Positions 1-64,000 of a stretch of DNA of 64,000 nt are shown piece by piece. Numbering within the stretch: position 1 is the first letter of the stretch; every line of letters begins with the position of its first letter. Below the pieces are notes generated by a model. The model saw nothing but the letters and a program-made list of their open reading frames with translations, had not been told where the DNA came from and did no database searches. The stretch spans positions 124,001 through 188,000 of the forward strand of contig NZ_QPJK01000006.1 of assembly GCF_003337555.1 (NCBI RefSeq), written 5' to 3'. The translations under genes and the position numbers were made by a program. The DNA comes from Pseudorhodoferax soli (GTDB lineage: Bacteria > Pseudomonadota > Gammaproteobacteria > Burkholderiales > Burkholderiaceae_C).

Positions 1-318
1 CTGACGCCGGCCAAGGGCAAGGGCCGCAGTGCCCGGCCCGAATCTGTGAAGACGCGCGGCAGCCTGGCGACCAACGACGGCGAGATCGCGGTGAGCTGGG
101 CGCTGGACGGCCACGGCATCGTGATGCGTGCCGAGTGGGACGTGCAGCGCCACCTGCGCAGCGGCCGGCTGGTGCAGGTGCTGCCGCAGTACGACACGCC
201 CGACGCCGACATCTACGCCGTCTACCCGCAGCGCCACCAGACCTCGGCCCGCGTGCGGGGCTTCGTCGACTTCCTTGCGCAGGCCTTCACGCAGCAGGGC
301 GCGGCCGTGCCGGCCTGA
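1..318 (+). CDS. LysR-family regulator, C-terminal part (5' end outside window)
   Basis: The reading frame is open from the first base and ends at 318, so this is the last ~105 residues of a longer protein. The visible part matches the end of a LysR effector-binding domain: a segment with sense '..WALDGHGIVMRAEWDV', then 'SGRLVQVLPQY', then 'IYAVYPQRHQTSARVRGFVDFL'. In LysR proteins this is the last strand-helix unit of the periplasmic-binding-protein-like fold. The DNA-binding N-terminus is not in the window, so target and effector cannot be inferred. It converges on the AEC transporter gene, with three bases between the two stop codons. Confidence 0.85.
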   Translation: MTPAKGKGRSARPESVKTRGSLATNDGEIAVSWALDGHGIVMRAEWDVQRHLRSGRLVQVLPQYDTPDADIYAVYPQRHQTSARVRGFVDFLAQAFTQQGAAVPA

Positions 319-321
319 ATC

Positions 322-1254
322 TCACAGCCAGGCCAGCCAGAGATTGATCGTCAGGAAGGAGAGCGTCATCGCGGCCAGCAGCGCGGCCGCGCAGAGCCCT
401 TCGAGCTGGTATTTCTGCGCCAGCACGGCGTAGACGCTCATCATGGGCACGCAGGCATAGACCAGCGCCGCCTTGGCCAGCTCGCCGTCGCCGGGCGGCA
501 GCAGGGTGACGGCCAACAGCACCATGAGCGGATGCAGCACCAGCTTGCCCAGCGTGATGGCTGCGACATCGGCCAGCATGCCGCCGGGCTTCAGGCCGAC
601 GAGCGTGCCGCCGATCGCGAACAGCGCCAGCGGGCTCGCGCTGCCCGCGACGATGTTGATGGTCTGGTGCAGCACGGCCGGCACCGGCAGGTCCAGTGCC
701 GAGACCGTGATGCCCACCGCGATGGCCACGACCAGCGGGTTGCGCACCATGGCATGGGCCAGGCCCGCGAGGCGACGCAGCACGCTGCCCGAGCCGCCGC
801 CGCTGTCGGCCACCGACAGCGCGAGCGGGATCATGAGCAGGTTCTCCACCAGCATCACGAGCGCCAGCGCGACGCCGGCCGTGGGCCCCAGCAGCTGCGA
901 GGCGATCGGGTAGCCCACGAAGGCGCTGTTGGAGCCCGACATGCCCATGCCCATGATCGCGGCCTTGGTCACGCCCTCGCGCCGCACCCTGCGCGCCCAG
1001 ACGAAACCCAGCGCGAGCGCGGCAAGCGAGCCGGCCGCGTAGGCCACCAGGAAGCGCGGGCTCAGCACCTCGCCCAGCGGCCGGCTGGCCAGCGCGCGCA
1101 GCAGCAGCGCCGGCAGCGCGACCAGGGTGGCAAAGCGGCCCAGCACGCGCACCTGCGTGGCATCGAACACGCGCAGGCGAACGCACAGGAAGCCGGCCAG
1201 GATCAGCAGGTAGATCGGCCCCGTGGCCGCGAGCACATTGCCGACAGCGTTCAT
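322..1254 (-). CDS. AEC-family (auxin efflux carrier type) transporter
   Basis: A 310-residue, very hydrophobic inner-membrane protein with about ten predicted membrane segments arranged as two similar halves, as expected of the AEC/BART superfamily (malonate carrier MdcF, YfdV and relatives). The N-terminus starts directly with a membrane segment after a short polar stretch. A charged loop (residues ~85-95, rich in Arg) separates the halves. Members move small carboxylates or other metabolites; the substrate here cannot be read from sequence. The ATG at 1254 is the first in frame. It is read convergently with the LysR-type gene to its left. Confidence 0.85.
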   Translation of the reverse strand: MNAVGNVLAATGPIYLLILAGFLCVRLRVFDATQVRVLGRFATLVALPALLLRALASRPLGEVLSPRFLVAYAAGSLAALALGFVWARRVRREGVTKAAIMGMGMSGSNSAFVGYPIASQLLGPTAGVALALVMLVENLLMIPLALSVADSGGGSGSVLRRLAGLAHAMVRNPLVVAIAVGITVSALDLPVPAVLHQTINIVAGSASPLALFAIGGTLVGLKPGGMLADVAAITLGKLVLHPLMVLLAVTLLPPGDGELAKAALVYACVPMMSVYAVLAQKYQLEGLCAAALLAAMTLSFLTINLWLAWL

Positions 1255-1353
1255 CTGGAGGGGAAAGGAGCGGCGCGCATCATCGGAAGCAGGCGGGATT
1301 CTGACCGGAGACGGCCATCACGCAAGTCGCGTGCCGTGCCGGTGCAGCGGGCC

Positions 1354-1554
1354 TCAACGCCGTGCCGCGTGCGCGAGGACCTGCAGCACCGCGCGATCGG
1401 ATCGCGCGTCGAGTCCCAGCTGCAACAGCACGAACGAGGCCAGCAGGCCGAAGCCGCCCGTGAGCGCAACGATCAACGCCATCTGCAGCCGCGGGAAGCT
1501 GTCGCGGGAAAGGCGCTCCGTCATCAGCCGGATGACACGGGCGCGCGGATTCAT
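1354..1554 (-). CDS. Short single-pass membrane protein, probably a truncated gene
   Basis: A 66-residue product whose ATG overlaps the stop of the upstream CSD-DUF1294 gene (ATGA), which suggests translational coupling. It has a charged N-terminus, then one hydrophobic segment (residues ~25-48). It ends soon after in a polar, Arg-rich tail. I recall related proteins beside CSD-DUF1294 genes in Comamonadaceae as longer, with one or two further membrane helices. The tail here (residues 50-64) can be loosely aligned with the start of such a helix but has lost its hydrophobicity and stops early. I therefore read it as a shortened relic; this is inference from memory of the family, not a computed alignment. 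Confidence 0.5.
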   Translation of the reverse strand: MNPRARVIRLMTERLSRDSFPRLQMALIVALTGGFGLLASFVLLQLGLDARSDRAVLQVLAHAARR

Positions 1555-2180
1555 CGGCGCCAGGCCTGCAGCAACGGCGCATGCAGGACGACGAAGGCCA
1601 CCACGTTGAGCGCCACCGTGCCCCAGAACGCCGCACGGAACGCCGCCTTGCTGGTCTTGTGGCGCAGCAGTTGCTGCGCGACGATGGCGCCCGGCCAGCC
1701 GCCGGCCAGGCCCAGCAGGAGCAGCGTGCTTTCGGCGATGCGCCAGCGGCCCGCGGTGGCGGCCGACTTGTCGATGGCATAGGCCAGGAAGCAGGCGGCG
1801 CTGGCCACCAGGTACAGCCCCGCGACCCAGGCCGGAACGCGCCACAGCAGGGCCACGGCGGCGTAGACGAGGACGAATGCGGGAATGGCCAAGGCGCTCG
1901 CCGCGCTCCATGGCGCCGGGCTGTCCTGGCGCCGCGGTGCACGGGGAGCAGGCGCACGCGCCGCCTGCACCAGCGCGACCTTGCTGGCGCGCTTCTTTCC
2001 CTCGCGGCCGATCTCGACCTCGAAACTCACGCGCTGCCGCGGCTGTGGCCGGCCGTTGCGTGCCGGGAAAGACTTGATGTGGGCAAAGATTTCCGGCCCG
2101 CCCTGGTCGGCCTGGATGAAGCCGAAGCCGCGTTCGTCGTTCCAGGCGCTGACGGTGCCGGTGAAGCGCGGCGCAGCCAT
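1551..2180 (-). CDS. Cold-shock domain protein fused to DUF1294 membrane domain
   Basis: Residues ~5-70 form a cold-shock (OB-fold) domain with the RNP1-like aromatic motif 'ERGFGFIQ' and the second motif 'EIFAHIKSF', implying single-strand nucleic acid binding. After a basic, proline-rich linker (residues ~72-92) comes a DUF1294 domain with about four membrane segments (residues ~95-205), including 'YAIDKSAA' and 'LGLAGGWPGA', typical of that family. The protein is thus an inner-membrane protein with a cytoplasmic RNA/DNA-binding head. The ATG at 2180 is preferred over the TTG three bases upstream. The gene is coupled to the short membrane-protein gene downstream. Confidence 0.9.
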   Translation of the reverse strand: MAAPRFTGTVSAWNDERGFGFIQADQGGPEIFAHIKSFPARNGRPQPRQRVSFEVEIGREGKKRASKVALVQAARAPAPRAPRRQDSPAPWSAASALAIPAFVLVYAAVALLWRVPAWVAGLYLVASAACFLAYAIDKSAATAGRWRIAESTLLLLGLAGGWPGAIVAQQLLRHKTSKAAFRAAFWGTVALNVVAFVVLHAPLLQAWRR

Positions 2181-2247
2181 CAACGAACGGGCCGGCCGGT
2201 CATGAAAGCCGCGTTCCGTCCCGGGGGGAATCTGCGGGTGAACCGCT

Positions 2248-2640
2248 TCAAGACGGGCGCGCCTGCAGCATCGCCGCCATCTTCTGGTGCACGAGGTTGA
2301 TGGCCTTGAGCGGGCGGATGAACACCTTGAATTCGGTGATGCGGCCTTCGGCGTTCCACCGCAAGCTGTCGATGCCGTTGACGGCGATGCCGTCGATGTC
2401 CACCACGAATTCCAGCACCGCCGAGGCCGGGCCCGTGGTTTCCTGGACGTAGCGGAAACTGTCGTTGAAGAAGACCTGGAAGGCCGCCGACAGGTACTGG
2501 GTCGTCACCGCCTTGCCGACCTGCGGGGTGTGGACCACAGGCGAGTGGAACACCACCTCGTCGGCCAGCAGATCGGCAAGGCCGCGGCTGTTGCGCGACG
2601 CGACCAGGTGGTGCCAGGTGGAGAGCGTGTCGATGGCCAT
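2248..2640 (-). CDS. NTF2-like / SnoaL-like fold protein
   Basis: A 130-residue protein with the size and pattern of the NTF2-like superfamily: an N-terminal helix ('TWHHLVASRNSRGLADLLAD'), a conserved 'VVFHSPVV' strand, then alternating strands ending in 'FKVFIRPLKAI', which is common in SnoaL-like proteins. Such folds bind small hydrophobic ligands or act as isomerases or hydrolases. No catalytic set can be assigned, so the role is unknown. It is transcribed in the same direction as, and lies just after, the serine hydrolase gene (58 bp gap). Confidence 0.75.
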   Translation of the reverse strand: MAIDTLSTWHHLVASRNSRGLADLLADEVVFHSPVVHTPQVGKAVTTQYLSAAFQVFFNDSFRYVQETTGPASAVLEFVVDIDGIAVNGIDSLRWNAEGRITEFKVFIRPLKAINLVHQKMAAMLQARPS

Positions 2641-2698
2641 GGGATCGCTTTCTGACGAAATCCTTCTCGGCCAAACTGTACTTGAAGGCGCCGAACGC

Positions 2699-3838
2699 CT
2701 ACCGCAGCGCCGCGTGGATCAGGCCCTGCACCGCCAGCACCGGCCCCAGCTGGTCCGGGCGGTTGTAGTTGCCCATGAACAGCACATACACCAGCTGCTG
2801 CGACGGCACCACCACCAGCCGCTGCCCGCCCCAGCCGATGCCCAGCGAGCCGAAGGGCGTGCCGTCGGCGCGCTGCGCCAGGTACCAGTGGTAGCCATAG
2901 CGCACGCCCTCGAAGGCGGCTGTGCGCGGGGTCAGCGAGGCCGTGATCCACTCGGCCGGCACCACGCTGCGGCCCTGCCATCGGCCCTCGTCCAGCACCA
3001 GCTGGCCCACACGCGCGAGGTCGGGCGCGCGCATGCGCAGGCCCGAGGCCGCGGCGGCCTCGCCGTTGAGGCCGGGCGTCCATTCCACGTCCTCGATGCC
3101 CAGCGGCGCGAACAGCCTGGCGCGTGCGTAGTCCAGCAGCGGCATGCCGGTGCCGCGCGCGATCAGGTGGCCCAGCAGGGCGGTGGCGCCGCCGCTGTAG
3201 CGCCAGGCCGCACCCGGCACGCCGACGATGGGCTGCGACAGCACGTAGTGGTAGCGGTCGCTGCTGCGCTCCATCGCGATCTCGCTGTTGGCCGGGTCGG
3301 TGTAGGGCAGGTCCTCGTTCCAGGCCAGGCCCATGGTCATGGACAGCACGTGGGCGATGGTGATGGCGCGCCGGGCCGGCTCGGCGGCCAGGTCGGCGTA
3401 GCTGGGGAAGGCGTCCAGCACCGGCTGGTCGGGCGCGGGCACCTTGCCTTCGGCCAGCGCGATGCCGTAGAGCAGGCCCACGATGCTCTTGCTGACCGAG
3501 CGCAGGTCGTGCCGTGTGCGGTCGTCGAAGGCCACGCGGCCCAGCGGTGTGCCCCAGCGCTCGTCGGGGCCGGTGTAGTAGCGTTCCAGCACGATGGCGC
3601 CGCGCCGCACGACGACCGCCGCATGCAGGTCGGGGAACTTGCCGCCGCGCACCCCCTCGTCGAACTGGGTGCCGAGACCGGCGGCAAAGCTGGCGGCAGC
3701 CGCATCGGCGCGCGGCCAGGCGAAGTGGTCCACGGCCGGGGCGGCGATGGTGGGGGCGCAGGCCAGGGCGGCGGCCGCCTGCAGCAGCCTGCGGCGGTCG
3801 CATGCAGCGGGCTGCGCGGGCGGGTGCGCGGAGTGCAT
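2699..3838 (-). CDS. Exported serine hydrolase of the beta-lactamase/penicillin-binding-protein fold (class C/esterase type)
   Basis: With the ATG at 3838 the product is 379 residues. The N-terminus has a twin-arginine-like motif (DRRRLLQ) followed by an Ala-rich hydrophobic stretch, suggesting export. The nucleophile motif SxxK appears as SVSK within 'DLRSVSKSIVGLLYG', and a Tyr motif as 'WRYSGGATALLG'. Near the C-terminus 'GSLGIGWGGQRLVVVPSQ' is the equivalent of the KTG region. This combination fits family VIII esterases and DD-peptidase-like enzymes better than true beta-lactamases. The start was chosen because the upstream extension is Arg/Pro-rich and lies in the divergent promoter region shared with TerC. 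Confidence 0.85.
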   Translation of the reverse strand: MHSAHPPAQPAACDRRRLLQAAAALACAPTIAAPAVDHFAWPRADAAAASFAAGLGTQFDEGVRGGKFPDLHAAVVVRRGAIVLERYYTGPDERWGTPLGRVAFDDRTRHDLRSVSKSIVGLLYGIALAEGKVPAPDQPVLDAFPSYADLAAEPARRAITIAHVLSMTMGLAWNEDLPYTDPANSEIAMERSSDRYHYVLSQPIVGVPGAAWRYSGGATALLGHLIARGTGMPLLDYARARLFAPLGIEDVEWTPGLNGEAAAASGLRMRAPDLARVGQLVLDEGRWQGRSVVPAEWITASLTPRTAAFEGVRYGYHWYLAQRADGTPFGSLGIGWGGQRLVVVPSQQLVYVLFMGNYNRPDQLGPVLAVQGLIHAALR

Positions 3839-4029
3839 GGCGTGTTCTCGGGAGATGGGTTTCCGCGGCACTGTAGCGCCACCGCGCGGCGGCGCCTGTG
3901 TGCGGGCGTTACAGGCCGGGCAGGGCCGGCACAGCATCGCCTTCGGGGCATGCCGGCGAAATCCCGCATGCGCTGCCGGCCATTGCGGGCCCGGCGCATG
4001 ATGCCGCGTCGCACCAACCGGAACCCACC

Positions 4030-4824
4030 ATGGAAAGCCTGCAGGCCTTGTTCTCCAGCCCCGCCGCCTGGGCCGCACTTGCGGCACTGGTCGTGATGGA
4101 GGTCGTGCTGGGCATCGACAACCTGATCTTCATCTCCATCCTGTCGAACAAGCTGCCCGAGGACCAGCGCGCGCGGGCGCGGCGCCTGGGCATCGGCCTG
4201 GCGCTCATCATGCGGCTCGGCCTGCTCTCCATGATCGCCTGGCTCGTCGGCCTGACGGCGCCGGTGTTCGACCTGGGCTGGCAGGGCGATGTGGGTCCGG
4301 GCGGCCTGCCGAGCTTCGAGACCGAGTTCTCGTGGAAGGACATGATCCTGATCGCCGGCGGCCTGTTCCTGATCTGGAAGGCCACCAAGGAAATCCACCA
4401 TGCCGTGGACCCTGTGCCCACGGGCAGCGTGTTCGAGAAGGGCGCCGGCACGGCGGCGCTGTCGTTCTCCTCGGTGATCGTGCAGATCATCCTGCTCGAC
4501 CTGGTGTTCTCGATCGACTCCATCCTGACCGCCGTGGGCATGACCGACAACCTCGCGGTCATGGTCATCGCGGTGCTGGTGGCCGTGACGGTGATGCTGC
4601 TGGCCGCCGAGCCGCTGGCCAACTTCATCAACAAGAACCCCACCGTGGTGATGCTGGCGCTGGGCTTTCTGCTGATGATCGGCGCGGTGCTGATCGCCGA
4701 GGGCTTCGGCGTGCACGTGCCCAAGGGCTACATCTATGCGGCCATGGCCTTCTCCACGGTGGTGGAGATGCTCAACATGCTGTCGCGCCGCGCCAGGCAG
4801 CGCGGCACGGGCCAGGCTTCCTAG
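4030..4824 (+). CDS. TerC-family integral membrane protein
   Basis: A 264-residue membrane protein with the TerC hallmarks: '[14 protein letters not shown]' in the first helix and '[15 protein letters not shown]' in the fifth. Both carry the conserved acidic residues thought to bind metal ions. About seven membrane segments are visible. Family members (TerC, Alx, YkoY) act in Mn2+ export, metallation of exported proteins or tellurite resistance; which applies here is open. The ATG at 4030 begins 'MESLQALF', the usual N-terminus; further upstream the frame is not protein-like. Its stop overlaps the stop of the convergent Bug receptor gene within a CTAG palindrome. Confidence 0.92.
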
Positions 4825-5795
4825 TCCGGCTGGATGTTGGCGGCCTTGACGACCTTGGCCCACTTGGCCAGGTCCGACTTGATGACCGCCGCATAGTCCT
4901 GCGGCGTGCCGCCCTGGATCTCGATGCCAGCGCCTTCGAGCTTGGCGCGCACGTCGGGCAGCTTCAAGGCCGCGTTGATCTCGGCGTTGAGCTTGTCGAC
5001 GATGGCCTTGGGCGTGCCGGCCGGCGCGAGGAAGCCGCCGTTGGTGTTGGCGTCGTAGCCCTTGAGGCCTTGCTCGTCGGCCGTGGGGACGTCGGGCAGC
5101 GCCGCCGTGCGCTTGAGCGTGGACACCGCGACGGCGCGCACGTTGCCGGCCTTCACCTGCGACTGGATGGCGCTGATGGTGTCGATGTACAGCGCGGTGC
5201 GCCCGCCCAGCAGATCGGGGTGCGCGGCCGAGGAGCCCTTGTAGGGCACCAGCAGCATCTCGGCGCCCGACGCCATGCGGAACATCTCGGCCGCCATCTC
5301 CTGCGCGCTGCCGCGGCCCGAGGTGGCCACCTTGGCCTGGTCGGGGTGGGCCTTCATCCAGGCGATGAATTCGGGCAGGGTCTTGGCCGGGATCTGCGGG
5401 TAGATCGCGAACACCAGCGGCACGACGTGGGTGTAGACGATGGGCTCGAAGCTCTTCTCGGGGTCCCAGCCCAGGTTCTTGAACAGGAACTTGTTGATGT
5501 TGTGGCTGCCGCCCACGATGCCGATGGTGTAGCCGTCGGGCGGCGACTTGGCCAGCACGTCGGTGCCCAGGTTGTTGGAGGCGCCGGGCCGGTTGTCCAC
5601 GATCACGGGCTGGCCCATGGAGACGGCGAGCTTGTCGCCGACGACGCGGGCCAGGGTGTCGATGGCGCCGCCCGGCGGGGCCGGCACGATGATCTTGATG
5701 GCGCGCGTGGGGTAGGCCTGGGCCGAGGCCAGGGCGGGCAGCAGGGCCAGCACGGCCGTGGCGGCCAGGGTCTTGATCAGGGTCTTGCGTTGCAT
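4821..5795 (-). CDS. Bug-family tripartite tricarboxylate transporter solute receptor
   Basis: A 324-residue periplasmic receptor: Sec signal peptide (residues 1-~25, ending 'ASAQA'), then the Bug signature '[18 protein letters not shown]' and '[12 protein letters not shown]', 'PDGYTIG', '[16 protein letters not shown]' and '[16 protein letters not shown]'. Bug receptors bind small carboxylates with a conserved water-mediated carboxylate site. No TctA/TctB membrane genes are in the window, so the receptor either serves a transporter encoded elsewhere or is an orphan, as is common in Burkholderiales. It is the last gene of the minus-strand catabolic run that starts at 9549. Confidence 0.93.
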
Positions 5796-5832
5796 GCGTG
5801 TCTCCTCAAAGTGGGGTTTCGGAAAATCGTCT

Positions 5833-6597
5833 TCAGCCGCGGCCGACGAAGGGCATGGCGCTGGCCATCACGGTCATGTTCAGCACGTTGGCCGACAGCG
5901 GCAGCGCCGCGATGTGGCGCACGGCATCGGCCACGTGCTTCGCATCCATCATGGGTTCAGGCGCCGTGGTGCCGTTGGCCTGCAGCACGCCGCGCGTCAT
6001 GCGCTCGGACAGCTCGGTCAGCGCGTTGCCGATGTCGATCTGGCTGGCCACGATGTTGAAGGCGCGGCCGTCCAGCGCCAGCGACTTGGTGATGCCGCTC
6101 ACGGCGTGCTTGCTGGCGGTGTAGGGTGCGGTGAACGGGCGCGGCACATGGGCCGAGATCGAGCCGTTGTTGATGATGCGGCCGCCCTGCGGCACCTGCT
6201 TGCGCATGAGGCCGAACGCGGCGCGTGCGCACAGGAACACGCCGGTCACGTTGGTGTTGAGCACGGCGAACCACTTCTCCAGGGGCAGCTCGTCCATGGG
6301 CACGGCGGGGGCGTTCACGCCGGCGTTGTTGAACACCACGTCGAGCCGGCCGTAGGTCTTCTCGATGGTGTCGAACAGCGCCTGCACGCTGGCCGGATCG
6401 GTCACGTCGGTGGGCACGGCCAGCGCGGCGTGGCCGCTGGACGCGGCCTGGTCGACGAGCGCGTTGAGGGGCTCGGCACGGCGGCCGGCCAGCACGACGG
6501 TGAAGCCGTCTTCGAGCAGGCCCAGTGCGGCGGCGCGGCCGATGCCGCTGCCTGCGCCCGTGACGAGGGCGATGCGGGGAGTGGTGGTGGTGTTCAT
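5833..6597 (-). CDS. Short-chain dehydrogenase/reductase (SDR)
   Basis: A 254-residue classical SDR: glycine motif '[11 protein letters not shown]' (cofactor binding), 'NNAGVNAP', catalytic Ser in '[12 protein letters not shown]', and YxxxK as '[10 protein letters not shown]'. Asp/Arg preference after beta-2 ('LAGRRAEPL') suggests NADP(H) is possible. The start codon at 6597 overlaps the stop of the FAH-family gene by four bases (ATGA), so both are made from one message. It probably oxidises or reduces a hydroxy/keto intermediate of the same pathway; the substrate is not known. Confidence 0.92.
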
Positions 6598-7289
6598 GTC
6601 GGTTCCGAAGTGACGGTCATGGAGAAGTCGCCGATGCCGGTGATGCCGCCCGTGACGCGGTCGCCCGGTCGCAGTGGGCCGACGCCGGCAGGCGTGCCGG
6701 TGAAGATGAGGTCGCCCGGCAGCAGCGCGACCGAGCGCGACAGCATGGCCACGAGTTCGGGCACGGGCCACAGCAGGTCGGCCAGGTCGGCGCGCTGGCG
6801 TTGCGCGCCGTTGACCGCGAGCCAGATGGCGCCGCGGTGCGGGTGGCCGATGGATGTGGCCGGCACGAGCGGCGTACACGGCGCGGAGTGGTCGAAGGCC
6901 TTGGCCGGCTCCCAGGGGCCGCCCGCGCGCTTGGCCTGCTGCTGCAGGTCGCGCCGCGTGAGGTCCAGGCCGGCTGCGTAGCCCCAGATGTGTTGGGCCT
7001 CCACCTGGGCCGGATCGATGTCGCGCCCGCCTTGGCCGATGGCCACGACGAGTTCGATCTCGTGGCAGAAGTCCTGTGTCTGGGGCGGGTAGGGGAGCGT
7101 GCCTTGCGCCGGCACGACTGCATTGGCGGGCTTCATGAACCAGGCGGGCATGTCTGCCGGCTTGGGTTCACCCGCGCTCCAGGCGTAGTTGCGGCCGATG
7201 CAGACCACGCGGCCGACGGGGAACACGGCTGCGGTTCCCGCGACTGCCAGGGTGGTGGGCTCCGGTGGTTGGATGGCGAAGTGGGTCAT
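6594..7289 (-). CDS. Fumarylacetoacetate hydrolase (FAH) family protein
   Basis: A 231-residue protein of the single-domain FAH fold. It has '[10 protein letters not shown]' near the N-terminus, the metal-binding acidic motif in '[12 protein letters not shown]', '[14 protein letters not shown]', '[13 protein letters not shown]' and the C-terminal '[15 protein letters not shown]'. Members are acylpyruvate hydrolases, oxaloacetate decarboxylases/tautomerases or hydratases acting on keto-acids with a divalent metal. The neighbours (two Bug carboxylate receptors, an SDR and a 2-hydroxyacid dehydrogenase) fit breakdown of an organic acid. Upstream lies a 318-bp non-coding stretch with inverted repeats. 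Confidence 0.9.
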
Positions 7290-7338
7290 GTCAGCGGCCT
7301 TGCGATCGGGTTGGATGGGGTGCCTGGGCCGACGCCAC

Positions 7339-7560
7339 CGGGTGGCCTCTTCCGCTCATGTCACCCGCCTTCGGCTCCTTCTTTACTTCGCTGCAGAGGC
7401 CACCCGATGTCCTCGGCCCTGGAGACGTCGCGTGGTGCTGGCTTGTGCTGCGCGACGCCGATAGACCGCGTCGATGGTGTGCTCCGCGCAGCGAAATCAA
7501 GGAGGAGCCCCGGGCCGCCCGCGGCCCGGGGCGGGGGACATTCGCGGAGCGGAGTACACC
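7339..7560. repeat. Intergenic inverted-repeat element (REP/MITE-like)
   Basis: The 318 bp between the FAH gene and the second Bug gene (7290-7607) hold no credible gene but strong symmetry. A perfect 12-bp inverted repeat lies at 7339-7350 and 7395-7406 (CGGGTGGCCTCT). A near-perfect 11-bp-arm GC hairpin lies at 7508-7531. That hairpin is bracketed by a 20-bp imperfect inverted repeat, 7476-7495 and 7541-7560 (GGTGTGCTCCGC.. and its complement, 17 of 20 matching by my count). This nested design resembles dispersed intergenic repeats of Comamonadaceae; copy number cannot be judged from one window. Confidence 0.6.
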
Positions 7561-7607
7561 GTCGGCGCGGTCGGGCCGCAAGCCTGCGCAAGCATGCATG
7601 TCGGCGC

Positions 7608-8570
7608 TCACTCGATCGTGATCTTGCGGGCGCGGATGATCTGCGCATAGCGCGCACGATCGTCTGCGATCAGCTTGCCGAACTCGGCCGGCGAGGTGGC
7701 GCGCGGCACGCCGCCCAGGGCCACGAAGCGCGCCTTCACGGCCTCGTCGGCCAGCACGGCGCGCACGTCGGCGGCGATCTTGTCCTGCACGTCCTGCGGC
7801 GTGCCGGCCGGCGCCAGCAGGCCGATCCACGAGATCGCGTTGAAGCCGGGGATGGTGCCTTCGGCCAGCGTGGGCACATCCGGGAACGCAGAGACGCGCT
7901 TGTCGCCGGTAACGGCCAGCGCACGCAGCTTGCCGGCCTTGATGTGGCCGGAGGCTTCCAGCACGGTCATGAACGACAGCTGCACATGGCCGGCCAGCAG
8001 GTCGGCGATGGCCGGGCCGCCGCCGCGGTAGGGCACGTGCAGGATGAAGGCGCCCGTCTGGTCCTTGAACATCTCGGCCGCCAGGTGCGGCGCGCCGCCC
8101 GCGCCCGAGCTGCTGTAGCTCAGCTGGCCCGGCTTGGCCTTGGCCAGGGCGACGAACTCGGCCGCCGTCTTCGCGGGCACGGCCGGGTTGACCATCATGG
8201 CCAGCGGCAGTTCGGCCACGAGCGAGACCGGGGCGAACGCCTTGTCGGCGTCGTAGGGCATCTTGGGGTAGAGCAGCGGGTTGATGGCCTGCGTGCCGAT
8301 GTTGCCCAGCAGCAGCGTGTAGCCGTCGGGCCGGGCCTTGGCCACGAAGTCGGCTCCGATCTGGCCGGCCGCGCCGCCCTTGTTCTCCACGATCACGGGC
8401 TGGCCCCAGCGGCGGCCCAGCTGCTCGGCGATCACGCGCCCACCGGTGTCGGTGCCGCCACCGGGTGGGAAGGGCACGACCAGCGTGACCGGCTTGTTGG
8501 GAAAGCCCTGCGCGAACACGGGGGCAGCAAAGGCCAGAGCCAGCGCGATGAGAAGGTGGCGTTTGATCAT
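7608..8570 (-). CDS. Bug-family tripartite tricarboxylate transporter solute receptor
   Basis: With the ATG at 8570 the protein has 320 residues: signal peptide 'MIKRHLLIALALAFAAPVFA', then 'VTLVVPFPPGGGTDTGGRV', 'GQPVIVENKGGAAGQIGAD', 'PDGYTLLLG', 'VPYRGGGPAIADLLAGH' and 'FPDVPTLAEGTIPGF'. These are the standard Bug/TctC landmarks. It is paralogous to the receptor at 4821-5795, so the same run carries two periplasmic carboxylate receptors. The 25-bp spacing to the upstream 2-hydroxyacid dehydrogenase gene indicates one transcript. An alternative ATG lies 15 bp upstream but gives no better signal peptide. Confidence 0.92.
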   Translation of the reverse strand: MIKRHLLIALALAFAAPVFAQGFPNKPVTLVVPFPPGGGTDTGGRVIAEQLGRRWGQPVIVENKGGAAGQIGADFVAKARPDGYTLLLGNIGTQAINPLLYPKMPYDADKAFAPVSLVAELPLAMMVNPAVPAKTAAEFVALAKAKPGQLSYSSSGAGGAPHLAAEMFKDQTGAFILHVPYRGGGPAIADLLAGHVQLSFMTVLEASGHIKAGKLRALAVTGDKRVSAFPDVPTLAEGTIPGFNAISWIGLLAPAGTPQDVQDKIAADVRAVLADEAVKARFVALGGVPRATSPAEFGKLIADDRARYAQIIRARKITIE

Positions 8571-8595
8571 GGGTTGTCTCCGCAAGGGTGTGGTC

Positions 8596-9549
8596 TCAGG
8601 TCGTGAGGCTCAGCGTGGGCCGCTGGCCGGCCAGGGCCTGGTCGACGCTGTCCAGCACCATCTGCGCCATGGCCGTGCGTGTCTCCCAGGTGGCGCTGGC
8701 GCGGTGGGCTTGCAGCGTCACCTGCTCGTGTTCGCGCAGTGCTTGCGGCACGCGCGGCTCGTCGACGAACACGTCCAGGCCCGCGCCGGCGATGCGGCCG
8801 GCCACCAGGGCCTCGGTCAGATCGGCTTCGTTGACGAGGCGGCCGCGCGCCACGTTGACGAGGAAGCCGCGCGGGCCCAGCGCGTCGAGCACGGCGGCGT
8901 TGACGATGCCCTCGGCCTTGTCTGCCGCGGCGCACAGCACCAGCGCGTCGGACTCGCGTGCCAGGTCGACCAGATCGGCGACGAAGCGGTGCGGCACGTC
9001 GTCCATGGCGCGCAGGTCGGTGTAGCTGATCGGGCAGCCGAAGGCGGCGGCGCGCTGGGCCACGGCACGGCCCACGCGGCCCATGCCGACGATGCCGACG
9101 CGCATGCCCGAGAAGCGGCGCGCCAGCGGGATCGCGCTGGGCGAGGGGTTCTTCTCCCACAGGCCGGCGCGCACGAAGCGGTCGCCCGCGCAGATGTTGC
9201 GGCAGGCCGCGATGAGCAGGCCGATGGCCAGGTCGGCCACGTCTTCGGTCAGTGCGCCGAGCGTGGCGGTGACGGGCAGGCCGCGCCCGCGGCAGTAGGC
9301 CAGGTCGACCGCGTCGGTGCCGACACCGTTGACGGCCACCACCTTGAGGTTGGGCAACTGCTCCAGCATGGCGCGCGAGATGCCGGTGTGGCCGCCCGTG
9401 GTGACGGCCTGGATCGACGCGCCGTGCTCGCGCAGCCAGCCCTCGGGATCCTTGAGCTCGAAGTGCTTGTGCACCTCGTAGCGCGCAGCCAGCTGCTCGT
9501 TGATGGCCGGGATCAGGATCGGGTTCAGTTGCAGGACACGCGGTTTCAT
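8596..9549 (-). CDS. D-isomer-specific 2-hydroxyacid dehydrogenase (glyoxylate/hydroxypyruvate reductase type)
   Basis: A 317-residue NAD(P)-dependent dehydrogenase: nucleotide-binding 'VGIVGMGRVGRAVA', and the catalytic Arg in 'VNVARGRLVNE', Glu in 'DVFVDEPRVP' and His in 'QAHRASATWETR'. The family reduces 2-keto acids such as glyoxylate or hydroxypyruvate to D-2-hydroxyacids, or the reverse. It is the first gene of the minus-strand run (dehydrogenase, Bug, FAH, SDR, Bug) and starts 107 bp from the divergent HTH-citrate-synthase gene across an AT-rich, repeat-containing promoter region. Confidence 0.92.
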   Translation of the reverse strand: MKPRVLQLNPILIPAINEQLAARYEVHKHFELKDPEGWLREHGASIQAVTTGGHTGISRAMLEQLPNLKVVAVNGVGTDAVDLAYCRGRGLPVTATLGALTEDVADLAIGLLIAACRNICAGDRFVRAGLWEKNPSPSAIPLARRFSGMRVGIVGMGRVGRAVAQRAAAFGCPISYTDLRAMDDVPHRFVADLVDLARESDALVLCAAADKAEGIVNAAVLDALGPRGFLVNVARGRLVNEADLTEALVAGRIAGAGLDVFVDEPRVPQALREHEQVTLQAHRASATWETRTAMAQMVLDSVDQALAGQRPTLSLTT

Positions 9550-9591
9550 GGCAATCAGGCTCGGTTGGCAGAAGGTGGCGCATGGTAGGTT

Positions 9592-9634
9592 TATGTTGAT
9601 GTCAATGTAAATATTGATGTATAAAATCAACATA
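9592..9634. promoter_or_regulatory. Divergent promoter region with TTGAT/ATCAA half-sites
   Basis: This is a sharply AT-rich island in a GC-rich window, between the divergent genes starting at 9549 and 9657. A perfect 9-bp inverted repeat (TATGTTGAT at 9592-9600, ATCAACATA at 9626-9634) encloses a second one (TCAAT 9602-9606, ATTGA 9613-9617). On the plus strand a sigma70-like promoter can be drawn: TTGATG (9596-9601), an 18-bp spacer, TATAAA (9620-9625), about 32 bp before the ATG at 9657. The half-sites overlap this promoter, as expected of an operator. The regulator is unknown; the HTH-bearing product of the rightward gene is a candidate. Confidence 0.6.
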
Positions 9635-9656
9635 TAGACATTTGCGACGACCGACC

Positions 9657-10802
9657 ATGGCCTCCTGGATTTCGATGGACGAGGCGTGCCGCCAGCTCGG
9701 TGTGCGCGCGCAGACCGTGTACGCCTACGTCAGCCGCGGCAAGCTGGAGGTCATGCCCGACCCGGCCGACACGCGGCGCAGCCTGTACCGCGCCGAGCAT
9801 GTGGCGGCACTGGCCAAGCGCAAGCAGGCCGGCCGCAAGCACGAGACGCTGGCGGCCAACACGCTGTTCGGTGCCGAGCCCAGCATTCCGACGGCGCTGA
9901 CGGCCTTCTTCAAGGGCCGGCCGCACTACCGCGGGCGCGATGCGGTGGAGTTGGCCGAATCGGCCACGCTGGAAGAGGCCGCCCAGTGGATGTGGGAGGC
10001 CGAGCAGCCGGCGGACTTCGCCTCGCTGGGCGCCACCGCGCCCGTGTCGGCGCCGGGCCGCGCCGCTGCGTTCACCGCGCTGGCGCAGCTGGCGGCCTCC
10101 GGCCACTCCACGCGCGGCCGTCTCACCCGCGTGTTGCACCAGGAGGGCCAGGGCCTCGTGGGTTTGGTGGCCGATGCTTTCGGCGCCAAGCCCGGGAGCG
10201 GGCCGCTGCACCAGCGCCTGGCGCGCGGGTGGAAGCAGCCGCCCGCGGTGGCCGAGTTGCTGCGCACGGCCATGGTGCTGCTGCTCGACCACGAACTCAC
10301 CAGCTCGGCCTTCGCCGCGCGCATCGCCTCGTCCAACGGCGCATCGCTGCCGGCCTGCCTGCTGGCCGGGCTGGCCACGCTCTCAGGCCCGCTGCACGGC
10401 GATGCCTCGGGCCGTGTGCGCGCGCTCTTCGCCGAGGTCGAGCGGCTTGGCGAAGAGCAGGTGGTGGCGCACTACCTGTCGACCGGGCAGCCATTCGCCG
10501 GCTTCGGCCACTTCCTGTACCCGGACGGCGATCCGCGCGGCGCGGCGCTGCTGGCGCGCTTCGCGCCGCCGCCCGTGATCGCGCGCTTCATCGAACGCGT
10601 GACCGCGCTCACCGGCCTGCAGCCCAACGTGGATGTGGCGCTGGCCGCCCTGGTGGCGCACCACGGCCTGCCGCCCGATGCGGCCTTCGGCATCATGGCC
10701 ACGGCGCGCAGCGTGGGCCTGTTGGCGCACAGCCTGGAGCAGTTGGGCGTCACCCAGGTGATCCGGCCGCGCGGGCGCTATGTGGGCGCTGTGCCGGCCT
10801 GA
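9657..10802 (+). CDS. Citrate-synthase-like protein with N-terminal helix-turn-helix
   Basis: A 381-residue protein in two parts. Residues ~1-60 ('SMDEACRQLGVRAQTVYAYV', then 'YRAEHVAALAKRKQAG') have the pattern of an excisionase/MerR-like winged helix-turn-helix. Residues ~70-380 are a citrate-synthase fold: 'LDHELTSSAFAARIASS' (substrate-binding His), 'SGPLHGDASG', 'GFGHFLYPDGDPR' and 'NVDVALAALV' (catalytic Asp region). The catalytic landmarks are kept, so enzyme activity on a short acyl-CoA and a keto-acid is plausible. The fused DNA-binding domain and divergent position suggest it could sense that chemistry and regulate the neighbouring operon. That role is inference. The ATG at 9657 follows the promoter closely. 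Confidence 0.85.
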   Translation: MASWISMDEACRQLGVRAQTVYAYVSRGKLEVMPDPADTRRSLYRAEHVAALAKRKQAGRKHETLAANTLFGAEPSIPTALTAFFKGRPHYRGRDAVELAESATLEEAAQWMWEAEQPADFASLGATAPVSAPGRAAAFTALAQLAASGHSTRGRLTRVLHQEGQGLVGLVADAFGAKPGSGPLHQRLARGWKQPPAVAELLRTAMVLLLDHELTSSAFAARIASSNGASLPACLLAGLATLSGPLHGDASGRVRALFAEVERLGEEQVVAHYLSTGQPFAGFGHFLYPDGDPRGAALLARFAPPPVIARFIERVTALTGLQPNVDVALAALVAHHGLPPDAAFGIMATARSVGLLAHSLEQLGVTQVIRPRGRYVGAVPA

Positions 10803-10865
10803 GGCAGTGGCCGGCGTCCTCCCGCCGGTCCGGATGACCGTGCGCTTGCGGCACGCCCCTGCGTG

Positions 10866-12089
10866 TCAGTCCGCGATATTGCATTCCCGGCGCAGCAGCG
10901 CCAGCGCGTCCGCGGTGGCGTGCACCCGGTCGCTGCGCAGCACCGGCTCGGCTTCGGCGACGAAGGCGTTCCACAGCTTCAGGTAGTCGTTGCGCAGTGC
11001 GACCGGCGCATGCTGCCCGATGAACTGGCGCGGTGCGTCGGCGTCCAGGCCCGACTTCTGCACCTTCTTCACGAGGCCCAGCGCGGTCTTCTCGCTCAGC
11101 AGCGTGGCGTGCTTGCCGCCGGTCGCGATGCGCAGGAACAGGGTCAGCAGCGAACTGTCGTCGCTGTGGCCTTCGGTGGCCTTGTCCCACAGCGCGCTGT
11201 TGCTGCGCTCGAAATGCTCGAGGTCGGCCAGCGCATCCTCCGACCAGAAATAGCGGCCCAGGAAGGCCGGGGTCTGGTCGAACAGCTTGCGCACGCCGAC
11301 GGCGGCATCGAGGATCCGGGGCAGGTCCTGCACGACGGAGGCCTGCACGGACTGCAGCACCTCGACATAGGCGGCGGGCAGGTCCCTGGGCAAATCGATC
11401 GGCACCTGGGCCGGCTCCGCGTACTTCTTGCGCAGGCCCAGCACCATCTTCTCGAAGGCGCGCCAGTCCGGCATGGCGCTGCGCCGGCAGGCGCGCACCA
11501 GCAGGGCGGTGCGCAGCACGGCTTCGGCGTCCTTGCCGGCGTCTTCCAGGTCGTCGGCGTCCAGGCCCAGCTGCGCGGCCATCCAGATGGCGGCCTCCAC
11601 CAGCTTCGTGGCGTGGCTGCGCGCGGCGCGCTCGGCCTGGTACTCGGTCAGGCTGCGCAGGGTCCACTTGGCGAGCAAGGGGATGTGCTTGTCCTCGAAG
11701 GCGCCGTGTTCCTGCATGCCGAAGTGGCTGCTCTGCGGCATCACGATCAGCGCCTTGAGCATGTCCGATCCGCCCTTGGAGCGCGACAGCAGGCTGTGGT
11801 CGCGCAGCGATTCGGCGGCCAGGTCGAGGTCGCCACCGCTGCTGTGCTCCAGGTACAGGCTCACCAGGTTGACCAGCCGCGTGCGGGCCAGTTCGAGGTC
11901 GGGCCGCAGGTACTCGGTGCCGAAGTAGCGCGCGATCTGCACCATGCCCTTGGGGGCCTCCTGGCACATCGCGGCCAGCTTGTCGGGCACGAGGATGCCG
12001 TGGCGCACGCCGTGCTGCAGGGCCTTCTCGAAGAAGGGCCGCTCGTCGAACAGCGCGACGGCCTGGGCAGCCTGGTCGGGGTGGTCCAT
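10866..12089 (-). CDS. Unrecognised 407-residue helical protein (last gene of the J-domain cluster)
   Basis: I do not recognise this family. The product is soluble, with no signal peptide or membrane segment, and is predicted to be almost wholly helical. It has charged repeats of leucine-rich helices and a conserved-looking central stretch 'LKALIVMPQSSHFGMQEHG'. No nucleotide-binding or catalytic motif stands out. The ATG at 12089 overlaps the stop of the preceding gene (ATGA), so it is translationally coupled to it. The frame stays open much further upstream, but that extension is antisense-like, Arg/Pro-rich sequence across two other genes and was rejected. It converges on the citrate-synthase-like gene, 63 bp away. 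Confidence 0.8.
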   Translation of the reverse strand: MDHPDQAAQAVALFDERPFFEKALQHGVRHGILVPDKLAAMCQEAPKGMVQIARYFGTEYLRPDLELARTRLVNLVSLYLEHSSGGDLDLAAESLRDHSLLSRSKGGSDMLKALIVMPQSSHFGMQEHGAFEDKHIPLLAKWTLRSLTEYQAERAARSHATKLVEAAIWMAAQLGLDADDLEDAGKDAEAVLRTALLVRACRRSAMPDWRAFEKMVLGLRKKYAEPAQVPIDLPRDLPAAYVEVLQSVQASVVQDLPRILDAAVGVRKLFDQTPAFLGRYFWSEDALADLEHFERSNSALWDKATEGHSDDSSLLTLFLRIATGGKHATLLSEKTALGLVKKVQKSGLDADAPRQFIGQHAPVALRNDYLKLWNAFVAEAEPVLRSDRVHATADALALLRRECNIAD

Positions 12090-12838
12090 CAGATCGCGGA
12101 TTCTTCGTCGTCTTCGCGCGCGGCGGGGGTGCTGCGGCCACGGTCGGTGTCGCTGGTCTCCACGCGCACGTCTTCCTCGCCGGCCTCTTCCTCGTCCTCC
12201 GTGCCCAGGTGGTGGGCGCGGGCCTGGGCGCGCAGGACCAGCAGGGTCTCGGTGAACAGGTCGGGGGTCTCGTAGCGCATGCGCCAGGCCAGCTCCATCC
12301 AGTCCTGGTCGGCCACCTCTTCCAGGTCGATCCGGGGGCTGGCGTAGGCCGAGCCCAGCAGCGCCTGCTCGGACAGCATCTCGCCGTCTTCCTCGACGGT
12401 GTCGAAGGTTCCGGTGCGCGCGAAGGCCTCGATGCGGGCCCACTTCTCCGCGAAGTAGTTGGCCATGGCCTCGCTGCCGCCTTCCAGGTCGCCGACGGCG
12501 GTGAGGAACGCCACGGGGTCGGCGTCCTCGCGGAAGATGATGGAGTTCACCATGCCGCGCAGGTGCGTGTGGGTGAGGTCCTTGTAGCGCTTCTCGATGA
12601 CGATGGCCCGGGCGAACTGCTCGGGCGTGACCAGCAGGTTCACGACCGATTCGCGCGAGGGGTCGTACTCGCGCATGACCGCCAGGATGTCCTTGGGGGC
12701 CAGCTGGTCCAGCACCACCATCAGCGCGCGGTCGCCCTCGGCGTCGGCCAGTTCGGTAAGGGCCGACTCGGCGCCGGCGATGTCGCCTGCGGCGATCAGG
12801 CTCTGGGTCTTCTCGATCAGGGCGAGGTGGTTGCTCAT
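12089..12838 (-). CDS. Unrecognised 249-residue acidic protein (J-domain cluster)
   Basis: I do not recognise this family. The N-terminal ~200 residues are regular amphipathic helices reminiscent of a helical-repeat or magnesium-transporter N-domain-like pattern ('LVMVVLDQL..DILAVMREYDPS'-like succession: residues ~37-65). The C-terminal ~35 residues are an acidic, low-complexity tail (EDEEEAGEED, then EDDEESAI). There is no membrane segment or signal peptide. Its ATG lies 2 bp after the stop of the upstream gene and its stop overlaps the next start, so the three unknown genes form a tightly coupled unit. The acidic tail suggests protein-protein contacts; this is speculation. Confidence 0.8.
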   Translation of the reverse strand: MSNHLALIEKTQSLIAAGDIAGAESALTELADAEGDRALMVVLDQLAPKDILAVMREYDPSRESVVNLLVTPEQFARAIVIEKRYKDLTHTHLRGMVNSIIFREDADPVAFLTAVGDLEGGSEAMANYFAEKWARIEAFARTGTFDTVEEDGEMLSEQALLGSAYASPRIDLEEVADQDWMELAWRMRYETPDLFTETLLVLRAQARAHHLGTEDEEEAGEEDVRVETSDTDRGRSTPAAREDDEESAI

Positions 12839-12840
12839 GT

Positions 12841-13422
12841 TCAGTCCTTGCGGTCGAAGCCTTGCTCGGCCATCCAGTCGGCGCGGGCCTCTTCGCGGGT
12901 CTGGGCGTCGGCGTCGTCCAGGTCGTCGGCCGAGAGCGGCTGGCGCGCGTCTGCGTCCTGGTCGCCGTCGCGGTCGTCTTCGCGGTCGGCGTCGTCCGCG
13001 TCGTCGCCGTGGTCTGCACCGTCGGCGGCATGCCGGGTGCTGCCCACCATGTACTCCAGCGCGGCAGCCACGCTGAGGAAGTTGTCACCGGCCGGGTGCT
13101 GGCGCAGCGTCTGCACCGTGGCCTGCGCCCAGGGGGCGATCTCGATGCCTTCGCGCAGGCTGTCCCAGGCGGTCAGGTTGCCGGCCTCGCAGGCCAGCAG
13201 GCGCTCCATGGCCGGCCCGGAGCGGAACTGGAAGGCCTTGTGCAGCACCACGGCCACCATCTCGGGGCTGAGCTCCAGCATGGCGACCAGGAAGCTGAGT
13301 TCGCCGCGCCGTTCGGCCAGCCGCCGGTCGAGCACGTGCTGGCCCTCGGAGTCGTGGCGCATGTCGTCGAGTTCGGCCAGGTAGGCCGAGCGCAGGTTGC
13401 GGAAGAAGGGTGAAACGTGCAT
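12841..13422 (-). CDS. Unrecognised 193-residue protein with Asp-rich tail (J-domain cluster)
   Basis: I do not recognise this family. The first ~125 residues are helical ('SPFFRNLRSAYLAELDDMRH', 'LSPEMVAVVLHKAFQFRSG', 'GDNFLSVAAALEYMVG'). Residues ~130-180 are a striking Asp/Ala/Arg low-complexity stretch in which nearly every second or third residue is Asp; the last residues (DWMAEQGFDRKD) regain order. Such charged linkers often tether partner domains. The gene is 8 bp downstream of the J-domain gene and 2 bp upstream of the next gene. The product has no export signal, so it should act in the cytoplasm. Confidence 0.8.
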   Translation of the reverse strand: MHVSPFFRNLRSAYLAELDDMRHDSEGQHVLDRRLAERRGELSFLVAMLELSPEMVAVVLHKAFQFRSGPAMERLLACEAGNLTAWDSLREGIEIAPWAQATVQTLRQHPAGDNFLSVAAALEYMVGSTRHAADGADHGDDADDADREDDRDGDQDADARQPLSADDLDDADAQTREEARADWMAEQGFDRKD

Positions 13423-13430
13423 CGGGGGGG

Positions 13431-13706
13431 CTAGGTCAGCGTGCGGAAATAGTCTGCCCAGATCTCGCGCGCCGTTTCCAGCGGGTCGTCGAGCAGGTTG
13501 CGCTTACGGTTGGTGTCGTAAGCCTCGCGTTTGGCCTCGTCGCCCAGGATGTCGTAAGCCTCCTGGATGGCGCGGAAACGGGTGGCGGCATCGGCTGCGG
13601 TGCTGCGGTCCGGGTGGTGGAGGGCTGCCTGTTGGCGGTAGGCCTTCTTGATGTCCGCCAGGCTCGCGCCACTGCTGACACCCAGGGCGAGATAGTGGTC
13701 TTGCAT
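13431..13706 (-). CDS. Minimal J-domain (DnaJ-type) co-chaperone
   Basis: A 91-residue protein that is essentially one J-domain: helix I 'DHYLALGVSSGASLADIKKA', helix II with the invariant HPD tripeptide in 'LHHPDRSTAAD', and helix III 'FRAIQEAYDILGDEAKREAYD'. It lacks the Gly/Phe region, zinc fingers and substrate-binding C-terminus of DnaJ; only ~20 extra residues follow. Such proteins stimulate the ATPase of an Hsp70 (DnaK or a paralogue) at a specific client. Being first in a coupled set with three unrecognised proteins, it may direct Hsp70 to that complex. The start at 13706 gives the usual N-terminus before helix I. Confidence 0.92.
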   Translation of the reverse strand: MQDHYLALGVSSGASLADIKKAYRQQAALHHPDRSTAADAATRFRAIQEAYDILGDEAKREAYDTNRKRNLLDDPLETAREIWADYFRTLT

Positions 13707-13777
13707 GCGGTGTCTTGCTGCCGTCCGCAGGTTGGGGCGGGCGGCAAAAGGCGGCGATTGTAGGTGGCAGCGGTTTT

Positions 13778-16432
13778 TCAGCCGCCCGGGCTGTCCAAAG
13801 CCCGTACCGCCACGCCCATGTCGCGCCACAGCGCGCGGTGGCAGGTGAACAGCAGCACCTGGTGGCGCTGCGCGGCGTCGAACAGCACGCGCTTCATGCT
13901 GGCCAGGCGGTCGCTGTCGCTGTGCACGAGCGCGTCGTCCAGGATCAGCAGGGTGGGCCGGCCGGCCTGCTGCAAGAGGTCGGCATAGGCGAAGCGGCTG
14001 ATCAGCCCCAACTGCTCGCGGGCGCCGAAGCTCAGCGCATCGACGGCGCCCGACTCGGCCGCACCCGTGCTGCGCGGGCGTGTCAACAGTGCCGGCGCCA
14101 GCTGCTCGTCGATCTGCACACTGGCGCCGGGCAGCAGCAGCGGCAGGTAGTGCTGCAGGCGCTGGGCGAGTGGCGCCTGCAACCGCGCCAGCGTGGCCTG
14201 GCGGCGTGCCTGCAGGCGTTCGCAGAGCAGGTCGAGCGCGGCGGCGCGGCGCTGCAGCTCGTGCTGGCGGCGCCATGCGCGCTGCAGTTCGCCGTCGCGT
14301 GCGGCGCGCTGCTCCTCCAGCCCCTGTGCGCCCGCCTGTTGCAGTGCGCTCTGCAGCACGAGGATCTGCTCGTGGCGCTGCTGGTGGCTGGCGCGCAGCT
14401 GCGCGATGCTGCGCGCCAGCCGCGCGATGTCCTGGGCCACGATGTCGGGCCGGGCCGACTGCAGGCTGGCCGCCGTCTGCGCCACGCGGGCATCGAGCGC
14501 CTGGTGCTCGGCCTGGGTCTGCAGCAGCTGCTGTTGCGCGGTGTCCTGCTGGGCGCTGCGCTCGGGCGCGGCGAGCCTGGCCTGGGCGGCCTGCAGTTCG
14601 GCGCGCGCGGCATCGCGCCGGCTGGCGGCCGCGGCCTGCTGGGCCTGGGCCTGGGCATGGGCGTCGCGCGCAATGGCCAGGGCCTGCTGCGCGGCCTTGT
14701 CGGCGGCGGCGGCCTCGGCCGCAGGCCGGGCGTCCTGTGGCGCTGCCGGCAGGCGGGCGAGGGCGGCGTCGGCTGCCTGGATGCGCGCCTGCACCTGGGC
14801 GCAGGCCGTGTGCAGTGTGTCCAGCCCTTGCGGCGCGACGATGGCCAGGGCTTGCTCGGCCAGTTGCACGGCCGCCTGCGCGGCGCTGCAGGCGGCCAGC
14901 CGGGCTTCGGCGTCGGCCAGGTCGGCCAGGCCCAGCGCGGCCAAGGCCTGCTGCAGCTGGTGGCTGGCCTGCTGGTCGGCTCGGGCGAGGTCGGCCAGGT
15001 CCTGCCCGCCGGGCGTGATGCGCAGCTCGCCGCCGCCGGGCAGGCGCAGCAGCGCGGGCGCCGTCAGCAGCAGTTCACCCTCGCCCTGCAGCGGCTGCGC
15101 GTCCAGTTGCAGGCCCTGGCCGGGCGGCAGCTGCCAGGCCAGCCGCGTGGCCACGGCCTGGTGGCGCAGGGCGGCCTGCTCGCGCGCCTGCACCAGCGTG
15201 CGCAGCTGCTGCAGCTGCCGGGGGGCGATGGGCTGCAGCGCGGCGGCCTGGGCCCGCTGCCTGGCAAGTTCGGCATGGGCCGCCTCTGCGCGCTGCAATG
15301 CCTGGGCGGCGCGCGCGGCATCGGCCTGCGCCTGTGCGCGCTGCTGCTGCAGGCTGTCGCGCAGCGCCTGTTGCTGGGCGGCCTGGGCCTGCAGCTGGGT
15401 GGTGTGCGCCTGGGCCAGGGCCGCCTCGGCGGTGTGCCGCGACAGCGCGGCGGCCGCGTCGGCCGTTTGCACGGCCGTCTCGGCCTGGTCCAGCGCGGCC
15501 TGGCGCCGGGCCAGGTCGTCTTCCTGCTGGCGGAACGCAGCCAGGCGCTGGCCCAGCAGTTCGCGCGTGCGGCCCAGGTCGGCCAGGCGCTGGCGGTCTT
15601 CGCCCAGCTGGCGCGCGCTGGCGTCCAGCGCGGCCTGCCGTTCGCGCGCCTGGGCCAGGTCGTGCTCCAGCGCGTCCCAGGGCTGCTGGCTGCTGTCGGC
15701 GGCATGCGCGCGGCGCAGCTGGTCGAGCCGGTCGACCTGCTCGCGGTACTGCGCGATCTGCGCGTCCAGTGCGGCGATCTCGGCCTGGTGCTGGGCCACG
15801 GTGTCGATGGCCTGCTTGTGCTCGCCAGTGGGCTTGCCGGTGCCCGTCAGCAGCTCGGCGCGGTCCTTGCGCAGGCGCTCGAGCAGCGCGTCGCCGCCGG
15901 TGGCGGCGAGTGCGCCTGCGGCTTCCCCCTGGCCGTGCAGCGCGTCGTGCAGGTGCTCGCGCGCGTGGCGCACGTCCAGTTCCTGCCCGCTGCCCTGTTC
16001 CACCCACAGCAGGCCCGGGATGCCCTGGTGCTCGGTCTTGCTGGCGCCCTTGGGCGAGTAGGCATAGCCGAACAGCTGGGCCAGGTGGTCCTCGGCCTCG
16101 GCGCCCTCCAGCTGGCGCGTGCCGATGGCCAGCACGCAGCGCTTCTTGCCCAGGAAGCTCTTGACCAGGTGGTGCGGCTGCCCGGCAAGCACGAAGTCGA
16201 TCTCCACGCGCGGCGCGGCGCCGCTGCCCTCGTCCCAGGGCCGCAGGTCGTCGACCATGCTGGACTTGTGGCGCTCGAAGAAGGCCGCGCGGATGGCGCG
16301 CACCAGCGTGCTCTTGCCGGCCTCGTTGGGGCCGGCCAGGATGTTGAGGCCGGGCGTGAAGCCGCTGAGTTCCAGCGGCGCGCGGAAGCGGCGCAGCTGT
16401 TCGACGCGCAGGCGGGTGATCTGCATGGTCAT
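13778..16432 (-). CDS. SbcC/YhaN-like SMC-type ATPase
   Basis: An 884-residue protein with split ATPase halves: Walker A 'GPNEAGKST' (residues 34-42) near the N-terminus, and a C-terminal half with 'LSFGAREQLGLISRFAYADL' (signature region) and 'PTLLILDDALVHSDSDRL' (Walker B). Between them lie ~600 residues of Ala/Gln-rich coiled coil (many heptad Leu/Ala). The 'PNEAGKST' form of Walker A is typical of YhaN-like proteins rather than classical SbcC. No CxxC zinc hook is evident in the middle. With the nuclease encoded upstream (16952-18049) it should form an Mre11-Rad50-like DNA end-processing complex. Its ATG is the first of two (16432 or 16426). Confidence 0.85.
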   Translation of the reverse strand: MTMQITRLRVEQLRRFRAPLELSGFTPGLNILAGPNEAGKSTLVRAIRAAFFERHKSSMVDDLRPWDEGSGAAPRVEIDFVLAGQPHHLVKSFLGKKRCVLAIGTRQLEGAEAEDHLAQLFGYAYSPKGASKTEHQGIPGLLWVEQGSGQELDVRHAREHLHDALHGQGEAAGALAATGGDALLERLRKDRAELLTGTGKPTGEHKQAIDTVAQHQAEIAALDAQIAQYREQVDRLDQLRRAHAADSSQQPWDALEHDLAQARERQAALDASARQLGEDRQRLADLGRTRELLGQRLAAFRQQEDDLARRQAALDQAETAVQTADAAAALSRHTAEAALAQAHTTQLQAQAAQQQALRDSLQQQRAQAQADAARAAQALQRAEAAHAELARQRAQAAALQPIAPRQLQQLRTLVQAREQAALRHQAVATRLAWQLPPGQGLQLDAQPLQGEGELLLTAPALLRLPGGGELRITPGGQDLADLARADQQASHQLQQALAALGLADLADAEARLAACSAAQAAVQLAEQALAIVAPQGLDTLHTACAQVQARIQAADAALARLPAAPQDARPAAEAAAADKAAQQALAIARDAHAQAQAQQAAAASRRDAARAELQAAQARLAAPERSAQQDTAQQQLLQTQAEHQALDARVAQTAASLQSARPDIVAQDIARLARSIAQLRASHQQRHEQILVLQSALQQAGAQGLEEQRAARDGELQRAWRRQHELQRRAAALDLLCERLQARRQATLARLQAPLAQRLQHYLPLLLPGASVQIDEQLAPALLTRPRSTGAAESGAVDALSFGAREQLGLISRFAYADLLQQAGRPTLLILDDALVHSDSDRLASMKRVLFDAAQRHQVLLFTCHRALWRDMGVAVRALDSPGG

Positions 16433-16457
16433 GTCAATGCGCCGTCAGAATGCAGTG

Positions 16458-16927
16458 GCCGAGCGCAGGGATGGCCCGTGTGGGAGTTCCCCCTGTGCCC
16501 CTGCCGAGGAGCGCAGTGGACTGGGCGGCCGGCGGCATATCCCGGCCTCTGGTGCTCGTGCGAACGCAGTGTTTTCTATGCACACCACTTGCTGATCGGC
16601 GTTCGGAGGTGGGGCTATCCACCCCACACCCGGACTTACTTTTCTTGTCTCGCCAAGAAACGTAAGCAAAAGAAGGCGACCCCGGTGCCCCTGTCCCTGC
16701 GCTAGCGCTCCGGGCAACCTGCGGTGCTCGCGCCATGGGCTGCATTGCGCAACTCGCACCGTTCACTGCGGGAACGTAGATCGAACAAGCGCAATGAGTC
16801 CGTTCACGAAGCGCGAGGTTCCCCGCACAGCCCATGGCGCTGCGCTCCTCGGCAGGGGCACAGGGGAAATTCGCATCCGGGCCATCGCTGCGCTCGGCCT
16901 GGAGCTCGGGCCATCGCTGCGCTCGGC
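16458..16927. repeat. 470-bp inverted-repeat element between the sbcD-like and sbcC-like genes
   Basis: The 519 bp between the two nuclease genes (16433-16951) contain no convincing gene. They are bounded by a long imperfect inverted repeat: 16458-16516 and 16840-16898, 59 bases each, 53 matching by my count. The right arm is followed by a direct duplication of its outer 21 bp (16878-16898 and 16907-16927, period 29). The interior is non-coding, with a small palindrome TTTCTTG..CAAGAAA near 16640. Size, terminal symmetry and lack of coding capacity suggest a non-autonomous (MITE-like) or REP-type element. No target-site duplication was identified with certainty. Confidence 0.65.
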
Positions 16928-16951
16928 TTTGGAATGGGGGTGGGGGTTTTC

Positions 16952-18049
16952 TCATGCGCGCTCCGCCAGGAGCCCCGCCAGCAGGGCCAGCGCATCCTGC
17001 GCCTGTTCGGAATCCCCCTCGGCCCGCAGTTCGGCGATCACGTCGCCCAGGTAGCCATCGGCCTGCAGCCCGGCAATGTCGGCATCCGTGGGCACGAGGC
17101 GCAGCGCGGCCTGGTCGGCCTGCAGGTGGCGCACGCGTGCCTCGGCCGCGCCAAGCCCGGCCTGCAGCCGTGCGCGCGCCGCCAGGTCCAGCTGGCCGCG
17201 CAGGCGCAGGTCGACCACGTGCTGCGGCGTGAGCGCGGCCAGCTGGTCGAGCAGCGCATCCAGGTCGCTGTCGACCTGCAGCGCCGCATCGATCTGCTGC
17301 CAGCGGTACTGGCCCACGGCCACGCTGCGCACCTGCGGTGTGGCGCCCGGTGCGGCGATGTCCACCAACAGCGCGTTGCCAGCCTCGTTGGCGCGGAAGC
17401 GGTCGGGCTCCGGCGTGCCGGCGTACCAGATGCGCGCATCGATGGCCTTGGTGCCGTGCCAGTCGCCCAGCGCGAGATAGTCCAGCCGCGCGCGCACGGC
17501 GCGGTCCGGCGCGATCGGGTTCGCGGAGTCGATGTCCTCGGCCAGGATGCCTTGCACGCTGCCGTGCGCGATGCCGATGCGCAGCAGCCCGGCCGGCGTG
17601 TCGGCGGCATCGAACCAGGCCGTGAGGTCGTGGTGGGTGTGGCGCTGCGTGAGCGGTGCGGGCAGGGCAGCGAAGCCCTGGGCTTCGAAGCGCTGCACGC
17701 AGGGCTCCAGGAGCAGGTGGGCGTTGGGCGGCACGGCGCCCAGGCGCTGGGCGCGGCTCCAGACGCTTTCGGCCAGCGCCGCGTCGTGGTTGCCGGGCAG
17801 CAGCAGCCAGGGGCCGGCAAACCCGGCCAGTGCGTTGAACAGCCGGCGCACGGTGCGCTCGGAGACGGTCTGGGCGTCGAACACGTCGCCGGCCACGAGC
17901 ACGGCGTCCACGCCCTCGGCGCTGGCCAAGGCCGCCAGGCGTTCGACAGCCTGCAGCCTGGCCTCGGCCAGCATGGGGGCGTTGTCGGGGGAGAGGGTGG
18001 CGAACTGGCGGCCGATCTGCCAGTCGGCCGTGTGCAGGAAACGGGGCAT
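16952..18049 (-). CDS. SbcD/Mre11-like DNA repair exonuclease (calcineurin-type metallophosphoesterase)
   Basis: A 365-residue protein with the metallophosphoesterase motifs in order: 'FLHTADWQIG', 'LVAGDVFDAQ', 'LLPGNHDAAL', 'IGIAHGSV' and 'LALGDWHG'. The first motif reads D-W-Q where canonical Mre11/SbcD has D-x-H; I believe this variant recurs in a bacterial subgroup, but it removes one usual metal ligand. The C-terminal ~120 residues are the helical capping/ATPase-binding part. The nuclease gene is first, the SMC-like ATPase follows after a repeat element. Start 18049 begins 'MPRFLHTADW', standard for the family. A divergent sensor kinase gene starts 234 bp away. Confidence 0.9.
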   Translation of the reverse strand: MPRFLHTADWQIGRQFATLSPDNAPMLAEARLQAVERLAALASAEGVDAVLVAGDVFDAQTVSERTVRRLFNALAGFAGPWLLLPGNHDAALAESVWSRAQRLGAVPPNAHLLLEPCVQRFEAQGFAALPAPLTQRHTHHDLTAWFDAADTPAGLLRIGIAHGSVQGILAEDIDSANPIAPDRAVRARLDYLALGDWHGTKAIDARIWYAGTPEPDRFRANEAGNALLVDIAAPGATPQVRSVAVGQYRWQQIDAALQVDSDLDALLDQLAALTPQHVVDLRLRGQLDLAARARLQAGLGAAEARVRHLQADQAALRLVPTDADIAGLQADGYLGDVIAELRAEGDSEQAQDALALLAGLLAERA

Positions 18050-18283
18050 GGGCGCGGATTGTGCCGCGCGGGGTGATCCCGATCCGCCCCGCCTGCGTAG
18101 CACCCCCAGCTGCCGGCCGTGGTTGTTGCCGTGCGGAAAGCCGGCGCTACGATGCGCCATCGCGGCGGCCCGAAGGCGGCGCCCGGTCCGGCCCGTCCAT
18201 CCGTCATGGCGGCCGCCTGTGCGTGCGATCGCTGGAACGTCTTGTAACCGGTAGGTGCGCAGTCCACGCAGTTCGGGGGAGAC

Positions 18284-21200
18284 ATGGCAGAGCGGTCTGC
18301 AGACGATTTTCTGGGCCAGGGCACGGCCGCCGGGCGCATCCGCGCGATCGATTGGGCCGCCACGCCCGTCGGCGCGATGGCGCAGTGGCCCGACAGCCTG
18401 CGCAGCGTGGTGGGCACGATGCTGCGCACGCGCCAGCCCATGGTGCTGCTGCTGGGCAGCGAACTCGTGCAGCTCTACAACGACGCCTACATCGAGCGCG
18501 GCCTGAGCCGCCACCCCCGGCAGATGGGCGCCCGCGTGGCCGACACCTGGCCCGAGAGCATCGGCGCGCAGGCCGGGCAGTTCGCCGCCGTGCTGCGCGA
18601 CGGGCAGCCGGTGTTCCAGCGCGACACGCTGGTGCCGCTGATGCGCGCGGGCCGGCTGCTGGACACCTACTGGTCCTATGACTGCACACCCTTCATCGAT
18701 GCCCAGGGCGTGGTGCAGGGCGTCCTGGTCAGCCCGGTCGAGACCACGCAGCGTGTGCTGGCCACGCAGCGCGCGGCGGCGCTGAAGGACTTCTCCGCGG
18801 CCATGGGCGCAGCCCGGGTGGCCGCGGAACTGCCCGACCTGGCGGTACAGGCCTTCGCCAACAGCACGCGCGATGCGACGCAGCTGAGCTGCCACCGCAC
18901 GCCGCGCGCGCACTTCGTGCCCGAGCCGTGGTCCGGCGCCGGGCTGGCGCCCATGCCAGGCGCGCAGGCCATGCGCAACTGGATCGCCAGCGACCCGGAC
19001 CTGTGGGACCGCCTGCGCAGCGGCGAAGACGTGCACGACGGCAGCATCGTGCTGGTGCCGCTGGCCGACAAGGCGGGCGCCGACGCGATCCGCTTTGCTG
19101 CGTTCGCGCTCGACCCCCGCCTGGCGCTGGACGAGCCTTACCGCCAGTACCTGCTGCAGGCCACCCGGCGCATCGGCCAGGCGTTCGACCGCATCGAGGC
19201 CGAATCGGCGCGCGCCAGCAGTGCCGGCGAGCTGGAGGCGCTGCTCATGGACGCGCCGGTCGGCGCCGCCATCCTGACCGGGCCCGACCTGGTTCTCACG
19301 CTGGCCAACACCGCCTGCCGCCACTGTGTGGGCCAGCGCGACCTGGTCGGCAAGACCTTCGAGCAGGCCTTCCCCGAGGTCGCCGGCACCGCGCTGCCGG
19401 GCATCCTGCACGCGGCCTACGACACCGGCACGCCCTATGGGAGCCCGGAGACGCTGGTCCGGCTGGACAAGCGCGGCGGCGGCGTGCTGGAGGATTGCTG
19501 GTTCCAGTTCAACCTGCAGCCGCTGCGCACGCTGGAAGGCGACGTCTACGCGCTGATGGCCATCGTGATGGACCTCAGTGAGCAGGTGCGCGCGCGCCAG
19601 GCCGTGCAGGACCGCGCCGCCCAGCTGGAGAAGACGGTGCGCGCCCGCACCCGGCTGTTGCAGGAGGCCAACCTCGCCATGGGCCGGGCCAACGAGGCGC
19701 TCAGGGCGGCGGTGGACCGCACGCACAACGTGACCGAGATGATGCCGGGCCGCATCGCCTACTGGGACGCCGACCTGCGCTGCCAGTTCGCCAACCAGCG
19801 TTTTTGCGACTGGGTCGGCAAGCGGCCCGACGAGGTGCTGGGCCTGCAGGCGCAGCAGCTGTACTCGCCCGAGACGCTGGCGCGCACCAGGCATTTCGTC
19901 GAGGGTGCGCTGGCCGGCGTTGCTCAGCACTTCGAGACGCGCACCGTGCGGCCCGACGGCCGCGTGGTCTACAGCCAGGTCGACTACGTGCCCGAGCGTT
20001 CTGCGGCGCCGCGTCGGCCGGGCTTCTACCTCATGTCCGTCGACATCACGCCGCTCAAGGAGGCCGAGATCGCGCTGCGCGACGCCAACGCCGACCTGGC
20101 GCGCTCGCGCGATGCGGCCGAGACGGCCAGCCGCACCAAGAGCGCCTTCCTGGCCAACATGAGCCACGAGATGCGCACGCCGCTCAACGCCATCATCGGC
20201 ATGACGCATCTGCTGGCGCACCGCACGGTGGACGCCGACCAGCGGCGCAAGCTGGGCCAGGTGGACACCGCGGCCAAGCACCTGCTGGGCCTGATCTCCG
20301 ACGTGCTGGACCTGTCCAAGATCGAGGCCGGCAAGCTCGTGCTCGAGCGCAGCGACTTCCTGCTCGCCGACGCCGTGCACTGGGCGCTGGACATGGTGCG
20401 CGGCACCGCGCAGGCCAAGGGCCTGGTGCTGCGGCACGAGACCGCGGCCCTGCCCACCCGCGTGCGCGGCGATGCGCTGCGGCTGTCGCAGATCCTCATC
20501 AACCTGCTGTCCAACGCCGTCAAGTTCACCGAACGCGGCAGCGTGGAATTGCGCGGCCATGTGCTGCAGACGCAGGCCGGGCGCTACCAGCTGTGCTTCG
20601 AGGTGCAGGACACCGGCATCGGCATCGCACCGGCCCAGCAGGCCCACCTGTTCGGCGCCTTCGAGCAGGCCGACAGCTCGATCACGCGCCGCCATGGTGG
20701 CACCGGCCTGGGCCTGGCGCTGTCGCGCGAACTGGCGCGCGCCATGGAGGGCGAGGCCGGTGTGGAAAGCCAGCCGGGCGTGGGCAGCACCTTCTGGTTC
20801 AGCGCCTGGCTCGAGGAGGCGCGCGGCGAGAGCGGCTTCGCCCCCCTGGGCGCCCTCGACCTGGACAGCCCCCTGCCATCCCTCGACCCGCAAGAGCGGC
20901 TGCGCCGCCAGTACCGCGGCCGCAGCGTGCTGCTGGCCGAGGACAACGCCGTCAACCGGGAGGTCGGCGTGGCACTGCTGGAGCATGTGGGGCTGCGCGT
21001 GGCCACCGCGGCCGACGGCAGGGAGGCCCTGGCCATGGTCCGCGCCGGCCGCTACGACCTCGTGCTCATGGACATGCAGATGCCGCACATGGACGGCCTG
21101 GAGGCCACGCGCGCGATCCGTGCAGACCTGAACACCGTGCCCATCGTCGCGATGACCGCCAACGCGCTGGTCAACGACCGCCATGCCTGCCTGGAAGCCG

Positions 21201-21286
21201 GCATGGACGACCACGTGGCCAAGCCGGTCAACCCGGAACTCCTCTACGCCGCGCTGCTGCGCTGGTTGCCCGGACCGGACCGCTGA
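18284..21286 (+). CDS. Hybrid sensor histidine kinase/response regulator with PAS-type sensing modules
   Basis: A 1,000-residue soluble kinase without clear membrane segments. Order: an N-terminal PAS-like domain of the kind starting '[20 protein letters not shown]' (residues ~20-150), a GAF-like stretch (~165-300), PAS domains (~310-420 and ~480-590), HisKA with phospho-acceptor His628 in '[16 protein letters not shown]', HATPase_c with 'NAVKFT', 'DTGIGIA' and '[10 protein letters not shown]', and a C-terminal receiver with Asp930 in '[13 protein letters not shown]'. No Hpt domain is present, so onward phosphotransfer needs another protein. The missing membrane anchor suggests it senses a cytoplasmic signal such as a ligand, redox state or light. 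No cognate regulator lies next to it. Confidence 0.92.
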
Positions 21287-21356
21287 GCGATTTGCGCAAC
21301 AACTGTTACAAATTCAGGGGATTACCCGACTGTCTGATGAGCAGGTTGGTATGACA

Positions 21357-21380
21357 TGTTCCAGGCCGGGAACAGTTTTT
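21357..21380 (+). terminator. Hairpin plus T-run in the leader of the sugar dehydrogenase gene
   Basis: TGTTCC (21357-21362) and GGAACA (21369-21374) form a perfect 6-bp stem with a 6-nt loop, followed by G and five T (21376-21380). It is a modest intrinsic terminator. It may end the kinase transcript. It sits only 20 bp before the ATG at 21401, so if the dehydrogenase promoter lies upstream the hairpin would be in its mRNA leader and could attenuate it. Confidence 0.5.
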
Positions 21381-21400
21381 GCCCCTAACGAGAGGAGACC

Positions 21401-22615
21401 ATGAAGAACGCCATGATCCGCGCCACGGTTCGCGCTGTGTGCGCCGCCACCCTGCTGCTGGCCGGCCACGCCGGTTGGGCCCAGCAAAAGGCCGAGGAGG
21501 AGCCCGGCTGGGCCAAGGGCCGGCCAAAGACCGACACCGCCATGCGCATGGCGCCGGTGCCGGCCTTCCCGATCCCCACCGCCGTCGACCAGCTGCCGAC
21601 CAAGAAATTCAAGCTGCCGCCGGGCTTCAAGGTGGAGACCTTCGCCTCGGGCCTGCTCGACGCGCGCGGCCTGCGCCAGGGCGAGAAGGGCACGATCTTC
21701 GTCAGCACGCTGTTCGTGGGCAACAAGGTCTACGCGCTGCCGGCTGACGGCAAGGGCCAGGCCAAGACCATCATCGACAAGATGCCGTTCGCCACCGGCA
21801 TCGAGTTCCACAAGGGCGCGTTGTACGTCGCCACCAACACCAAGATCCTGCGCTACGACAACGCCGAGGCCAACCTGGACAACCTGGGCGAGCCCAAGGT
21901 GCTGTACGACAAGCTGCCCGGCGGCGGCGACCACAGCTGGAAGTACCTGCGCATCCGTGACGAGAAGCTCTACTTCGCCATCGGCGCGCCCTGCAACATT
22001 TGCGACCCGGGCGAGTACGCCAAGATCTACCGCATGAACCTGGACGGCACGGGCATGGAGACCGTGGCCGCGGGCGTGCGCAACACCGTGGGCTTCGACT
22101 TCAACCCCAAGGGCGGGCAACTCTGGTTCACCGACAACGGGCGCGACTGGCTCAGCGAGGAGATCCCCAACGACGAGCTCAACGTGGTGAGCGGGCCGAA
22201 CCAGCACTTCGGCTACCCGTTCTGCCACCAGGGCAACATCTCCGACCCGGAATTCGGCTGGGGCAAGGATTGCACCGGCAACGAGTTCGCCAAGCCGGCC
22301 GCGCTGCTGGGCCCGCACGCCGGCTCGCTCGGGCTGAAGTTCTACACCGGCAAGATGTTCCCGGCCAAGTACCAGGGTGCCATGTTCATCGCGCGCCACG
22401 GCCCGTGGAACCGCACCGTGAAGTACGCCGACGTGTCGGTCGCCTGGCCCGACGGCAAGGGCGGCGCCAAGGTCGAGCCGTTCATGACGGGCTTCGTCGA
22501 GAACAACACCTACCTGGGGCGCCCGGTGGACTTCATGGTGATGAAGGACGGCTCGCTGCTCGTCTCCGACGACCACGCGGGCGCGATCTACCGCATCACC
22601 TACGGCGGTAAATGA
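21401..22615 (+). CDS. PQQ-type sugar (sorbosone-like) dehydrogenase, periplasmic
   Basis: A 404-residue exported protein: signal peptide to about residue 27 ('LLAGHAGWAQQ'), then a six-bladed beta-propeller of the glucose/sorbosone dehydrogenase type. Visible landmarks are 'VETFASGLLDARGL', 'GGGDHSWKYLRI', 'GVRNTVGFDFNPKGGQLWFT', 'NQHFGYPFCHQG', 'FIARHGPWNRT' and 'LLVSDDHAGAIYRI'. These match the PQQ-binding propeller family that oxidises aldoses or related alcohols in the periplasm. A strong ribosome site (GAGGAG) precedes the ATG. The stop overlaps the start of the diheme cytochrome gene (ATGA), which points to that cytochrome as electron acceptor. The substrate is not known. Confidence 0.9.
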   Translation: MKNAMIRATVRAVCAATLLLAGHAGWAQQKAEEEPGWAKGRPKTDTAMRMAPVPAFPIPTAVDQLPTKKFKLPPGFKVETFASGLLDARGLRQGEKGTIFVSTLFVGNKVYALPADGKGQAKTIIDKMPFATGIEFHKGALYVATNTKILRYDNAEANLDNLGEPKVLYDKLPGGGDHSWKYLRIRDEKLYFAIGAPCNICDPGEYAKIYRMNLDGTGMETVAAGVRNTVGFDFNPKGGQLWFTDNGRDWLSEEIPNDELNVVSGPNQHFGYPFCHQGNISDPEFGWGKDCTGNEFAKPAALLGPHAGSLGLKFYTGKMFPAKYQGAMFIARHGPWNRTVKYADVSVAWPDGKGGAKVEPFMTGFVENNTYLGRPVDFMVMKDGSLLVSDDHAGAIYRITYGGK

Positions 22616-23247
22616 AGCCTCGGGCCAGCCTCAAGCCAGCCCTGGTCGTCGCCGCCGCGCTGCTGCTGCCGCTGGCGGCGGCGGCGCAGCAGCCGCCCGC
22701 CGCCGGCAACGCCTACGCCCAGCGCTTCGCCAGCGTGTGCGCGGCCTGCCACGGGGCCAACGGCCGCAACGACATGGCGCTGACGCCGGCCCTGGCGGGC
22801 CAGCACTCGTTCTACGCGATCACGCAGCTGTTCCTGTTCCGCGAAGGGCGGCGCAGCAACGAGGCCATGTCGGCCATCGCCAAGACGCTGACGGATGCCG
22901 ACCTGCGCGGCTTTTCCGACTACATCGCCACCTTGCCGGCGGTGCCGGCGCCCCCGCCGGCCCAGCCGGCCGACGCCACCCGCATGGCGCGGGGCCAGTC
23001 GCTCGCGCAGGAGCACAAGTGCTTCGCCTGCCACGGCGCCGATCTGTCCGGCGGCCAGCAGGTGCCACGCATCGCGCAGCAGCGCGAGGACTACCTGCAG
23101 ATGGCGCTGCAGGAGTTCAAGTCCGGCAAACGCCCTGGCTACACCATGGCCATGGGCGAGGCCGTGGGCCGCATCCCGGTCGAGGACTTGGACACCCTGG
23201 CCTACTTCGTCGCGCGCTTCACGCCCGCCGCTCCGGCCCGCAAGTAG
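22612..23247 (+). CDS. Diheme c-type cytochrome
   Basis: A 211-residue exported cytochrome with a signal peptide (residues 1-~25) and two heme-binding CxxCH motifs, 'CAACH' and 'CFACH', in two similar cytochrome c4-like halves. Candidate axial Met ligands are in 'NDMALTPALAG..' and 'YTMAMGEA'. It is translationally coupled to the upstream PQQ-type dehydrogenase, so it most likely takes electrons from that enzyme and passes them to the terminal oxidases. An intrinsic terminator follows at 23257-23287. Confidence 0.92.
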   Translation: MKPRASLKPALVVAAALLLPLAAAAQQPPAAGNAYAQRFASVCAACHGANGRNDMALTPALAGQHSFYAITQLFLFREGRRSNEAMSAIAKTLTDADLRGFSDYIATLPAVPAPPPAQPADATRMARGQSLAQEHKCFACHGADLSGGQQVPRIAQQREDYLQMALQEFKSGKRPGYTMAMGEAVGRIPVEDLDTLAYFVARFTPAAPARK

Positions 23248-23256
23248 CGCCGCGCT

Positions 23257-23287
23257 CCCGGCCTGCACCTGCTGCGGGCCGGGTTTT
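23257..23287 (+). terminator. Intrinsic terminator after the dehydrogenase-cytochrome pair
   Basis: CCCGGCC (23257-23263) pairs with GGCCGGG (23277-23283) around a 13-nt loop and is followed directly by TTTT. It lies 10 bp after the cytochrome stop codon and separates the pair from the regulator gene at 23445. Confidence 0.7.
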
Positions 23288-23362
23288 CGGCCGGTTTTTG
23301 CCGCATCCGATACAGTTCCGAACAAATGCCGGACGGCTTCCGTCAGGTAACTGCACAAATAT

Positions 23363-23372
23363 GTGCTAGCAC
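23363..23372. promoter_or_regulatory. Perfect 10-bp palindrome upstream of the ATPase-type regulator
   Basis: GTGCTAGCAC is a perfect palindrome in the 157 bp between the terminator and the regulator start at 23445. Its position, about 70 bp before the ATG, suits an operator, possibly for autoregulation. A 10-bp palindrome can also occur by chance, so confidence is low. Confidence 0.35.
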
Positions 23373-23444
23373 GGCACAATCCCCGCCGATGGGCCGGGCC
23401 GCCGTGGCGGGACGCCGGCGAGGGCCTGGGCAACACGGTGGGAC

Positions 23445-25976
23445 ATGGCTGAGACTGTTTTTCGATTCGACCGGGCCGAGCTGCGGCTGGACACACGTGA
23501 GTTGTGCGTGGACGGGGCGCCCGTGGCCGTGGGCGCGCGCGCCTTCGACCTGCTGCAGGCGCTGGTGACCCACCGCGACCGGCTGCTGACCAAGCACGAG
23601 CTCATGGAGCTGGTCTGGCCCCGGCTCGTCGTCGAGGAGAACAACCTGCAGGTGCAGGTCAGCACGCTGCGCAAGCTGCTGGGCAGCAAGGCGATCGCCA
23701 CCGTGCCCGGCCGCGGCTACCGCTTCGCAGCCCCCTTGCTCGACGAGAGCCCCGCGCCGGCCGCGCCGCCGCGCGTGGTGGCGCCACCCGCCGCGCGCGG
23801 CCATGTCGGCAATTTGCGCCAGGGTGCGCCGCTGCTGGGCCGCGGCGCCGACCTCGCGGCCGTGGCCGCGCTGGTGCGCTCGCAACGCCTGGTCAGCCTG
23901 CTGGGCGCCGGCGGCATCGGCAAGACCAGCCTGGCCCGCGCGGTGGGCTGGGAGCTGGGCCATGCCTTCGCCGACGGTGTCTGGCTGGTGCCGCTGGCCG
24001 AGGTCGCCGAAGCCGCCACGCTGCCGCTGGCCGTGGCGCGCGTGCTGCAGATCAACCTGCCCGGCCCCGACCCGCTGGCCGCGCTGGCCGAGCGGCTGCC
24101 GCCCGAGGCGCTGCTGGTGCTGGACAACTGCGAACACCTGGCCGGCGCCGTGGCGGAGCTCGTGGAGCGCCTGTTGCAGGCCAGCCCGGGGCTGCACGTG
24201 CTGGCCACCAGCCAGGAGCCGCTGCGCCTGGTGCGCGAACAGCAGGTGCGGCTGGACGCACTGGCCGTGCCCGAACCCGGCGCACGCGAAGCGGCGCAGT
24301 CGCACGGTGCCGTGGCGCTCTTCCTGGCACGGGCCCAGGCCGCGCTGCCGGGCTTCGCCATCGATCCCGGCAACGAGGGCGCCGTGGTGGAGATCTGCCG
24401 CGCGCTCGACGGCGTGCCGCTGGCGCTGGAATTCGCCGCCGCGCGCGTGCCGCTGCTGGGGGTGGAGGGGGTGCGCCAGCACCTGGGCCAGCGCCTGCGC
24501 GTGCTGAGCCGTGGTGCGCGCGACGCGCCCGAGCGCCACCGCACGCTGCGCGCCACACTGGATTGGAGCCACGCGCTGCTGCGCGAGGACGAGAAGAAGG
24601 TGTTTCGCCGCCTCGGCGTGTTCGTCGGCGGCTTCGGCCTGGAGCTGGCCCAGCAGCTGGCGGCGGACGAGGCCACGGACGCCTGGGACGTCCTGGAACT
24701 CCTGGGCAACCTGGTCGAGAAATCCATGGTGGTGGTGGACACCGCCAGCGCCACGCCGCGCTACCGCCTGCTGGAGACCGCACGCGCCTATGCCTGCGAC
24801 CAGCTCGATCTGGCCGGCGAGCGGCCCGCGCTGCAGCTGGGCCATGCCCGCGCCATGGTCGCCATGTTCGACCGGCGCACGCGCATGGAGCGGCTGGGCC
24901 TGGAGACCGTGGACCAGTGGATGCAGGCCTGCCAGAGCGAAGCCGACAACCTGCGCGCCGCCATCGACTGGGCCGTGGCCGGCGGCGAGCGCACGCTGGC
25001 GCTGGACCTGGCCAACACCGCGGCCGAGTTCATGTACGAGGCCGGCCGCTACCCCGAGTGCGTGGCCTGGATGCGCCGCGCCGAGCCGCTGATCGGTGCC
25101 GACACGCCCGAACTCGTGCAGGCGCGCTTCCAGTTCGGCCTGGCCATGGTCGGCCTGCACGGTGGCGTGGAAGGCGCCGAGCGCCTGCGCCTGCTGGACG
25201 CCGCGCTGGCCATCCTGGAGCGCCACCCGCCCTCCATGGTGCTGGTCTACGCGCTGTGCATGCGCGGCTACGTGGCCGGCATCTGCGGCGACCTGGCGCT
25301 GGCGCGCCGCACGCTGGACCGCGTGCACGCGCTCACGCAGCCCGCGCCCTTCGCGCCGCTGCGCGGCCTGCCGCTGTACATCGAAGGCATGGTGCGCCGC
25401 TTCGAGGGCCGATCGCACGAGGCGCTGAGCGCCTTCACCGAGGCGCTGCCTTACGTGCGCCGCCATGGCGACGGCCGCACGCTGTTCTACCTGCAGAGCA
25501 ACATGGCCGCCGTGCACCACGAGATGGGCCACCTGGACGAAGCGGTGGACCAGTACCGCCGCGCCATCGTGGCGCTGGAGGATTCGCCGCGCACCGATGC
25601 CCAGATGATGTCCTTCGCGCTGCTCTGGTACGCCCATGCACTGACGGCGCAGGGCGCGCTGGACGAGGCGCTGGAGCAGGTGCGGCGCAGCCTGCCGTAT
25701 TGCCGGCGCTCGGTCGGGCTCAGGCACTTCGCGGGCATGCTCGCGCTGCTGGCGGCGCGGCGCGGAAGGCTGCGCGAGGCGGCCTTGCTGCTGGGCTGCG
25801 ACGACGCGGCGCGGCAGCGAAGGGGCGAGGTGCGCACGCCGTTCGACCTGCGCACCATGAAGTCCGTGCTGGCCCTGGTGGGGGCCGAGCATGCGGCCGA
25901 GCGCCTGGCGGTGTGGCGGGTGCAGGGCGGGGCGCTGGACGAGGGCGAGGCGGCAGAGCTGGTGCTGGGGGCATAG
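23445..25976 (+). CDS. Winged-helix regulator with predicted NTPase and TPR-like domains
   Basis: An 843-residue regulator. Residues ~1-100 are an OmpR-type winged helix ('ELRLDTRELCVDG', 'LMELVWPRLVVEENNLQVQV', 'ATVPGRGYRFAAPL'). Then comes a STAND-like NTPase (~125-430) with Walker A 'GAGGIGKTSLAR' and Walker B 'LLVLDNCEHL', and 'LPRA..LEFAA'-type sensor motifs near 'ALDGVPLALEFAAARVPLLG'. The last ~350 residues are helical repeats of TPR kind. This layout (COG3903-like) occurs in many Burkholderiales regulators that bind DNA on ligand- or partner-driven NTPase switching. No receiver domain is present. The target is unknown; it may control itself or the upstream dehydrogenase pair. It converges on the RND permease gene. 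Confidence 0.88.
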   Translation: MAETVFRFDRAELRLDTRELCVDGAPVAVGARAFDLLQALVTHRDRLLTKHELMELVWPRLVVEENNLQVQVSTLRKLLGSKAIATVPGRGYRFAAPLLDESPAPAAPPRVVAPPAARGHVGNLRQGAPLLGRGADLAAVAALVRSQRLVSLLGAGGIGKTSLARAVGWELGHAFADGVWLVPLAEVAEAATLPLAVARVLQINLPGPDPLAALAERLPPEALLVLDNCEHLAGAVAELVERLLQASPGLHVLATSQEPLRLVREQQVRLDALAVPEPGAREAAQSHGAVALFLARAQAALPGFAIDPGNEGAVVEICRALDGVPLALEFAAARVPLLGVEGVRQHLGQRLRVLSRGARDAPERHRTLRATLDWSHALLREDEKKVFRRLGVFVGGFGLELAQQLAADEATDAWDVLELLGNLVEKSMVVVDTASATPRYRLLETARAYACDQLDLAGERPALQLGHARAMVAMFDRRTRMERLGLETVDQWMQACQSEADNLRAAIDWAVAGGERTLALDLANTAAEFMYEAGRYPECVAWMRRAEPLIGADTPELVQARFQFGLAMVGLHGGVEGAERLRLLDAALAILERHPPSMVLVYALCMRGYVAGICGDLALARRTLDRVHALTQPAPFAPLRGLPLYIEGMVRRFEGRSHEALSAFTEALPYVRRHGDGRTLFYLQSNMAAVHHEMGHLDEAVDQYRRAIVALEDSPRTDAQMMSFALLWYAHALTAQGALDEALEQVRRSLPYCRRSVGLRHFAGMLALLAARRGRLREAALLLGCDDAARQRRGEVRTPFDLRTMKSVLALVGAEHAAERLAVWRVQGGALDEGEAAELVLGA

Positions 25977-26049
25977 CCCGGCGCGAAGCCCCAAGGCGGG
26001 GCCGTGGAGCCTGGTCTGCGCGCGGTGTGTCGGGCCGCGGGCGCGGACT

Positions 26050-29000
26050 TCATGCCGGCACCGCCGACGGCGCGGGCGCCTGCTGCGCCGGTCCGTCCGG
26101 CCTGATCCTGAACCAGATCGCGTACATGGCTGGCAGGAACACGAGCGTCAGCACTGTGCCGGCGAGGGTGCCGCCGATGAGCGTGTAGGCCAGCGTGCCC
26201 CAGAACACCGAGTGCGTCAGCGGGATGAAGGCGAAGATGGCCGCCAGCGCCGTCAGCACCACCGGTCGCGCCCTCTGGACGGTGGCTTCGATCACCGCAT
26301 CGAAGGCGGCCATGCCCTCCTGGGTGTTGTGGTGGATCTGGCCGATCAGGATCAAGGTGTTGCGCATGAGGATGCCCGACAGCGCGATCAGCCCGACCAG
26401 GGCGTTGATGCCGAAGGGCTGCTGGAAGATGAGCAGCGTGGGCACCACGCCGATGAGCCCCAGCGGACTGGTGGCGAACACCATGACCATGGCTGCGATC
26501 GAGCGCACCTGCAGGATGATGATGAGCAGCGTGAGCGCGATCATCACCGGGAACAACGGCAACAGTGCCGTGGTCGCCTTGGCGGACTCCTCGATGGAGC
26601 CGGCCTGCTCGATCCGGTAGCCGGCAGGCAGTTGGTCGATGATGGGCCGCAATTGCTTGAGCACGGCGTTGGACACGTCCGGCGGTTGCAGATGCTCGGC
26701 GATGTCGCCCCGGACCGTGATGGTCGGCGTGCGGTCGCGCCGGCGCAGGATGGGCTCTTCCATGCGCACGTCGACCGATCCGACCTGCGACAACGGAATG
26801 CGCTGGCCGGCGGCGCCCACCAACGTGAAGGCGGCGATCCTGGCCGGGTCGTGGCGGATCTCGCCGGCTGCACGGCCAACGACCTGCACCGAGCGGATGT
26901 CCTCGCGCACATCGGTCAGCGGCACGCCGCTGAGCAGGAACTGCAATTGCAGCGCCACCGAGCTGGAGGTGAGGCCGACGGCCTGGAGGCGGTCCTGGTC
27001 CAGGCTCATGTGCAGCGTGGGCACGCGCGGTCCCCAGTCGGAGTTGACCGTGCGCATCATCGGATCGGCATGCATGACCGCTTCGACCTGCGCGGCGATC
27101 GCGCGCAACTGCCCGGGGTCGGGGCCCATCACGCGGAAGGCCACCGGGAACGGAGACGGCGGGCCGAACACGATCTGCGTGGCCCGCACCCGGGCTTCGG
27201 GCACCAGGCCGTTCGCAACCGCCTCGCGCAAGCGCAGCTTGAGGGCCTCGCGCTCCGTCTGGTCGGCCGTGAGCACCACGATCTTCGCGAAGGAAGGATC
27301 GGGCAGCTCCGGCGCCATCGCCAGGAAGAAGCGCGGCGCGCCCTGGCCGATGTAGGCGGTGACCACCCGGGCCTCTGGCTGCCTGGCGAGCCAGGCCTCG
27401 ACCTTGGCCGCCGCGGCACTGGTCTGTGCGATCGCGGTGCCATACGGCATCTGCACCTCCACCAGCACTTCGGGCCGGTCGGAGGTCGGGAAGAACTGCT
27501 GCTTCACCACGCCCATGCCCGCGACGGCCAGCACGAACGCGCACACCACCGCGCCTGCCACCAGCCACTTGCGGGCGATGACGTGGCCCAGCAGCTTGCG
27601 CAAGCGGTTGTAGTGGCGCGTGTCGTAGATGGCCGCGTGCCCGCCCTCGACCTTCTTGATGTCCGGCAGCATCTTCACGCCCAGGTAGGGCGTGAAGGCC
27701 ACCGCCGCCACCCATGACGCGATCAGCGCGATGCCGACGATCCAGAACATGTTGCCGGTGTACTCGCCCGCGGTCGAGCGGGCGAAGCCGTTCGGCATGA
27801 AGCCGATGGCCGTGACCAGCGTGCCCGACAGCATGGGCGCGGCCGTGTGGCTCCAGGCGTAGGCGGAAGCGGCCACCCGGCTGTAGCCCTCTTCCATCTT
27901 CACCACCATCATCTCGATCGCGATGATGGCGTCGTCCACCAGCAGGCCCAACGCCAGGATCAGCGATCCCAGCGTGATGCGGTCGAAGTTCTTCCCGCTG
28001 GCACCCATGACGACGAACACCGCCGCCAGCGTCAGCGGCACGGCCGCCGCGACCACGATGCCGACACGCCAGCCCATGCTGGCGAAGCAGACCACCATGA
28101 CCACCAGCAATGCGACGAAGAACTTCACCATGAACTCGTCCACCGCCGCGCTGATGTTGACGGACTGGTCGGTCACCTTGCCCAGGCGCATGCCCGTGGG
28201 CAGGCCGGCGTTGATGCTGGCGACTTCAGCCGCCAGCGACTTGCCCAGCTCCAGCCCGTTCCATTCGTCGCGCATCACGACGCCCAGCAGCAGGGCGGGC
28301 TCGCCGCCGTTGCGCACCAAGAAGGTGGAAGGGTCCTCGTAGCCGCGTTCCACGCTGGCCACGTCGGAGAGCTTGAGCGCGCGCCCCTGCGCCGCGATGG
28401 GGGTCTGGCGGATCTTCTCCAGGTTGTCGAACGCGCCGTCGACGCGCACGAACACCTGCGCGCCCTTTGTCTCGATCGAACCGGCCGGTGTCAGCAGGTT
28501 CTGCCCGTTCAACGCAGCGAAGATGTCTTGCGGGCTGACACCCAGGCTCGCCAGCCGGTCGTGCGAAAACGAAACGAAGATGCGCTCGGGCTGCTCCCCG
28601 ATGATGTTGACCTTCTTCACGCCGGGCACGTGCAGCAGCTGCTGGCGCAGCGATTCCGCGTCGCGCACGAGCAGGCGCTGCGGCTCACCTCTGGCCTTGA
28701 GTGCGAAGAGCGCGAAGGTCACGTCCGCGTACTCGTCGTTGACGATGGGGCCGATGACGCCGGCAGGCAGCCGGCGCGCCTCGTCGGCCAGTTTCTTGCG
28801 CGCCTGGTAGAACTCCTCCTGGATTGCCGAAGGCGGGGCGCTGTCCAGCAGCGACAGCATGGTGAAGGCGACACCGGGCCGCGCGTAGGTCTCGCTGCGG
28901 TCGTACCAGCGCAACTCCTGCAGGCGCTTTTCCAGCGGCTCGGCAACCTGGTCCTGCATCTCCTGCGCCGTCGCACCGGGCCAGACCGTGACGATCGTCA

Positions 29001-29148
29001 TCTGCTTGATCGTGAACGGTGGGTCCTCTGCCCGTCCGAGCTTGAAGAAGGCGAGGATGCCCGCGGCAGACACCAGCAGGATCAGGAACAGCGTGATCGC
29101 GCGCTCGCGTACCGCGAGCGCCGACAGGTTCAGGCGCCCCTCGCTCAT
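26050..29148 (-). CDS. RND-family multidrug efflux permease
   Basis: A 1,032-residue inner-membrane pump of the AcrB/HAE-1 superfamily: N-terminal helix, large periplasmic loop, helices 2-7, a second periplasmic loop and helices 8-12. Proton-relay Asp residues are in 'LGLLVDDAIIAIEMMV'; 'PFTIKQMTIVTVWPGATA' and 'FGINALVGLIALSGILMRN' are typical. The loop sequences are closer to the AcrB-like 'acriflavin resistance' subgroup than to CusA, as no Met triad is evident. It is coupled to the adaptor gene by a 4-bp overlap (ATGA) and forms a tripartite pump with that adaptor and the outer-membrane factor at 31014. The substrate cannot be deduced. Confidence 0.93.
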   Translation of the reverse strand: MSEGRLNLSALAVRERAITLFLILLVSAAGILAFFKLGRAEDPPFTIKQMTIVTVWPGATAQEMQDQVAEPLEKRLQELRWYDRSETYARPGVAFTMLSLLDSAPPSAIQEEFYQARKKLADEARRLPAGVIGPIVNDEYADVTFALFALKARGEPQRLLVRDAESLRQQLLHVPGVKKVNIIGEQPERIFVSFSHDRLASLGVSPQDIFAALNGQNLLTPAGSIETKGAQVFVRVDGAFDNLEKIRQTPIAAQGRALKLSDVASVERGYEDPSTFLVRNGGEPALLLGVVMRDEWNGLELGKSLAAEVASINAGLPTGMRLGKVTDQSVNISAAVDEFMVKFFVALLVVMVVCFASMGWRVGIVVAAAVPLTLAAVFVVMGASGKNFDRITLGSLILALGLLVDDAIIAIEMMVVKMEEGYSRVAASAYAWSHTAAPMLSGTLVTAIGFMPNGFARSTAGEYTGNMFWIVGIALIASWVAAVAFTPYLGVKMLPDIKKVEGGHAAIYDTRHYNRLRKLLGHVIARKWLVAGAVVCAFVLAVAGMGVVKQQFFPTSDRPEVLVEVQMPYGTAIAQTSAAAAKVEAWLARQPEARVVTAYIGQGAPRFFLAMAPELPDPSFAKIVVLTADQTEREALKLRLREAVANGLVPEARVRATQIVFGPPSPFPVAFRVMGPDPGQLRAIAAQVEAVMHADPMMRTVNSDWGPRVPTLHMSLDQDRLQAVGLTSSSVALQLQFLLSGVPLTDVREDIRSVQVVGRAAGEIRHDPARIAAFTLVGAAGQRIPLSQVGSVDVRMEEPILRRRDRTPTITVRGDIAEHLQPPDVSNAVLKQLRPIIDQLPAGYRIEQAGSIEESAKATTALLPLFPVMIALTLLIIILQVRSIAAMVMVFATSPLGLIGVVPTLLIFQQPFGINALVGLIALSGILMRNTLILIGQIHHNTQEGMAAFDAVIEATVQRARPVVLTALAAIFAFIPLTHSVFWGTLAYTLIGGTLAGTVLTLVFLPAMYAIWFRIRPDGPAQQAPAPSAVPA

Positions 29149-30245
29149 GGGCGGCCTTCAGGCGCGGCGGCCTCGGCTGCGGCCATCGGCCGCACCACCT
29201 CGCCCTCGCGCAGCAGGTGGGCACCCAGCGCGACGATGGACTCGCCGACCTGCAGGTCGCCTGCCACCTGCGCCGACTCGTCGGTGAGGCCGAGCACCTG
29301 CACGGGGCGTCTGGCAAGCGTCGCGGGGTTTCCCTGGACGACCCAGACGCCCGGGCCCTTGCCCGGGTCGAACAGGGCCCCGATGGGGACCTGCAGGGAG
29401 GCGCTGGCCTTCGTCGCCGGCTGCACCTCGACCGCGACGGTGGCGCCGAGCGGCGCGCGGGCGAGGGTGCCTTCCAGGATGTAGCGCGCTTCGAAGGTGC
29501 GCGTGGCACGGTCCGCCGCGTCCGAGAGCTGTCGCAACCTGGCGGGCGTTGCGGCTTCCTGGCTGCCGTAGAGCCTTGCCTGGGCCACCGATCCCAGGGC
29601 GGGACGCAGGGTCTCCGGCAGGTGGACCAGGGCCTCCCGCTGTCCTGCCCGTGCCAGCCGCACGACGGGCTGCCCCGCACCGACCACCTGCCCGGGTTCG
29701 GCCAGGGTCTCGACGACGACGCCGTCGGCATCGGCTGCCAGGACCGCGTAGCCCGATGCGTTCTTCGCCACCTCGGCCTGTGCCTCCGCGGCCTGGAGTT
29801 GCGCACGTGCGGTGTCGGCTGCAGCCTTCATCTGGTCATAGGCGGATGCCGCAACGGCGCCGTCGCCCACCAAGCCACGGTAGCGCGCTTCGTCGTCGGC
29901 CGTTTGCTTGGCGCGCGCCCGCGCCGCGGTGACGGCTTCCTGCTGCGCGCGGGCCTGCAGCGCCAGGTCCGCGGGGTCGATCCGCATGAGGGCTTGCCCG
30001 CGCCGCACCGTCTGCCCGGCGTCGACCAGGCGCTCCAGCACCTTGCCGGACACGCGAAAGCCCAGGTCGCTCTGGACCCGCGCCGCCACCACCCCGGTGA
30101 AGGAGCGGGAGGTCGCCGCGGCTCTCTGCACGGCGGCCACCCTGACCAGCGCGGGCTCGGTGCGGACGTCGTGGACCGGGCTGTCGCTGCACGCGCTCAG
30201 CGCGAGCGGCAAGAGGCTGATGGAGGCTAGCTGGCGCCGAAGCAT
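29145..30245 (-). CDS. RND efflux periplasmic adaptor (membrane fusion protein), lipoprotein
   Basis: A 366-residue adaptor with a lipoprotein signal (lipobox 'LALSAC', Cys19), a barrel-sandwich lipoyl half ('FTGVVAARVQSDLGFRVSGK', 'LVDAGQTVRRGQALMRID'), an Ala/Gln-rich helical hairpin (~100-165), the second lipoyl half ('AVLAADADGVVVETLAEPGQ') and a beta-barrel with 'VQVLGLTDESAQVAGDLQVG'. It links the permease to the outer-membrane factor. It is the first gene of the efflux operon, with a promoter and TetR-type operator within 70 bp upstream. Confidence 0.93.
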   Translation of the reverse strand: MLRRQLASISLLPLALSACSDSPVHDVRTEPALVRVAAVQRAAATSRSFTGVVAARVQSDLGFRVSGKVLERLVDAGQTVRRGQALMRIDPADLALQARAQQEAVTAARARAKQTADDEARYRGLVGDGAVAASAYDQMKAAADTARAQLQAAEAQAEVAKNASGYAVLAADADGVVVETLAEPGQVVGAGQPVVRLARAGQREALVHLPETLRPALGSVAQARLYGSQEAATPARLRQLSDAADRATRTFEARYILEGTLARAPLGATVAVEVQPATKASASLQVPIGALFDPGKGPGVWVVQGNPATLARRPVQVLGLTDESAQVAGDLQVGESIVALGAHLLREGEVVRPMAAAEAAAPEGRP

Positions 30246-30275
30246 GGGGACCCTTCCTGATAGAACAGGGTCCGC

Positions 30276-30304
30276 ATTGTTTATCGTGTGACCGAATTAG
30301 TCAA
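30276..30304 (-). promoter_or_regulatory. Sigma70-like promoter of the efflux adaptor-permease operon
   Basis: On the minus strand TTGACT (30304-30299) and AACAAT (30281-30276) are separated by 17 bp. The transcript would start about 40 bp before the adaptor ATG at 30245. The -35 box lies inside the 30288-30311 palindrome, so a bound repressor would block RNA polymerase. Confidence 0.55.
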
Positions 30305-30311
30305 TAGTCAC
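30288..30311. promoter_or_regulatory. TetR-type operator 1 (efflux adaptor side)
   Basis: A 24-bp dyad GTGAC-N14-GTCAC lies between the adaptor start (30245) and the tetR stop codon (30312). It has the same arms and spacing as the site at 30968-30991, and the first seven bases share GTGACC. Two such copies, each beside an efflux gene start, make a TetR operator the best reading. Confidence 0.7.
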
Positions 30312-30929
30312 TCATGGAGCGAGGCTGCGCAGGACGAGGCTGGAAAGCTGCCGCGTGGCCTGCGCTGCCCCGCTCAGGTTGTGCTGCAGCAGGAGCGGAT
30401 TGACATAGGGCCGCATGACCAGATAGATGGCATCGGCCGTCTCGTCCAGCGGAGTCTTGCGCTCGAAGTCGCCGGCCTCCCGGCCATCGCGGACGATGCG
30501 CGTGACCAGTGCGCGCACGTGCTCATCGTAGGCACGCGCCGAAGGCCACATCTCGCCCGCCGACGTGGCGGCGATGTCCCAGAGCTTGCGGTCGTTGAAG
30601 AACAGCTCGCTGCCGGCCTCCACCAGTGTCTTGAACATGCGGCGGAGCTTCTCCGGGGCGGAAGCGGTCGTGCCGACGGCTTCGTCGACAGCGGCCATGA
30701 TGGTGTGCAGGCGGTTCGCGCAGATCACCTCGCCGATGGCCTGCTTGGACTCGAAGAACTTGTAGATGTAGGCCTTGGAAAAGCCGATGGCCTTGGCCAG
30801 GTCGGACACGGTGGTCTTCTCGTAGCCATAGCGACCGAAGTACTCGGTCGCCGCCTCGACGATCTGGTCTCGGACATCGTGGTCGGACGGCCCGCGGACG
30901 GGGGGTGGCGAAGAAGGTGCGCTGTGCAT
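30312..30929 (-). CDS. TetR-family repressor of the RND efflux system
   Basis: A 205-residue TetR protein: N-terminal helix-turn-helix in 'DQIVEAATEYFGRYGYEKTT' and 'VSDLAKAIGFSKAYIYKFFE', followed by a helical ligand-binding domain with 'ANRLHTIMAAVDEAVG' and 'SGEMWPSARAYDEHVRALV'. It lies between the adaptor-permease genes (downstream, same strand) and the divergent outer-membrane factor gene. Paired GTGAC-N14-GTCAC sites flank it at 30288 and 30968, so it is expected to repress the pump genes and, through the site near its own start, itself. The inducer is unknown. Confidence 0.92.
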   Translation of the reverse strand: MHSAPSSPPPVRGPSDHDVRDQIVEAATEYFGRYGYEKTTVSDLAKAIGFSKAYIYKFFESKQAIGEVICANRLHTIMAAVDEAVGTTASAPEKLRRMFKTLVEAGSELFFNDRKLWDIAATSAGEMWPSARAYDEHVRALVTRIVRDGREAGDFERKTPLDETADAIYLVMRPYVNPLLLQHNLSGAAQATRQLSSLVLRSLAP

Positions 30930-30967
30930 GGCCAGAGCTTAACGCCAGCAAAAAACGGCTGCAACAG

Positions 30968-30991
30968 GTGACCAATACGTAATATAGTCAC
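30968..30991. promoter_or_regulatory. TetR-type operator 2 (between tetR and outer-membrane factor)
   Basis: A 24-bp dyad GTGAC-N14-GTCAC lies in the 84-bp divergent gap between the tetR start (30929) and the outer-membrane factor start (31014). A plus-strand -10-like TAATAT sits inside it (30980-30985). One bound dimer could silence both directions. Confidence 0.7.
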
Positions 30992-31013
30992 GCATTCGCA
31001 GCCATTTGCCGAG

Positions 31014-32504
31014 ATGTCCATGCCCCTGCCCATGCGCAGCCCTTTTTCCTTCCTGCTCGCGGCGGCCCTGGCGACCGGTTGTGCGGTCGGTCCGCAGTAC
31101 AAGCGGCCCGCTGCGCCCGTCGCTGGCCCCTACATCGGGCAGGCCGCGCCCGCGCCGATGGGAAGTGCGGCCGCGAACGGCCTGGAGGCTTGGTGGCAGC
31201 GCTTCGACGACCCGTTGCTGGCGCGCTTCGTCGTGGCGGCACTGGACCAGAACCTGGAACTGTCGCAGGCGCAGGCCCGCGTGGCGCAGGCCCGCGCCGG
31301 GCTCGGGGCGGCCCATGCGGCACTGCTTCCGTCCGGCAGCATCCAGGGCTCGGCCGCGCGGGCGTACCAGTCGGTGGAGACGCCGCTCGGCAAGCTGTTG
31401 AACGGCGCCCCTGGTTTCGACCGCTGGGGCAGCGCTTACGAAATGAACCTCGGGGCCAGCTGGGAGGCCGACCTGTTCGGTGGGCTTCGGCGCGGCCGGG
31501 AGGCGGCCGCGGCCGACTACCAGGCCGCCGAGGCAGGCGCCGTGGCGACGCGGCTTGCGGTTGCCGCGCAGACCGCCGACATCTACATCACCATCCGGAG
31601 CCTGCAATCGCGCCTGGGCATCGCCGAGCAACAGGTCCAGACGCAACGCAAGCTGCTGGCGTTGGTGCAGCGCCTGTTCGCGCACGGCATCGCGGCCGAG
31701 TACCAGGTGCGGCAAGCCGAAGGCGCACTGGCACGGGTGCAGGCGAGCGCACCGGCGCTGCAGACTGCGCTGGATGCAGCGATGAACGCGCTGGATGTGA
31801 TGCTCGGCGCCCCGCCCGGCACGCACCGCGCGGACGTCCAGGCCCCGGCACCGACGCCGGCTGCGCCACGGATCGGCGACATGGGCTCGCCTGCCGAACT
31901 GCTGTCGCGGCGCCCCGACCTCATCGTGGCCGAGCGCCGCCTTGCCGCCAGCAACGCCAGGATCGGCGAGGCGATGGCCGAGTACTACCCCAGGTTCTCG
32001 CTGAGCGGCATGCTGGGAAGCGCGACGACGGTCGCCAGCGGCAACCTGCTGACGGGTGGCGCGAGCCAGGCGGCCGGCATGTTCGGGCTGCGGTGGCGGC
32101 TGTTCGACTTCGGGCGCATCGACGCGCAGATCCAGCTGGCCGAGGGACGCAACGCCGAGGCGCTGGCCGCCTATCGGCAGGCCGCGCTGCGTGCCACGGA
32201 GGATGTGGAGAACGCGTTCTCCGCGCTGGCCAAGCGCACGGAGCAGGCGGACACGCTGGCCCGGGCCGTGAATGCTCTCTCCAGCGCGAGGGCATCCTCG
32301 TTCGCCGCCTACGCGCGTGGGAGCACCAGCCTCATCGACGTGCTGCACGCCGACGACGCCGTGCTGCAGGCGACGGATGCACAGGCGCAGGCGCAGGCCG
32401 AAGCCGCCCGTGCGGCGGTCGCGGCATTCAGGGCGCTGGGGGGCGGCTGGCAGCCGTCGTCCGGCGCGGCCATCGCTGCGGTGGAGACGGGCGTGCTGAA
32501 GTAG
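31014..32504 (+). CDS. RND efflux outer-membrane factor, NodT-family lipoprotein
   Basis: A 496-residue TolC/OprM-like channel subunit. The lipobox is 'LAAALATGCAVGPQYKRP' (acylated Cys at about residue 23). Two repeats of the outer membrane efflux fold follow ('WWQRFDDPLLARFVVAAL', 'SWEADLFGGLRRGREAA'; 'SPAELLSRRPDLIVAERRL', 'LRWRLFDFGRIDAQIQ'). It completes the tripartite pump and is divergent from tetR, an unusual split since the factor is often last in the operon. Three in-frame ATG codons open the gene (31014, 31020, 31032); any of them leaves the lipobox intact. Confidence 0.93.
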   Translation: MSMPLPMRSPFSFLLAAALATGCAVGPQYKRPAAPVAGPYIGQAAPAPMGSAAANGLEAWWQRFDDPLLARFVVAALDQNLELSQAQARVAQARAGLGAAHAALLPSGSIQGSAARAYQSVETPLGKLLNGAPGFDRWGSAYEMNLGASWEADLFGGLRRGREAAAADYQAAEAGAVATRLAVAAQTADIYITIRSLQSRLGIAEQQVQTQRKLLALVQRLFAHGIAAEYQVRQAEGALARVQASAPALQTALDAAMNALDVMLGAPPGTHRADVQAPAPTPAAPRIGDMGSPAELLSRRPDLIVAERRLAASNARIGEAMAEYYPRFSLSGMLGSATTVASGNLLTGGASQAAGMFGLRWRLFDFGRIDAQIQLAEGRNAEALAAYRQAALRATEDVENAFSALAKRTEQADTLARAVNALSSARASSFAAYARGSTSLIDVLHADDAVLQATDAQAQAQAEAARAAVAAFRALGGGWQPSSGAAIAAVETGVLK

Positions 32505-32512
32505 CCGCCGCG

Positions 32513-32543
32513 TCGCCGCCTTGCGTGGCCGGCACGGCGGCGA
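32513..32543. terminator. Possible bidirectional hairpin between convergent genes
   Basis: TCGCCGCC (32513-32520) and GGCGGCGA (32536-32543) form a perfect 8-bp stem over a 15-nt loop in the 72-bp gap between convergent stop codons. No T-run follows on either strand, so it would be a weak or Rho-assisted terminator. Confidence 0.3.
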
Positions 32544-32576
32544 GCCGGCCACTCCCGGCCCCGTCTCCGGACCGCC

Positions 32577-35500
32577 TCAATTGAACCGGTCCAACTCTGC
32601 CACCAGCCACGGATACACCTCCCGCGCTGCGCTGCGCCCGACGAACAGATCCATGTGCGCATACCCCTCGAACACCTGCCGCCGGTACAGCGCCGGATCG
32701 TTGTAGCGCTGCAGCCAGGCCTGCGTGCGCAGCGAGGTCTCGGGGAAGAAGAGCTGGTTGTCCGCACCCGCCATGAAGCTGATCGGCAGCGCGAGCCGCG
32801 GCGCGTTCGCCGGCGTCGTGTAGCAGTCGTTGCCGTCGGCATCGACGGCCTTGCCGCGCTGCATGATCACACTCAGCTGCTCGAAGGGATGCAGCGAGAC
32901 GGTGCCGAACATGCCGGCCAGCGCCGTGTGCGTCGCGTGGTTGAGCTGGCTGTGCGTCCACGACGGGCCGAACACCGCGAACACGCGGCGGCACAGCGGG
33001 TTCTTGCAGGCCTCGCCCTCGGGCACGGGCAGCTGGTAGGCCAGCGTGTCGATCGTGCGGTCCAGGTCGGTCGTGCCGGGCACGCTGTCGAAACGGCCCT
33101 GCAGCGGGGCATAGCCTTCGAGCAGCCGCACCAGGCCGATGTCGGCCTTGGCCGCATTGAGCCAGTTGGTCACGGGGTGCAGCGTCAGTTGTGAGGCGAT
33201 CAGCGAACGCACGCCCTGCAGGCCGTCGAGCAGCGCCATCAAGAGGCTCATGGCGCCCACGCAGTGCGCCATGGCCTGCACCGAGGCGGCGCCCGTGGCC
33301 GCCCGGATGGTGCGCACGGCTGCCGGCCAGTCCTCGCGCACGATGTCGTCGATCGTGAACGGCGCGACCGGGCTGCCGGAATCGCTGCTGGCGCGGTAGT
33401 CGAACAGCCAGCAGTCGTAGCCGCGCGCGCACAGCGCCTCCACGAGGTTCTGGTCGACGGTGTCGGTGGCGAAGGAACTCGCACGCACCGAGAAGCCGGG
33501 CGCCAGCACCACCGGGCCGCGCGTGCCGCCGCGGTAGCGCGTGAGCCGGATCTGGAAGCCGCGCGCCGGGTCGCCTACCGGCACTTGCAGCACTTCGGGC
33601 TGCGGCGCCCGCAGCATGCGGCGCGGCAGGTGCGGCGCATCGAGCGCAGGGAAGTTGTTGAGGTCGGCCAGCAGGCCGCCGTAGGCGCGCATCAGCGTGG
33701 TGCCGAAGAAGCCGGCGAACTTGCCCAGGTAGACCTGCGAGATCGCGTCGCGCGCACGCGGCACGGCGTTCTCGAGCTGGCCGATCCAGTTCGCCGGCGG
33801 CTCCAGCCGGATGGTCGAGGCCTGCCAGGCCAGGTCTTCCAGGCCCAGCGTGAGCAGGCCCTGGGCCACCAGCGGCATGGTGGCCGCGTCGAGGTCGTAG
33901 ACCTTGACCATCAGCGTGGTGGTGTCGGTCCAGGGCGAGGAGCCGGGCTGCTGGCGCAGCACCTTGTGGCCCTTGAAGCGCAGGCGCGTGCCGTTCTCGC
34001 GCAGCAGCACCATCTCGTAGCCCATGGTCCAGGTCTCCACCTGCTGGGGGTCGACCGGGAACAGGTGGAACACACCGCTCTGCACGGTCATGGGCGCGGG
34101 GCTCAGCGCCGGGCAGGTGACGGTGCCGCGGATGTTGGCCGGGTGGGTGGGGTCGTCGAGCAGGCGCGCCAGGTCGTCGGTGTGGATGGTCAGCTCAAAA
34201 GCCATGGACTGGCCGGCCGCGCGGCCCCAGGCGGCTGCCACGGCGTAGTCGCTGGCCAGGCGCTGGTCGGCGTTGCTGCGCGCGGTCACGGCCTGCGTGC
34301 TGATCCAGCCCGACATCGTTTCGGTGAATTCGAAGCTGGGCGACAGGCGCGCGGGGTCGTGCTCGATGAGTTCGGCCACGGCCTTCTTGGCGGCGTCCAG
34401 CACGCCGTCCTCCAGCACGTCCAGCGCGCGCTGCCACCAGTGGCGGTGCTTGCCCGGTGGCGGCGCCGGCGCGGGCATGGGCTTGCGCGGGCCCAGCGTG
34501 GTGTCGATGGTCCAGCCGCGCGCATCGCACAGGTGCTGCAGCGCGCGTTCGGCCAGCGCGGAGATGGTCAGGAGCGGGTTCACGCCCACGGCGCCCGGCA
34601 GGATGGAGCCGTCGCAGACGAAGAGGCCCTCGTGCACGGCCGCGCCGGCGTTGCCAGCGAACACCCGGCCCAGGTGGTCGACCGCGCCGCGCGTGGCATC
34701 GTCGCCCATGCCGCAGCCGCCCATCGGGTGCACGGTGATGAGCTTGTTGCCCAGCGGCTGGCTCCACAGCGGGTTGGCGACGAACTGGCCCGCGATGGCC
34801 TGGCTGGCGAGGTTGAGCCAGTCGTTGTCGCGCACGATCGCCGGGCTGCTGCCGGCCCCGGGCCAGTGGATGCGCAGGCGGTCGTTCTGCAGGCGCAGCT
34901 CGCCGGCCGACTCGTCCACGCTCATGACCAGGTAGGTCTGCGTGCGGGCCACGGCGCCGGCATAGGCCGTGGCGGCGAGTTCGCCGGGGTGCTGCACGGC
35001 GTCGGCCATGGCCTGGGCGTCGAGCAACCGGGCCTTGGCCTGGCCGGCGCCGAAGCTGAACTCGCCGCCGCTCAGCGCCTCGTTGAAGAACAGCGCGGGC
35101 GTGAGCAGCGTGGCCAGCGCGCCGGGGATCACGCCTTCCTCGATCACCAGGCCGTCGGCCAGCTGCGGCGTGGCGCGCATGTCGATGAGGCCGGTGATGC
35201 ACGGGCCGGGCAGCTGCTCCTTGGGCACGGGGTTGGTGCCGGCGCCCACGCCGTTGATGTTGCGGCGCTGGTCCTTGGCATCGGCGGTGCCCGGCTGCGG
35301 ATCCCAGTCGGCATCGAAGCCCAGCCCCAGCACGTCGCCGTTGCCCGAGAAGCGCTGGCCCACGCGGTCGGACAGGGCCAGGCCTTGTTCGCGCGAGCGC
35401 AGCAGGATCTCGGTGGAGCCGAGCGCGCCGGCGCCCAGCAGCACGATGTCGGCATAGACGCTGTCGGGCGCCGCCGGGCCCGCCTCTGCATCGCGCAGCG

Positions 35501-36260
35501 CCACGGCCTCGAAGAACACGCGCCAGCCCTGGCCTTCGCGCGCCACATGGCGCACGCGCGCGCCGGTAAAGATCTGCGCGCCGTGCGCATGCGCGTCCGG
35601 CAGGTAGTTCATGCGCGTGGTGTTCTTGGCGCCCACGTTGCAGCCGCTGGTGCAGTCGCCGCACAGCGTGCAGGCCGGTTGCGGCACGCCGAAGGGGTTG
35701 GTCTGGTTCTCGAAGTTGACCGCGATGGGCGGGCGCGAGAAGGGCTTGCCCAGCACCTGGGCCGACTTGCGCAGGGCCTCGAGCTTGTTGAGCTTCGGGA
35801 AGTGCTCGGGGTAGGGCGTGGGCGCCAGCACCTGGCGCGCGCGCTCCACGTAGGGCGCGAGCAGGGCCGGGTCGTCGCGGAAGGGCTGGGGCCAGGCCTC
35901 GGTGGCGAAGTGGCGCGGATCCACCTCCAGCGCCACGTTGGCGTTGATCAGCGAGGTGCCGCCCAGGCCGCAGCCGACCATGGCGAGCATGTCGTCGCCC
36001 AGGTGCAGGTTGTACAGGCCGTCTGGCGCGCCGAGCCGGCCGCGTGCGGTGTCGACCTGCATGTCGGCGCGCGCGCTGGCCAGGCCGTCGGGGAACTGGC
36101 CGGGCAGGATCTCGCGTCCGCGTTCGAGCACGCAGACGGACTGGCCGGCCCGTGCCAGCCGCGCGGCCGCCACGCCGGCGCCGTAGCCCGAGCCGACCAC
36201 GACAGCGGTGTAGCGCGCGCCGATGGCGTGCAGCGGGCGGGCGATGGGTTGCAGGTTCAC
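32577..36260 (-). CDS. GMC-type FAD oxidoreductase (cholesterol-oxidase-like) fused to an alpha/beta hydrolase
   Basis: A 1,227-residue fusion starting at a GTG (36260) with a good ribosome site (GGGAG). Residues ~18-38 hold the FAD motif 'VVGSGYGAGVAAARLARAG'. Cys197, 200, 203 and 207 form a CxxCxxCxxxC cluster, seen in some GMC enzymes. The GMC C-terminus appears as 'HPMGGCGMGDDA' and 'LPGAVGVNPLLTISALAERA'. A beta-rich middle (~640-870) has no assignment. The last ~300 residues are an alpha/beta hydrolase ('VVLAPGFSVRASSF', 'WLFDYRASS', 'AHCVGAM', 'FEGYAHMDLFVG') whose nucleophile position is Cys1000, not Ser. It is the last gene of a three-gene operon. A sterol, terpenoid or polyester-like substrate is possible but unproven. 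Confidence 0.88.
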   Translation of the reverse strand: MNLQPIARPLHAIGARYTAVVVGSGYGAGVAAARLARAGQSVCVLERGREILPGQFPDGLASARADMQVDTARGRLGAPDGLYNLHLGDDMLAMVGCGLGGTSLINANVALEVDPRHFATEAWPQPFRDDPALLAPYVERARQVLAPTPYPEHFPKLNKLEALRKSAQVLGKPFSRPPIAVNFENQTNPFGVPQPACTLCGDCTSGCNVGAKNTTRMNYLPDAHAHGAQIFTGARVRHVAREGQGWRVFFEAVALRDAEAGPAAPDSVYADIVLLGAGALGSTEILLRSREQGLALSDRVGQRFSGNGDVLGLGFDADWDPQPGTADAKDQRRNINGVGAGTNPVPKEQLPGPCITGLIDMRATPQLADGLVIEEGVIPGALATLLTPALFFNEALSGGEFSFGAGQAKARLLDAQAMADAVQHPGELAATAYAGAVARTQTYLVMSVDESAGELRLQNDRLRIHWPGAGSSPAIVRDNDWLNLASQAIAGQFVANPLWSQPLGNKLITVHPMGGCGMGDDATRGAVDHLGRVFAGNAGAAVHEGLFVCDGSILPGAVGVNPLLTISALAERALQHLCDARGWTIDTTLGPRKPMPAPAPPPGKHRHWWQRALDVLEDGVLDAAKKAVAELIEHDPARLSPSFEFTETMSGWISTQAVTARSNADQRLASDYAVAAAWGRAAGQSMAFELTIHTDDLARLLDDPTHPANIRGTVTCPALSPAPMTVQSGVFHLFPVDPQQVETWTMGYEMVLLRENGTRLRFKGHKVLRQQPGSSPWTDTTTLMVKVYDLDAATMPLVAQGLLTLGLEDLAWQASTIRLEPPANWIGQLENAVPRARDAISQVYLGKFAGFFGTTLMRAYGGLLADLNNFPALDAPHLPRRMLRAPQPEVLQVPVGDPARGFQIRLTRYRGGTRGPVVLAPGFSVRASSFATDTVDQNLVEALCARGYDCWLFDYRASSDSGSPVAPFTIDDIVREDWPAAVRTIRAATGAASVQAMAHCVGAMSLLMALLDGLQGVRSLIASQLTLHPVTNWLNAAKADIGLVRLLEGYAPLQGRFDSVPGTTDLDRTIDTLAYQLPVPEGEACKNPLCRRVFAVFGPSWTHSQLNHATHTALAGMFGTVSLHPFEQLSVIMQRGKAVDADGNDCYTTPANAPRLALPISFMAGADNQLFFPETSLRTQAWLQRYNDPALYRRQVFEGYAHMDLFVGRSAAREVYPWLVAELDRFN

Positions 36261-36294
36261 GCGGTCTCCCGGGAGTCTTGTGGTTGCAGTTCGT

Positions 36295-37779
36295 TCATGC
36301 CGCTTCGGCCGTGTCGAAGAAGTCGTCGAGCAGTTGGCGCGCGCGCTGCTCCAGCGCCTGCTGGGCGCAGCCCGAGAACTGCTGCCAGGCGCCGGCGGTC
36401 TGGGCCAGTGCCTCGCCGAGTGCGGCCAGCATGGGGTTGGCCGCGTCGCTGAAATCGCCCACGCCGGCCGCGCGCACGGGCGCCATGCGGCCGTTGACCG
36501 GGTCGTTGAACAGGCGCAGCGCGGCCATGTTGAGCTCGGCATCCAGCAGCACCATGGAGGCGCCCTGCGTGGGTGTCAGCGTGGGCTGGTCCATCACCCA
36601 GCCGCCGGTGTTGAACACGGCCACGGGGCGCTCGAAGCCGGCCACGGGCAGGCTGTCCTCGAAGGGCTTGTGGGTGTGGCCGAAGACGAAGCCCAGGTCC
36701 AGCTTCTCGGGATGCAGGATGCCGCTGCGGCGCAGCTGGCGGCGGGTCGGGCCGCCGATGTACCAGGCCAGGTCGGCCGTGTCGGCGGCGCTCATGGTCT
36801 GGGCGTAGCTGGCGCGCTGCGACTGCGCCACCTGGCCCAGCGTGGCGTCCACCGCGCCCAGCACCAGCTGGTCCAGCGTGATGCCCTGCACCACGGCCGC
36901 ACGGCCGCTGGTCTCGAAGGTCTTGCCGATCCAGGCCACGAGCTTGGTGGCGAGCTTGCGCGAGAAGCTGTGCGAGGCGCCGCCGTCGCGCATGATGTCG
37001 TACAGCCGCATGGCGGTGTGCCCGGTGGAGCCGGCGCTGCCCAGGTCCGACCACAGGAAGTCGACCCAGGCACCGTTTTCGGCCTCCAGCTGCGCCACCG
37101 TCAGCGAATCGGCCGGGCGGGGCGTGCGGGCCAGGCCGGGCAGCTGGGCGTTGAGCGTGGAGACCATGCGGTACATCGGGTCCACGTAGTGGCCGTGGTG
37201 CAGCACGCGGCAGCGCGTGCCGCCGGTGTCGAGCAGCGCGAGGTTGGGGTAGGCGATGTCGCAGCGCATGCCGGCCAGGCCCGGCACGCTGCGCAGCAGC
37301 CGCGTGAGCAGCGGCGAGGGTGGCAGCGGCGCGTCGGGCTGGTCGTACAGCGCGGTGTGCTGCAGCAGGTCGCGCGGGATGCGGCCGGTGTCCAGCGCGG
37401 CCTGGAACTGCTGGTCCTGCGCGGCGCGCCACAGGTGGTGGTCGTGGTTGCCGGGCACGCACAGCACGCGCGGGGCGAACAGCGGCTCGCCTCCGGCATC
37501 CACCAGCGCCTCGCGCGCGAACTGTGCAAAGGATTGCGCCACGGCCCCCATGGGCGACAGGCCCATGTCCAGCACATCGCCGAGCAGGACCAGGGTGGGG
37601 CGTTCTGCGCCAGGCGGCACCAGGCGCTGCAGCAGCTGGCGCATTGCGGCACCGAACGCGGCCAGCGTGTCGCTGCAGCGCGTGGGGTCGGGCTGGCCGC
37701 GCGCGTCGGTGCCGACGAGGCAGCTGTAGGCCGCACCCAGGTGCAGGTCGGAGAGGCAGAGGTAGCGCAGGGCGGGCAT
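36295..37779 (-). CDS. Large calcineurin-like metallophosphoesterase
   Basis: A 494-residue cytoplasmic phosphoesterase with all metal motifs: 'LCLSDLHLGAA', 'LVLLGDVLDMG', 'CVPGNHDHHLW', 'VLHHGHYVDPM' and 'FVFGHTHKPFED'. Between the fourth and fifth motif lies a ~140-residue helical insert including 'ASHSFSRKLATKLVAWIG', larger than in typical UDP-diacylglucosamine phosphatase-like enzymes. The insert may form a lid or membrane-binding surface. The ATG at 37779 sits 16 bp after the upstream hydrolase gene, and the GMC-hydrolase fusion follows after 34 bp, so the three are co-transcribed. The substrate is unknown. Confidence 0.88.
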   Translation of the reverse strand: MPALRYLCLSDLHLGAAYSCLVGTDARGQPDPTRCSDTLAAFGAAMRQLLQRLVPPGAERPTLVLLGDVLDMGLSPMGAVAQSFAQFAREALVDAGGEPLFAPRVLCVPGNHDHHLWRAAQDQQFQAALDTGRIPRDLLQHTALYDQPDAPLPPSPLLTRLLRSVPGLAGMRCDIAYPNLALLDTGGTRCRVLHHGHYVDPMYRMVSTLNAQLPGLARTPRPADSLTVAQLEAENGAWVDFLWSDLGSAGSTGHTAMRLYDIMRDGGASHSFSRKLATKLVAWIGKTFETSGRAAVVQGITLDQLVLGAVDATLGQVAQSQRASYAQTMSAADTADLAWYIGGPTRRQLRRSGILHPEKLDLGFVFGHTHKPFEDSLPVAGFERPVAVFNTGGWVMDQPTLTPTQGASMVLLDAELNMAALRLFNDPVNGRMAPVRAAGVGDFSDAANPMLAALGEALAQTAGAWQQFSGCAQQALEQRARQLLDDFFDTAEAA

Positions 37780-37795
37780 GGGATGCTCTTCTTGT

Positions 37796-38809
37796 CTAGG
37801 CGGGCTGTGCGGCATACCGCGGCGCCTGGCGTGGCACCTGGCGCGGCGACTGGGCCGGGGCATCCGCGGCAGGCAGATGGGCGCTGACATGGTGCCGCGG
37901 TGGCAGCACGTCCAGGTGGCGCGCGAAGAAGCTGGCCACGCGGATCTCGTAGGCCAGCGGCAGCGCGCGGTACGAGCCGCTGTGCCCCTCGCTGTCGGTG
38001 CGCCAGCATTCTCCGCCGCAGGCCGTGGCCAGCGCATGGGCGTCGGTGGCGGGCACGAAGCGGTCGCCCTGGCTGTGGATCACCAGCACGGGCCGGCCGC
38101 GCAGGCGCGGCATGCACGACAGCGGCTGCACGCGGCGCACGTCCACGCCCAGCAGCAGCCGGCCGGCGGCCAGCGTGCCGGGCAGGAACCAGCCCGGCAG
38201 CCGCGAGAGGCGCGAGAACTGGCGGCCCAGCATCTGCTCGAAGCTGGCGAAGGCGCTGTCCAGCACCAGCGCGCCGATGGCGGGCTCCTCGGCGGCGGCC
38301 AGGGCGGCGGTGCCGGCGCCCAGCGACACGCCCAGCACGCCGATGCGGCCGGGTGCATAGCCTCGGGCCCGCAGGAAGTCCACCGCGCCCAGCACGTCGT
38401 GGCGCTCGTGCCAGCCGTAGCTCAGGCGCGCCGGGCTGCTGCCGCCATGGCCGCGCAGGTCGATCAGCAACACCGACATGCCGACATCGCGCAGCCGTTC
38501 CGCCAGCGCCAGCGAAGGGGCCTTGCCCTGTTCGCCGCGGCAGGCGTCCTTGCCGTGCACCAGGATGACGGCGCCCTGGCGCGGTTCGGCCGGCAGGTAC
38601 CAGGCGTCGATCCGGGCGCGGCCGTCGCGTGCGGCGAACTGCACGGCGTGCTCCTTCAGCTGGGGGTGGCTCTGGTGCGGCGAGCGGCGGTCGGCGCGCA
38701 CCCGGGTGAAGCGGTGGGCGATGCAGGCGCAGGCCAGCGCATAGGCCAGGCCCAGCAGCGCGAACAGCGCCAGGGTGGCCAGGGGAGGGGCGAAATCGGA
38801 GAGGTTCAT
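37796..38809 (-). CDS. Membrane-anchored alpha/beta hydrolase
   Basis: A 337-residue protein with one N-terminal membrane helix (residues ~8-32) and an alpha/beta-hydrolase domain: 'VILVHGKDACRG' (oxyanion region), 'LLIDLRGHGGSS', nucleophile Ser in 'LGVSLGAGTAAL', Asp in 'VIHSQGDRFVPA' and His in 'SEGHSGSYRALPL'. The last ~35 residues are Pro/Gln-rich. The layout is that of BAAT/acyl-CoA thioester- or lipase-like 'serine aminopeptidase S33' hydrolases facing the periplasm or cytoplasm. First gene of the operon with the metallophosphoesterase and GMC-hydrolase fusion; direct CTGAAA repeats lie in its promoter region. Confidence 0.88.
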   Translation of the reverse strand: MNLSDFAPPLATLALFALLGLAYALACACIAHRFTRVRADRRSPHQSHPQLKEHAVQFAARDGRARIDAWYLPAEPRQGAVILVHGKDACRGEQGKAPSLALAERLRDVGMSVLLIDLRGHGGSSPARLSYGWHERHDVLGAVDFLRARGYAPGRIGVLGVSLGAGTAALAAAEEPAIGALVLDSAFASFEQMLGRQFSRLSRLPGWFLPGTLAAGRLLLGVDVRRVQPLSCMPRLRGRPVLVIHSQGDRFVPATDAHALATACGGECWRTDSEGHSGSYRALPLAYEIRVASFFARHLDVLPPRHHVSAHLPAADAPAQSPRQVPRQAPRYAAQPA

Positions 38810-38871
38810 GGCGCGGTGCTTCGGTGAAGATCGGGCAGGCCGCTACTGTCGGGAAAACCCGCCCGAAAGTC

Positions 38872-38899
38872 CTGAAACGCGTCTGAAAGCTGCCTGAAA
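38872..38899. promoter_or_regulatory. Three CTGAAA direct repeats with 11-bp period
   Basis: CTGAAA occurs at 38872-38877, 38883-38888 and 38894-38899, each one helical turn apart; a related CCGAAA lies at 38863. The last copy is also part of a dyad TGAAAC-TTGG-GTTTCA (38895-38910). They lie 62-90 bp before the hydrolase operon start (38809). Direct repeats at 11 bp are typical of OmpR/PmrA-type response-regulator sites. Confidence 0.45.
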
Positions 38900-38907
38900 C
38901 TTGGGTT

Positions 38908-39912
38908 TCAGCGGGCCGCGCGCAGTGTCGACGGTGTGTCCGGCAGGTCGAAGCGGTGCCAGGCGCGGCGCAGCTGGGTGTCCGAGGCGAAGCCGGCCAG
39001 CTCGGCCGCGCGCTGCACCTCCTGCCCGTTCTGCAGGGCGCGCTGCGCCACGGCCAGCCGGATGCGGCGCAGGTAGTCCAGCGGCGCCACCTGGGCGTGC
39101 TGCATGAACAGCCGCGTGAGGTGGCGCGGCGAGACATGGGCCACGGCCGCCATGCGCGGCACGCTCCAGTCGGCCTGCGGCGCGCCGCTCACGGCGTCCT
39201 GCACGCGGTGCAGCGCCGGGTGCAGGTGGCTGCGGTGCGCCAGCAGCGGAGAGAGTTCGGGGTCGTGCGGGCCGCGCCGCAGCGCCACCACCATGGCCTG
39301 GGCCACCTGGGCGGCGATGGCCTCGCCGCAGGCGTCGGCGATGCGGTGCAGCACGAGGTCGATGCCGGTGGTCACGCCGGCGCTGCTCCAGACCGGCGCA
39401 TCCTCGACGAAGACGCGGTTGTCCACCACCTCGCAGGCCGGCTCCACTTCACGCAGTTCGTCCAGGTGGTGGTGGTGCGTGGTCACGCGGCGGCCGGGCA
39501 GCAGGCCGGCGTGGGCGGCCAGCAGCGTGCCGGCGCAGACCGTGAGCAGCTCGAGCCGGCCGCTGGCCAGGCGCAGGCCGCGCAGCCAGTGCAGCAGTGC
39601 GCGGGTCGGCGCGTTGTCGACGGCGATGCACCGGCCCGGCATGCCGACGAGCACCAGCCAGGTGCTGGCCGCGGGATCGGCCGGCAGCGCCTGCGCCAAC
39701 GGCAGCAGGCCGGCGATGTGCGCGCCGACCGAGGACACGGTCTCGGCCTGCGGACCGGCGAAGCGCAGCAGGAAGCGCTCGGCCAGGCCCTGGGCGCGCA
39801 GGCACTGGTTGGCGATGCGCAGCGCCTCGGCCGGGCCGGCCCAGTCCAGGATCAGGCTGCCCGGCAGCAGCGCGAAGACGACGTGGATGGGCGGCGGCCC
39901 TGCCGATGCCAT
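38908..39912 (-). CDS. GlxA-like AraC-family regulator with DJ-1/PfpI sensor domain
   Basis: A 334-residue regulator. Residues ~8-190 are a DJ-1/PfpI-like domain ('HVVFALLPGSLILDWAGPAE', Cys in 'LLTVCAGTLLAAHAGLL', 'WSSAGVTTGIDLVLH'). The C-terminus is a double helix-turn-helix ('SVPRMAAVAHVSPRHLTRLF', 'QRAAELAGFASDTQLRRAWH'). Such proteins regulate amine and carnitine/arginine metabolism in many proteobacteria. A GTG at 39966 overlapping the upstream stop (GTGA) would add 18 residues; the ATG at 39912 gives the usual N-terminus and is preferred. It is the last gene of a set with another DJ-1 protein and an isochorismatase-like hydrolase. Confidence 0.88.
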   Translation of the reverse strand: MASAGPPPIHVVFALLPGSLILDWAGPAEALRIANQCLRAQGLAERFLLRFAGPQAETVSSVGAHIAGLLPLAQALPADPAASTWLVLVGMPGRCIAVDNAPTRALLHWLRGLRLASGRLELLTVCAGTLLAAHAGLLPGRRVTTHHHHLDELREVEPACEVVDNRVFVEDAPVWSSAGVTTGIDLVLHRIADACGEAIAAQVAQAMVVALRRGPHDPELSPLLAHRSHLHPALHRVQDAVSGAPQADWSVPRMAAVAHVSPRHLTRLFMQHAQVAPLDYLRRIRLAVAQRALQNGQEVQRAAELAGFASDTQLRRAWHRFDLPDTPSTLRAAR

Positions 39913-39962
39913 GCCCGCGGCATCCCCTGCGGTGCGGGCGCCTGCCGGCGGCCGGGCGGTGC

Positions 39963-40577
39963 TCACGGTGCCTGCTGCCAGGCGTAGTCCAGCTGGCGCG
40001 CCGTGCGCTCGGCCAGGGCCTGGCTGGCCAGCCGGGCGACCAGGTGCAGGCTCAGATCGAGGCCGGCGCTGATGCCGGCGCTGGTCCACAGCCGGCCGCC
40101 CGGGTCGTGCGCGACCCAGCGCGGGCCGCCCTGTACCTGCAGGGCAGGGAAGGCGCGGCGCAGGTCGTCCAGGTCTTCCCAGTGCGTGGTGACGGGGCCT
40201 GCGCCGTCCAGCAGGCCGGCCTGGGCCAGCAGGAAAGCGCCCGTGCAGACCGAGGCCACGGTGCCGGCGCTTGCTGCGGTGTGCGCGATCCAGGCCACGG
40301 TGGCGGGGCAGGCCAACGCGCTGTCGACCACGCCGCCGGGCACTACCAGGAGGTCGCTGGCCGGGGCGCTGGCGAAATCCGCGTCGGGCAGCACGCGCAG
40401 GCCGGCACGGGCACGCACCGGCGCCAGGTCGCGTGCGATGCAGCGCACCGCGAACGGGGCCGGCTGGCCCGGGTGCAGCCGCGCATGCATGCGCACGGCC
40501 GTGGTGAACACCTCGTAGGGGCCGGCGAAGTCCAGCGCCTCGACCTCGTCGAAGACGAGGATGCCGACGTTCAGCAT
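39963..40577 (-). CDS. DJ-1/PfpI family protein
   Basis: A 204-residue single-domain DJ-1/PfpI protein: 'NVGILVFDEVEALDFAGPYE' at the N-terminus, 'LLVVPGGVV', the nucleophile-elbow Cys in 'VASVCTGAFLLAQAGLLDG', and 'LWTSAGISAGLDLSLHLV'. This is the isonitrile hydratase-like branch, also used as the sensor half of GlxA-type regulators. It overlaps the upstream isochorismatase gene by 7 bp and ends at the GTGA/TGA overlap with the GlxA-like gene. Whether it acts as an enzyme (hydratase, glyoxalase-like) or as a ligand binder is not clear. Confidence 0.88.
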   Translation of the reverse strand: MLNVGILVFDEVEALDFAGPYEVFTTAVRMHARLHPGQPAPFAVRCIARDLAPVRARAGLRVLPDADFASAPASDLLVVPGGVVDSALACPATVAWIAHTAASAGTVASVCTGAFLLAQAGLLDGAGPVTTHWEDLDDLRRAFPALQVQGGPRWVAHDPGGRLWTSAGISAGLDLSLHLVARLASQALAERTARQLDYAWQQAP

Positions 40578-41140
40578 GCCGGGGCCTCCAGCCGGGTGAT
40601 GGCTTCGTCGACGCCGACGACCTGCGCGAAGCGGTCTTGCAGGACCGTCGCGGTGCGCGTGCGGATGTCGGCTGCCGCCAGCACGGAGCCGTCGGCGTTG
40701 CGCATGTCCCAGGTCAGCGTCGCGTCGGCGCAGAAATCGACGGCCCAGCCCAGGTCGGACGCATGGCGCGCCGTGGTTTCGCAGCACTGCTCGGTGCGGA
40801 TGCCGCTCACGAGCAGCCGGGCGACGCCCTGCTGCGTCAGCCAGACATCCAGGCCCGTGCCCACCAGCGCGCTGTGGCGGCTCTTGTGGAAGCTGGCGGC
40901 CGGCGTGAACTCGGCCAGGCCCTCGATGGGCCGCACATGGCCGGAGGCCAGCGCGAAGGGGTTCTCGGCCGTCTGCGGGCCGGCCACATGCAGCACGCGC
41001 ACGATGGGCACGCCGCGCTGCTGGCAGGCGGCGATCAGCGCGTTCTGCGCGGCGAGCCAGGGCGCCAGCGTGGCCGGGTCGAAGAACGGGCGGTGGCGGA
41101 ACGAATCCTGGGCGTCGATCAGAATCAGACAGGTCTTCAT
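40571..41140 (-). CDS. Isochorismatase-family (cysteine) hydrolase
   Basis: A 189-residue hydrolase with the family triad: Asp9 in 'LILIDAQDSF', Lys86 in 'SFHKSRHSALVG' and Cys119 in 'SGIRTEQCCETTARHASD', plus 'DLGWAVDFCADAT' after it. Relatives include nicotinamidase, N-carbamoylsarcosine amidase and ureido or biuret hydrolases, all splitting C-N bonds. The link to two DJ-1-type genes suggests degradation of an amide or nitrile-type compound; this is inference. It lies 85 bp downstream of the hydroxyproline operon and could be read from it. Confidence 0.9.
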   Translation of the reverse strand: MKTCLILIDAQDSFRHRPFFDPATLAPWLAAQNALIAACQQRGVPIVRVLHVAGPQTAENPFALASGHVRPIEGLAEFTPAASFHKSRHSALVGTGLDVWLTQQGVARLLVSGIRTEQCCETTARHASDLGWAVDFCADATLTWDMRNADGSVLAAADIRTRTATVLQDRFAQVVGVDEAITRLEAPAC

Positions 41141-41225
41141 GGTGTGCTCTGTGGCGATGGGAGTGGCGCATTCTTCCCGGTGAAGACGGCCTGCGCCATG
41201 GCGCCGCGGACCAGTTTCGATCAGA

Positions 41226-42512
41226 TCAGGACATCATGCCATCGCTGCCGCTGCCATCGAGGGCGGCCAGCGTGCCGGTGCGCACCGGCACGAGCGGCGG
41301 GCGCGGGGCCGGCGGCGCCCAGCCGAACAGCACGCGCGCCGCCGCGCCGCAGACGCGGCCCTGGCACGCGCCCATGCCGCAGCGCGTTTGCAGCTTGGCT
41401 TCGGTCCAGTCGGCGCAGCCGGCCAGCGCGGACAGCGGCACGTCCTCGCAGCGGCACAGCAGCGTCTCGGGCGTGGCCAGCTGGCGCAGCGGCGCGCCGA
41501 GCGCAAAGCCCTGGTGCAGCCGCTCGGCGAAACGGTCCCAGTGCGCGAGCACGGGGCGCAGCGTTTGCGCCTGCCGGTTCTGCCCGACCGCGGCATGGCC
41601 GGCGATGGCGCCCTGGACGAGCGCGCGGTCGCTGCCGCCCACGCCCGTGCACTCGCCGGCCGCGTGGATGCGTGGCCGGCTCGTGGCCTGCCAGTCGTCC
41701 ACCGCCAGGGCAGGCAGCCCGTGGCGTTCGACCGTGGCGCAGCCCAGCAGGCGGCCGAGCTCGGTGTTGGGCACAAGGCCGAAGCCGCAGGCCAGGCGGT
41801 CGCAGGCGATCTCCTCGCCGTGGCCGCGCGGGCCTTGCAAGCGCACGGCGCGCAGCGCGCCGTCGCCCAGCGCCTGCGCCACATGCAGGCCTGCGCGGTA
41901 GCCGGCGCCGCGCAACGCCAGCGCCTGCCAGGCCTTGCCGGGCCAGCGCGGCAGGCCCAGCGCGAAGCGGGCCAGTGCCGGCCATGCCGCCTGCTCGGCC
42001 ACGCGCAGCACCTGGGCGCCGGCCTGGCGCGCCGTGGCCGCCGCGGCCAGCAGCAGCGGCCCGCTGCCGGCGACGACGATGCGCTCGCCGGCCACCGGCA
42101 TGCCGGCCTTGACCAAAGCCTGCAGGCCGCCTGCGCCGGTCACGCCGGGCAGGGTCCAGCCCGGGAAAGGCAGCAGCAGTTCGCGCGCACCCGTGGCCAG
42201 CACGAGCGTGCCCCAGCGCAGCTGCCAGGCCTGGTCCGCGTCCTCGAGCAGCAGCTCGTCGGCGGCCGTCGCGGCCACCACGCGCACGCCGGTGTGCAGG
42301 CGCAGCGCGGCGTGGCCCAGCACACGCGCCCGCAGCTGGCGCGCCATGGCCGGCAGGTGCACGCCGGGCCCATCGCGCCAGATCTGGCCGCCGGGTGCCG
42401 GGTTGTCGTCGAGCAGCACGGTGCGCGCGCCGCTGGCGGCCGCGGCATCGGCCGCTGCGAGCCCGGCCGGGCCGGCCCCGACGATGGCCACATCGCAATC
42501 CACGCGCTTCAT
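41226..42512 (-). CDS. D-hydroxyproline dehydrogenase, FAD/NAD(P) subunit with BFD-like [2Fe-2S] domain
   Basis: A 428-residue flavoprotein of the opine oxidase/HcnB type: N-terminal FAD motif 'VAIVGAGPAGLAAADAA', second nucleotide fold 'ERIVVAGSGPLLLAAAATA', and 'AAGECTGVGGSDRALVQGAI'. The C-terminal ~80 residues hold a BFD-like four-Cys iron-sulphur site (CRCED, then CGMGACQGRVC). It overlaps the small ferredoxin-like gene (ATGA). With that subunit and the FAD subunit at 42757 it forms the three-part enzyme that oxidises D-hydroxyproline to pyrroline-4-hydroxy-2-carboxylate, by analogy with the LhpB/E/F-type enzyme. Confidence 0.88.
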   Translation of the reverse strand: MKRVDCDVAIVGAGPAGLAAADAAAASGARTVLLDDNPAPGGQIWRDGPGVHLPAMARQLRARVLGHAALRLHTGVRVVAATAADELLLEDADQAWQLRWGTLVLATGARELLLPFPGWTLPGVTGAGGLQALVKAGMPVAGERIVVAGSGPLLLAAAATARQAGAQVLRVAEQAAWPALARFALGLPRWPGKAWQALALRGAGYRAGLHVAQALGDGALRAVRLQGPRGHGEEIACDRLACGFGLVPNTELGRLLGCATVERHGLPALAVDDWQATSRPRIHAAGECTGVGGSDRALVQGAIAGHAAVGQNRQAQTLRPVLAHWDRFAERLHQGFALGAPLRQLATPETLLCRCEDVPLSALAGCADWTEAKLQTRCGMGACQGRVCGAAARVLFGWAPPAPRPPLVPVRTGTLAALDGSGSDGMMS

Positions 42513-42760
42513 GGCGCGGTGCCCGTGGCGATCCGCATGCCGGCGGCCACCACGGTCTGGCAGGCCAGCTGGCGCCGGCCGTCGATGGCGACGCGGCATT
42601 CCTGGCACACACCCATGCCGCAGACCGGCGCGCGGAGCGCCCCGCCCACGCTGCGCCGCGTGGCGCCGCTGCCGGCGTGGCGCAGCGCCGCGGCGACCGA
42701 GATGCCGGCCGGCACCTCGACCGGCTGGCCATCCACCACGAGCGCGATGCGCGCCGTCAT
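42509..42760 (-). CDS. D-hydroxyproline dehydrogenase, small [2Fe-2S] subunit (HcnA-like)
   Basis: An 83-residue ferredoxin-like protein: 'LVVDGQPVEVPAGISVAAAL', then the plant-type cluster pattern in 'APVCGMGVCQECRVAIDG' and the last Cys in 'LACQTVV'. It corresponds to the small subunit of HcnABC-like/opine-oxidase-like dehydrogenases and relays electrons between the two flavin subunits. Both ends overlap neighbours by four bases (ATGA at 42757-42760 and 42509-42512), so the stoichiometry of the three subunits is likely set by translational coupling. Confidence 0.9.
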   Translation of the reverse strand: MTARIALVVDGQPVEVPAGISVAAALRHAGSGATRRSVGGALRAPVCGMGVCQECRVAIDGRRQLACQTVVAAGMRIATGTAP

Positions 42761-43860
42761 GCCGCGGCTCCGAGCAGCCGCGCGGGGGCGTAGGGCAGGG
42801 GGTCGAGCGGTGGCGCCGCACCCGTGACCAGCGCGGCCAGCAGCGCCGCACTGGCCGGCGCCGTGGTCACGCCCAGGCCTTCGTGGCCCAGGGCCAGCCA
42901 CAGGCCGGCGTGGCGCGGGTGTGCGCCCAGCAAGGGCAGGCCGTCGGCGCTGGCCGCGCGCAGGCCGGTCCAGCTGCGGATGGCGTTGAGGTCCGCAAGG
43001 CCCGGCAGGTAGTGGATCGCACGGCGCAGCATGCGCGCGAGCATGGACGGCTCCACCGCAGGATCGACGGTGTCGAACTGGCGGGAGGAGCCGACCAGGA
43101 GCTGGCCCGTGGGCCGCGCCTGCACGTTGAAGGCCACCGAATCGCCCTCGGCATGGTGGGCGCTCTTGACGTAGCCGAGCTCCACCAGCTGGTGCCGCAC
43201 GGTGCCGGGGTAGCGGTCGGTGATGAGCAGGTGGCCCTTCTTGGGCCGCAGCGCAATGTCCGCGCACAGCGTGGCCGCGTGCAGGCCGCACGCCAGCAGC
43301 CGGTGCGGGGCACGGCGCTGGCTGCCATCGGCCAGCTGCACGGCGTCGCCCTCCAGTGCGATGGCGCGGGCCTGTTCGCGGCGCAGGCGCGGGCCGGCCT
43401 CGCGCAGCAGCCAGGCGGCCGCGGCGGGCGCGTAGACCAGGCCGTCGCCGGGCACCTGCAGGGCGCCGAGCAGGCCGGGCCGCAGCGCGGGTTCGGCCGT
43501 GCGCAGCGCCTGGGCGTCGAGCCAGCGGCTGGCGACGCCGGCAGCGGCCAGGCGGGCCTGTTTGCGTTCGGCCTCGGCCGCTTCATCGGCATCGGCGGCG
43601 ATCCACAGCGTGCCGCAGGCGCGCGCCTCGCAGGCCAGAGGCAGCCGGGGCGACCAGTCGCGCCACTGCGCGAGCGAGGCGATGCTGAGCGCGAGTTCGG
43701 CCGGGTTGTCGTCCATGGCGACCAGGTGGCCCATGCCCGCCGCCGTGGCACCGGGCTGGCCGTCGTCGAGCACCAGCACGTCCAGCCCCGCGGCAGCCAG
43801 CGCGCGGGCGCAGGCGGCACCGACGATGCCGGCGCCGATCACGATGCAGTCGGCGTCCAC
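42757..43860 (-). CDS. D-hydroxyproline dehydrogenase, DAO-type FAD subunit
   Basis: A 367-residue glycine-oxidase/D-amino-acid-oxidase-like flavoprotein starting at GTG: FAD motif 'CIVIGAGIVGAACARALA', 'GMGHLVAMDDNPAELALS', 'LRPKKGHLLIT', 'LVGSSRQFDTVD', and 'SWTGLRAASADGLPLLGA' with 'LWLALGHEGLGVTTAPASA' at the end. It matches the HcnC-like catalytic subunit that oxidises the amine. The gene starts 10 bp after the epimerase gene, which supplies D-hydroxyproline, so substrate production and oxidation are co-expressed. Confidence 0.9.
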   Translation of the reverse strand: MDADCIVIGAGIVGAACARALAAAGLDVLVLDDGQPGATAAGMGHLVAMDDNPAELALSIASLAQWRDWSPRLPLACEARACGTLWIAADADEAAEAERKQARLAAAGVASRWLDAQALRTAEPALRPGLLGALQVPGDGLVYAPAAAAWLLREAGPRLRREQARAIALEGDAVQLADGSQRRAPHRLLACGLHAATLCADIALRPKKGHLLITDRYPGTVRHQLVELGYVKSAHHAEGDSVAFNVQARPTGQLLVGSSRQFDTVDPAVEPSMLARMLRRAIHYLPGLADLNAIRSWTGLRAASADGLPLLGAHPRHAGLWLALGHEGLGVTTAPASAALLAALVTGAAPPLDPLPYAPARLLGAAA

Positions 43861-43870
43861 GGCCCGCGCC

Positions 43871-44806
43871 TCAGAGGCGAATTCCCCAGCCGAACGGGTC
43901 GTCGTCCTCGATCAGCAGCACGGCTTCGGCGCTCAGGTGGGCGCGGCCGCGGATGGTCGGGATGACCTGGCCCGCCTCGCTGGGCTCGTAGCTGGCCTCG
44001 AAGCGGCTGCCGATCACGCTGGCCTGGTGCCAGACCTGGCCGGGCGCGAGCTTGCCGTCCGCGGCCAGGCAGGCCACCTTGGCGCTGGTGCCTGTGCCGC
44101 AGGGCGAGCGGTCGTAGGCGTTGCCGGGACACAGCACGAAGTTGCGGCTGTCGGCCTCGGGATCGTCGGCGAACAGCTCGATGTGGTCGATCTCAGCGCC
44201 GTCGGCGCCCGTGATGCCCTGGGCCGCCAGCGCCTGGCGCAGTGCCGCCGTGTAGGCCGTCAGCGCGGCCAGGTTGCCGCCGTCCACGCGCTGGCCGTGC
44301 TCGGCCACCAGGAAGAACCAGTTGCCGCCCCAGGCCACGTCGCCACGCACGGTGCCGTGGCCCGGCAACTCGACCGCTACCTGCTTGTGCAGCCGGTAGG
44401 CCGGCACGTTGCGCACGCTGACGCTGCCGTCTGCATGCAGCGTGGCCGTGACCGTGCCCACGGGCGTCTCGATGCGGTGGGCGCCGGCCTGGATGCGGCC
44501 CAGGTGCGCCAGCGTGGCCACCAGGCCGATGGTGCCGTGGCCGCACATGCCCAGGTAGCCCGTGTTGTTGAAGAACACCACGCCGGCCGCGGCTTGGGGG
44601 TCTTGCGGCGCGCACAGCAGCGCACCCACCACCACGTCGCTGCCGCGCGGCTCCAGCACGGTGGCGGCGCGCCAGCGGTCGTGCTCTGCCGCCAGCAGCG
44701 CGCGCCGCTCGGCCATGCTGCCGCGGCCCAGGTCCGGAAAGCCGGCCAGCACCACGCGGGTGGGTTCGCCGCCGGTATGGGAGTCGATGACTTGGATGCG
44801 GTGCAT
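43871..44806 (-). CDS. lhpA: 4-hydroxyproline 2-epimerase (proline racemase family)
   Basis: A 311-residue cofactor-independent epimerase. The two catalytic Cys are present: Cys88 in '[11 protein letters not shown]' and Cys236 in '[12 protein letters not shown]'. Having Cys at both sites marks racemase/epimerase activity, not the dehydratase branch, which has Thr or Ser at one site. The N-terminus '[20 protein letters not shown]' is that of hydroxyproline epimerases. It converts trans-4-hydroxy-L-proline to cis-4-hydroxy-D-proline, the first step of bacterial hydroxyproline use. The next genes encode the matching dehydrogenase. Confidence 0.92.
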
Positions 44807-44828
44807 GGGCCTTGCCTTCGGTTGCCGG

Positions 44829-45962
44829 TCAGTAGCTTGCCAAGGGCGACATCTTTCCGCCCTTGAAGGTCGACACCGTCACGGGCGCCTTCTGCAGGTT
44901 GCCCTGCGCGTCGTAGGCGTAGCTGGCGGCCACGCCCTGGAAGCTGTTCTTGTGCAGGTAGTCGGACACCTTGGCCGGGTCGGTGCTGCCGGCCTTGGCC
45001 ATGGCTTCACCCAGGAACATGGTCTGGTCGTAGTAGGCCGGCGCGTAGGCGTCGGCGTCCTGGTTGAAGCGGGCCTTGTACTTGGTGCGGAAGGCCGCGG
45101 CCGGGCTGCCGTCCTTGACCATCGCGCCGGCCTGGGCGCAGAACACCGTGTCGTTGACCGCATCGCCGCCGAGCTTGCCCATCTCGGGGCTGCACAGCGT
45201 GTCGCCGCCCAGCAGCTTGGCGTTCAGCGCCAGCCGCTTCATCTGCGCCGTCATCGGCGCGGCCTGGGGCGCATAGCCGCCGAAGAAGACCACGTCGGGC
45301 TGCTTGCCCTTGAGGTTGGTCAGGATGGCCGAGAAGTCCGTCGCCTTGTCGGTCGTGAACTCCTTGCCGACCACGGTGAGGCCCTGCTTCTCGGCCTCCT
45401 TGACGAACTCGTCGGCCAGGCCCTGGCCGAAGGCGGTGCGGTCGTCGATCACGCCGACCTTCTTGACCTTGAGCACCTGCGCTGCGTAGACCGCCATGGA
45501 CGAGCCGATCTGGTTGTCGCTGGCGATGATGCGGAACAGGTTCTTGTAGCCGCCCTGCGTGACCTTGGGGTTGGTGCCCACGGTGGACATCACCACGTCG
45601 CCGCCGTCGTACACGCGCGAGGCCGGGATCGCCACGCCCGAGCAGTACGGCCCGAGCACGAACTTGACATTGCTGTCGACCAACTTCTGCGCGACGCTCA
45701 CGCCCTGCTTAGGGTCGCACTGGTCGTCCTCGGACACCAGCTCGAACTTCAGCGTCTTGCCGCCCGCCGTGAGCTTCTTTGCGTTGAGGTCCTCGATGGC
45801 CAAGCGCACGCCGTTCTCGTTGTCCTTGCCGGCGTAGGCGTTGGGGCCGGACAGCGGGCCGCTGTGGCCGATCTTGACGACCTGCTCCTGGGCCAGCGCG
45901 TTGCTGGCCAGGGCCAGGCCGGCAAGTGCGAGCACGGTGGTGGGATGGATGGCGAACGGCAT
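44829..45962 (-). CDS. Branched-chain-type (LivK/Leu-Ile-Val) ABC transporter binding protein
   Basis: A 377-residue periplasmic receptor: signal peptide to 'SNALAQ' (residue ~25), then '[20 protein letters not shown]', '[19 protein letters not shown]', '[19 protein letters not shown]' and '[17 protein letters not shown]'. This is the type I fold of LivJ/LivK receptors for amino acids and amides. It opens the hydroxyproline operon (22 bp before the epimerase gene), so hydroxyproline is the likely ligand. No permease or ATPase genes of the ABC system are present here, so it must borrow a transporter encoded elsewhere. Confidence 0.92.
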
Positions 45963-46077
45963 GCGGTGGTCTCCTTCGGTGTGCTGGGGAGGCGCCAGGG
46001 CATGTGCCCCGGGCCGGTGCCATCGTACTGCGGTGTACGCAGCTGCGGGTTTGCCAGGAGGGGTATGCAGCGCCGCC

Positions 46078-46887
46078 TCAACGCCGCAGGTAGCTGCTGG
46101 GCGGCGCGCCGAACGCGCGGCGGAAGGTGGCGCTGAATGCGCTGGGGCTGTCGTAGCCATGGGCCAGCGCGACCGCGAGCACCGAGTCGCCGGCCGCCAG
46201 CCGCGGCAGGCTCAGCAACAGCCGCGCGTGGCGGCACCAGGCACCGAAGTTCATGCCGGTCTCGGTGAGGAACAGCCGCGCCAGCGTGCGCGGGTGCATG
46301 TGCAGCTGCGCCGCCCAGCCGGCCAGCGAAGCCTCGGCCGACGGATCGGCGATCAGCTTGCGGCACAGCCGCGCGAGCCGGGCATGGCGCGGCAGGGGCA
46401 CATGCAGCGCCAGCGGCGGCGCGGCCTCGATCTCGTCGAGGATCAGCTGCATGAGGCGCTCCTCGCGGCCGCCGGTCGGGTAGTCCAGCGGCAGCGCGAC
46501 GGCGCGCACGATGAGTTCGCGCAGCAGCGGCACGACCGCGATGACCTGGCAGTTCGGCCACAGGCCGGCGCGCGTGCCGGGTTCCACGAACACCGTGCGC
46601 ATGGCCACGTCACTGGGCCCCATGCGGATCTGGTGCACGACGCGCGGCGGCACCCAGACCGCGCAGCCCGGCGGCACGACCCAGCTGCCCGCCGCCGCGC
46701 GCACCAGCATCACGCCTTCGGTGGCGTGCAGCAGCTGGCCGCGCCGGTGGCTGTGCGCCGCGATCTCGGCGTCCATGGCCATGTCCTGCGCATGGGCGAC
46801 GACGGGGCGGGGCGTCTGCTCGCCGTGGATGGGCCGCAGCGCCGCGGCGTGGTCGATGGAAGCGGAAGGCACGCTGCGATTGTCCAT
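46078..46887 (-). CDS. AraC-family regulator with N-terminal cupin (NimR/YeaM-like)
   Basis: A 269-residue AraC protein: a cupin sensor ('ATEGVMLVRAAAGSWVVPPG', 'AVWVPPRVVHQIRM') and the C-terminal double helix-turn-helix ('SLAGWAAQLHMHPRTLARLF', 'SVLAVALAHGYDSPSAFSAT'). This is the NimR/RclR-like subgroup, whose members usually regulate a divergent MFS exporter, and one starts 133 bp away at 47020. It also lies just upstream of, and in line with, the hydroxyproline operon (115 bp gap), so control of that operon is an alternative. Confidence 0.9.
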   Translation of the reverse strand: MDNRSVPSASIDHAAALRPIHGEQTPRPVVAHAQDMAMDAEIAAHSHRRGQLLHATEGVMLVRAAAGSWVVPPGCAVWVPPRVVHQIRMGPSDVAMRTVFVEPGTRAGLWPNCQVIAVVPLLRELIVRAVALPLDYPTGGREERLMQLILDEIEAAPPLALHVPLPRHARLARLCRKLIADPSAEASLAGWAAQLHMHPRTLARLFLTETGMNFGAWCRHARLLLSLPRLAAGDSVLAVALAHGYDSPSAFSATFRRAFGAPPSSYLRR

Positions 46888-47019
46888 TGCGCGACGATAC
46901 CTGCCCATTCGTCGTGCGATGCACACGCGCCGGCTTCCTAGCATGGCCTTCCCCCTGCAATCCACTTCGAGGACATCCATGCATTCGAGATCCCCCCGCG
47001 CCAGCGCCGGAGCAAATCC

Positions 47020-48183
47020 ATGAACCGCGCGCGGCTCGGCCTGCTGACCGGCACCCACGCGGTCAACGACCTCTACCAGGGCCTGGTGCCCGCGCTGCTG
47101 CCCTTCATGGTGGCCGAGCGCGGCTACAGCTACACGGCGGCCAGCGGCCTGGTGCTGGCGGCCACCGGCCTGTCCAGCGTGGTGCAGCCGCTGTTCGGCA
47201 TTTATGCCGACCGGGCGCCGCGTCCCTGGCTGGTGCCGCTGGGCTTCGCCGTCGCCGCGCTGGGGCTGGTGCTGGCAGGCCTGGCCGGCAGCTACGCCGC
47301 CACCTGGTGCGCGGCTGCGCTGTGCGGGCTCGGCATCGCGGCCTACCACCCACCCGCCACCGTGGCGGCACGCCAGGCCGGCGGCGGCTCGCAGAAGGCC
47401 ATGAGCGTGTTCTCGGTCGGCGGCGGCTGCGGCTCGGCCTGTGCGCCGCTGCTGGCGGCCGGCGTGGTCGGCAACGGCGCGCTGCACCGCAGCTGGTTGC
47501 TCGCGCTGCCCGCGCTGGCCATGCTGGCGCTGTGGTTCGCCGCGACGCGCCGCGATGCCCGCCCAGCTACCAGCGCGCGGCGCGCCGGCGTGCAGCACGG
47601 CGCGGCCAACGACTGGCGCGCGTTCGCGCTGCTGACGGCGGTGGTGGTGGGCTGGTCCATTCCCTACGTGACCGTGATGTCCATGCTCTCGCTGCTGGCC
47701 ACGCGCGAGCTGGGGGCTGCGCCCGTGGTGGGCGCCGGCCTGCTGACGGCGTTCACGGCCGCCGGTGCGGCCGGCACGCTGCTGGGCGGCTGGCTCGGCG
47801 ACCGCCTGGGCCGCATGCGCCCCATCCGCATCGGCTACGTGCTCGCGTTGCCGGCCTTGGCCGGCCTGGTGCTCGCGCCGTCGGCGGCCTGGGCCTGGCC
47901 CTGCGCGCTGGTGTTGGGCGTGACGATGTTCCTGCCGTTCGCGCCGCAGGTGACGCTGGCGCAGGATTACCTGCCGCGCAACCCGGCCACGGCGAGCGGC
48001 ATCACGCTGGGCCTGGCGCTGTCGGTCGGCGGCATGGCGGCGCCACTGCTGGGCCTGTTGTCGGATGCGCAGGGCCTGCGTGCCAGCCTGGTGGCGGCGC
48101 TCTGCGTGCTGTGCATGGGCACGGCGCTGGCGCTGCGGTTGCGCGACCGGCGCAGCGTGGTGGCGACGGCCGCGCGCTGTTGA
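47020..48183 (+). CDS. MFS transporter (fosmidomycin-resistance/Fsr-like)
   Basis: A 387-residue membrane protein with twelve predicted helices. The N-terminus 'HAVNDLYQGLVPALLPFMVA' is characteristic of the Fsr-like MFS family, and the loop 2-3 motif appears as 'LFGIYADRAPRPWLVP'. The loop 8-9 motif is 'GGWLGDRLGRMRPIRIG'. Members export drugs or metabolites by proton antiport. It is divergent from the cupin-AraC regulator, which most likely controls it. The ATG at 47020 is well placed and the product has the normal length. Confidence 0.9.
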   Translation: MNRARLGLLTGTHAVNDLYQGLVPALLPFMVAERGYSYTAASGLVLAATGLSSVVQPLFGIYADRAPRPWLVPLGFAVAALGLVLAGLAGSYAATWCAAALCGLGIAAYHPPATVAARQAGGGSQKAMSVFSVGGGCGSACAPLLAAGVVGNGALHRSWLLALPALAMLALWFAATRRDARPATSARRAGVQHGAANDWRAFALLTAVVVGWSIPYVTVMSMLSLLATRELGAAPVVGAGLLTAFTAAGAAGTLLGGWLGDRLGRMRPIRIGYVLALPALAGLVLAPSAAWAWPCALVLGVTMFLPFAPQVTLAQDYLPRNPATASGITLGLALSVGGMAAPLLGLLSDAQGLRASLVAALCVLCMGTALALRLRDRRSVVATAARC

Positions 48184-48327
48184 AGCAGGCACCCGCCGAG
48201 CGCCCGGTCCGGCCAAGCGTGCATGCCCGATGGCGACGGGATTTAGGCTGCGGCGGCACCGGGGCTGCCCCGCCAAGCGGCCGCCCCGGTGTACGCTCTC
48301 GGCCGCCTTTTCTCCGGCACGCCTTCC

Positions 48328-49155
48328 ATGTCCTCCACCACCGACTACTTCGCCGCCAACCTCGCCAACTGGAACGAGCGCGCGGACATCCATGTGCGCG
48401 ACGAAACCGGGTTCTACGGCATCGACACGCTGTTGGCCGGAGGCAACTTGCTGACGCCGATCGAGGCGTCCGAGGTGGGCGATGTGGCGGGCCTGCGGCT
48501 GGCGCACTTCCAGTGCCACATCGGCACCGACAGCCTGTCTCTGGCCCGCCTGGGCGCCGGCGTGGTGGGACTGGACTTCTCGCCGGCCGCCATCGCCCAC
48601 GCCCGGCAATTGGGGCAGCTTTGCGGGTTACCGGCGCGCTTCGTCGAAGGCTCGGTCTACGATGCACCGGCGCTGCTGGGCACCGGCTTCGACCGCGTGT
48701 TCACCACCTGGGGAACGGTGTGCTGGCTGGACGACCTGCCGGCGTGGGCGCGCGCCGTGGCGGCCGTCTTGGCGCCCGGCGGCAAGCTCTACTTTGCCGA
48801 CACGCATCCCCAGGTCTGCCAGTTCGAGGCCGACTCGGCCGGCGGCCTCGTGCTGCGCCAGCACTTCCGCACGGAGGCCACTGCGCCATTGGCGTTCGAC
48901 GAGGCCACGAGCTACGACGGATCGCGTCAGCGCATCGCCAGCACGCGCACCTACGAGTGGGTGCACCCGCTGTCGGACATCCTGAACGCACTGGTCGGTG
49001 CCGGCCTGCGCATCGATTTCGTGCGCGAGCATGAGGCCCTGCCATGGCGCCCGTACCCGGACATGGTGGCTGGGGCGGATCGACTGTTCCGGCTGCCGGC
49101 GGGGCATGTGCGCCTGCCCTTGGCGCTGTCGATCGGCGCGACGCGTGCGGGCTGA
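48328..49155 (+). CDS. Class I SAM-dependent methyltransferase
   Basis: A 275-residue methyltransferase: motif I 'LAHFQCHIGTDSLSLARLGA', motif II 'VVGLDFSPAAIAHARQLG', 'VEGSVYDAPALLGTGFDRVF' and 'VLAPGGKLYFADTHPQ'. The N-terminus 'FAANLANWNERADIHV' is common in a subgroup acting on small molecules. The preferred ATG at 48328 follows a short leader; an in-frame start 39 bp upstream is less likely. The substrate is unknown and no partner genes are adjacent. Next to it begins a region of gene decay. Confidence 0.88.
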   Translation: MSSTTDYFAANLANWNERADIHVRDETGFYGIDTLLAGGNLLTPIEASEVGDVAGLRLAHFQCHIGTDSLSLARLGAGVVGLDFSPAAIAHARQLGQLCGLPARFVEGSVYDAPALLGTGFDRVFTTWGTVCWLDDLPAWARAVAAVLAPGGKLYFADTHPQVCQFEADSAGGLVLRQHFRTEATAPLAFDEATSYDGSRQRIASTRTYEWVHPLSDILNALVGAGLRIDFVREHEALPWRPYPDMVAGADRLFRLPAGHVRLPLALSIGATRAG

Positions 49156-49166
49156 ACCTCACCAGG

Positions 49167-49800
49167 CTAGCCGCGCTGCAGCAGGTCGCCGAACACCGTG
49201 AACGCACCGTCCATGCGCTCACTGCCCGGTGCGTCGTACAGCACCGGAATCTTCAGGTACTCGGCGAAATGCGGATCGTCGGCCAGCAGTTGGGTCAGCG
49301 GGTCGGCGCGCGCCTTGCCTTCCAGCCGCAGCGCGCATCGGCCTTCGCGGGTCTGGCGCACCAGCGTGGGCGTGCCGTCCTCGCCTGGCTCGATCGGCAG
49401 GCGGGCCAGCAGCCGGCGGTTGCCATCCAGGCTCACCTTGGCCAGCCGCCTGGCGTTCTCGGCATGGTCGCGGCCGGGCTTGGCGTCTTGCATTTGAGGC
49501 TGTGCGAACCCGCGACCCAGAGCCAGCCATCGACCTCGGCCATGCTCTCCAGGTTGGCTTCCTCATCGGCAGCACCTAGCGGGTCGAGCAGGGTCGCCAG
49601 CGGAAATGCGCGGGCACCGCCGTAGCGCAGGCGCTCCTGGCCGACCGGTTCCAGCCGGCGCTTGCGTTCGATGCCGGCCCCTCGTCGCCGACCACCCAAA
49701 GCCACTCACCCGTGCACGCGGTGCCGGACAGGTTGGTATGCACGAGGCCGCCGGGCGGAAACTCCAGGCGGACGGCGTTGGCGGATCGGATGCTGGGCAT
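49167..49800 (-). pseudogene. Decayed DUF3616-type gene
   Basis: Pieces of one protein are spread over three minus-strand frames in order. A start segment with 'LEFPPGGLVHTNLSGTACTG' and 'LWVVGDEG' lies at ~49690-49800. A middle piece with 'ARAFPLATLLDPLGAADEEA' and 'VDGWLWVAGSHSLK' lies at ~49500-49650. A last piece with 'RDHAENARRLAKVSLDGNRR' and 'LKIPVLYDAPGSERMDG' lies at 49167-49490. At least two frameshifts separate them. The jump from 'EYLKIP' to 'VLYDAPG' looks like an internal deletion of the ligand-pocket region, since the latter is the usual extreme C-terminus. No functional product is expected. Confidence 0.75.
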
Positions 49801-49865
49801 GGCGGTCGTGTAACGAGGCAGGGGAGTCTGGGATGCCGCCTCCGGCGCTGGGGCTGCGCACAGGC

Positions 49866-50102
49866 TCACCCCTGCTGCGCCTTGCGGCGGGCGCGCCACT
49901 GCGGCGTGGTCACGCCGCCCACGCCCCAGTTTTCGAGTTCGATCTCCTCGATGACCACGAAGGTCGTGTCGTGCGGCTTGCCCATGACATCGTGCAGTAG
50001 CTGGGACACGCCCTGGATGAGCGCGCGCTTTTGCTCCAGCGTCGTGGCGTCGGCGCCGGGGGCGGTGCCCTCGCGCGTCACCTTGATATTGACGTAAGGC
50101 AT
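49866..50102 (-). CDS. 4-oxalocrotonate tautomerase family protein
   Basis: A 78-residue tautomerase-superfamily protein with the catalytic amino-terminal proline (Pro2 of 'MPYVNIKVTREG', Pro1 after Met removal), then 'QKRALIQGVSQLLHDVMGK' and 'DTTFVVIEEIELENWGVGG', as in the YusQ-like branch. It acts on enol/keto substrates as a small oligomer. The gene follows the SDR gene by 10 bp in the same direction, so both probably serve one pathway under the divergent LysR regulator. Confidence 0.9.
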   Translation of the reverse strand: MPYVNIKVTREGTAPGADATTLEQKRALIQGVSQLLHDVMGKPHDTTFVVIEEIELENWGVGGVTTPQWRARRKAQQG

Positions 50103-50112
50103 CGACGTCTCC

Positions 50113-50823
50113 TTACCAGCGGCCGGCGTGCTGGCCGCCGTCGACGTTGATGGTCTCGCCCGTGACGAACGCTGCGTTCTCCAGGTACAGGATGGCGTCG
50201 GCGATCTCCGCAACCTCGCCCATGCGGCCCATGGGATGCATGCCCGCGAGGACCGCATGCGTTTCGGCCGGATGCATCGGCGTCTTGATGATTCCGGGCG
50301 CGACCGAGTTCACCCGCACGCCGGTCTGCGCGTACTCGATGGCCAGGCCACGCGTCACGGCATCCAGGCCGCCCTTGGTCAGCAGCGCAAGGCCAGCTGG
50401 CGCACCCGCGATGGCCTGGTGAACCAGGGTCGTCGTGATCTGCACGATGTGGCCACTGCGCTGGCGCAGCATGTGCGGCAGGACCAGCTGCGTGATGTGG
50501 AAGAACCCGGCGAGGTTCACCTCGGTCATGTTGCGCAAGTCGTCGACCGTGTACTCGGTGAAGGGCTTGCCAATGAAGATGCCGGCGTTGTTGACGAGGG
50601 TGTCGATGCGGCCGAAGCGCTTCAGCGCCGCTGCGACTACACGCTCGGCCACCGCGCGTTCGCGGATGTCGCCCGCGACGGCCAGCACGCCCTCGTCCGC
50701 GCCGGACTGGATGCTGCGGGAGGTCGCGACGACGGCGAAGCCGTTCTTGCGGTAGGCGGACACGATGCCGGCGCCGATGCCTTGCGATGCGCCGGTGACG
50801 ATGGCGACTTTTTGCTGCTGCAT
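50113..50823 (-). CDS. SDR-family protein lacking the catalytic Tyr
   Basis: A 236-residue SDR fold: 'VAIVTGASQGIGAGIV' (cofactor), 'LVNNAGIFIGKPF', and the C-terminal 'LYLENAAFVTGETINVDGGQ'. The active-site stretch reads 'QITTTLVHQAI' and 'AGLALLTKGGLDAVTRGLAI': the Lys is kept, but the Tyr of YxxxK is Ala and the Ser is Thr. I recall a sizeable SDR subgroup with this change, so the protein may act by another mechanism or as a binding protein. It is divergent from a LysR gene across a perfect palindrome and precedes a tautomerase gene. Confidence 0.88.
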   Translation of the reverse strand: MQQQKVAIVTGASQGIGAGIVSAYRKNGFAVVATSRSIQSGADEGVLAVAGDIRERAVAERVVAAALKRFGRIDTLVNNAGIFIGKPFTEYTVDDLRNMTEVNLAGFFHITQLVLPHMLRQRSGHIVQITTTLVHQAIAGAPAGLALLTKGGLDAVTRGLAIEYAQTGVRVNSVAPGIIKTPMHPAETHAVLAGMHPMGRMGEVAEIADAILYLENAAFVTGETINVDGGQHAGRW

Positions 50824-50847
50824 GGAAGCTCCTGGAAGATGGTCTGA

Positions 50848-50881
50848 ATGGACTGCGTCGGACTTGCCCGACGCAGTCCAT
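50848..50881. promoter_or_regulatory. Perfect 14-bp inverted repeat between SDR and LysR genes
   Basis: ATGGACTGCGTCGG (50848-50861) and CCGACGCAGTCCAT (50868-50881) are exact complements around 6 bp, midway in the 104-bp divergent gap (50824-50927). A LysR protein bound here could control both directions. The absence of a T-run argues against a terminator. Confidence 0.65.
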
Positions 50882-50927
50882 AGCGTATGGACGCACCCCC
50901 GGAAGCGGTAGCCGCTATCCTTGCACA

Positions 50928-51821
50928 ATGGCTGAGAGAAAACGCACAGAGGTCGACTGGCAGGACGTGCGCGTGTTCCTCGCGCTGGGGCGCTACCGCA
51001 GTCTGTCGGCCGCTGCACGGGCGCTGCAGGTCAACCACGCGACCATTGCGCGCCGCATCCAGTCGCTCGAGGGCAGCATGGGCGAAAAGCTCGTGGAACG
51101 CAGGCCGGAAGGCTACCTTCTCACCGCCGCGGGTGAGCGGGCGCTTGAGGCGGCGACGGGCATGGAGGCGGCGGCGCAGCTGCTGACGCGCAAGGACGGC
51201 GCCGACGACGGCGACGTGCGCGGTGTGGTGCGCATCAATGCACCGCCGGCGTTGGCGCATGCCTTCCTGGCCGCGCAGCTGGCCCGTGTGACTTCGGCGC
51301 ATCCCGGCCTGGACATCGACCTGGCGACGGACCTGCACGCCGTCAGCCTCGACCGGCGCAAGGCGGACATCGCGGTGCGCATCGGCAGGCCGAACGACGG
51401 AGACCTCATCGCGCAGTCTGTCGGGAAGCTGGCCTGCGGGTTCTACGGGACCGACGAACGATGCGCAGAAGTGGAAGCAGGCTTGCCGCCTGTCTTCATC
51501 AGCTTCGACGAGCAGCATTCAGACATGCCGGAGGGCATCTGGCTGGCGCAGCAGTTCCCGCGTGCCCGGGTCGCCTTCCGGGCGGAGAACCAGCTCCTGC
51601 AAGCGACGGCTGCGCGCGCTGGCGCAGGCATCGCGCTGCTGCCGCACTACATCGCCAGACAGGTGCCAGGGCTGCGGCCCTGCGCGCTGACGCCGCTGCC
51701 GCCCGCGCGCGAGGTGGTGCTGCTCATCCGCGGCCAGGACCGCCATGCGCGTCCGATCCGCACCGTGATGCGGCACCTCGTCGATGCCTTCAAGGAGAGC
51801 CGGGCGCTGTTCGGCGCCTAG
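50928..51821 (+). CDS. LysR-family transcriptional regulator
   Basis: A 297-residue LysR protein with the helix-turn-helix in 'FLALGRYRSLSAAARALQVN' and 'HATIARRIQSLEGSMGEKLV', then a periplasmic-binding-like effector domain ('VVRINAPPALAHAFLAAQLA', 'KADIAVRIGRPNDGDLIAQS', 'GAGIALLPHYIARQVPGL'). It is of the short-wing type related to regulators of aromatic and redox genes. It is divergent from the SDR-tautomerase genes, which it presumably controls through the palindrome at 50848-50881. Confidence 0.92.
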   Translation: MAERKRTEVDWQDVRVFLALGRYRSLSAAARALQVNHATIARRIQSLEGSMGEKLVERRPEGYLLTAAGERALEAATGMEAAAQLLTRKDGADDGDVRGVVRINAPPALAHAFLAAQLARVTSAHPGLDIDLATDLHAVSLDRRKADIAVRIGRPNDGDLIAQSVGKLACGFYGTDERCAEVEAGLPPVFISFDEQHSDMPEGIWLAQQFPRARVAFRAENQLLQATAARAGAGIALLPHYIARQVPGLRPCALTPLPPAREVVLLIRGQDRHARPIRTVMRHLVDAFKESRALFGA

Positions 51822-51887
51822 GCTTGCCGCCAGCGGCCGGTGATCGGCCTTGTCGATCCATGCCAGCCGCAGCGGCTGACGGACCCC

Positions 51888-52537
51888 TCAGTGGACCGCT
51901 TTCGCGTCCGGCCGCGTCTTGTAGAAGGTCATCGGCTGCGCCTTGGCTTCGTTCAGCACGGCGCGCTTGATCTCGCCCACCACATGCATCTCGCAGGGCT
52001 TGCAGTCAAAGCGCAGCGTGAGCTTCTGCCTGGTCGTTGAAGACATTGGCCAGGTAGGTCAGCGTGTCTTCGGGGTAGGGCGTGGGCGGCTCCGCCGCGG
52101 CGGCGCGCTGCGGGCGCTGGTAGGCCGACAGGCGCGCGGCCTGCAGCCGTTCGCAGGCCTCGAGGCGCAGCTGGTTGACGAGCGAGGCCGGCACGAACCA
52201 GGGCTGGGCCAGGTCGATCGTGGTGTCGCTGGGCGCGAAGTCGGTGGCGCGGAAGCGGCCCAGGTGCTCGCGCAGGCTGGCCAGGCCACGTTCAGCGTCG
52301 CACGCCGGTTCGTGCGCATGGCGCCTTGTGCAGGTCGTAGTAGCACAGGCCGTCGCCGTTGTGCAGCATGGTGGCGGCATCCATGGTCTCGATCTCTAAC
52401 CAGCGTGTCGAAGGCGCCATGTCGTCCTGGCGGCCGGTGACGAAGTAGTCGGTGAACGCGCGGTCGAAGTTCTGGTCCGGGTCGGGCGTGAACGTGAACG
52501 TGGTGCGGCCGCTCTGCAGCAGGCGCAACGCCGGCAT
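51888..52537 (-). pseudogene. Decayed U32-family peptidase (RlhA/YdcP-like) gene
   Basis: Three pieces of a U32 peptidase survive in the right order but in different frames. The upstream piece has 'PDPDQNFDRAFTDYFVTGRQ' and 'MDAATMLHNGDGLCYYDLHK' (~52292-52537). The middle piece has 'LGRFRATDFAPSDTTIDLAQ' and 'YPEDTLTYLANVFN' (~52040-52310). The end piece has 'LTLRFDCKPCEMHVVGEIKR' (51888-~52030). The catalytic N-terminal ~400 residues are missing, and large internal parts are deleted at each junction. The remaining C-terminal Cys pair (CKPC) confirms the family. Non-functional. Confidence 0.8.
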
Positions 52538-52678
52538 ATCGGTATGTGCACCAATAGCGTGCGGACGCCGCCTGTGTTCCAGTTGCAGCCTTTGCGTGCC
52601 GAATCGGGCACACGATTTGCTGCACCTGTGCGACCGCCATGCGGCAGAACCACACACGGCATCACGCAACAGTGAAAC

Positions 52679-54640
52679 ATGACAAGCCCCTGGGCTGAAG
52701 ACTGCCGCGGGGCAGGGCCGGTGAATCCCCAGCTGCGTTCCTCGATCCGCCGTGCCGCCTGGAAGGGCGCAGCCTGGCTGGCGGCGCTGGCCTTCGTGTG
52801 CCTGAGCGGCGCGCTCGGCTACCTGAGTTTCGAGCGCCGCGGCGTGCACAACCTGCAGGCCGACGTGCGCCACCGGCTGGAACTGTTCTCTTCCGCCGTG
52901 GAGGGCATGATCCAGCGGCTCGAGGACGTGCCGGCCACGGTGCAGCTCAGCGAGGAGATCCAGCGCCTGTTCCATGCGCCGCGCCGGGCCGCGGTGCGCG
53001 AGCGGGCCGACCGCTACCTGCAGCGCCTGAACGCCTTCATGGGCGGCATCGCCATCTACGTGCTGGACGAGCGCGGCGCCATCGTCGCCTCCAGTGCCCG
53101 CACCGGCCTGGGCGCGCTGCCCGAGGACGACTTCTCCTTCCGCCCTTATTTCCAGGAGGCGCTGTCCGGCCGCGTCGGGCGGCACTTCGCGATCAGCCTG
53201 GTCGGCAACCGGCCCGCGTACTTCGTTTCGCACCCCATCCGCGACGGCGCCAAGGTGGTGGGCGTGGCGGTGATCATGATCAACCTGGACCCGATCAACC
53301 AGATCTGGGACATGCTGGGCGCGCCCGCGCTGCTGGCCGACACCAACGGCGTGGTGATCCTGTCGTCCGACCCCACCTGGACCTACACCACGCTGCAGGA
53401 TCTGCCGATCGAGCGCCGCGTCGACCTGCAGCTCAGCCGGATGTACAACCGCATGCCGCTGCCGCGCTTCCCGCTGGATGTGGAGCTCAAGGTCAACCCG
53501 GAGACGTTGTCCATCTACGGCAGCCTGCAGCGGACCAACCGTTACTTCGGCTTCCCGGAGATCGCGCAGATCGTCTCGGGCCGCAGCATCAACGGCATGG
53601 ACTGGCGCGTGATGCTGTTCACCGACGTGGACGGCGCGCGCCGCGACGCGGTGCTGGCCGGCGCCGTCTCGGCGACCGGTGCCGCCTTCCTGATCCTGCT
53701 GGTGCTGTTCGTGTTGCAGCGCCGGCGCATCCACCGCCACCGGCGCGAGTCCGAGCGCTTGCTGGAGCAGGCCAACCTCTCGCTGGAGCACAAGGTCGGC
53801 GAGCGCACCGCGGCGCTCACGCTGGCCAATGCGCAGCTCGTCAAGGAGGTGGCCGAACGCAAGCAGACCGAGGCCACGCTGCGCGCCACCCAGGGCGAGC
53901 TGGTGCATGCCGGCAAGATGGCGGTGCTGGGCCGCATGGCCGCCGGCATCACGCACGAGCTCACGCAGCCGCTGGGCGGCGTGCGCACCTTCGCCGGCAA
54001 TGCCATGGAGTTCGCCAAGCGCCAGGACCTGGAGAGCGTGCAGCAGAACCTGGAGATCATCGCGCGGCTGACCGAGCGCATGGGCACCATCATCCACCCG
54101 CTGCGCAGCTTCGCCCGGCGCACCGAGCCCTCGCTCTGCTTCATCGACGTCGGCCAGTGCATCGCCAACGCGCTGTTCCTCTACCAGACGCAGATGGCGC
54201 ACCTGGGCGTGGTGGTGGACAACCGCACCGCGGGCGAGCAACTGCCGGCCTGGTGCGATGCGCACCGGCTCGAGCAGGTGCTCGTGAACCTGATCGGCAA
54301 CGCCATCGACGCGATGGCCGAGACCCCCGCCAAGCAGCTCACGCTGGTGGCCGAGCGCGCGCCTGCGGCCGCCGAGGCGATGGCCGCCGATGGCCGTGCC
54401 TACGGCCTGCGCATCGACGTGGAAGACACCGGCTGCGGCCTGCCGCCGGACTTCGCCTCGCACCAGTTCGAACCCTTCTACACCACCAAGCAAAAGGGGC
54501 TGGGCCTGGGCCTGACGATCTCGCGCGACATCGTGCAGGACTTCGGCGGTGCGCTGCGGGCCTGGAACCACGACGGGCCCGGCGCTTGCTTCAGCATCTA
54601 CCTGCCCTGCGCACCCCCATACGGAGAACAAGATGAATGA
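52679..54640 (+). CDS. dctB: DctB-type sensor histidine kinase
   Basis: A 653-residue membrane kinase: helix 1 (~28-48), a periplasmic double-Cache domain (~50-325, with 'DDFSFRPYFQEALSGRVGRH' and 'GRSINGMDWRVMLFTDV'), helix 2 (~335-355), a coiled coil, HisKA with His426 in 'RMAAGITHELTQPLGGVRTF', and HATPase_c with 'NLIGNAIDAM', 'DTGCGL' and 'GLGLGLTISRDIV'. This is the C4-dicarboxylate sensor family DctB. The response-regulator gene overlaps its end by 8 bp. No DctA or DctPQM gene is in the window, so the signal, probably an organic acid, is assigned by family only. Confidence 0.88.
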   Translation: MTSPWAEDCRGAGPVNPQLRSSIRRAAWKGAAWLAALAFVCLSGALGYLSFERRGVHNLQADVRHRLELFSSAVEGMIQRLEDVPATVQLSEEIQRLFHAPRRAAVRERADRYLQRLNAFMGGIAIYVLDERGAIVASSARTGLGALPEDDFSFRPYFQEALSGRVGRHFAISLVGNRPAYFVSHPIRDGAKVVGVAVIMINLDPINQIWDMLGAPALLADTNGVVILSSDPTWTYTTLQDLPIERRVDLQLSRMYNRMPLPRFPLDVELKVNPETLSIYGSLQRTNRYFGFPEIAQIVSGRSINGMDWRVMLFTDVDGARRDAVLAGAVSATGAAFLILLVLFVLQRRRIHRHRRESERLLEQANLSLEHKVGERTAALTLANAQLVKEVAERKQTEATLRATQGELVHAGKMAVLGRMAAGITHELTQPLGGVRTFAGNAMEFAKRQDLESVQQNLEIIARLTERMGTIIHPLRSFARRTEPSLCFIDVGQCIANALFLYQTQMAHLGVVVDNRTAGEQLPAWCDAHRLEQVLVNLIGNAIDAMAETPAKQLTLVAERAPAAAEAMAADGRAYGLRIDVEDTGCGLPPDFASHQFEPFYTTKQKGLGLGLTISRDIVQDFGGALRAWNHDGPGACFSIYLPCAPPYGEQDE

Positions 54641-56012
54641 CGAGATGACCGTGCTGCTGGTCGAGGACGACCCCGACATGCAACTGGCCTGCCGCCAGGC
54701 GCTCAGCCTGGCGGGCATCCGCTCCCGGGCGCTGGACGCGGCCGAGCCCGCGCTGCCCATCATCACGCCGGGCTACCGCGGCGTGGTCGTCACCGACATG
54801 CGGCTGCCCCAGGGCGACGGCCTCAGCCTGGTGAAGTACGCGCGCAGCGTCGATCCCGAGCTGCCCTGCATCATGATCACCGGGCATGGCGACATCAACC
54901 TGGCCGTCGATGCCATGCGCGAGGGGGCCTACGACTTCATCACCAAGCCGTTCTCGCCCGAGAAGCTGGTCGATTCGGTGCGGCGCGCGCTGGACAAGCG
55001 GCGCCTGGCCCTGCAGGCCGGCCAGGCCCGGTCTGCACCGGCACCCGCGGCGGGCAAGGGCAGCGATGGCCTGGGCCGTCTGGTGGGCTCATCGGCCGGC
55101 ATGCAGGCCGTGCGGCGGCTCATCGCCGAGATCGCCGCCTCGCCCGTGGACGTGCTCGTGCACGGCGAGACCGGCACCGGCAAGGAACTGGTCGCGCAGT
55201 CGCTGCACGAACTCTCGGGCCGCAGCAGCGGGCCCTTCGTCGCGCTCAACTGCGGCGGCATGCCCGACAACCTGCTGGACAGCGAACTGTTCGGCCATGA
55301 GGCCGGCGCCTTCACGGGTGCGCAGAAGCGGCGCATCGGCAAGATCGAGCATGCCAGCGGTGGCACGCTGTTCCTGGACGAACTGGAGAGCATGCCCATG
55401 GGCATGCAGGTCAAGCTGCTGCGGGTGCTGCAGGAGCGCAAGCTCGAGCGGCTGGGTTCCAACACCTCCGTCGCGGTGGATGTGCGCGTGGTCGCCGCGA
55501 CCAAGGAGAACCTGGTCGAGAAGGCGCGCAGTGGCCAGTTCCGGCTCGACCTGTACTACCGGCTCAACGTGGTCACTGTCGACCTGCCGCCGCTGCGCCG
55601 GCGCACCGATGACATCGCCGAGCTGCTCGCGCACTTCTTCGTGCTGGCCGCCAGCCGCTTCGGCCGGCCGGTGCCGCCGGTCAACGCCGACCTGCTCGAG
55701 CGGCTGGCCGGCTACGCGTGGCCCGGCAACGTGCGCGAGTTGCGCAACCTGGCCGACTGCATCGCGCTGGGCGTGTCCACGCCGCTGCTAGGCGCGACGC
55801 TGCAATACGCCTCCAGCGAGCTGGCGTCGCCGCGTTCGCTGGCCGAATCGGTGGAGGAGTACGAGCGCAAGCTGATCCTCGAGGAGCTGCAGCGCAACGA
55901 CGGCAGCCTGGCCCGCAGCGCGCGTGCGCTGCGCGTGGCCAAGACCACGCTGAACGACAAGATCCGCCGTTACGGCATCAGCGTGGCACCGGCGGAGCCG
56001 CGCGAAGGTTGA
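54633..56012 (+). CDS. dctD: DctD-type sigma54-dependent response regulator
   Basis: A 459-residue NtrC-family activator: receiver domain with phospho-acceptor Asp55 in 'VVVTDMRLPQGDG' and Lys in 'FITKPFSPEKL'; AAA+ domain with Walker A 'GETGTGKE', the sigma54-contact loop 'GAFTGAQKRR', Walker B 'GGTLFLDELESM' and 'WPGNVRELRN'; and a C-terminal Fis-type helix-turn-helix ('GSLARSARALRVAKTTLNDK'). It activates sigma54 promoters when phosphorylated by the co-encoded DctB-like kinase. Start 54633 lies within the dctB end, giving translational coupling. Confidence 0.9.
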   Translation: MNDEMTVLLVEDDPDMQLACRQALSLAGIRSRALDAAEPALPIITPGYRGVVVTDMRLPQGDGLSLVKYARSVDPELPCIMITGHGDINLAVDAMREGAYDFITKPFSPEKLVDSVRRALDKRRLALQAGQARSAPAPAAGKGSDGLGRLVGSSAGMQAVRRLIAEIAASPVDVLVHGETGTGKELVAQSLHELSGRSSGPFVALNCGGMPDNLLDSELFGHEAGAFTGAQKRRIGKIEHASGGTLFLDELESMPMGMQVKLLRVLQERKLERLGSNTSVAVDVRVVAATKENLVEKARSGQFRLDLYYRLNVVTVDLPPLRRRTDDIAELLAHFFVLAASRFGRPVPPVNADLLERLAGYAWPGNVRELRNLADCIALGVSTPLLGATLQYASSELASPRSLAESVEEYERKLILEELQRNDGSLARSARALRVAKTTLNDKIRRYGISVAPAEPREG

Positions 56013-56040
56013 GCGCGTGTGAACGAAGCGCCGGTCCGTT

Positions 56041-56059
56041 GCGGGCTTCAGCAGCCCGC
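56041..56059. terminator. Hairpin at the convergent dctD/rhombosortase ends
   Basis: GCGGGCT (56041-56047) and AGCCCGC (56053-56059) form a 7-bp stem with a 5-nt loop that covers the rhombosortase stop codon. No T-run is present on either side, so termination would be weak. Confidence 0.3.
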
Positions 56060-56656
56060 GCGGTCGTGGCGCCAGCTGCGCAGGCGCTGCGGCGCGGCCA
56101 GCATCAGCGCGGCGCAGGCCAGGCCGAACACATGGGCCTGCACGATGATGTTGCCGCCCACCAGGGCTTCCTCGTGCCGGTCCGGCCCGCGGATCAGCTG
56201 GGCACCGAGCCAGGCGGCGATGGTGCACAGCGCCGCGATGCTCACCGGATCGAGCCGGCGCACGCCTGGCCACAGCGCCAGCAGGAACAGCCCGTACAGC
56301 ACGCCTGACAGGCCGACATAGTGGGCCAGCCCGGGCAGCAGCAGCACGAACAGCAGCGAGATGCCCAGCGCCAACACGGCCACCTGGCGCAGCAGCACGC
56401 GCGGCGCCGGTGGCGCGTCGGCCAGCAGCACGCAGACCAGCAGGCCGAGCGCGTTGAGCGCCCAGTGGGTCCAGCCCAGGTGGACCAGGTGGCCTGTCCA
56501 CAGACGCCAGAGTTCGCCCTGCAGCACGGCGCCGCGCTCGTAGCGCAGCACCTGCAGCCAGGCCTCGGGCAAGGCCTGCAGCGCGCCCAGCAGCAGGCCG
56601 GCCACGGCCACGGTGAGGAGGGTGCGCCGCGGGGCGCGTGCAGGGGCGGTTGGCAT
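56048..56656 (-). CDS. rrtA: Rhombosortase (rhomboid-family protease for GlyGly-CTERM proteins)
   Basis: A 202-residue integral membrane protein with about six helices. The rhomboid catalytic dyad is visible: Ser117 in 'HYVGLSGVLYGLF' and His175 in 'IVQAHVFGLACA'; 'GHLVHLGWTHWALNALGLLV' is the conserved early motif. Its short, six-helix form and motif wording are those of rhombosortases, which cleave the GlyGly-CTERM tail of exported proteins. Two proteins with such tails are encoded in the same minus-strand run (57654-60113 and 62079-64000), which strongly supports the assignment. It is the last gene of the run, 24 bp after the binding-protein gene. Confidence 0.88.
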   Translation of the reverse strand: MPTAPARAPRRTLLTVAVAGLLLGALQALPEAWLQVLRYERGAVLQGELWRLWTGHLVHLGWTHWALNALGLLVCVLLADAPPAPRVLLRQVAVLALGISLLFVLLLPGLAHYVGLSGVLYGLFLLALWPGVRRLDPVSIAALCTIAAWLGAQLIRGPDRHEEALVGGNIIVQAHVFGLACAALMLAAPQRLRSWRHDRAGC

Positions 56657-56680
56657 GGGCGGGACCTGGCTCAGGGCGCG

Positions 56681-57586
56681 TCAGTCGACGGCGTAGGCTT
56701 CCTTGGGCTTGTCGTTCAGGTTGGCCCAGGCGGCGCGCGTGGCGGCGGACGCCGGCATGTTCAGCGCCGTGTTGGTCGGCGGGATCGGCTGCATGAACCA
56801 CTTGTCGTAGAGCTTGGCCACGGTGCCGTCCTGCACCTGGCGCGCAATGCTGGCGTCCACGGCCTTCTTGAAGGCCGGGTCGTCCTTGCGCAGCATGATG
56901 GCGATGGGCTCGACCGACAGCGGCTCGCCGACCAGCTTGTAGCCCTTGGGGTTCTTGGACCGCGCGATGTTGCCGGCCAGGATCTGCCCGTCCATCACGA
57001 AGGCATCGGCGCGGCCCGATTCCAGCAGCAGGAAGCTGTCGGAATGGTCCTTGCCCGAGAGCTCGCGGAAGTTCATGCCCTGTGCGCGCTTGTTCTGGCG
57101 CAGCAGCTGCACCGAGGTGGTGCCGGTGGTGGTGGCCACGGTCTTGTCGTTGAGATCGGCCACGGACTTGATCGGCGAGTCGGCCCGCACCGCGATGCGC
57201 ACCTCTTCCACGTACAGCGTGTTGGCGAACGCCACTTCCTTGGCGCGGTTGGCGTCGTTGGTGGTGGAACCGCACTCGATGTCCACCGTGCCGTTCTTGA
57301 GCAGCGGGATACGGTTGGCCGAGGTCACGGGCTGGTACTGGATGGTCAGTTCGGACAGGCCCAGCTGGCGCCGCACGTCGCTGATGATGTTGCTGCAGAC
57401 GTCGTAGTGGAAGCCGGTGTAGACGCCGGTGCCCAGCGTGTAGGCCAGCGCGCCCGAGGATTCGCGCACGCCCTGCACGATGGTGCCGGAGCTCTTGATC
57501 TTGGCCAGGGTGTCCGTGGTCTGGGCCTGGGCGCCGGCCACGGCGGCCAGTAGCGTGCAGGCCAGGGAAAGGGTGGAGAGTTTCAT
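56681..57586 (-). CDS. Amino-acid-type ABC transporter binding protein (family 3)
   Basis: A 301-residue periplasmic protein: signal peptide to 'AGAQAQ' (residue ~22), then 'LAKIKSSGTIVQGVRESSGA', 'IQYQPVTSANRIPLLKNGTV', 'DIECGSTTNDANRAKEVAFA', 'TVATTTGTTSVQLLR' and 'PIAIMLRKDDPAFKKAVD'. It is of the GltI-like type that binds acidic or polar amino acids. It is clearly paralogous to the C-terminal half of the fusion encoded just upstream (shared 'SANRIP/QNRIP' and 'ECGSTT' motifs). No permease or ATPase gene is nearby. Confidence 0.9.
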   Translation of the reverse strand: MKLSTLSLACTLLAAVAGAQAQTTDTLAKIKSSGTIVQGVRESSGALAYTLGTGVYTGFHYDVCSNIISDVRRQLGLSELTIQYQPVTSANRIPLLKNGTVDIECGSTTNDANRAKEVAFANTLYVEEVRIAVRADSPIKSVADLNDKTVATTTGTTSVQLLRQNKRAQGMNFRELSGKDHSDSFLLLESGRADAFVMDGQILAGNIARSKNPKGYKLVGEPLSVEPIAIMLRKDDPAFKKAVDASIARQVQDGTVAKLYDKWFMQPIPPTNTALNMPASAATRAAWANLNDKPKEAYAVD

Positions 57587-57653
57587 GGTTTCCTCGCGGG
57601 TTGGTGGCGCGCAGGCGCGCCGATGAAGAGAACTGGGAGTGCGGGGGGGCAGG

Positions 57654-60113
57654 TCATTGCAGCGGCCTGTCGTTGGGGTTGGCGAACAGCTCCAGCACGT
57701 CCTGCGACGGGGGCCAGTTCAGGTTCAGGCCCTTGGTGGTGATGGGCCGCTCGAACCACTTGCGGTACAGGGCCAGCAGCTCGCCCGTTTGCATGAGCCG
57801 CGCGATCTCCTGGTCGACGATGCGCTTGAGCTGCAGGTCGTCCTTGCGCATCATGCAGCCGTAGGCCTCGCGCGTCATGGGCTGGCCGACGACGGTCCAG
57901 TCCAGTGGCTGCTGGGCCTTGGCGCGCTCGCCGTAGAGCAGGGCGTCGTCCATCATGAAGGCGTCGGCCTGGCCGCGCTCCAGCGTGCCGAAGGATTCCT
58001 CGTGCTCGCGTGCCGTGAGGATCTGGAACTTGAGCCCGGAGGATTCGGAGAAGGTGCGGATCAGCCGCTCGGAGGTCGTGCCCGAGGTCACCACCACGCG
58101 CTTGCCGGCCAGGTCCCTGAAGTCGTGGATGCCGGAGTCCCGGTGCACCATGAGCCGCGTGCTGATGACGAAGAACGAGGTCGAGAACAGCACCTGGCGC
58201 GCGCGTTCCAGGTTGTGCGTGGTGGAGCCGCATTCCAGGTCGACGTTGCCGCTGACCACCATGGGGATGCGGTTCTGCGCCGTCACCGGCACCAGCTTGG
58301 TGGTCAGCGCGGGCAGCTGCAGTTCATGCCGGATGGCCTGCGAGACCAGCGTGGACAGGTCGTGCGCATAGCCGACCACCTGCTTGCGCGAGTCGTAGTA
58401 GGAGAAGGGCACGGACGACTGGCGGTGGCCCAGCGTGATGGTGCCGGTCTGCTGGATCTTGCGCAGCGTCTCGCTGGCCGATGTGGGCGCGCCACACAGC
58501 AGCGCCAGCGCGGCCGCGGCCGGCGCCAGCAAACGGCGCCGCTTGCCCAGCAGGAGCGCCAGCAGCGCCAGCAGCGGCCAGGAGGCCGCGCCGCCGCCGC
58601 CGGATGTGCCGTCCTGCGATTGGGGTTGCTCGGGCGCCTGCGCGGCGGCCACCGCCATGCCCGCGTCGAGCAGGCCGGCGCCGCAGGCCTGCGTGGTGCA
58701 AAAGCAGGTGCCCGGCATGCCCGGCTCGCAGACCGGATGGCCGGCCACATGCGGGCGGGCCTGCTGCTGCAGCAGCGCACGCAGAGCGGCCGGGTCCAGG
58801 GCGGGATCGGCCGCCAGCGCGAGCGCGGCCACGCCGGCCGCCAGCGGCGCCGCGAAGCTGGTGCCGGCGCCGTAGGCATGGATGTGCTGCGCGGCCACCG
58901 TGCGGCCGCTGTTGGACAGCGACCAGATGCCGTCGGCCGCCGTGCCGCCCGGGGCCAGCAGGCCCACGGCCGGGCCGAAGTTGGAGTAGTCGGCCTTCAG
59001 GCCGTTGCGCTGCGCCGCCGCGACGGCCAGCACGCCGCGGCAGTCGGCCGGCCGGCCGACGCTGCCGCCGCTCTCACCCGGCAGGCGGTTGCCGGCCGCG
59101 GCCACGATCAGCGCGCCCTGCGCACCGACCTCGTCGACCACGCGCTGGTACAGCGGCGAGCAGGCCGCATCGCCCTCGAAGCTCAGGTTGATGATGCGGG
59201 CCGGGTGTGGGTTGGCGGGCACGCCGGCGACGGGCAGGCCGGCGGCCCAGCGCACGGCGTCGAGCAGGTCGCTGAGCAGCGCGCCGCACTTGCCAGCGGC
59301 CCGCACCGGCAGGATGCGTGGCCGCGCGCCCAGCAGGCCCGCGGTGCCGATGCCGTTGCCGGCGCGTGCGCCCAGCTGGCCGGCGATGAAGGTGCCGTGC
59401 CAGCTGCTGTCGGCCGCGTCGCAGCCTGCGAACGCACCGTTCACGCGGGCCGCCTCGGCCGGCGTGACCCAGTCGCCCGGGTCGGTAGGGTCGGCATCGC
59501 GGCCGTCGCCGTCGTTGGCGTAGGCGAGGCCGAAGTAGGGATCGGCGGAGACGAAGTCGTAGCCCGGCAGCAGGGCGCCCTGCAGCTCGGGGTGGCCGGG
59601 CAGCACGCCGGTGTCGACCACGGCGACGACCACGTCCGTGGCCGGCACACGGGCCCAGGCGCGCTCGGCGTCGATGGCCGCTGCAGCGCCGGCCGAGGGG
59701 GGCTGCAACTCCCATTGCCGGGGAAATTCGGGATCGGTGACGGCGCTGGCGAGCCGGATGCGCACATTGGGCTCTACATGGCGCACGGCAGGGTCGGCCG
59801 CCAGGCGGGCGCGTTCGCGCTCGGCATCCTGGCTGTCCAGCGGGCGTTCGGCGCGCAGCACCAGCCGCGTCGGCCCCGAGCGTTCGCGGTCGACCGCATA
59901 GCCGCCGAAATGCGTGCGCGGTGCGCCAGCGTCGCTGCCCGGCGCGGCGCGGCGCTGGGCGCTCTGGGCCGTGTCGGCATCGCGCGCCGCGGCGGGTGGT
60001 GCCGCTTCGTGCAGCTCGACGATGAAACCTGCGGCCGGCCGGGCGTGGCCAGGCAGCGCGGTGGCCAGGCTCGCGGCAGTGAGCAGCAGTGCAAGAGGGG
60101 AAAGAAATCGCAT
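57654..60113 (-). CDS. S8 serine protease with GlyGly-CTERM tail fused in frame to a second signal peptide and an amino-acid-type binding protein
   Basis: One 819-residue frame encodes two exported proteins. Residues 1-~25 are a signal peptide, ~28-118 a propeptide-like region, and ~130-490 a subtilisin-type domain with Asp167 ('VAVVDTGV'), His239 ('SSWHGTF'), Asn341 ('VAAAGN') and Ser419 ('GAGTSFAAP'). Residues ~504-527 are a GlyGly-CTERM tail: Gly505-508, a hydrophobic helix, then KRRR. No stop follows: residues ~524-546 read as a new signal peptide ending TSA, and ~547-819 are a family-3 binding protein like its neighbour. A TTG at 58532 could start the second part separately. A lost stop or sequencing error is the alternative. 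Confidence 0.85.
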   Translation of the reverse strand: MRFLSPLALLLTAASLATALPGHARPAAGFIVELHEAAPPAAARDADTAQSAQRRAAPGSDAGAPRTHFGGYAVDRERSGPTRLVLRAERPLDSQDAERERARLAADPAVRHVEPNVRIRLASAVTDPEFPRQWELQPPSAGAAAAIDAERAWARVPATDVVVAVVDTGVLPGHPELQGALLPGYDFVSADPYFGLAYANDGDGRDADPTDPGDWVTPAEAARVNGAFAGCDAADSSWHGTFIAGQLGARAGNGIGTAGLLGARPRILPVRAAGKCGALLSDLLDAVRWAAGLPVAGVPANPHPARIINLSFEGDAACSPLYQRVVDEVGAQGALIVAAAGNRLPGESGGSVGRPADCRGVLAVAAAQRNGLKADYSNFGPAVGLLAPGGTAADGIWSLSNSGRTVAAQHIHAYGAGTSFAAPLAAGVAALALAADPALDPAALRALLQQQARPHVAGHPVCEPGMPGTCFCTTQACGAGLLDAGMAVAAAQAPEQPQSQDGTSGGGGAASWPLLALLALLLGKRRRLLAPAAAALALLCGAPTSASETLRKIQQTGTITLGHRQSSVPFSYYDSRKQVVGYAHDLSTLVSQAIRHELQLPALTTKLVPVTAQNRIPMVVSGNVDLECGSTTHNLERARQVLFSTSFFVISTRLMVHRDSGIHDFRDLAGKRVVVTSGTTSERLIRTFSESSGLKFQILTAREHEESFGTLERGQADAFMMDDALLYGERAKAQQPLDWTVVGQPMTREAYGCMMRKDDLQLKRIVDQEIARLMQTGELLALYRKWFERPITTKGLNLNWPPSQDVLELFANPNDRPLQ

Positions 60114-60216
60114 GGACAGCAGGCAAGAACAGATCGGCCGCTCCGGCCGGCGCGCAGGCTGTCCACGCGCACCGGCCGGGCGGGGCACCGCGCAGTGGCG
60201 GTGCGTTCTCAGGTGC

Positions 60217-62010
60217 TCAGAAGGGCACCACGCAACGGGCGGTCGCGTCGGTCGGCCGGGCCGTGGGCACCATCGTCACGAAGCTGGCCGGCGTGCCGTA
60301 GACCATGCGCCGCTGCGCATAGGCTGCGGCAGCGCCGGTGCCGGTGCCGATCACGAAGTGCTTGAGGATGCCGTCGGACGGATCGATGTTGGAGAACGGG
60401 GCGGCTTTCGCCACGCAGGCCGCGGTGCTGACCGCGGCGGGGCGGTCGAACGCGACGACTGTTCCCGGTCCCTTGACGTACAGGTACTGCACGGTCTGTC
60501 CGGCGCCCGTGCCCGTGGTGAGGCTGAAGTAGCGCCCCGACCAGATGCGCGAACGCGTGGCCTCGCTGAAGCCCGTCACCGCCTGCGCGCCCAGCGTGCT
60601 GCCCAGCTTGACCAGCCGCAAGCCCGACAGCGAGATGCTGCCGTCGGACTGGACGTGGGCCACGCCCGGGTTGCTCGGCACCGACAGGTTGCCGTTGAAG
60701 TCGATGGTCGTCGCGCCGAACTCCACCACGTCGGCATTGCCGGCGCTGACGGCGTAGCTGCCGACCTGCATGCCCACGTTGCGGGCCGTCTCCAGCGCGG
60801 TGGCGCTGCCGGTCTGGCGGTCGTTCTGGTAGTAGAAGCTGCTGTGGGCGTAGGTGCCGTCCTCGAACATCACCATGTACTCGGGCCGGCTCAGGCCCAT
60901 GGGGCGCACCCAGCCGCCGACCAGCGGGTTGCTGGCGCTGGCCACGCGGGTCAGGGCGGTGCCGTCCAGCGTCATGGCATTGCCCGAGACCGTGGCGCTG
61001 TGCGCGCCGGCGGCCGGGCCGCGCGCGTTGGCCGCTTCGATCAGTTCCAGCGTCAGCGTGGAGCCGCTCAGGCTGTAGCGGCCGTAGCGGTAGCCCAGGC
61101 CGTTGTCGAAGGCATAGTCGGCCCCGACCGGGGTGGCCACGACCTGGTGCACGAAGGTGCCGTCGCCGCCGAACAGGAACACCTCGCGCGTCGTGCCGTC
61201 GGTGCGGACCCAGGCCCCCTCGATGGGCTGGGCCGCCGTGGCCGCCTTGGCCTTGGCCGCACCGGCCAGCGTGGCGGCACTGGGCACCAGGCTGTCGCGC
61301 GTGGCCAGGAACAGCGACTCGCGCTGCTCGGGCGTCAGCGTGGTCGGGATCTGGTAGAGCAGCTGCTGCAGCGAGCCCGGCGCCACGGCGCTGTAGGCCT
61401 CGAAGGCGGCGCGGCTGCCGCTGCCCACTTCCGCAAAGCCGCGGGTGAGCAGCTGGCCCAGCGCCAGCATCTTCTGCTGCGCAGCGGTGGCCGTGGTGCC
61501 CTCGGCGGCCTGGTAGTTGTCGTAGAGCTGGATGCCGCCGACCTGGCCGGCCGTGCCGACCAGGAAGGACAGCAGCGTCTCCTCGGCCTGCGCCAGGTTG
61601 TCCGAGCGGCCCGAGTCGATCTCGGACTGCAGCAGCGTGGTGTAGGGCGTGATGACGGCGTGGCGGCCCAGCGGCGCGGTCAGCACGTAGGGTGCGACGA
61701 CCGGGCCTTCGGAGGTGGTGCTGGTGGTGGTGGCCTGCACCAGCACGACGGCGTCGGCGGCCTGCGTGGTGTTGATCGTGAAGCTGCCGTTGCTGGTCAT
61801 GGCCGACGGTTCGCTGGCGTCGCAGACGCGGTTGTCGTTCAGGTCCAGGCAGGCGGTGGCGTTGTTCAGGCCGCGGTCGAGCACGGTGCCGGTGACCTGG
61901 CGCTCGGCCGGGGCGGGCTCGTCATCGCCGCCGCCGCCGCCACAGGCGACCAGGAAGGTGGACGCGGCCAGGGCCAATGCCGAGAGCGCGTAGGTGTTGC
62001 GGGAATGCAT
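60217..62010 (-). CDS. Large exported lipoprotein of unknown function
   Basis: A 597-residue protein with a lipoprotein signal ('STFLVACGGGGG', acylated Cys23) and a Gly/Asp linker suited to surface display. Residues ~36-75 carry a small motif 'ACLDLNDNRVCDASEPSA' resembling calcium-binding 'DxNDN' loops found at the start of many surface lipoproteins. The rest is beta-rich with repeats of the type 'EGAWVRTDGTTREVFLFGGD' and 'VGGWVRPMGLSRPEYMVMFE', perhaps lipocalin-like or propeller-like units. I do not recognise a named family. It lies between the M14 peptidase and S8 fusion genes on the same strand, which suggests a role at the cell surface with them. Confidence 0.8.
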   Translation of the reverse strand: MHSRNTYALSALALAASTFLVACGGGGGDDEPAPAERQVTGTVLDRGLNNATACLDLNDNRVCDASEPSAMTSNGSFTINTTQAADAVVLVQATTTSTTSEGPVVAPYVLTAPLGRHAVITPYTTLLQSEIDSGRSDNLAQAEETLLSFLVGTAGQVGGIQLYDNYQAAEGTTATAAQQKMLALGQLLTRGFAEVGSGSRAAFEAYSAVAPGSLQQLLYQIPTTLTPEQRESLFLATRDSLVPSAATLAGAAKAKAATAAQPIEGAWVRTDGTTREVFLFGGDGTFVHQVVATPVGADYAFDNGLGYRYGRYSLSGSTLTLELIEAANARGPAAGAHSATVSGNAMTLDGTALTRVASASNPLVGGWVRPMGLSRPEYMVMFEDGTYAHSSFYYQNDRQTGSATALETARNVGMQVGSYAVSAGNADVVEFGATTIDFNGNLSVPSNPGVAHVQSDGSISLSGLRLVKLGSTLGAQAVTGFSEATRSRIWSGRYFSLTTGTGAGQTVQYLYVKGPGTVVAFDRPAAVSTAACVAKAAPFSNIDPSDGILKHFVIGTGTGAAAAYAQRRMVYGTPASFVTMVPTARPTDATARCVVPF

Positions 62011-62078
62011 GTGGTTTCCTCGAATTCGTTCTGGTGGGCTGCCGGGCCCGCGGCGCGGGCCCGGCGCATGGACTGGGC

Positions 62079-64000
62079 TCAGAAGCTGCTGGCCGCGGCC
62101 TGCTTGCGGCGACGCTGCAGGGCCACTGCAGCCAGGCCGGCCAGTGCGGCGGCGAGGCCGCCGACGGCACCGCCACCGCCGCCGCTCTTGGCCTCGGCGA
62201 CTTCCAGGAACGCGGCCGACACGGCGCCCGGCTTGCCATCGCTGTTGGTGCCCTGCACATAGACCATGTGGCGGCCCGGTGCCAGGCCGGTCGTGTCGAT
62301 CTGGCCGAAGGCGCGCTTGGTCGCGTCCGGGAAGTCGGACTTGGCCTGGTCGGAGGTGCCCAGTTCGAGCGGCTTGCCTTCGGCGCCGGCCTCCCAGGGC
62401 ATCTGGTCGATGTAGACCTTGGCGTCGCGGATGTTGTAGACCACCGGGTAGGGCGGCGGCAGGATGCTGGCCTGGCCCGCGTTGCTGTAGCGGTAGCGGT
62501 TGTCGTCGACCAGCGCGGAGACGTTCACCTTCGTGCCGGCGGGCACGGCGGCGGTTTGCTCCACCTTCACGTCGACCGTGTCAGGGCCGAACGGCAGCTG
62601 GTAGACGCGGTGCAGTGCACGGCTCATGTAGTGGAAGCCGTTGAAGTTCTCCGGGTAGGTCTCGCGGTCGAACACGCCGCAGTCCTCGTAGAAGGAGCGG
62701 CCCATTTCCACCGTGTACGAGGGCGCGCCCAGGAAGCCGTAGAACGCGTCCTTGGTCGTGCCTTCGGTGTTGTAGCTGAGCAGCTGCTGCGACGAGTAGT
62801 TGTTGTGGTAGGCCAGGCGCTGGGCGATGACGGCCATGCCCTTGTTGTTGGGCGTGTGCGTGTTGAAGCCGTTCTCGGCGCGTTCGACGCCCCAGGGCCA
62901 CAGGATGGCGCGCGCGTTGCTGTGCAGGTCCACGAACATGCCGCCCGTGTAGTCCTCGGAGGCGCCGGTCTGCCAGTCGAGCTCGCCGGTGCCGTTGTTG
63001 GCACGGTTCTCGATGTTGCAGTACGGGCCGGGGGTGCCCACGAGAGGCTTGCCCGCGCTGTCAACCGCCCACTTGTTGCGGCCGTCCGGCAAGGCGCCGC
63101 CTTCCCAGCGGCACTGCGCCTGGTTCCAGGTGCCGCGCACGTAGTTCAACACGGCCTGCGTCTCGGGCTCGGAGGCCGGTCCGGTGCCGCGGAAGGTCTC
63201 GCCGCAGATGTTGCCGTCCGAGCCGCCGGCGCCGCCGGTGGCCCAGCCGAACGGGTAGTTGCGGTTCAGGTCGACACCCGAGCCGAGCTGGCCGTTCGTG
63301 CCCGTGGTGCACAGCGCCGTCAGGTAGTTGGTGTTCTTGCGCTGGCGGGCCGAGCGGTCCTGCTCGGCGAGCTTGCGGCCGTCCGGGTTGTGGATGATGA
63401 AGTGGTACTGGTTGTTGTCCAGCATCATCGTGGCGTTGGGGTCCTTGCCGTAGTTGTCCAGCAGCCACTCGATGAACTTGGTGCCGACCTCCTGCGGGGC
63501 GTATTCGCGGGCGTGGATGCCGCCGGTCCAAACCATGCGCGGCACTTCCTTGCCTTCCTGCTTGGCGAAGTTGCCGACCACGATGGCGCGCACGTCGTGC
63601 GGCTGGGCCGGGAACAGCGACAGGTTGAAGCGCTGCAGCAGGGCTTGCGGGATGAACTTGGCCAGCAGGCTGGTGTAGCTCGACCAGGAGTTGTCGTACT
63701 GGTTGCCGACGACGGTGGGCTCCTTGATCTGCGTCTTCATCCAGGCCGGGCCCAGCGTCTTGAGCTGCACCAGGTCGGGGTACTTGGTCTTGAGCTCGTC
63801 GAAGGTGGCGTAGGTCTGCTCCACGGTGCGGTAGCAGGAGTGCGTGCCGTCGGCGACCGAGCTGGGCTGCTCGCGCGAGGAGCGCTGCAGCGCGCCCGAG
63901 GCCTGGTCGCGCGAACGCGATGCGATGAAGTCCTTGATGCGCGCGGTTTCCTCCACGTCGATCTGCACGCCGATGCCCAGGGCCTCGACAGCGTGGAGTT
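62079..64000 (-). CDS. M14 zinc carboxypeptidase with GlyGly-CTERM tail (N-terminus outside window)
   Basis: The frame is open to the window edge, so at least 640 residues are encoded and the start lies beyond base 64000. The M14 metal and catalytic motifs are present: HxxE in 'GGIHAREYAPQE', the third ligand His in 'FVDLHSNARAILWPWG', and the catalytic Glu in 'SYTVEMGRSFYED'. A beta-sandwich domain follows ('TVDVKVEQTAAVPAGTKVNV'). The C-terminus has five Gly (near 62170-62185), a hydrophobic helix and RRRK, the GlyGly-CTERM pattern. It should be exported, cleaved by the rhombosortase encoded at 56048 and moved to the cell surface, probably by type II secretion. Confidence 0.9.
   Translation of the reverse strand, partial: LHAVEALGIGVQIDVEETARIKDFIASRSRDQASGALQRSSREQPSSVADGTHSCYRTVEQTYATFDELKTKYPDLVQLKTLGPAWMKTQIKEPTVVGNQYDNSWSSYTSLLAKFIPQALLQRFNLSLFPAQPHDVRAIVVGNFAKQEGKEVPRMVWTGGIHAREYAPQEVGTKFIEWLLDNYGKDPNATMMLDNNQYHFIIHNPDGRKLAEQDRSARQRKNTNYLTALCTTGTNGQLGSGVDLNRNYPFGWATGGAGGSDGNICGETFRGTGPASEPETQAVLNYVRGTWNQAQCRWEGGALPDGRNKWAVDSAGKPLVGTPGPYCNIENRANNGTGELDWQTGASEDYTGGMFVDLHSNARAILWPWGVERAENGFNTHTPNNKGMAVIAQRLAYHNNYSSQQLLSYNTEGTTKDAFYGFLGAPSYTVEMGRSFYEDCGVFDRETYPENFNGFHYMSRALHRVYQLPFGPDTVDVKVEQTAAVPAGTKVNVSALVDDNRYRYSNAGQASILPPPYPVVYNIRDAKVYIDQMPWEAGAEGKPLELGTSDQAKSDFPDATKRAFGQIDTTGLAPGRHMVYVQGTNSDGKPGAVSAAFLEVAEAKSGGGGGAVGGLAAALAGLAAVALQRRRKQAAASSF

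Follow-up and report, generated by a model that had tools for sequence, protein, structure and literature searches.

An S8 protease and a glutamate/aspartate-type binding protein in one reading frame, joined by a GlyGly-CTERM-like tail and a signal-peptide-like stretch

Bacterial polyproteins with an internal signal sequence are known, an example being the cytochrome b/c1 precursor FbcH of Bradyrhizobium, and viral envelope polyproteins carry stop-transfer/signal hairpins in the endoplasmic reticulum (ER). The frame described here, found in a stretch of 64,000 nucleotides that was analysed as a whole (the window), resembles FbcH in being one chain with an internal signal peptide, cut into two proteins in FbcH and predicted to be so cut here. 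It differs in that the first part of FbcH is a multi-span membrane protein and that FbcH has no sorting tail or rhomboid-type protease. With the viral hairpins it shares two short hydrophobic stretches joined by a short turn, the second of which is the signal for the next protein, whereas those hairpins are viral, belong to the ER and include no sorting tail.

Another group for comparison is that of the GlyGly-CTERM/rhombosortase proteins. In the available portion of Haft and Varghese 2011 (PMC3237569), the known GlyGly-CTERM tails are found at the very C-terminal end, a place that possibly matters for recognition, with the Gly motif outside and the basic cluster inside. VesB of Vibrio cholerae is cut by rhombosortase, with evidence for glycerophosphoethanolamine on the new C-terminus (PMC6219818, available portion), and the tail also functions autonomously when attached to other passengers (PMC13393428, available portion). 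The fused protein has the same elements as these proteins, namely a signal peptide, a protease, a Gly motif, a hydrophobic stretch, a basic cluster and a genomic rhombosortase, but its tail is internal, with 292 residues after it, where theirs are terminal (PMC3237569, same portion). Two MYXO-CTERM models also score this tail above their cut-offs, which likens it to MYXO-CTERM/myxosortase proteins; their motif, however, holds an invariant cysteine (PMC11980579, available portion), and cysteine is absent from residues 500-527 of the fusion. The mature binding protein is matched over its full length by the GltI/DEBP glutamate-aspartate binding proteins (PDB 2ia4, 2vha), which differ in not being joined to a protease.

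An internal GlyGly-CTERM tail that doubles as the start of a signal peptide is not described in the accessible text of the open-licence literature searched. If the fused protein is processed as proposed below, a rhombosortase signal need not sit at a protein's end, a sorting tail can double as a signal-peptide start, and the genes of two exported proteins can merge while both products are still exported. Among relatives, Comamonas has the two genes apart, the window has them fused, Leaf265 has a gutted fusion and three other genomes have a reduced form, which opens both fusion and loss to direct, stepwise study.

Layout of the fused frame

The frame runs on the minus strand from an ATG at 60113 to a TGA at 57654 without an internal stop. 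Its product consists, in order, of an S8 subtilase, a GlyGly-CTERM-like tail, KRRR, a second signal-peptide-like stretch ending PTSA, and a Glu/Asp-type binding protein. A sequence-only reading had already proposed one such frame at these positions, and both the frame and its coordinates are borne out, Pfam placing Peptidase_S8 at residues 160-452 and SBP_bac_3 at residues 559-788. Its features are as follows.

57654..60113, minus strand: fused frame, 819 codons plus TGA (open reading frame, Pfam)
60042..60113, minus strand: first signal peptide, residues 1-24, putative cleavage site placed by eye
58758..59636, minus strand: S8 catalytic domain, residues 160-452, with motifs AVVDTGV, WHGT, AAAGN and GTSFAAP
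58533..58598, minus strand: GlyGly-CTERM-like sorting tail, residues 506-527, ending KRRR (TIGR03501 score, hydropathy)
58476..58544, minus strand: second signal-peptide-like stretch, residues 524-546, with KRRR in common with the tail, ending PTSA (hydropathy, alignment; predicted cleavage)
58530..58532, minus strand: in-frame TTG, codon 528, directly after KRRR, a candidate internal start (ATG here in Leaf265)
57657..58475, minus strand: mature Glu/Asp-type binding protein SBP1, residues 547-819 (PRK10797, PF00497, 2ia4)

The first domain belongs to the S8 subtilases, with 148.9 bits against PF00082 and the Asp, His and Ser motifs in place. SBP1 scores 347.1 bits against PRK10797, under the curated cut-off of 375, and passes PF00497, so that we call it a family 3 binding protein that is GltI-like; its match to PDB 2ia4 has an E-value of 1.1e-91. 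Since random stops make up only about 1.6% of codons at this GC, the open frame alone is weak evidence; the other two frames reach stops 72 and 79 codons past KRRR. What weighs most is the retention of the frame over this junction in Leaf265, described below. A lipoprotein reading of the motif LALLC was set aside, as a lipobox is absent by eye.

The segment between the two domains is SGGGGAASWPLLALLALLLGKRRR. Cut out as a peptide, the tail QDGTSGGGGAASWPLLALLALLLGKRRR scores 20.1 bits against TIGR03501, GlyGly_CTERM (cut-off 15.5, model positions 1-22 of 22), and 20.3 bits against each of the MYXO-CTERM models TIGR03901 (cut-off 20) and TIGR03382 (cut-off 15.85). TIGR03501 does not appear when the full-length 819-aa protein is scanned at E <= 0.1, and a search of 120 family genomes with this model at E <= 0.01 gave one match, a terminal tail, and did not report the window genome; the match therefore stands for the cut-out peptide only, and a search that missed this genome is too insensitive to give a base rate of internal tails. 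The 15-residue hydropathy of the tail peaks at residues 508-509, and KRRR occupies residues 524-527. Of the 292 codons that come after, 273 encode the second folded domain, and with its tail thus internal the fused protein is not a standard GlyGly-CTERM member.

Directly from the tail continues LLAPAAAALALLCGAPTSA, after which the mature SBP begins with SETL at residue 547. Hydropathy here reaches the highest value in the protein (15-residue mean 2.14 at residue 528), and by eye the stretch has the parts of a Sec signal peptide, with KRRR as n-region, a hydrophobic core, and T-S-A before SETL. The earlier proposal of a KRRR-ended tail and a signal stretch sharing that KRRR is thus supported by profile score and hydropathy, with the GlyGly match confined to the isolated peptide. 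Its statement that the chain crosses the membrane twice needs correction: once the protease's own signal peptide is counted, the hydrophobic segments number three, and the chain would pass outward, inward and outward once more. An AlphaFold2 model of the fused protein resolves only the SBP, which folds well; the tail is mostly at pLDDT <50 and the signal stretch at about 50-60, and the hairpin is not seen in it.

The locus in the genus and in an outgroup

Four neighbouring genes serve for orientation in what follows.

56048..56656, minus strand: rhombosortase RrtA, the expected protease for GlyGly-CTERM tails (TIGR03902, 123 bits, cut-off 84)
56681..57586, minus strand: SBP2, a second, separate family 3 binding protein (profile matches including Pfam)
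60217..62010, minus strand: 597-aa protein upstream of the fusion, a synteny marker
62079..63968, minus strand: M14 carboxypeptidase whose true C-terminus is a Gly-rich/hydrophobic/RRR tail, a comparison tail (Pfam)

The rhombosortase that had been postulated as the cutting enzyme is present, as the second gene downstream of the fusion in the same gene run. It is one of two rhombosortases over the cut-off in the window genome, the other lying elsewhere in the genome, which also has a full-length T2SS secretin; these are the partners that such processing would call for. The M14 tail stays under every NCBIfam cut-off, its best score being 18.3 bits for MYXO-CTERM (cut-off 20), and the 597-aa protein has no Pfam or NCBIfam match.

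Six genomes of the genus were compared: the window genome (G000, 8.16 Mb), Pseudorhodoferax aquiterrae KCTC 23314 (G001), DE0202, which is filed as Variovorax boronicumulans (G002), Leaf265 (G003), Leaf267 (G004) and Leaf274 (G005). The full fusion occurs in one (window), a gutted form in one (Leaf265) and the SBP alone in three (G001, G002, G005), and Leaf267 has none of these forms; it keeps the M14, 597-aa and rhombosortase genes, but the protease, SBP1 and SBP2 find no match there at the same place. Among the matches listed for the literature on the genus, nothing concerned this locus.

In Pseudorhodoferax sp. Leaf265 the tail, ARRR, signal stretch and SBP are kept in one continuous frame across the same junction. 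That frame contains the protease signal peptide, a scrap DVVAVVDTGV with the Asp motif, SGGSAPGWPLPALLLLLGLRQARRR and MLAVAALALLGAAPALA, and then the SBP. Most of the protease is gone through two losses, one of 393 and one of 990 nt, each divisible by three and thus in frame (read from BLAST offsets, with the window as stand-in for the ancestor), and the smaller gaps near RRR likewise add up to threes. The remaining tail reaches no NCBIfam cut-off. The sequence-only reading had called for the same frame in relatives and had taken its absence from all of them as grounds for rejection; Leaf265 keeps the fused junction, but with the protease gutted, and the intact fusion is found in the window genome alone of the six.

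The protease-start ATG and the spacer upstream of it align in the window and in G001, G002, G003 and G005, and in G001, G002 and G005 the ATG that begins the protease in the window opens the SBP. It is the best-placed SBP start in those three, where in-frame starts past it give no charged n-region. A GTG at 60188, which would make an 844-aa form, is a less likely start: the matching GTG is out of frame with the ATG in G001 and G002 (68 nt), and in frame with it in Leaf265 (57 nt) and Leaf274 (72 nt).

Outside the genus, Comamonas sp. BIGb0124 (G027, locus L047) has the gene order M14, 597-aa gene, S8 protease, SBP. Its protease has its own Gly-rich tail and stop and its SBP has its own start, so that the genes are adjacent and separate, and the proteases of the window and BIGb0124 form a group of their own in a protein tree, separated from the paralogues with 100% support. 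As both genes lie there side by side and unfused, the fusion looks secondary, and separate genes, on the sequence of this one outgroup, probably came first. Insertion of the protease into an SBP signal peptide is less likely, because BIGb0124 has an orthologous protease in the same place.

In wider searches of 399 genomes of the family and 399 of the order, two sets that overlap, no second match covered both parts by itself at E <= 1e-122, a threshold that would miss a much more diverged fusion. Of the best 80 of 542 SBP-relative loci, taken from named genomes, BIGb0124 alone showed a match to the protease at E <= 1e-8 in the fetched stretch, and a close intact protease orthologue was not found in the genomes searched. 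Intact in one genome, the fusion looks like a young lineage oddity. Its distribution in the genus and the separate genes of BIGb0124 speak against a conserved function. In trees of flanking genes Leaf274 branches outside the other four (95 and 100%), with the M14 tree and the NtrC tree differing on its place; the order of the window, Leaf265 and G001+G002 is a near trichotomy, with three different groupings at 64, 51 and 83%. The concatenated tree included an SBP1 alignment with non-homologous codons before the mature part.

A proposed hairpin and its alternatives

We suggest that one chain is made, whose tail and second signal peptide would span the membrane as a hairpin (out-in-out) and be cleaved at each of its two periplasmic ends; we put the probability of this at roughly one half (0.52). 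The stop and spacer between the S8 protease and SBP genes would have been lost in a Pseudorhodoferax ancestor, as judged from one outgroup, and a single KRRR could serve both elements since a basic tail end and a basic signal-peptide start are interchangeable. The ribosome would start at the protease ATG and make the 819-residue chain, as the frame and the use of the same ATG for the SBP in three relatives suggest. The first signal peptide would export the protease, the tail would stop transfer with KRRR left in the cytoplasm, and KRRR with the next hydrophobic stretch would start transfer again and carry the SBP across. Cleavage after PTSA by signal peptidase I and at the Gly stretch by rhombosortase would then free both mature proteins and leave the hairpin behind. 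The two may serve to couple the digestion of protein to the capture of acidic amino acids, which is a guess. The protease part seems expendable, being intact at this place in none of the five other genus genomes. More tentatively, the tail and signal peptide may have merged into a truly bifunctional hairpin, cut on the same side by rhombosortase and signal peptidase I, in a polyprotein that yields a surface-sorted first product and a soluble binding protein at a fixed 1:1 ratio.

The alternative that survives best, though we consider it unlikely, is that the frames are joined and the SBP is nevertheless made mainly from an internal start near RRR, with the fused product as a by-product. A start-capable codon does follow RRR directly in both the window and Leaf265. 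In the window this codon, TTG 528, is the one in-frame candidate start (ATG, GTG or TTG) that lies between tail and SBP; it sits behind the KRRR charge, so that its product would begin MLAPAAAALALLCGAPTSA, without K or R, whereas 77 of the 78 SBP relatives counted have one within the first 12 residues (80 loci, 2 skipped, any candidate start allowed), and its anti-SD pairing is weak at -2.4 kcal/mol. In Leaf265, ATG codon 68 pairs at -5.7 kcal/mol against +0.1 for the upstream ATG, and a start at TTG codon 61 would yield MRQARRRMLAVAALALLGAAPALA, a well-charged signal peptide; to judge by these codons, the internal start is a stronger candidate in Leaf265 than in the window. Both Leaf265 losses, on the other hand, keep the frame of the upstream ATG, which would happen by chance in 1/9 of cases were the frame of no consequence, and is suggestive only. 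None of the four genomes computed shows a Shine-Dalgarno-like site before the upstream ATG itself (0.0 to +1.9 kcal/mol); the neighbouring genes pair at -5.9 (SBP2), -3.7 (RrtA) and -5.9 kcal/mol (597-aa gene). As a fused chain arises wherever the protease is translated to its end, the two routes could run together.

It is also conceivable, and to us more doubtful still, that the frame is a transit state without special function, in which the genes were fused when a stop was lost, either or both of the products function badly and the protease is being lost, as in the relatives. The protease is intact at this place in 0 of the 5 other genus genomes, and the near trichotomy (51-83%) implies that the changes fall close together. 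Third-position GC is moreover lower over protease residues 1-150 (0.79) than over residues 150-455 (0.94). Against this, the Asp, His, Asn and Ser motifs of the protease are all present in the window, and its branch of 0.54, compared with 0.60 for the unfused BIGb0124 orthologue, shows no rate excess. The constraint on the SBP is normal as well: dN/dS, computed from the mature part only, is 0.13-0.24 between the window and four relatives and 0.07-0.24 among the relatives, and the mature SBP is under purifying selection. By motifs and rates, both parts look functional.

That an assembly or sequencing error joined two genes is very improbable: the intact example is single and comes from one draft assembly, but the Leaf265 genome independently has the same continuous frame across the same junction, and the stretch with its own starts that precedes the BIGb0124 SBP is absent from the window junction.

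Surroundings of the frame

The 597-aa gene adjoins the M14 carboxypeptidase gene in all six genus genomes and at loci L047, L049 and L059 of other genera. Downstream, SBP2 comes after the fusion in the window and after SBP1 in G001, G002 and G005; it is missing in Leaf265 (L045, 5822-5928), where the rhombosortase lies directly after SBP1. Tail to tail with the rhombosortase, at 52679-56012 on the plus strand, are a sensor histidine kinase and an NtrC/AtoC-like sigma-54 response regulator, for which no curated cut-off was passed among the matches listed. Regulators 53-65% identical to it occur within a few kb of an SBP, mostly downstream, in loci of other genera, and the binding proteins may be part of a locus that senses and takes up acidic amino acids.

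Between the 597-aa gene and the start of the fusion, at 60114-60216, lies a GC-rich inverted repeat, GCACCGC..GCGGTGC, which is seen in the window, Leaf265, G001, G002 and G005 and is possibly a terminator or attenuator. All six genus genomes also have another S8 protease (loci L015, L016, L019, L020, L021 and L023), whose terminal tail is rich in Gly and Trp and ends in WRRRA or a similar sequence; in all six its Asp motif is AVLDVGV rather than DTG/DSG.
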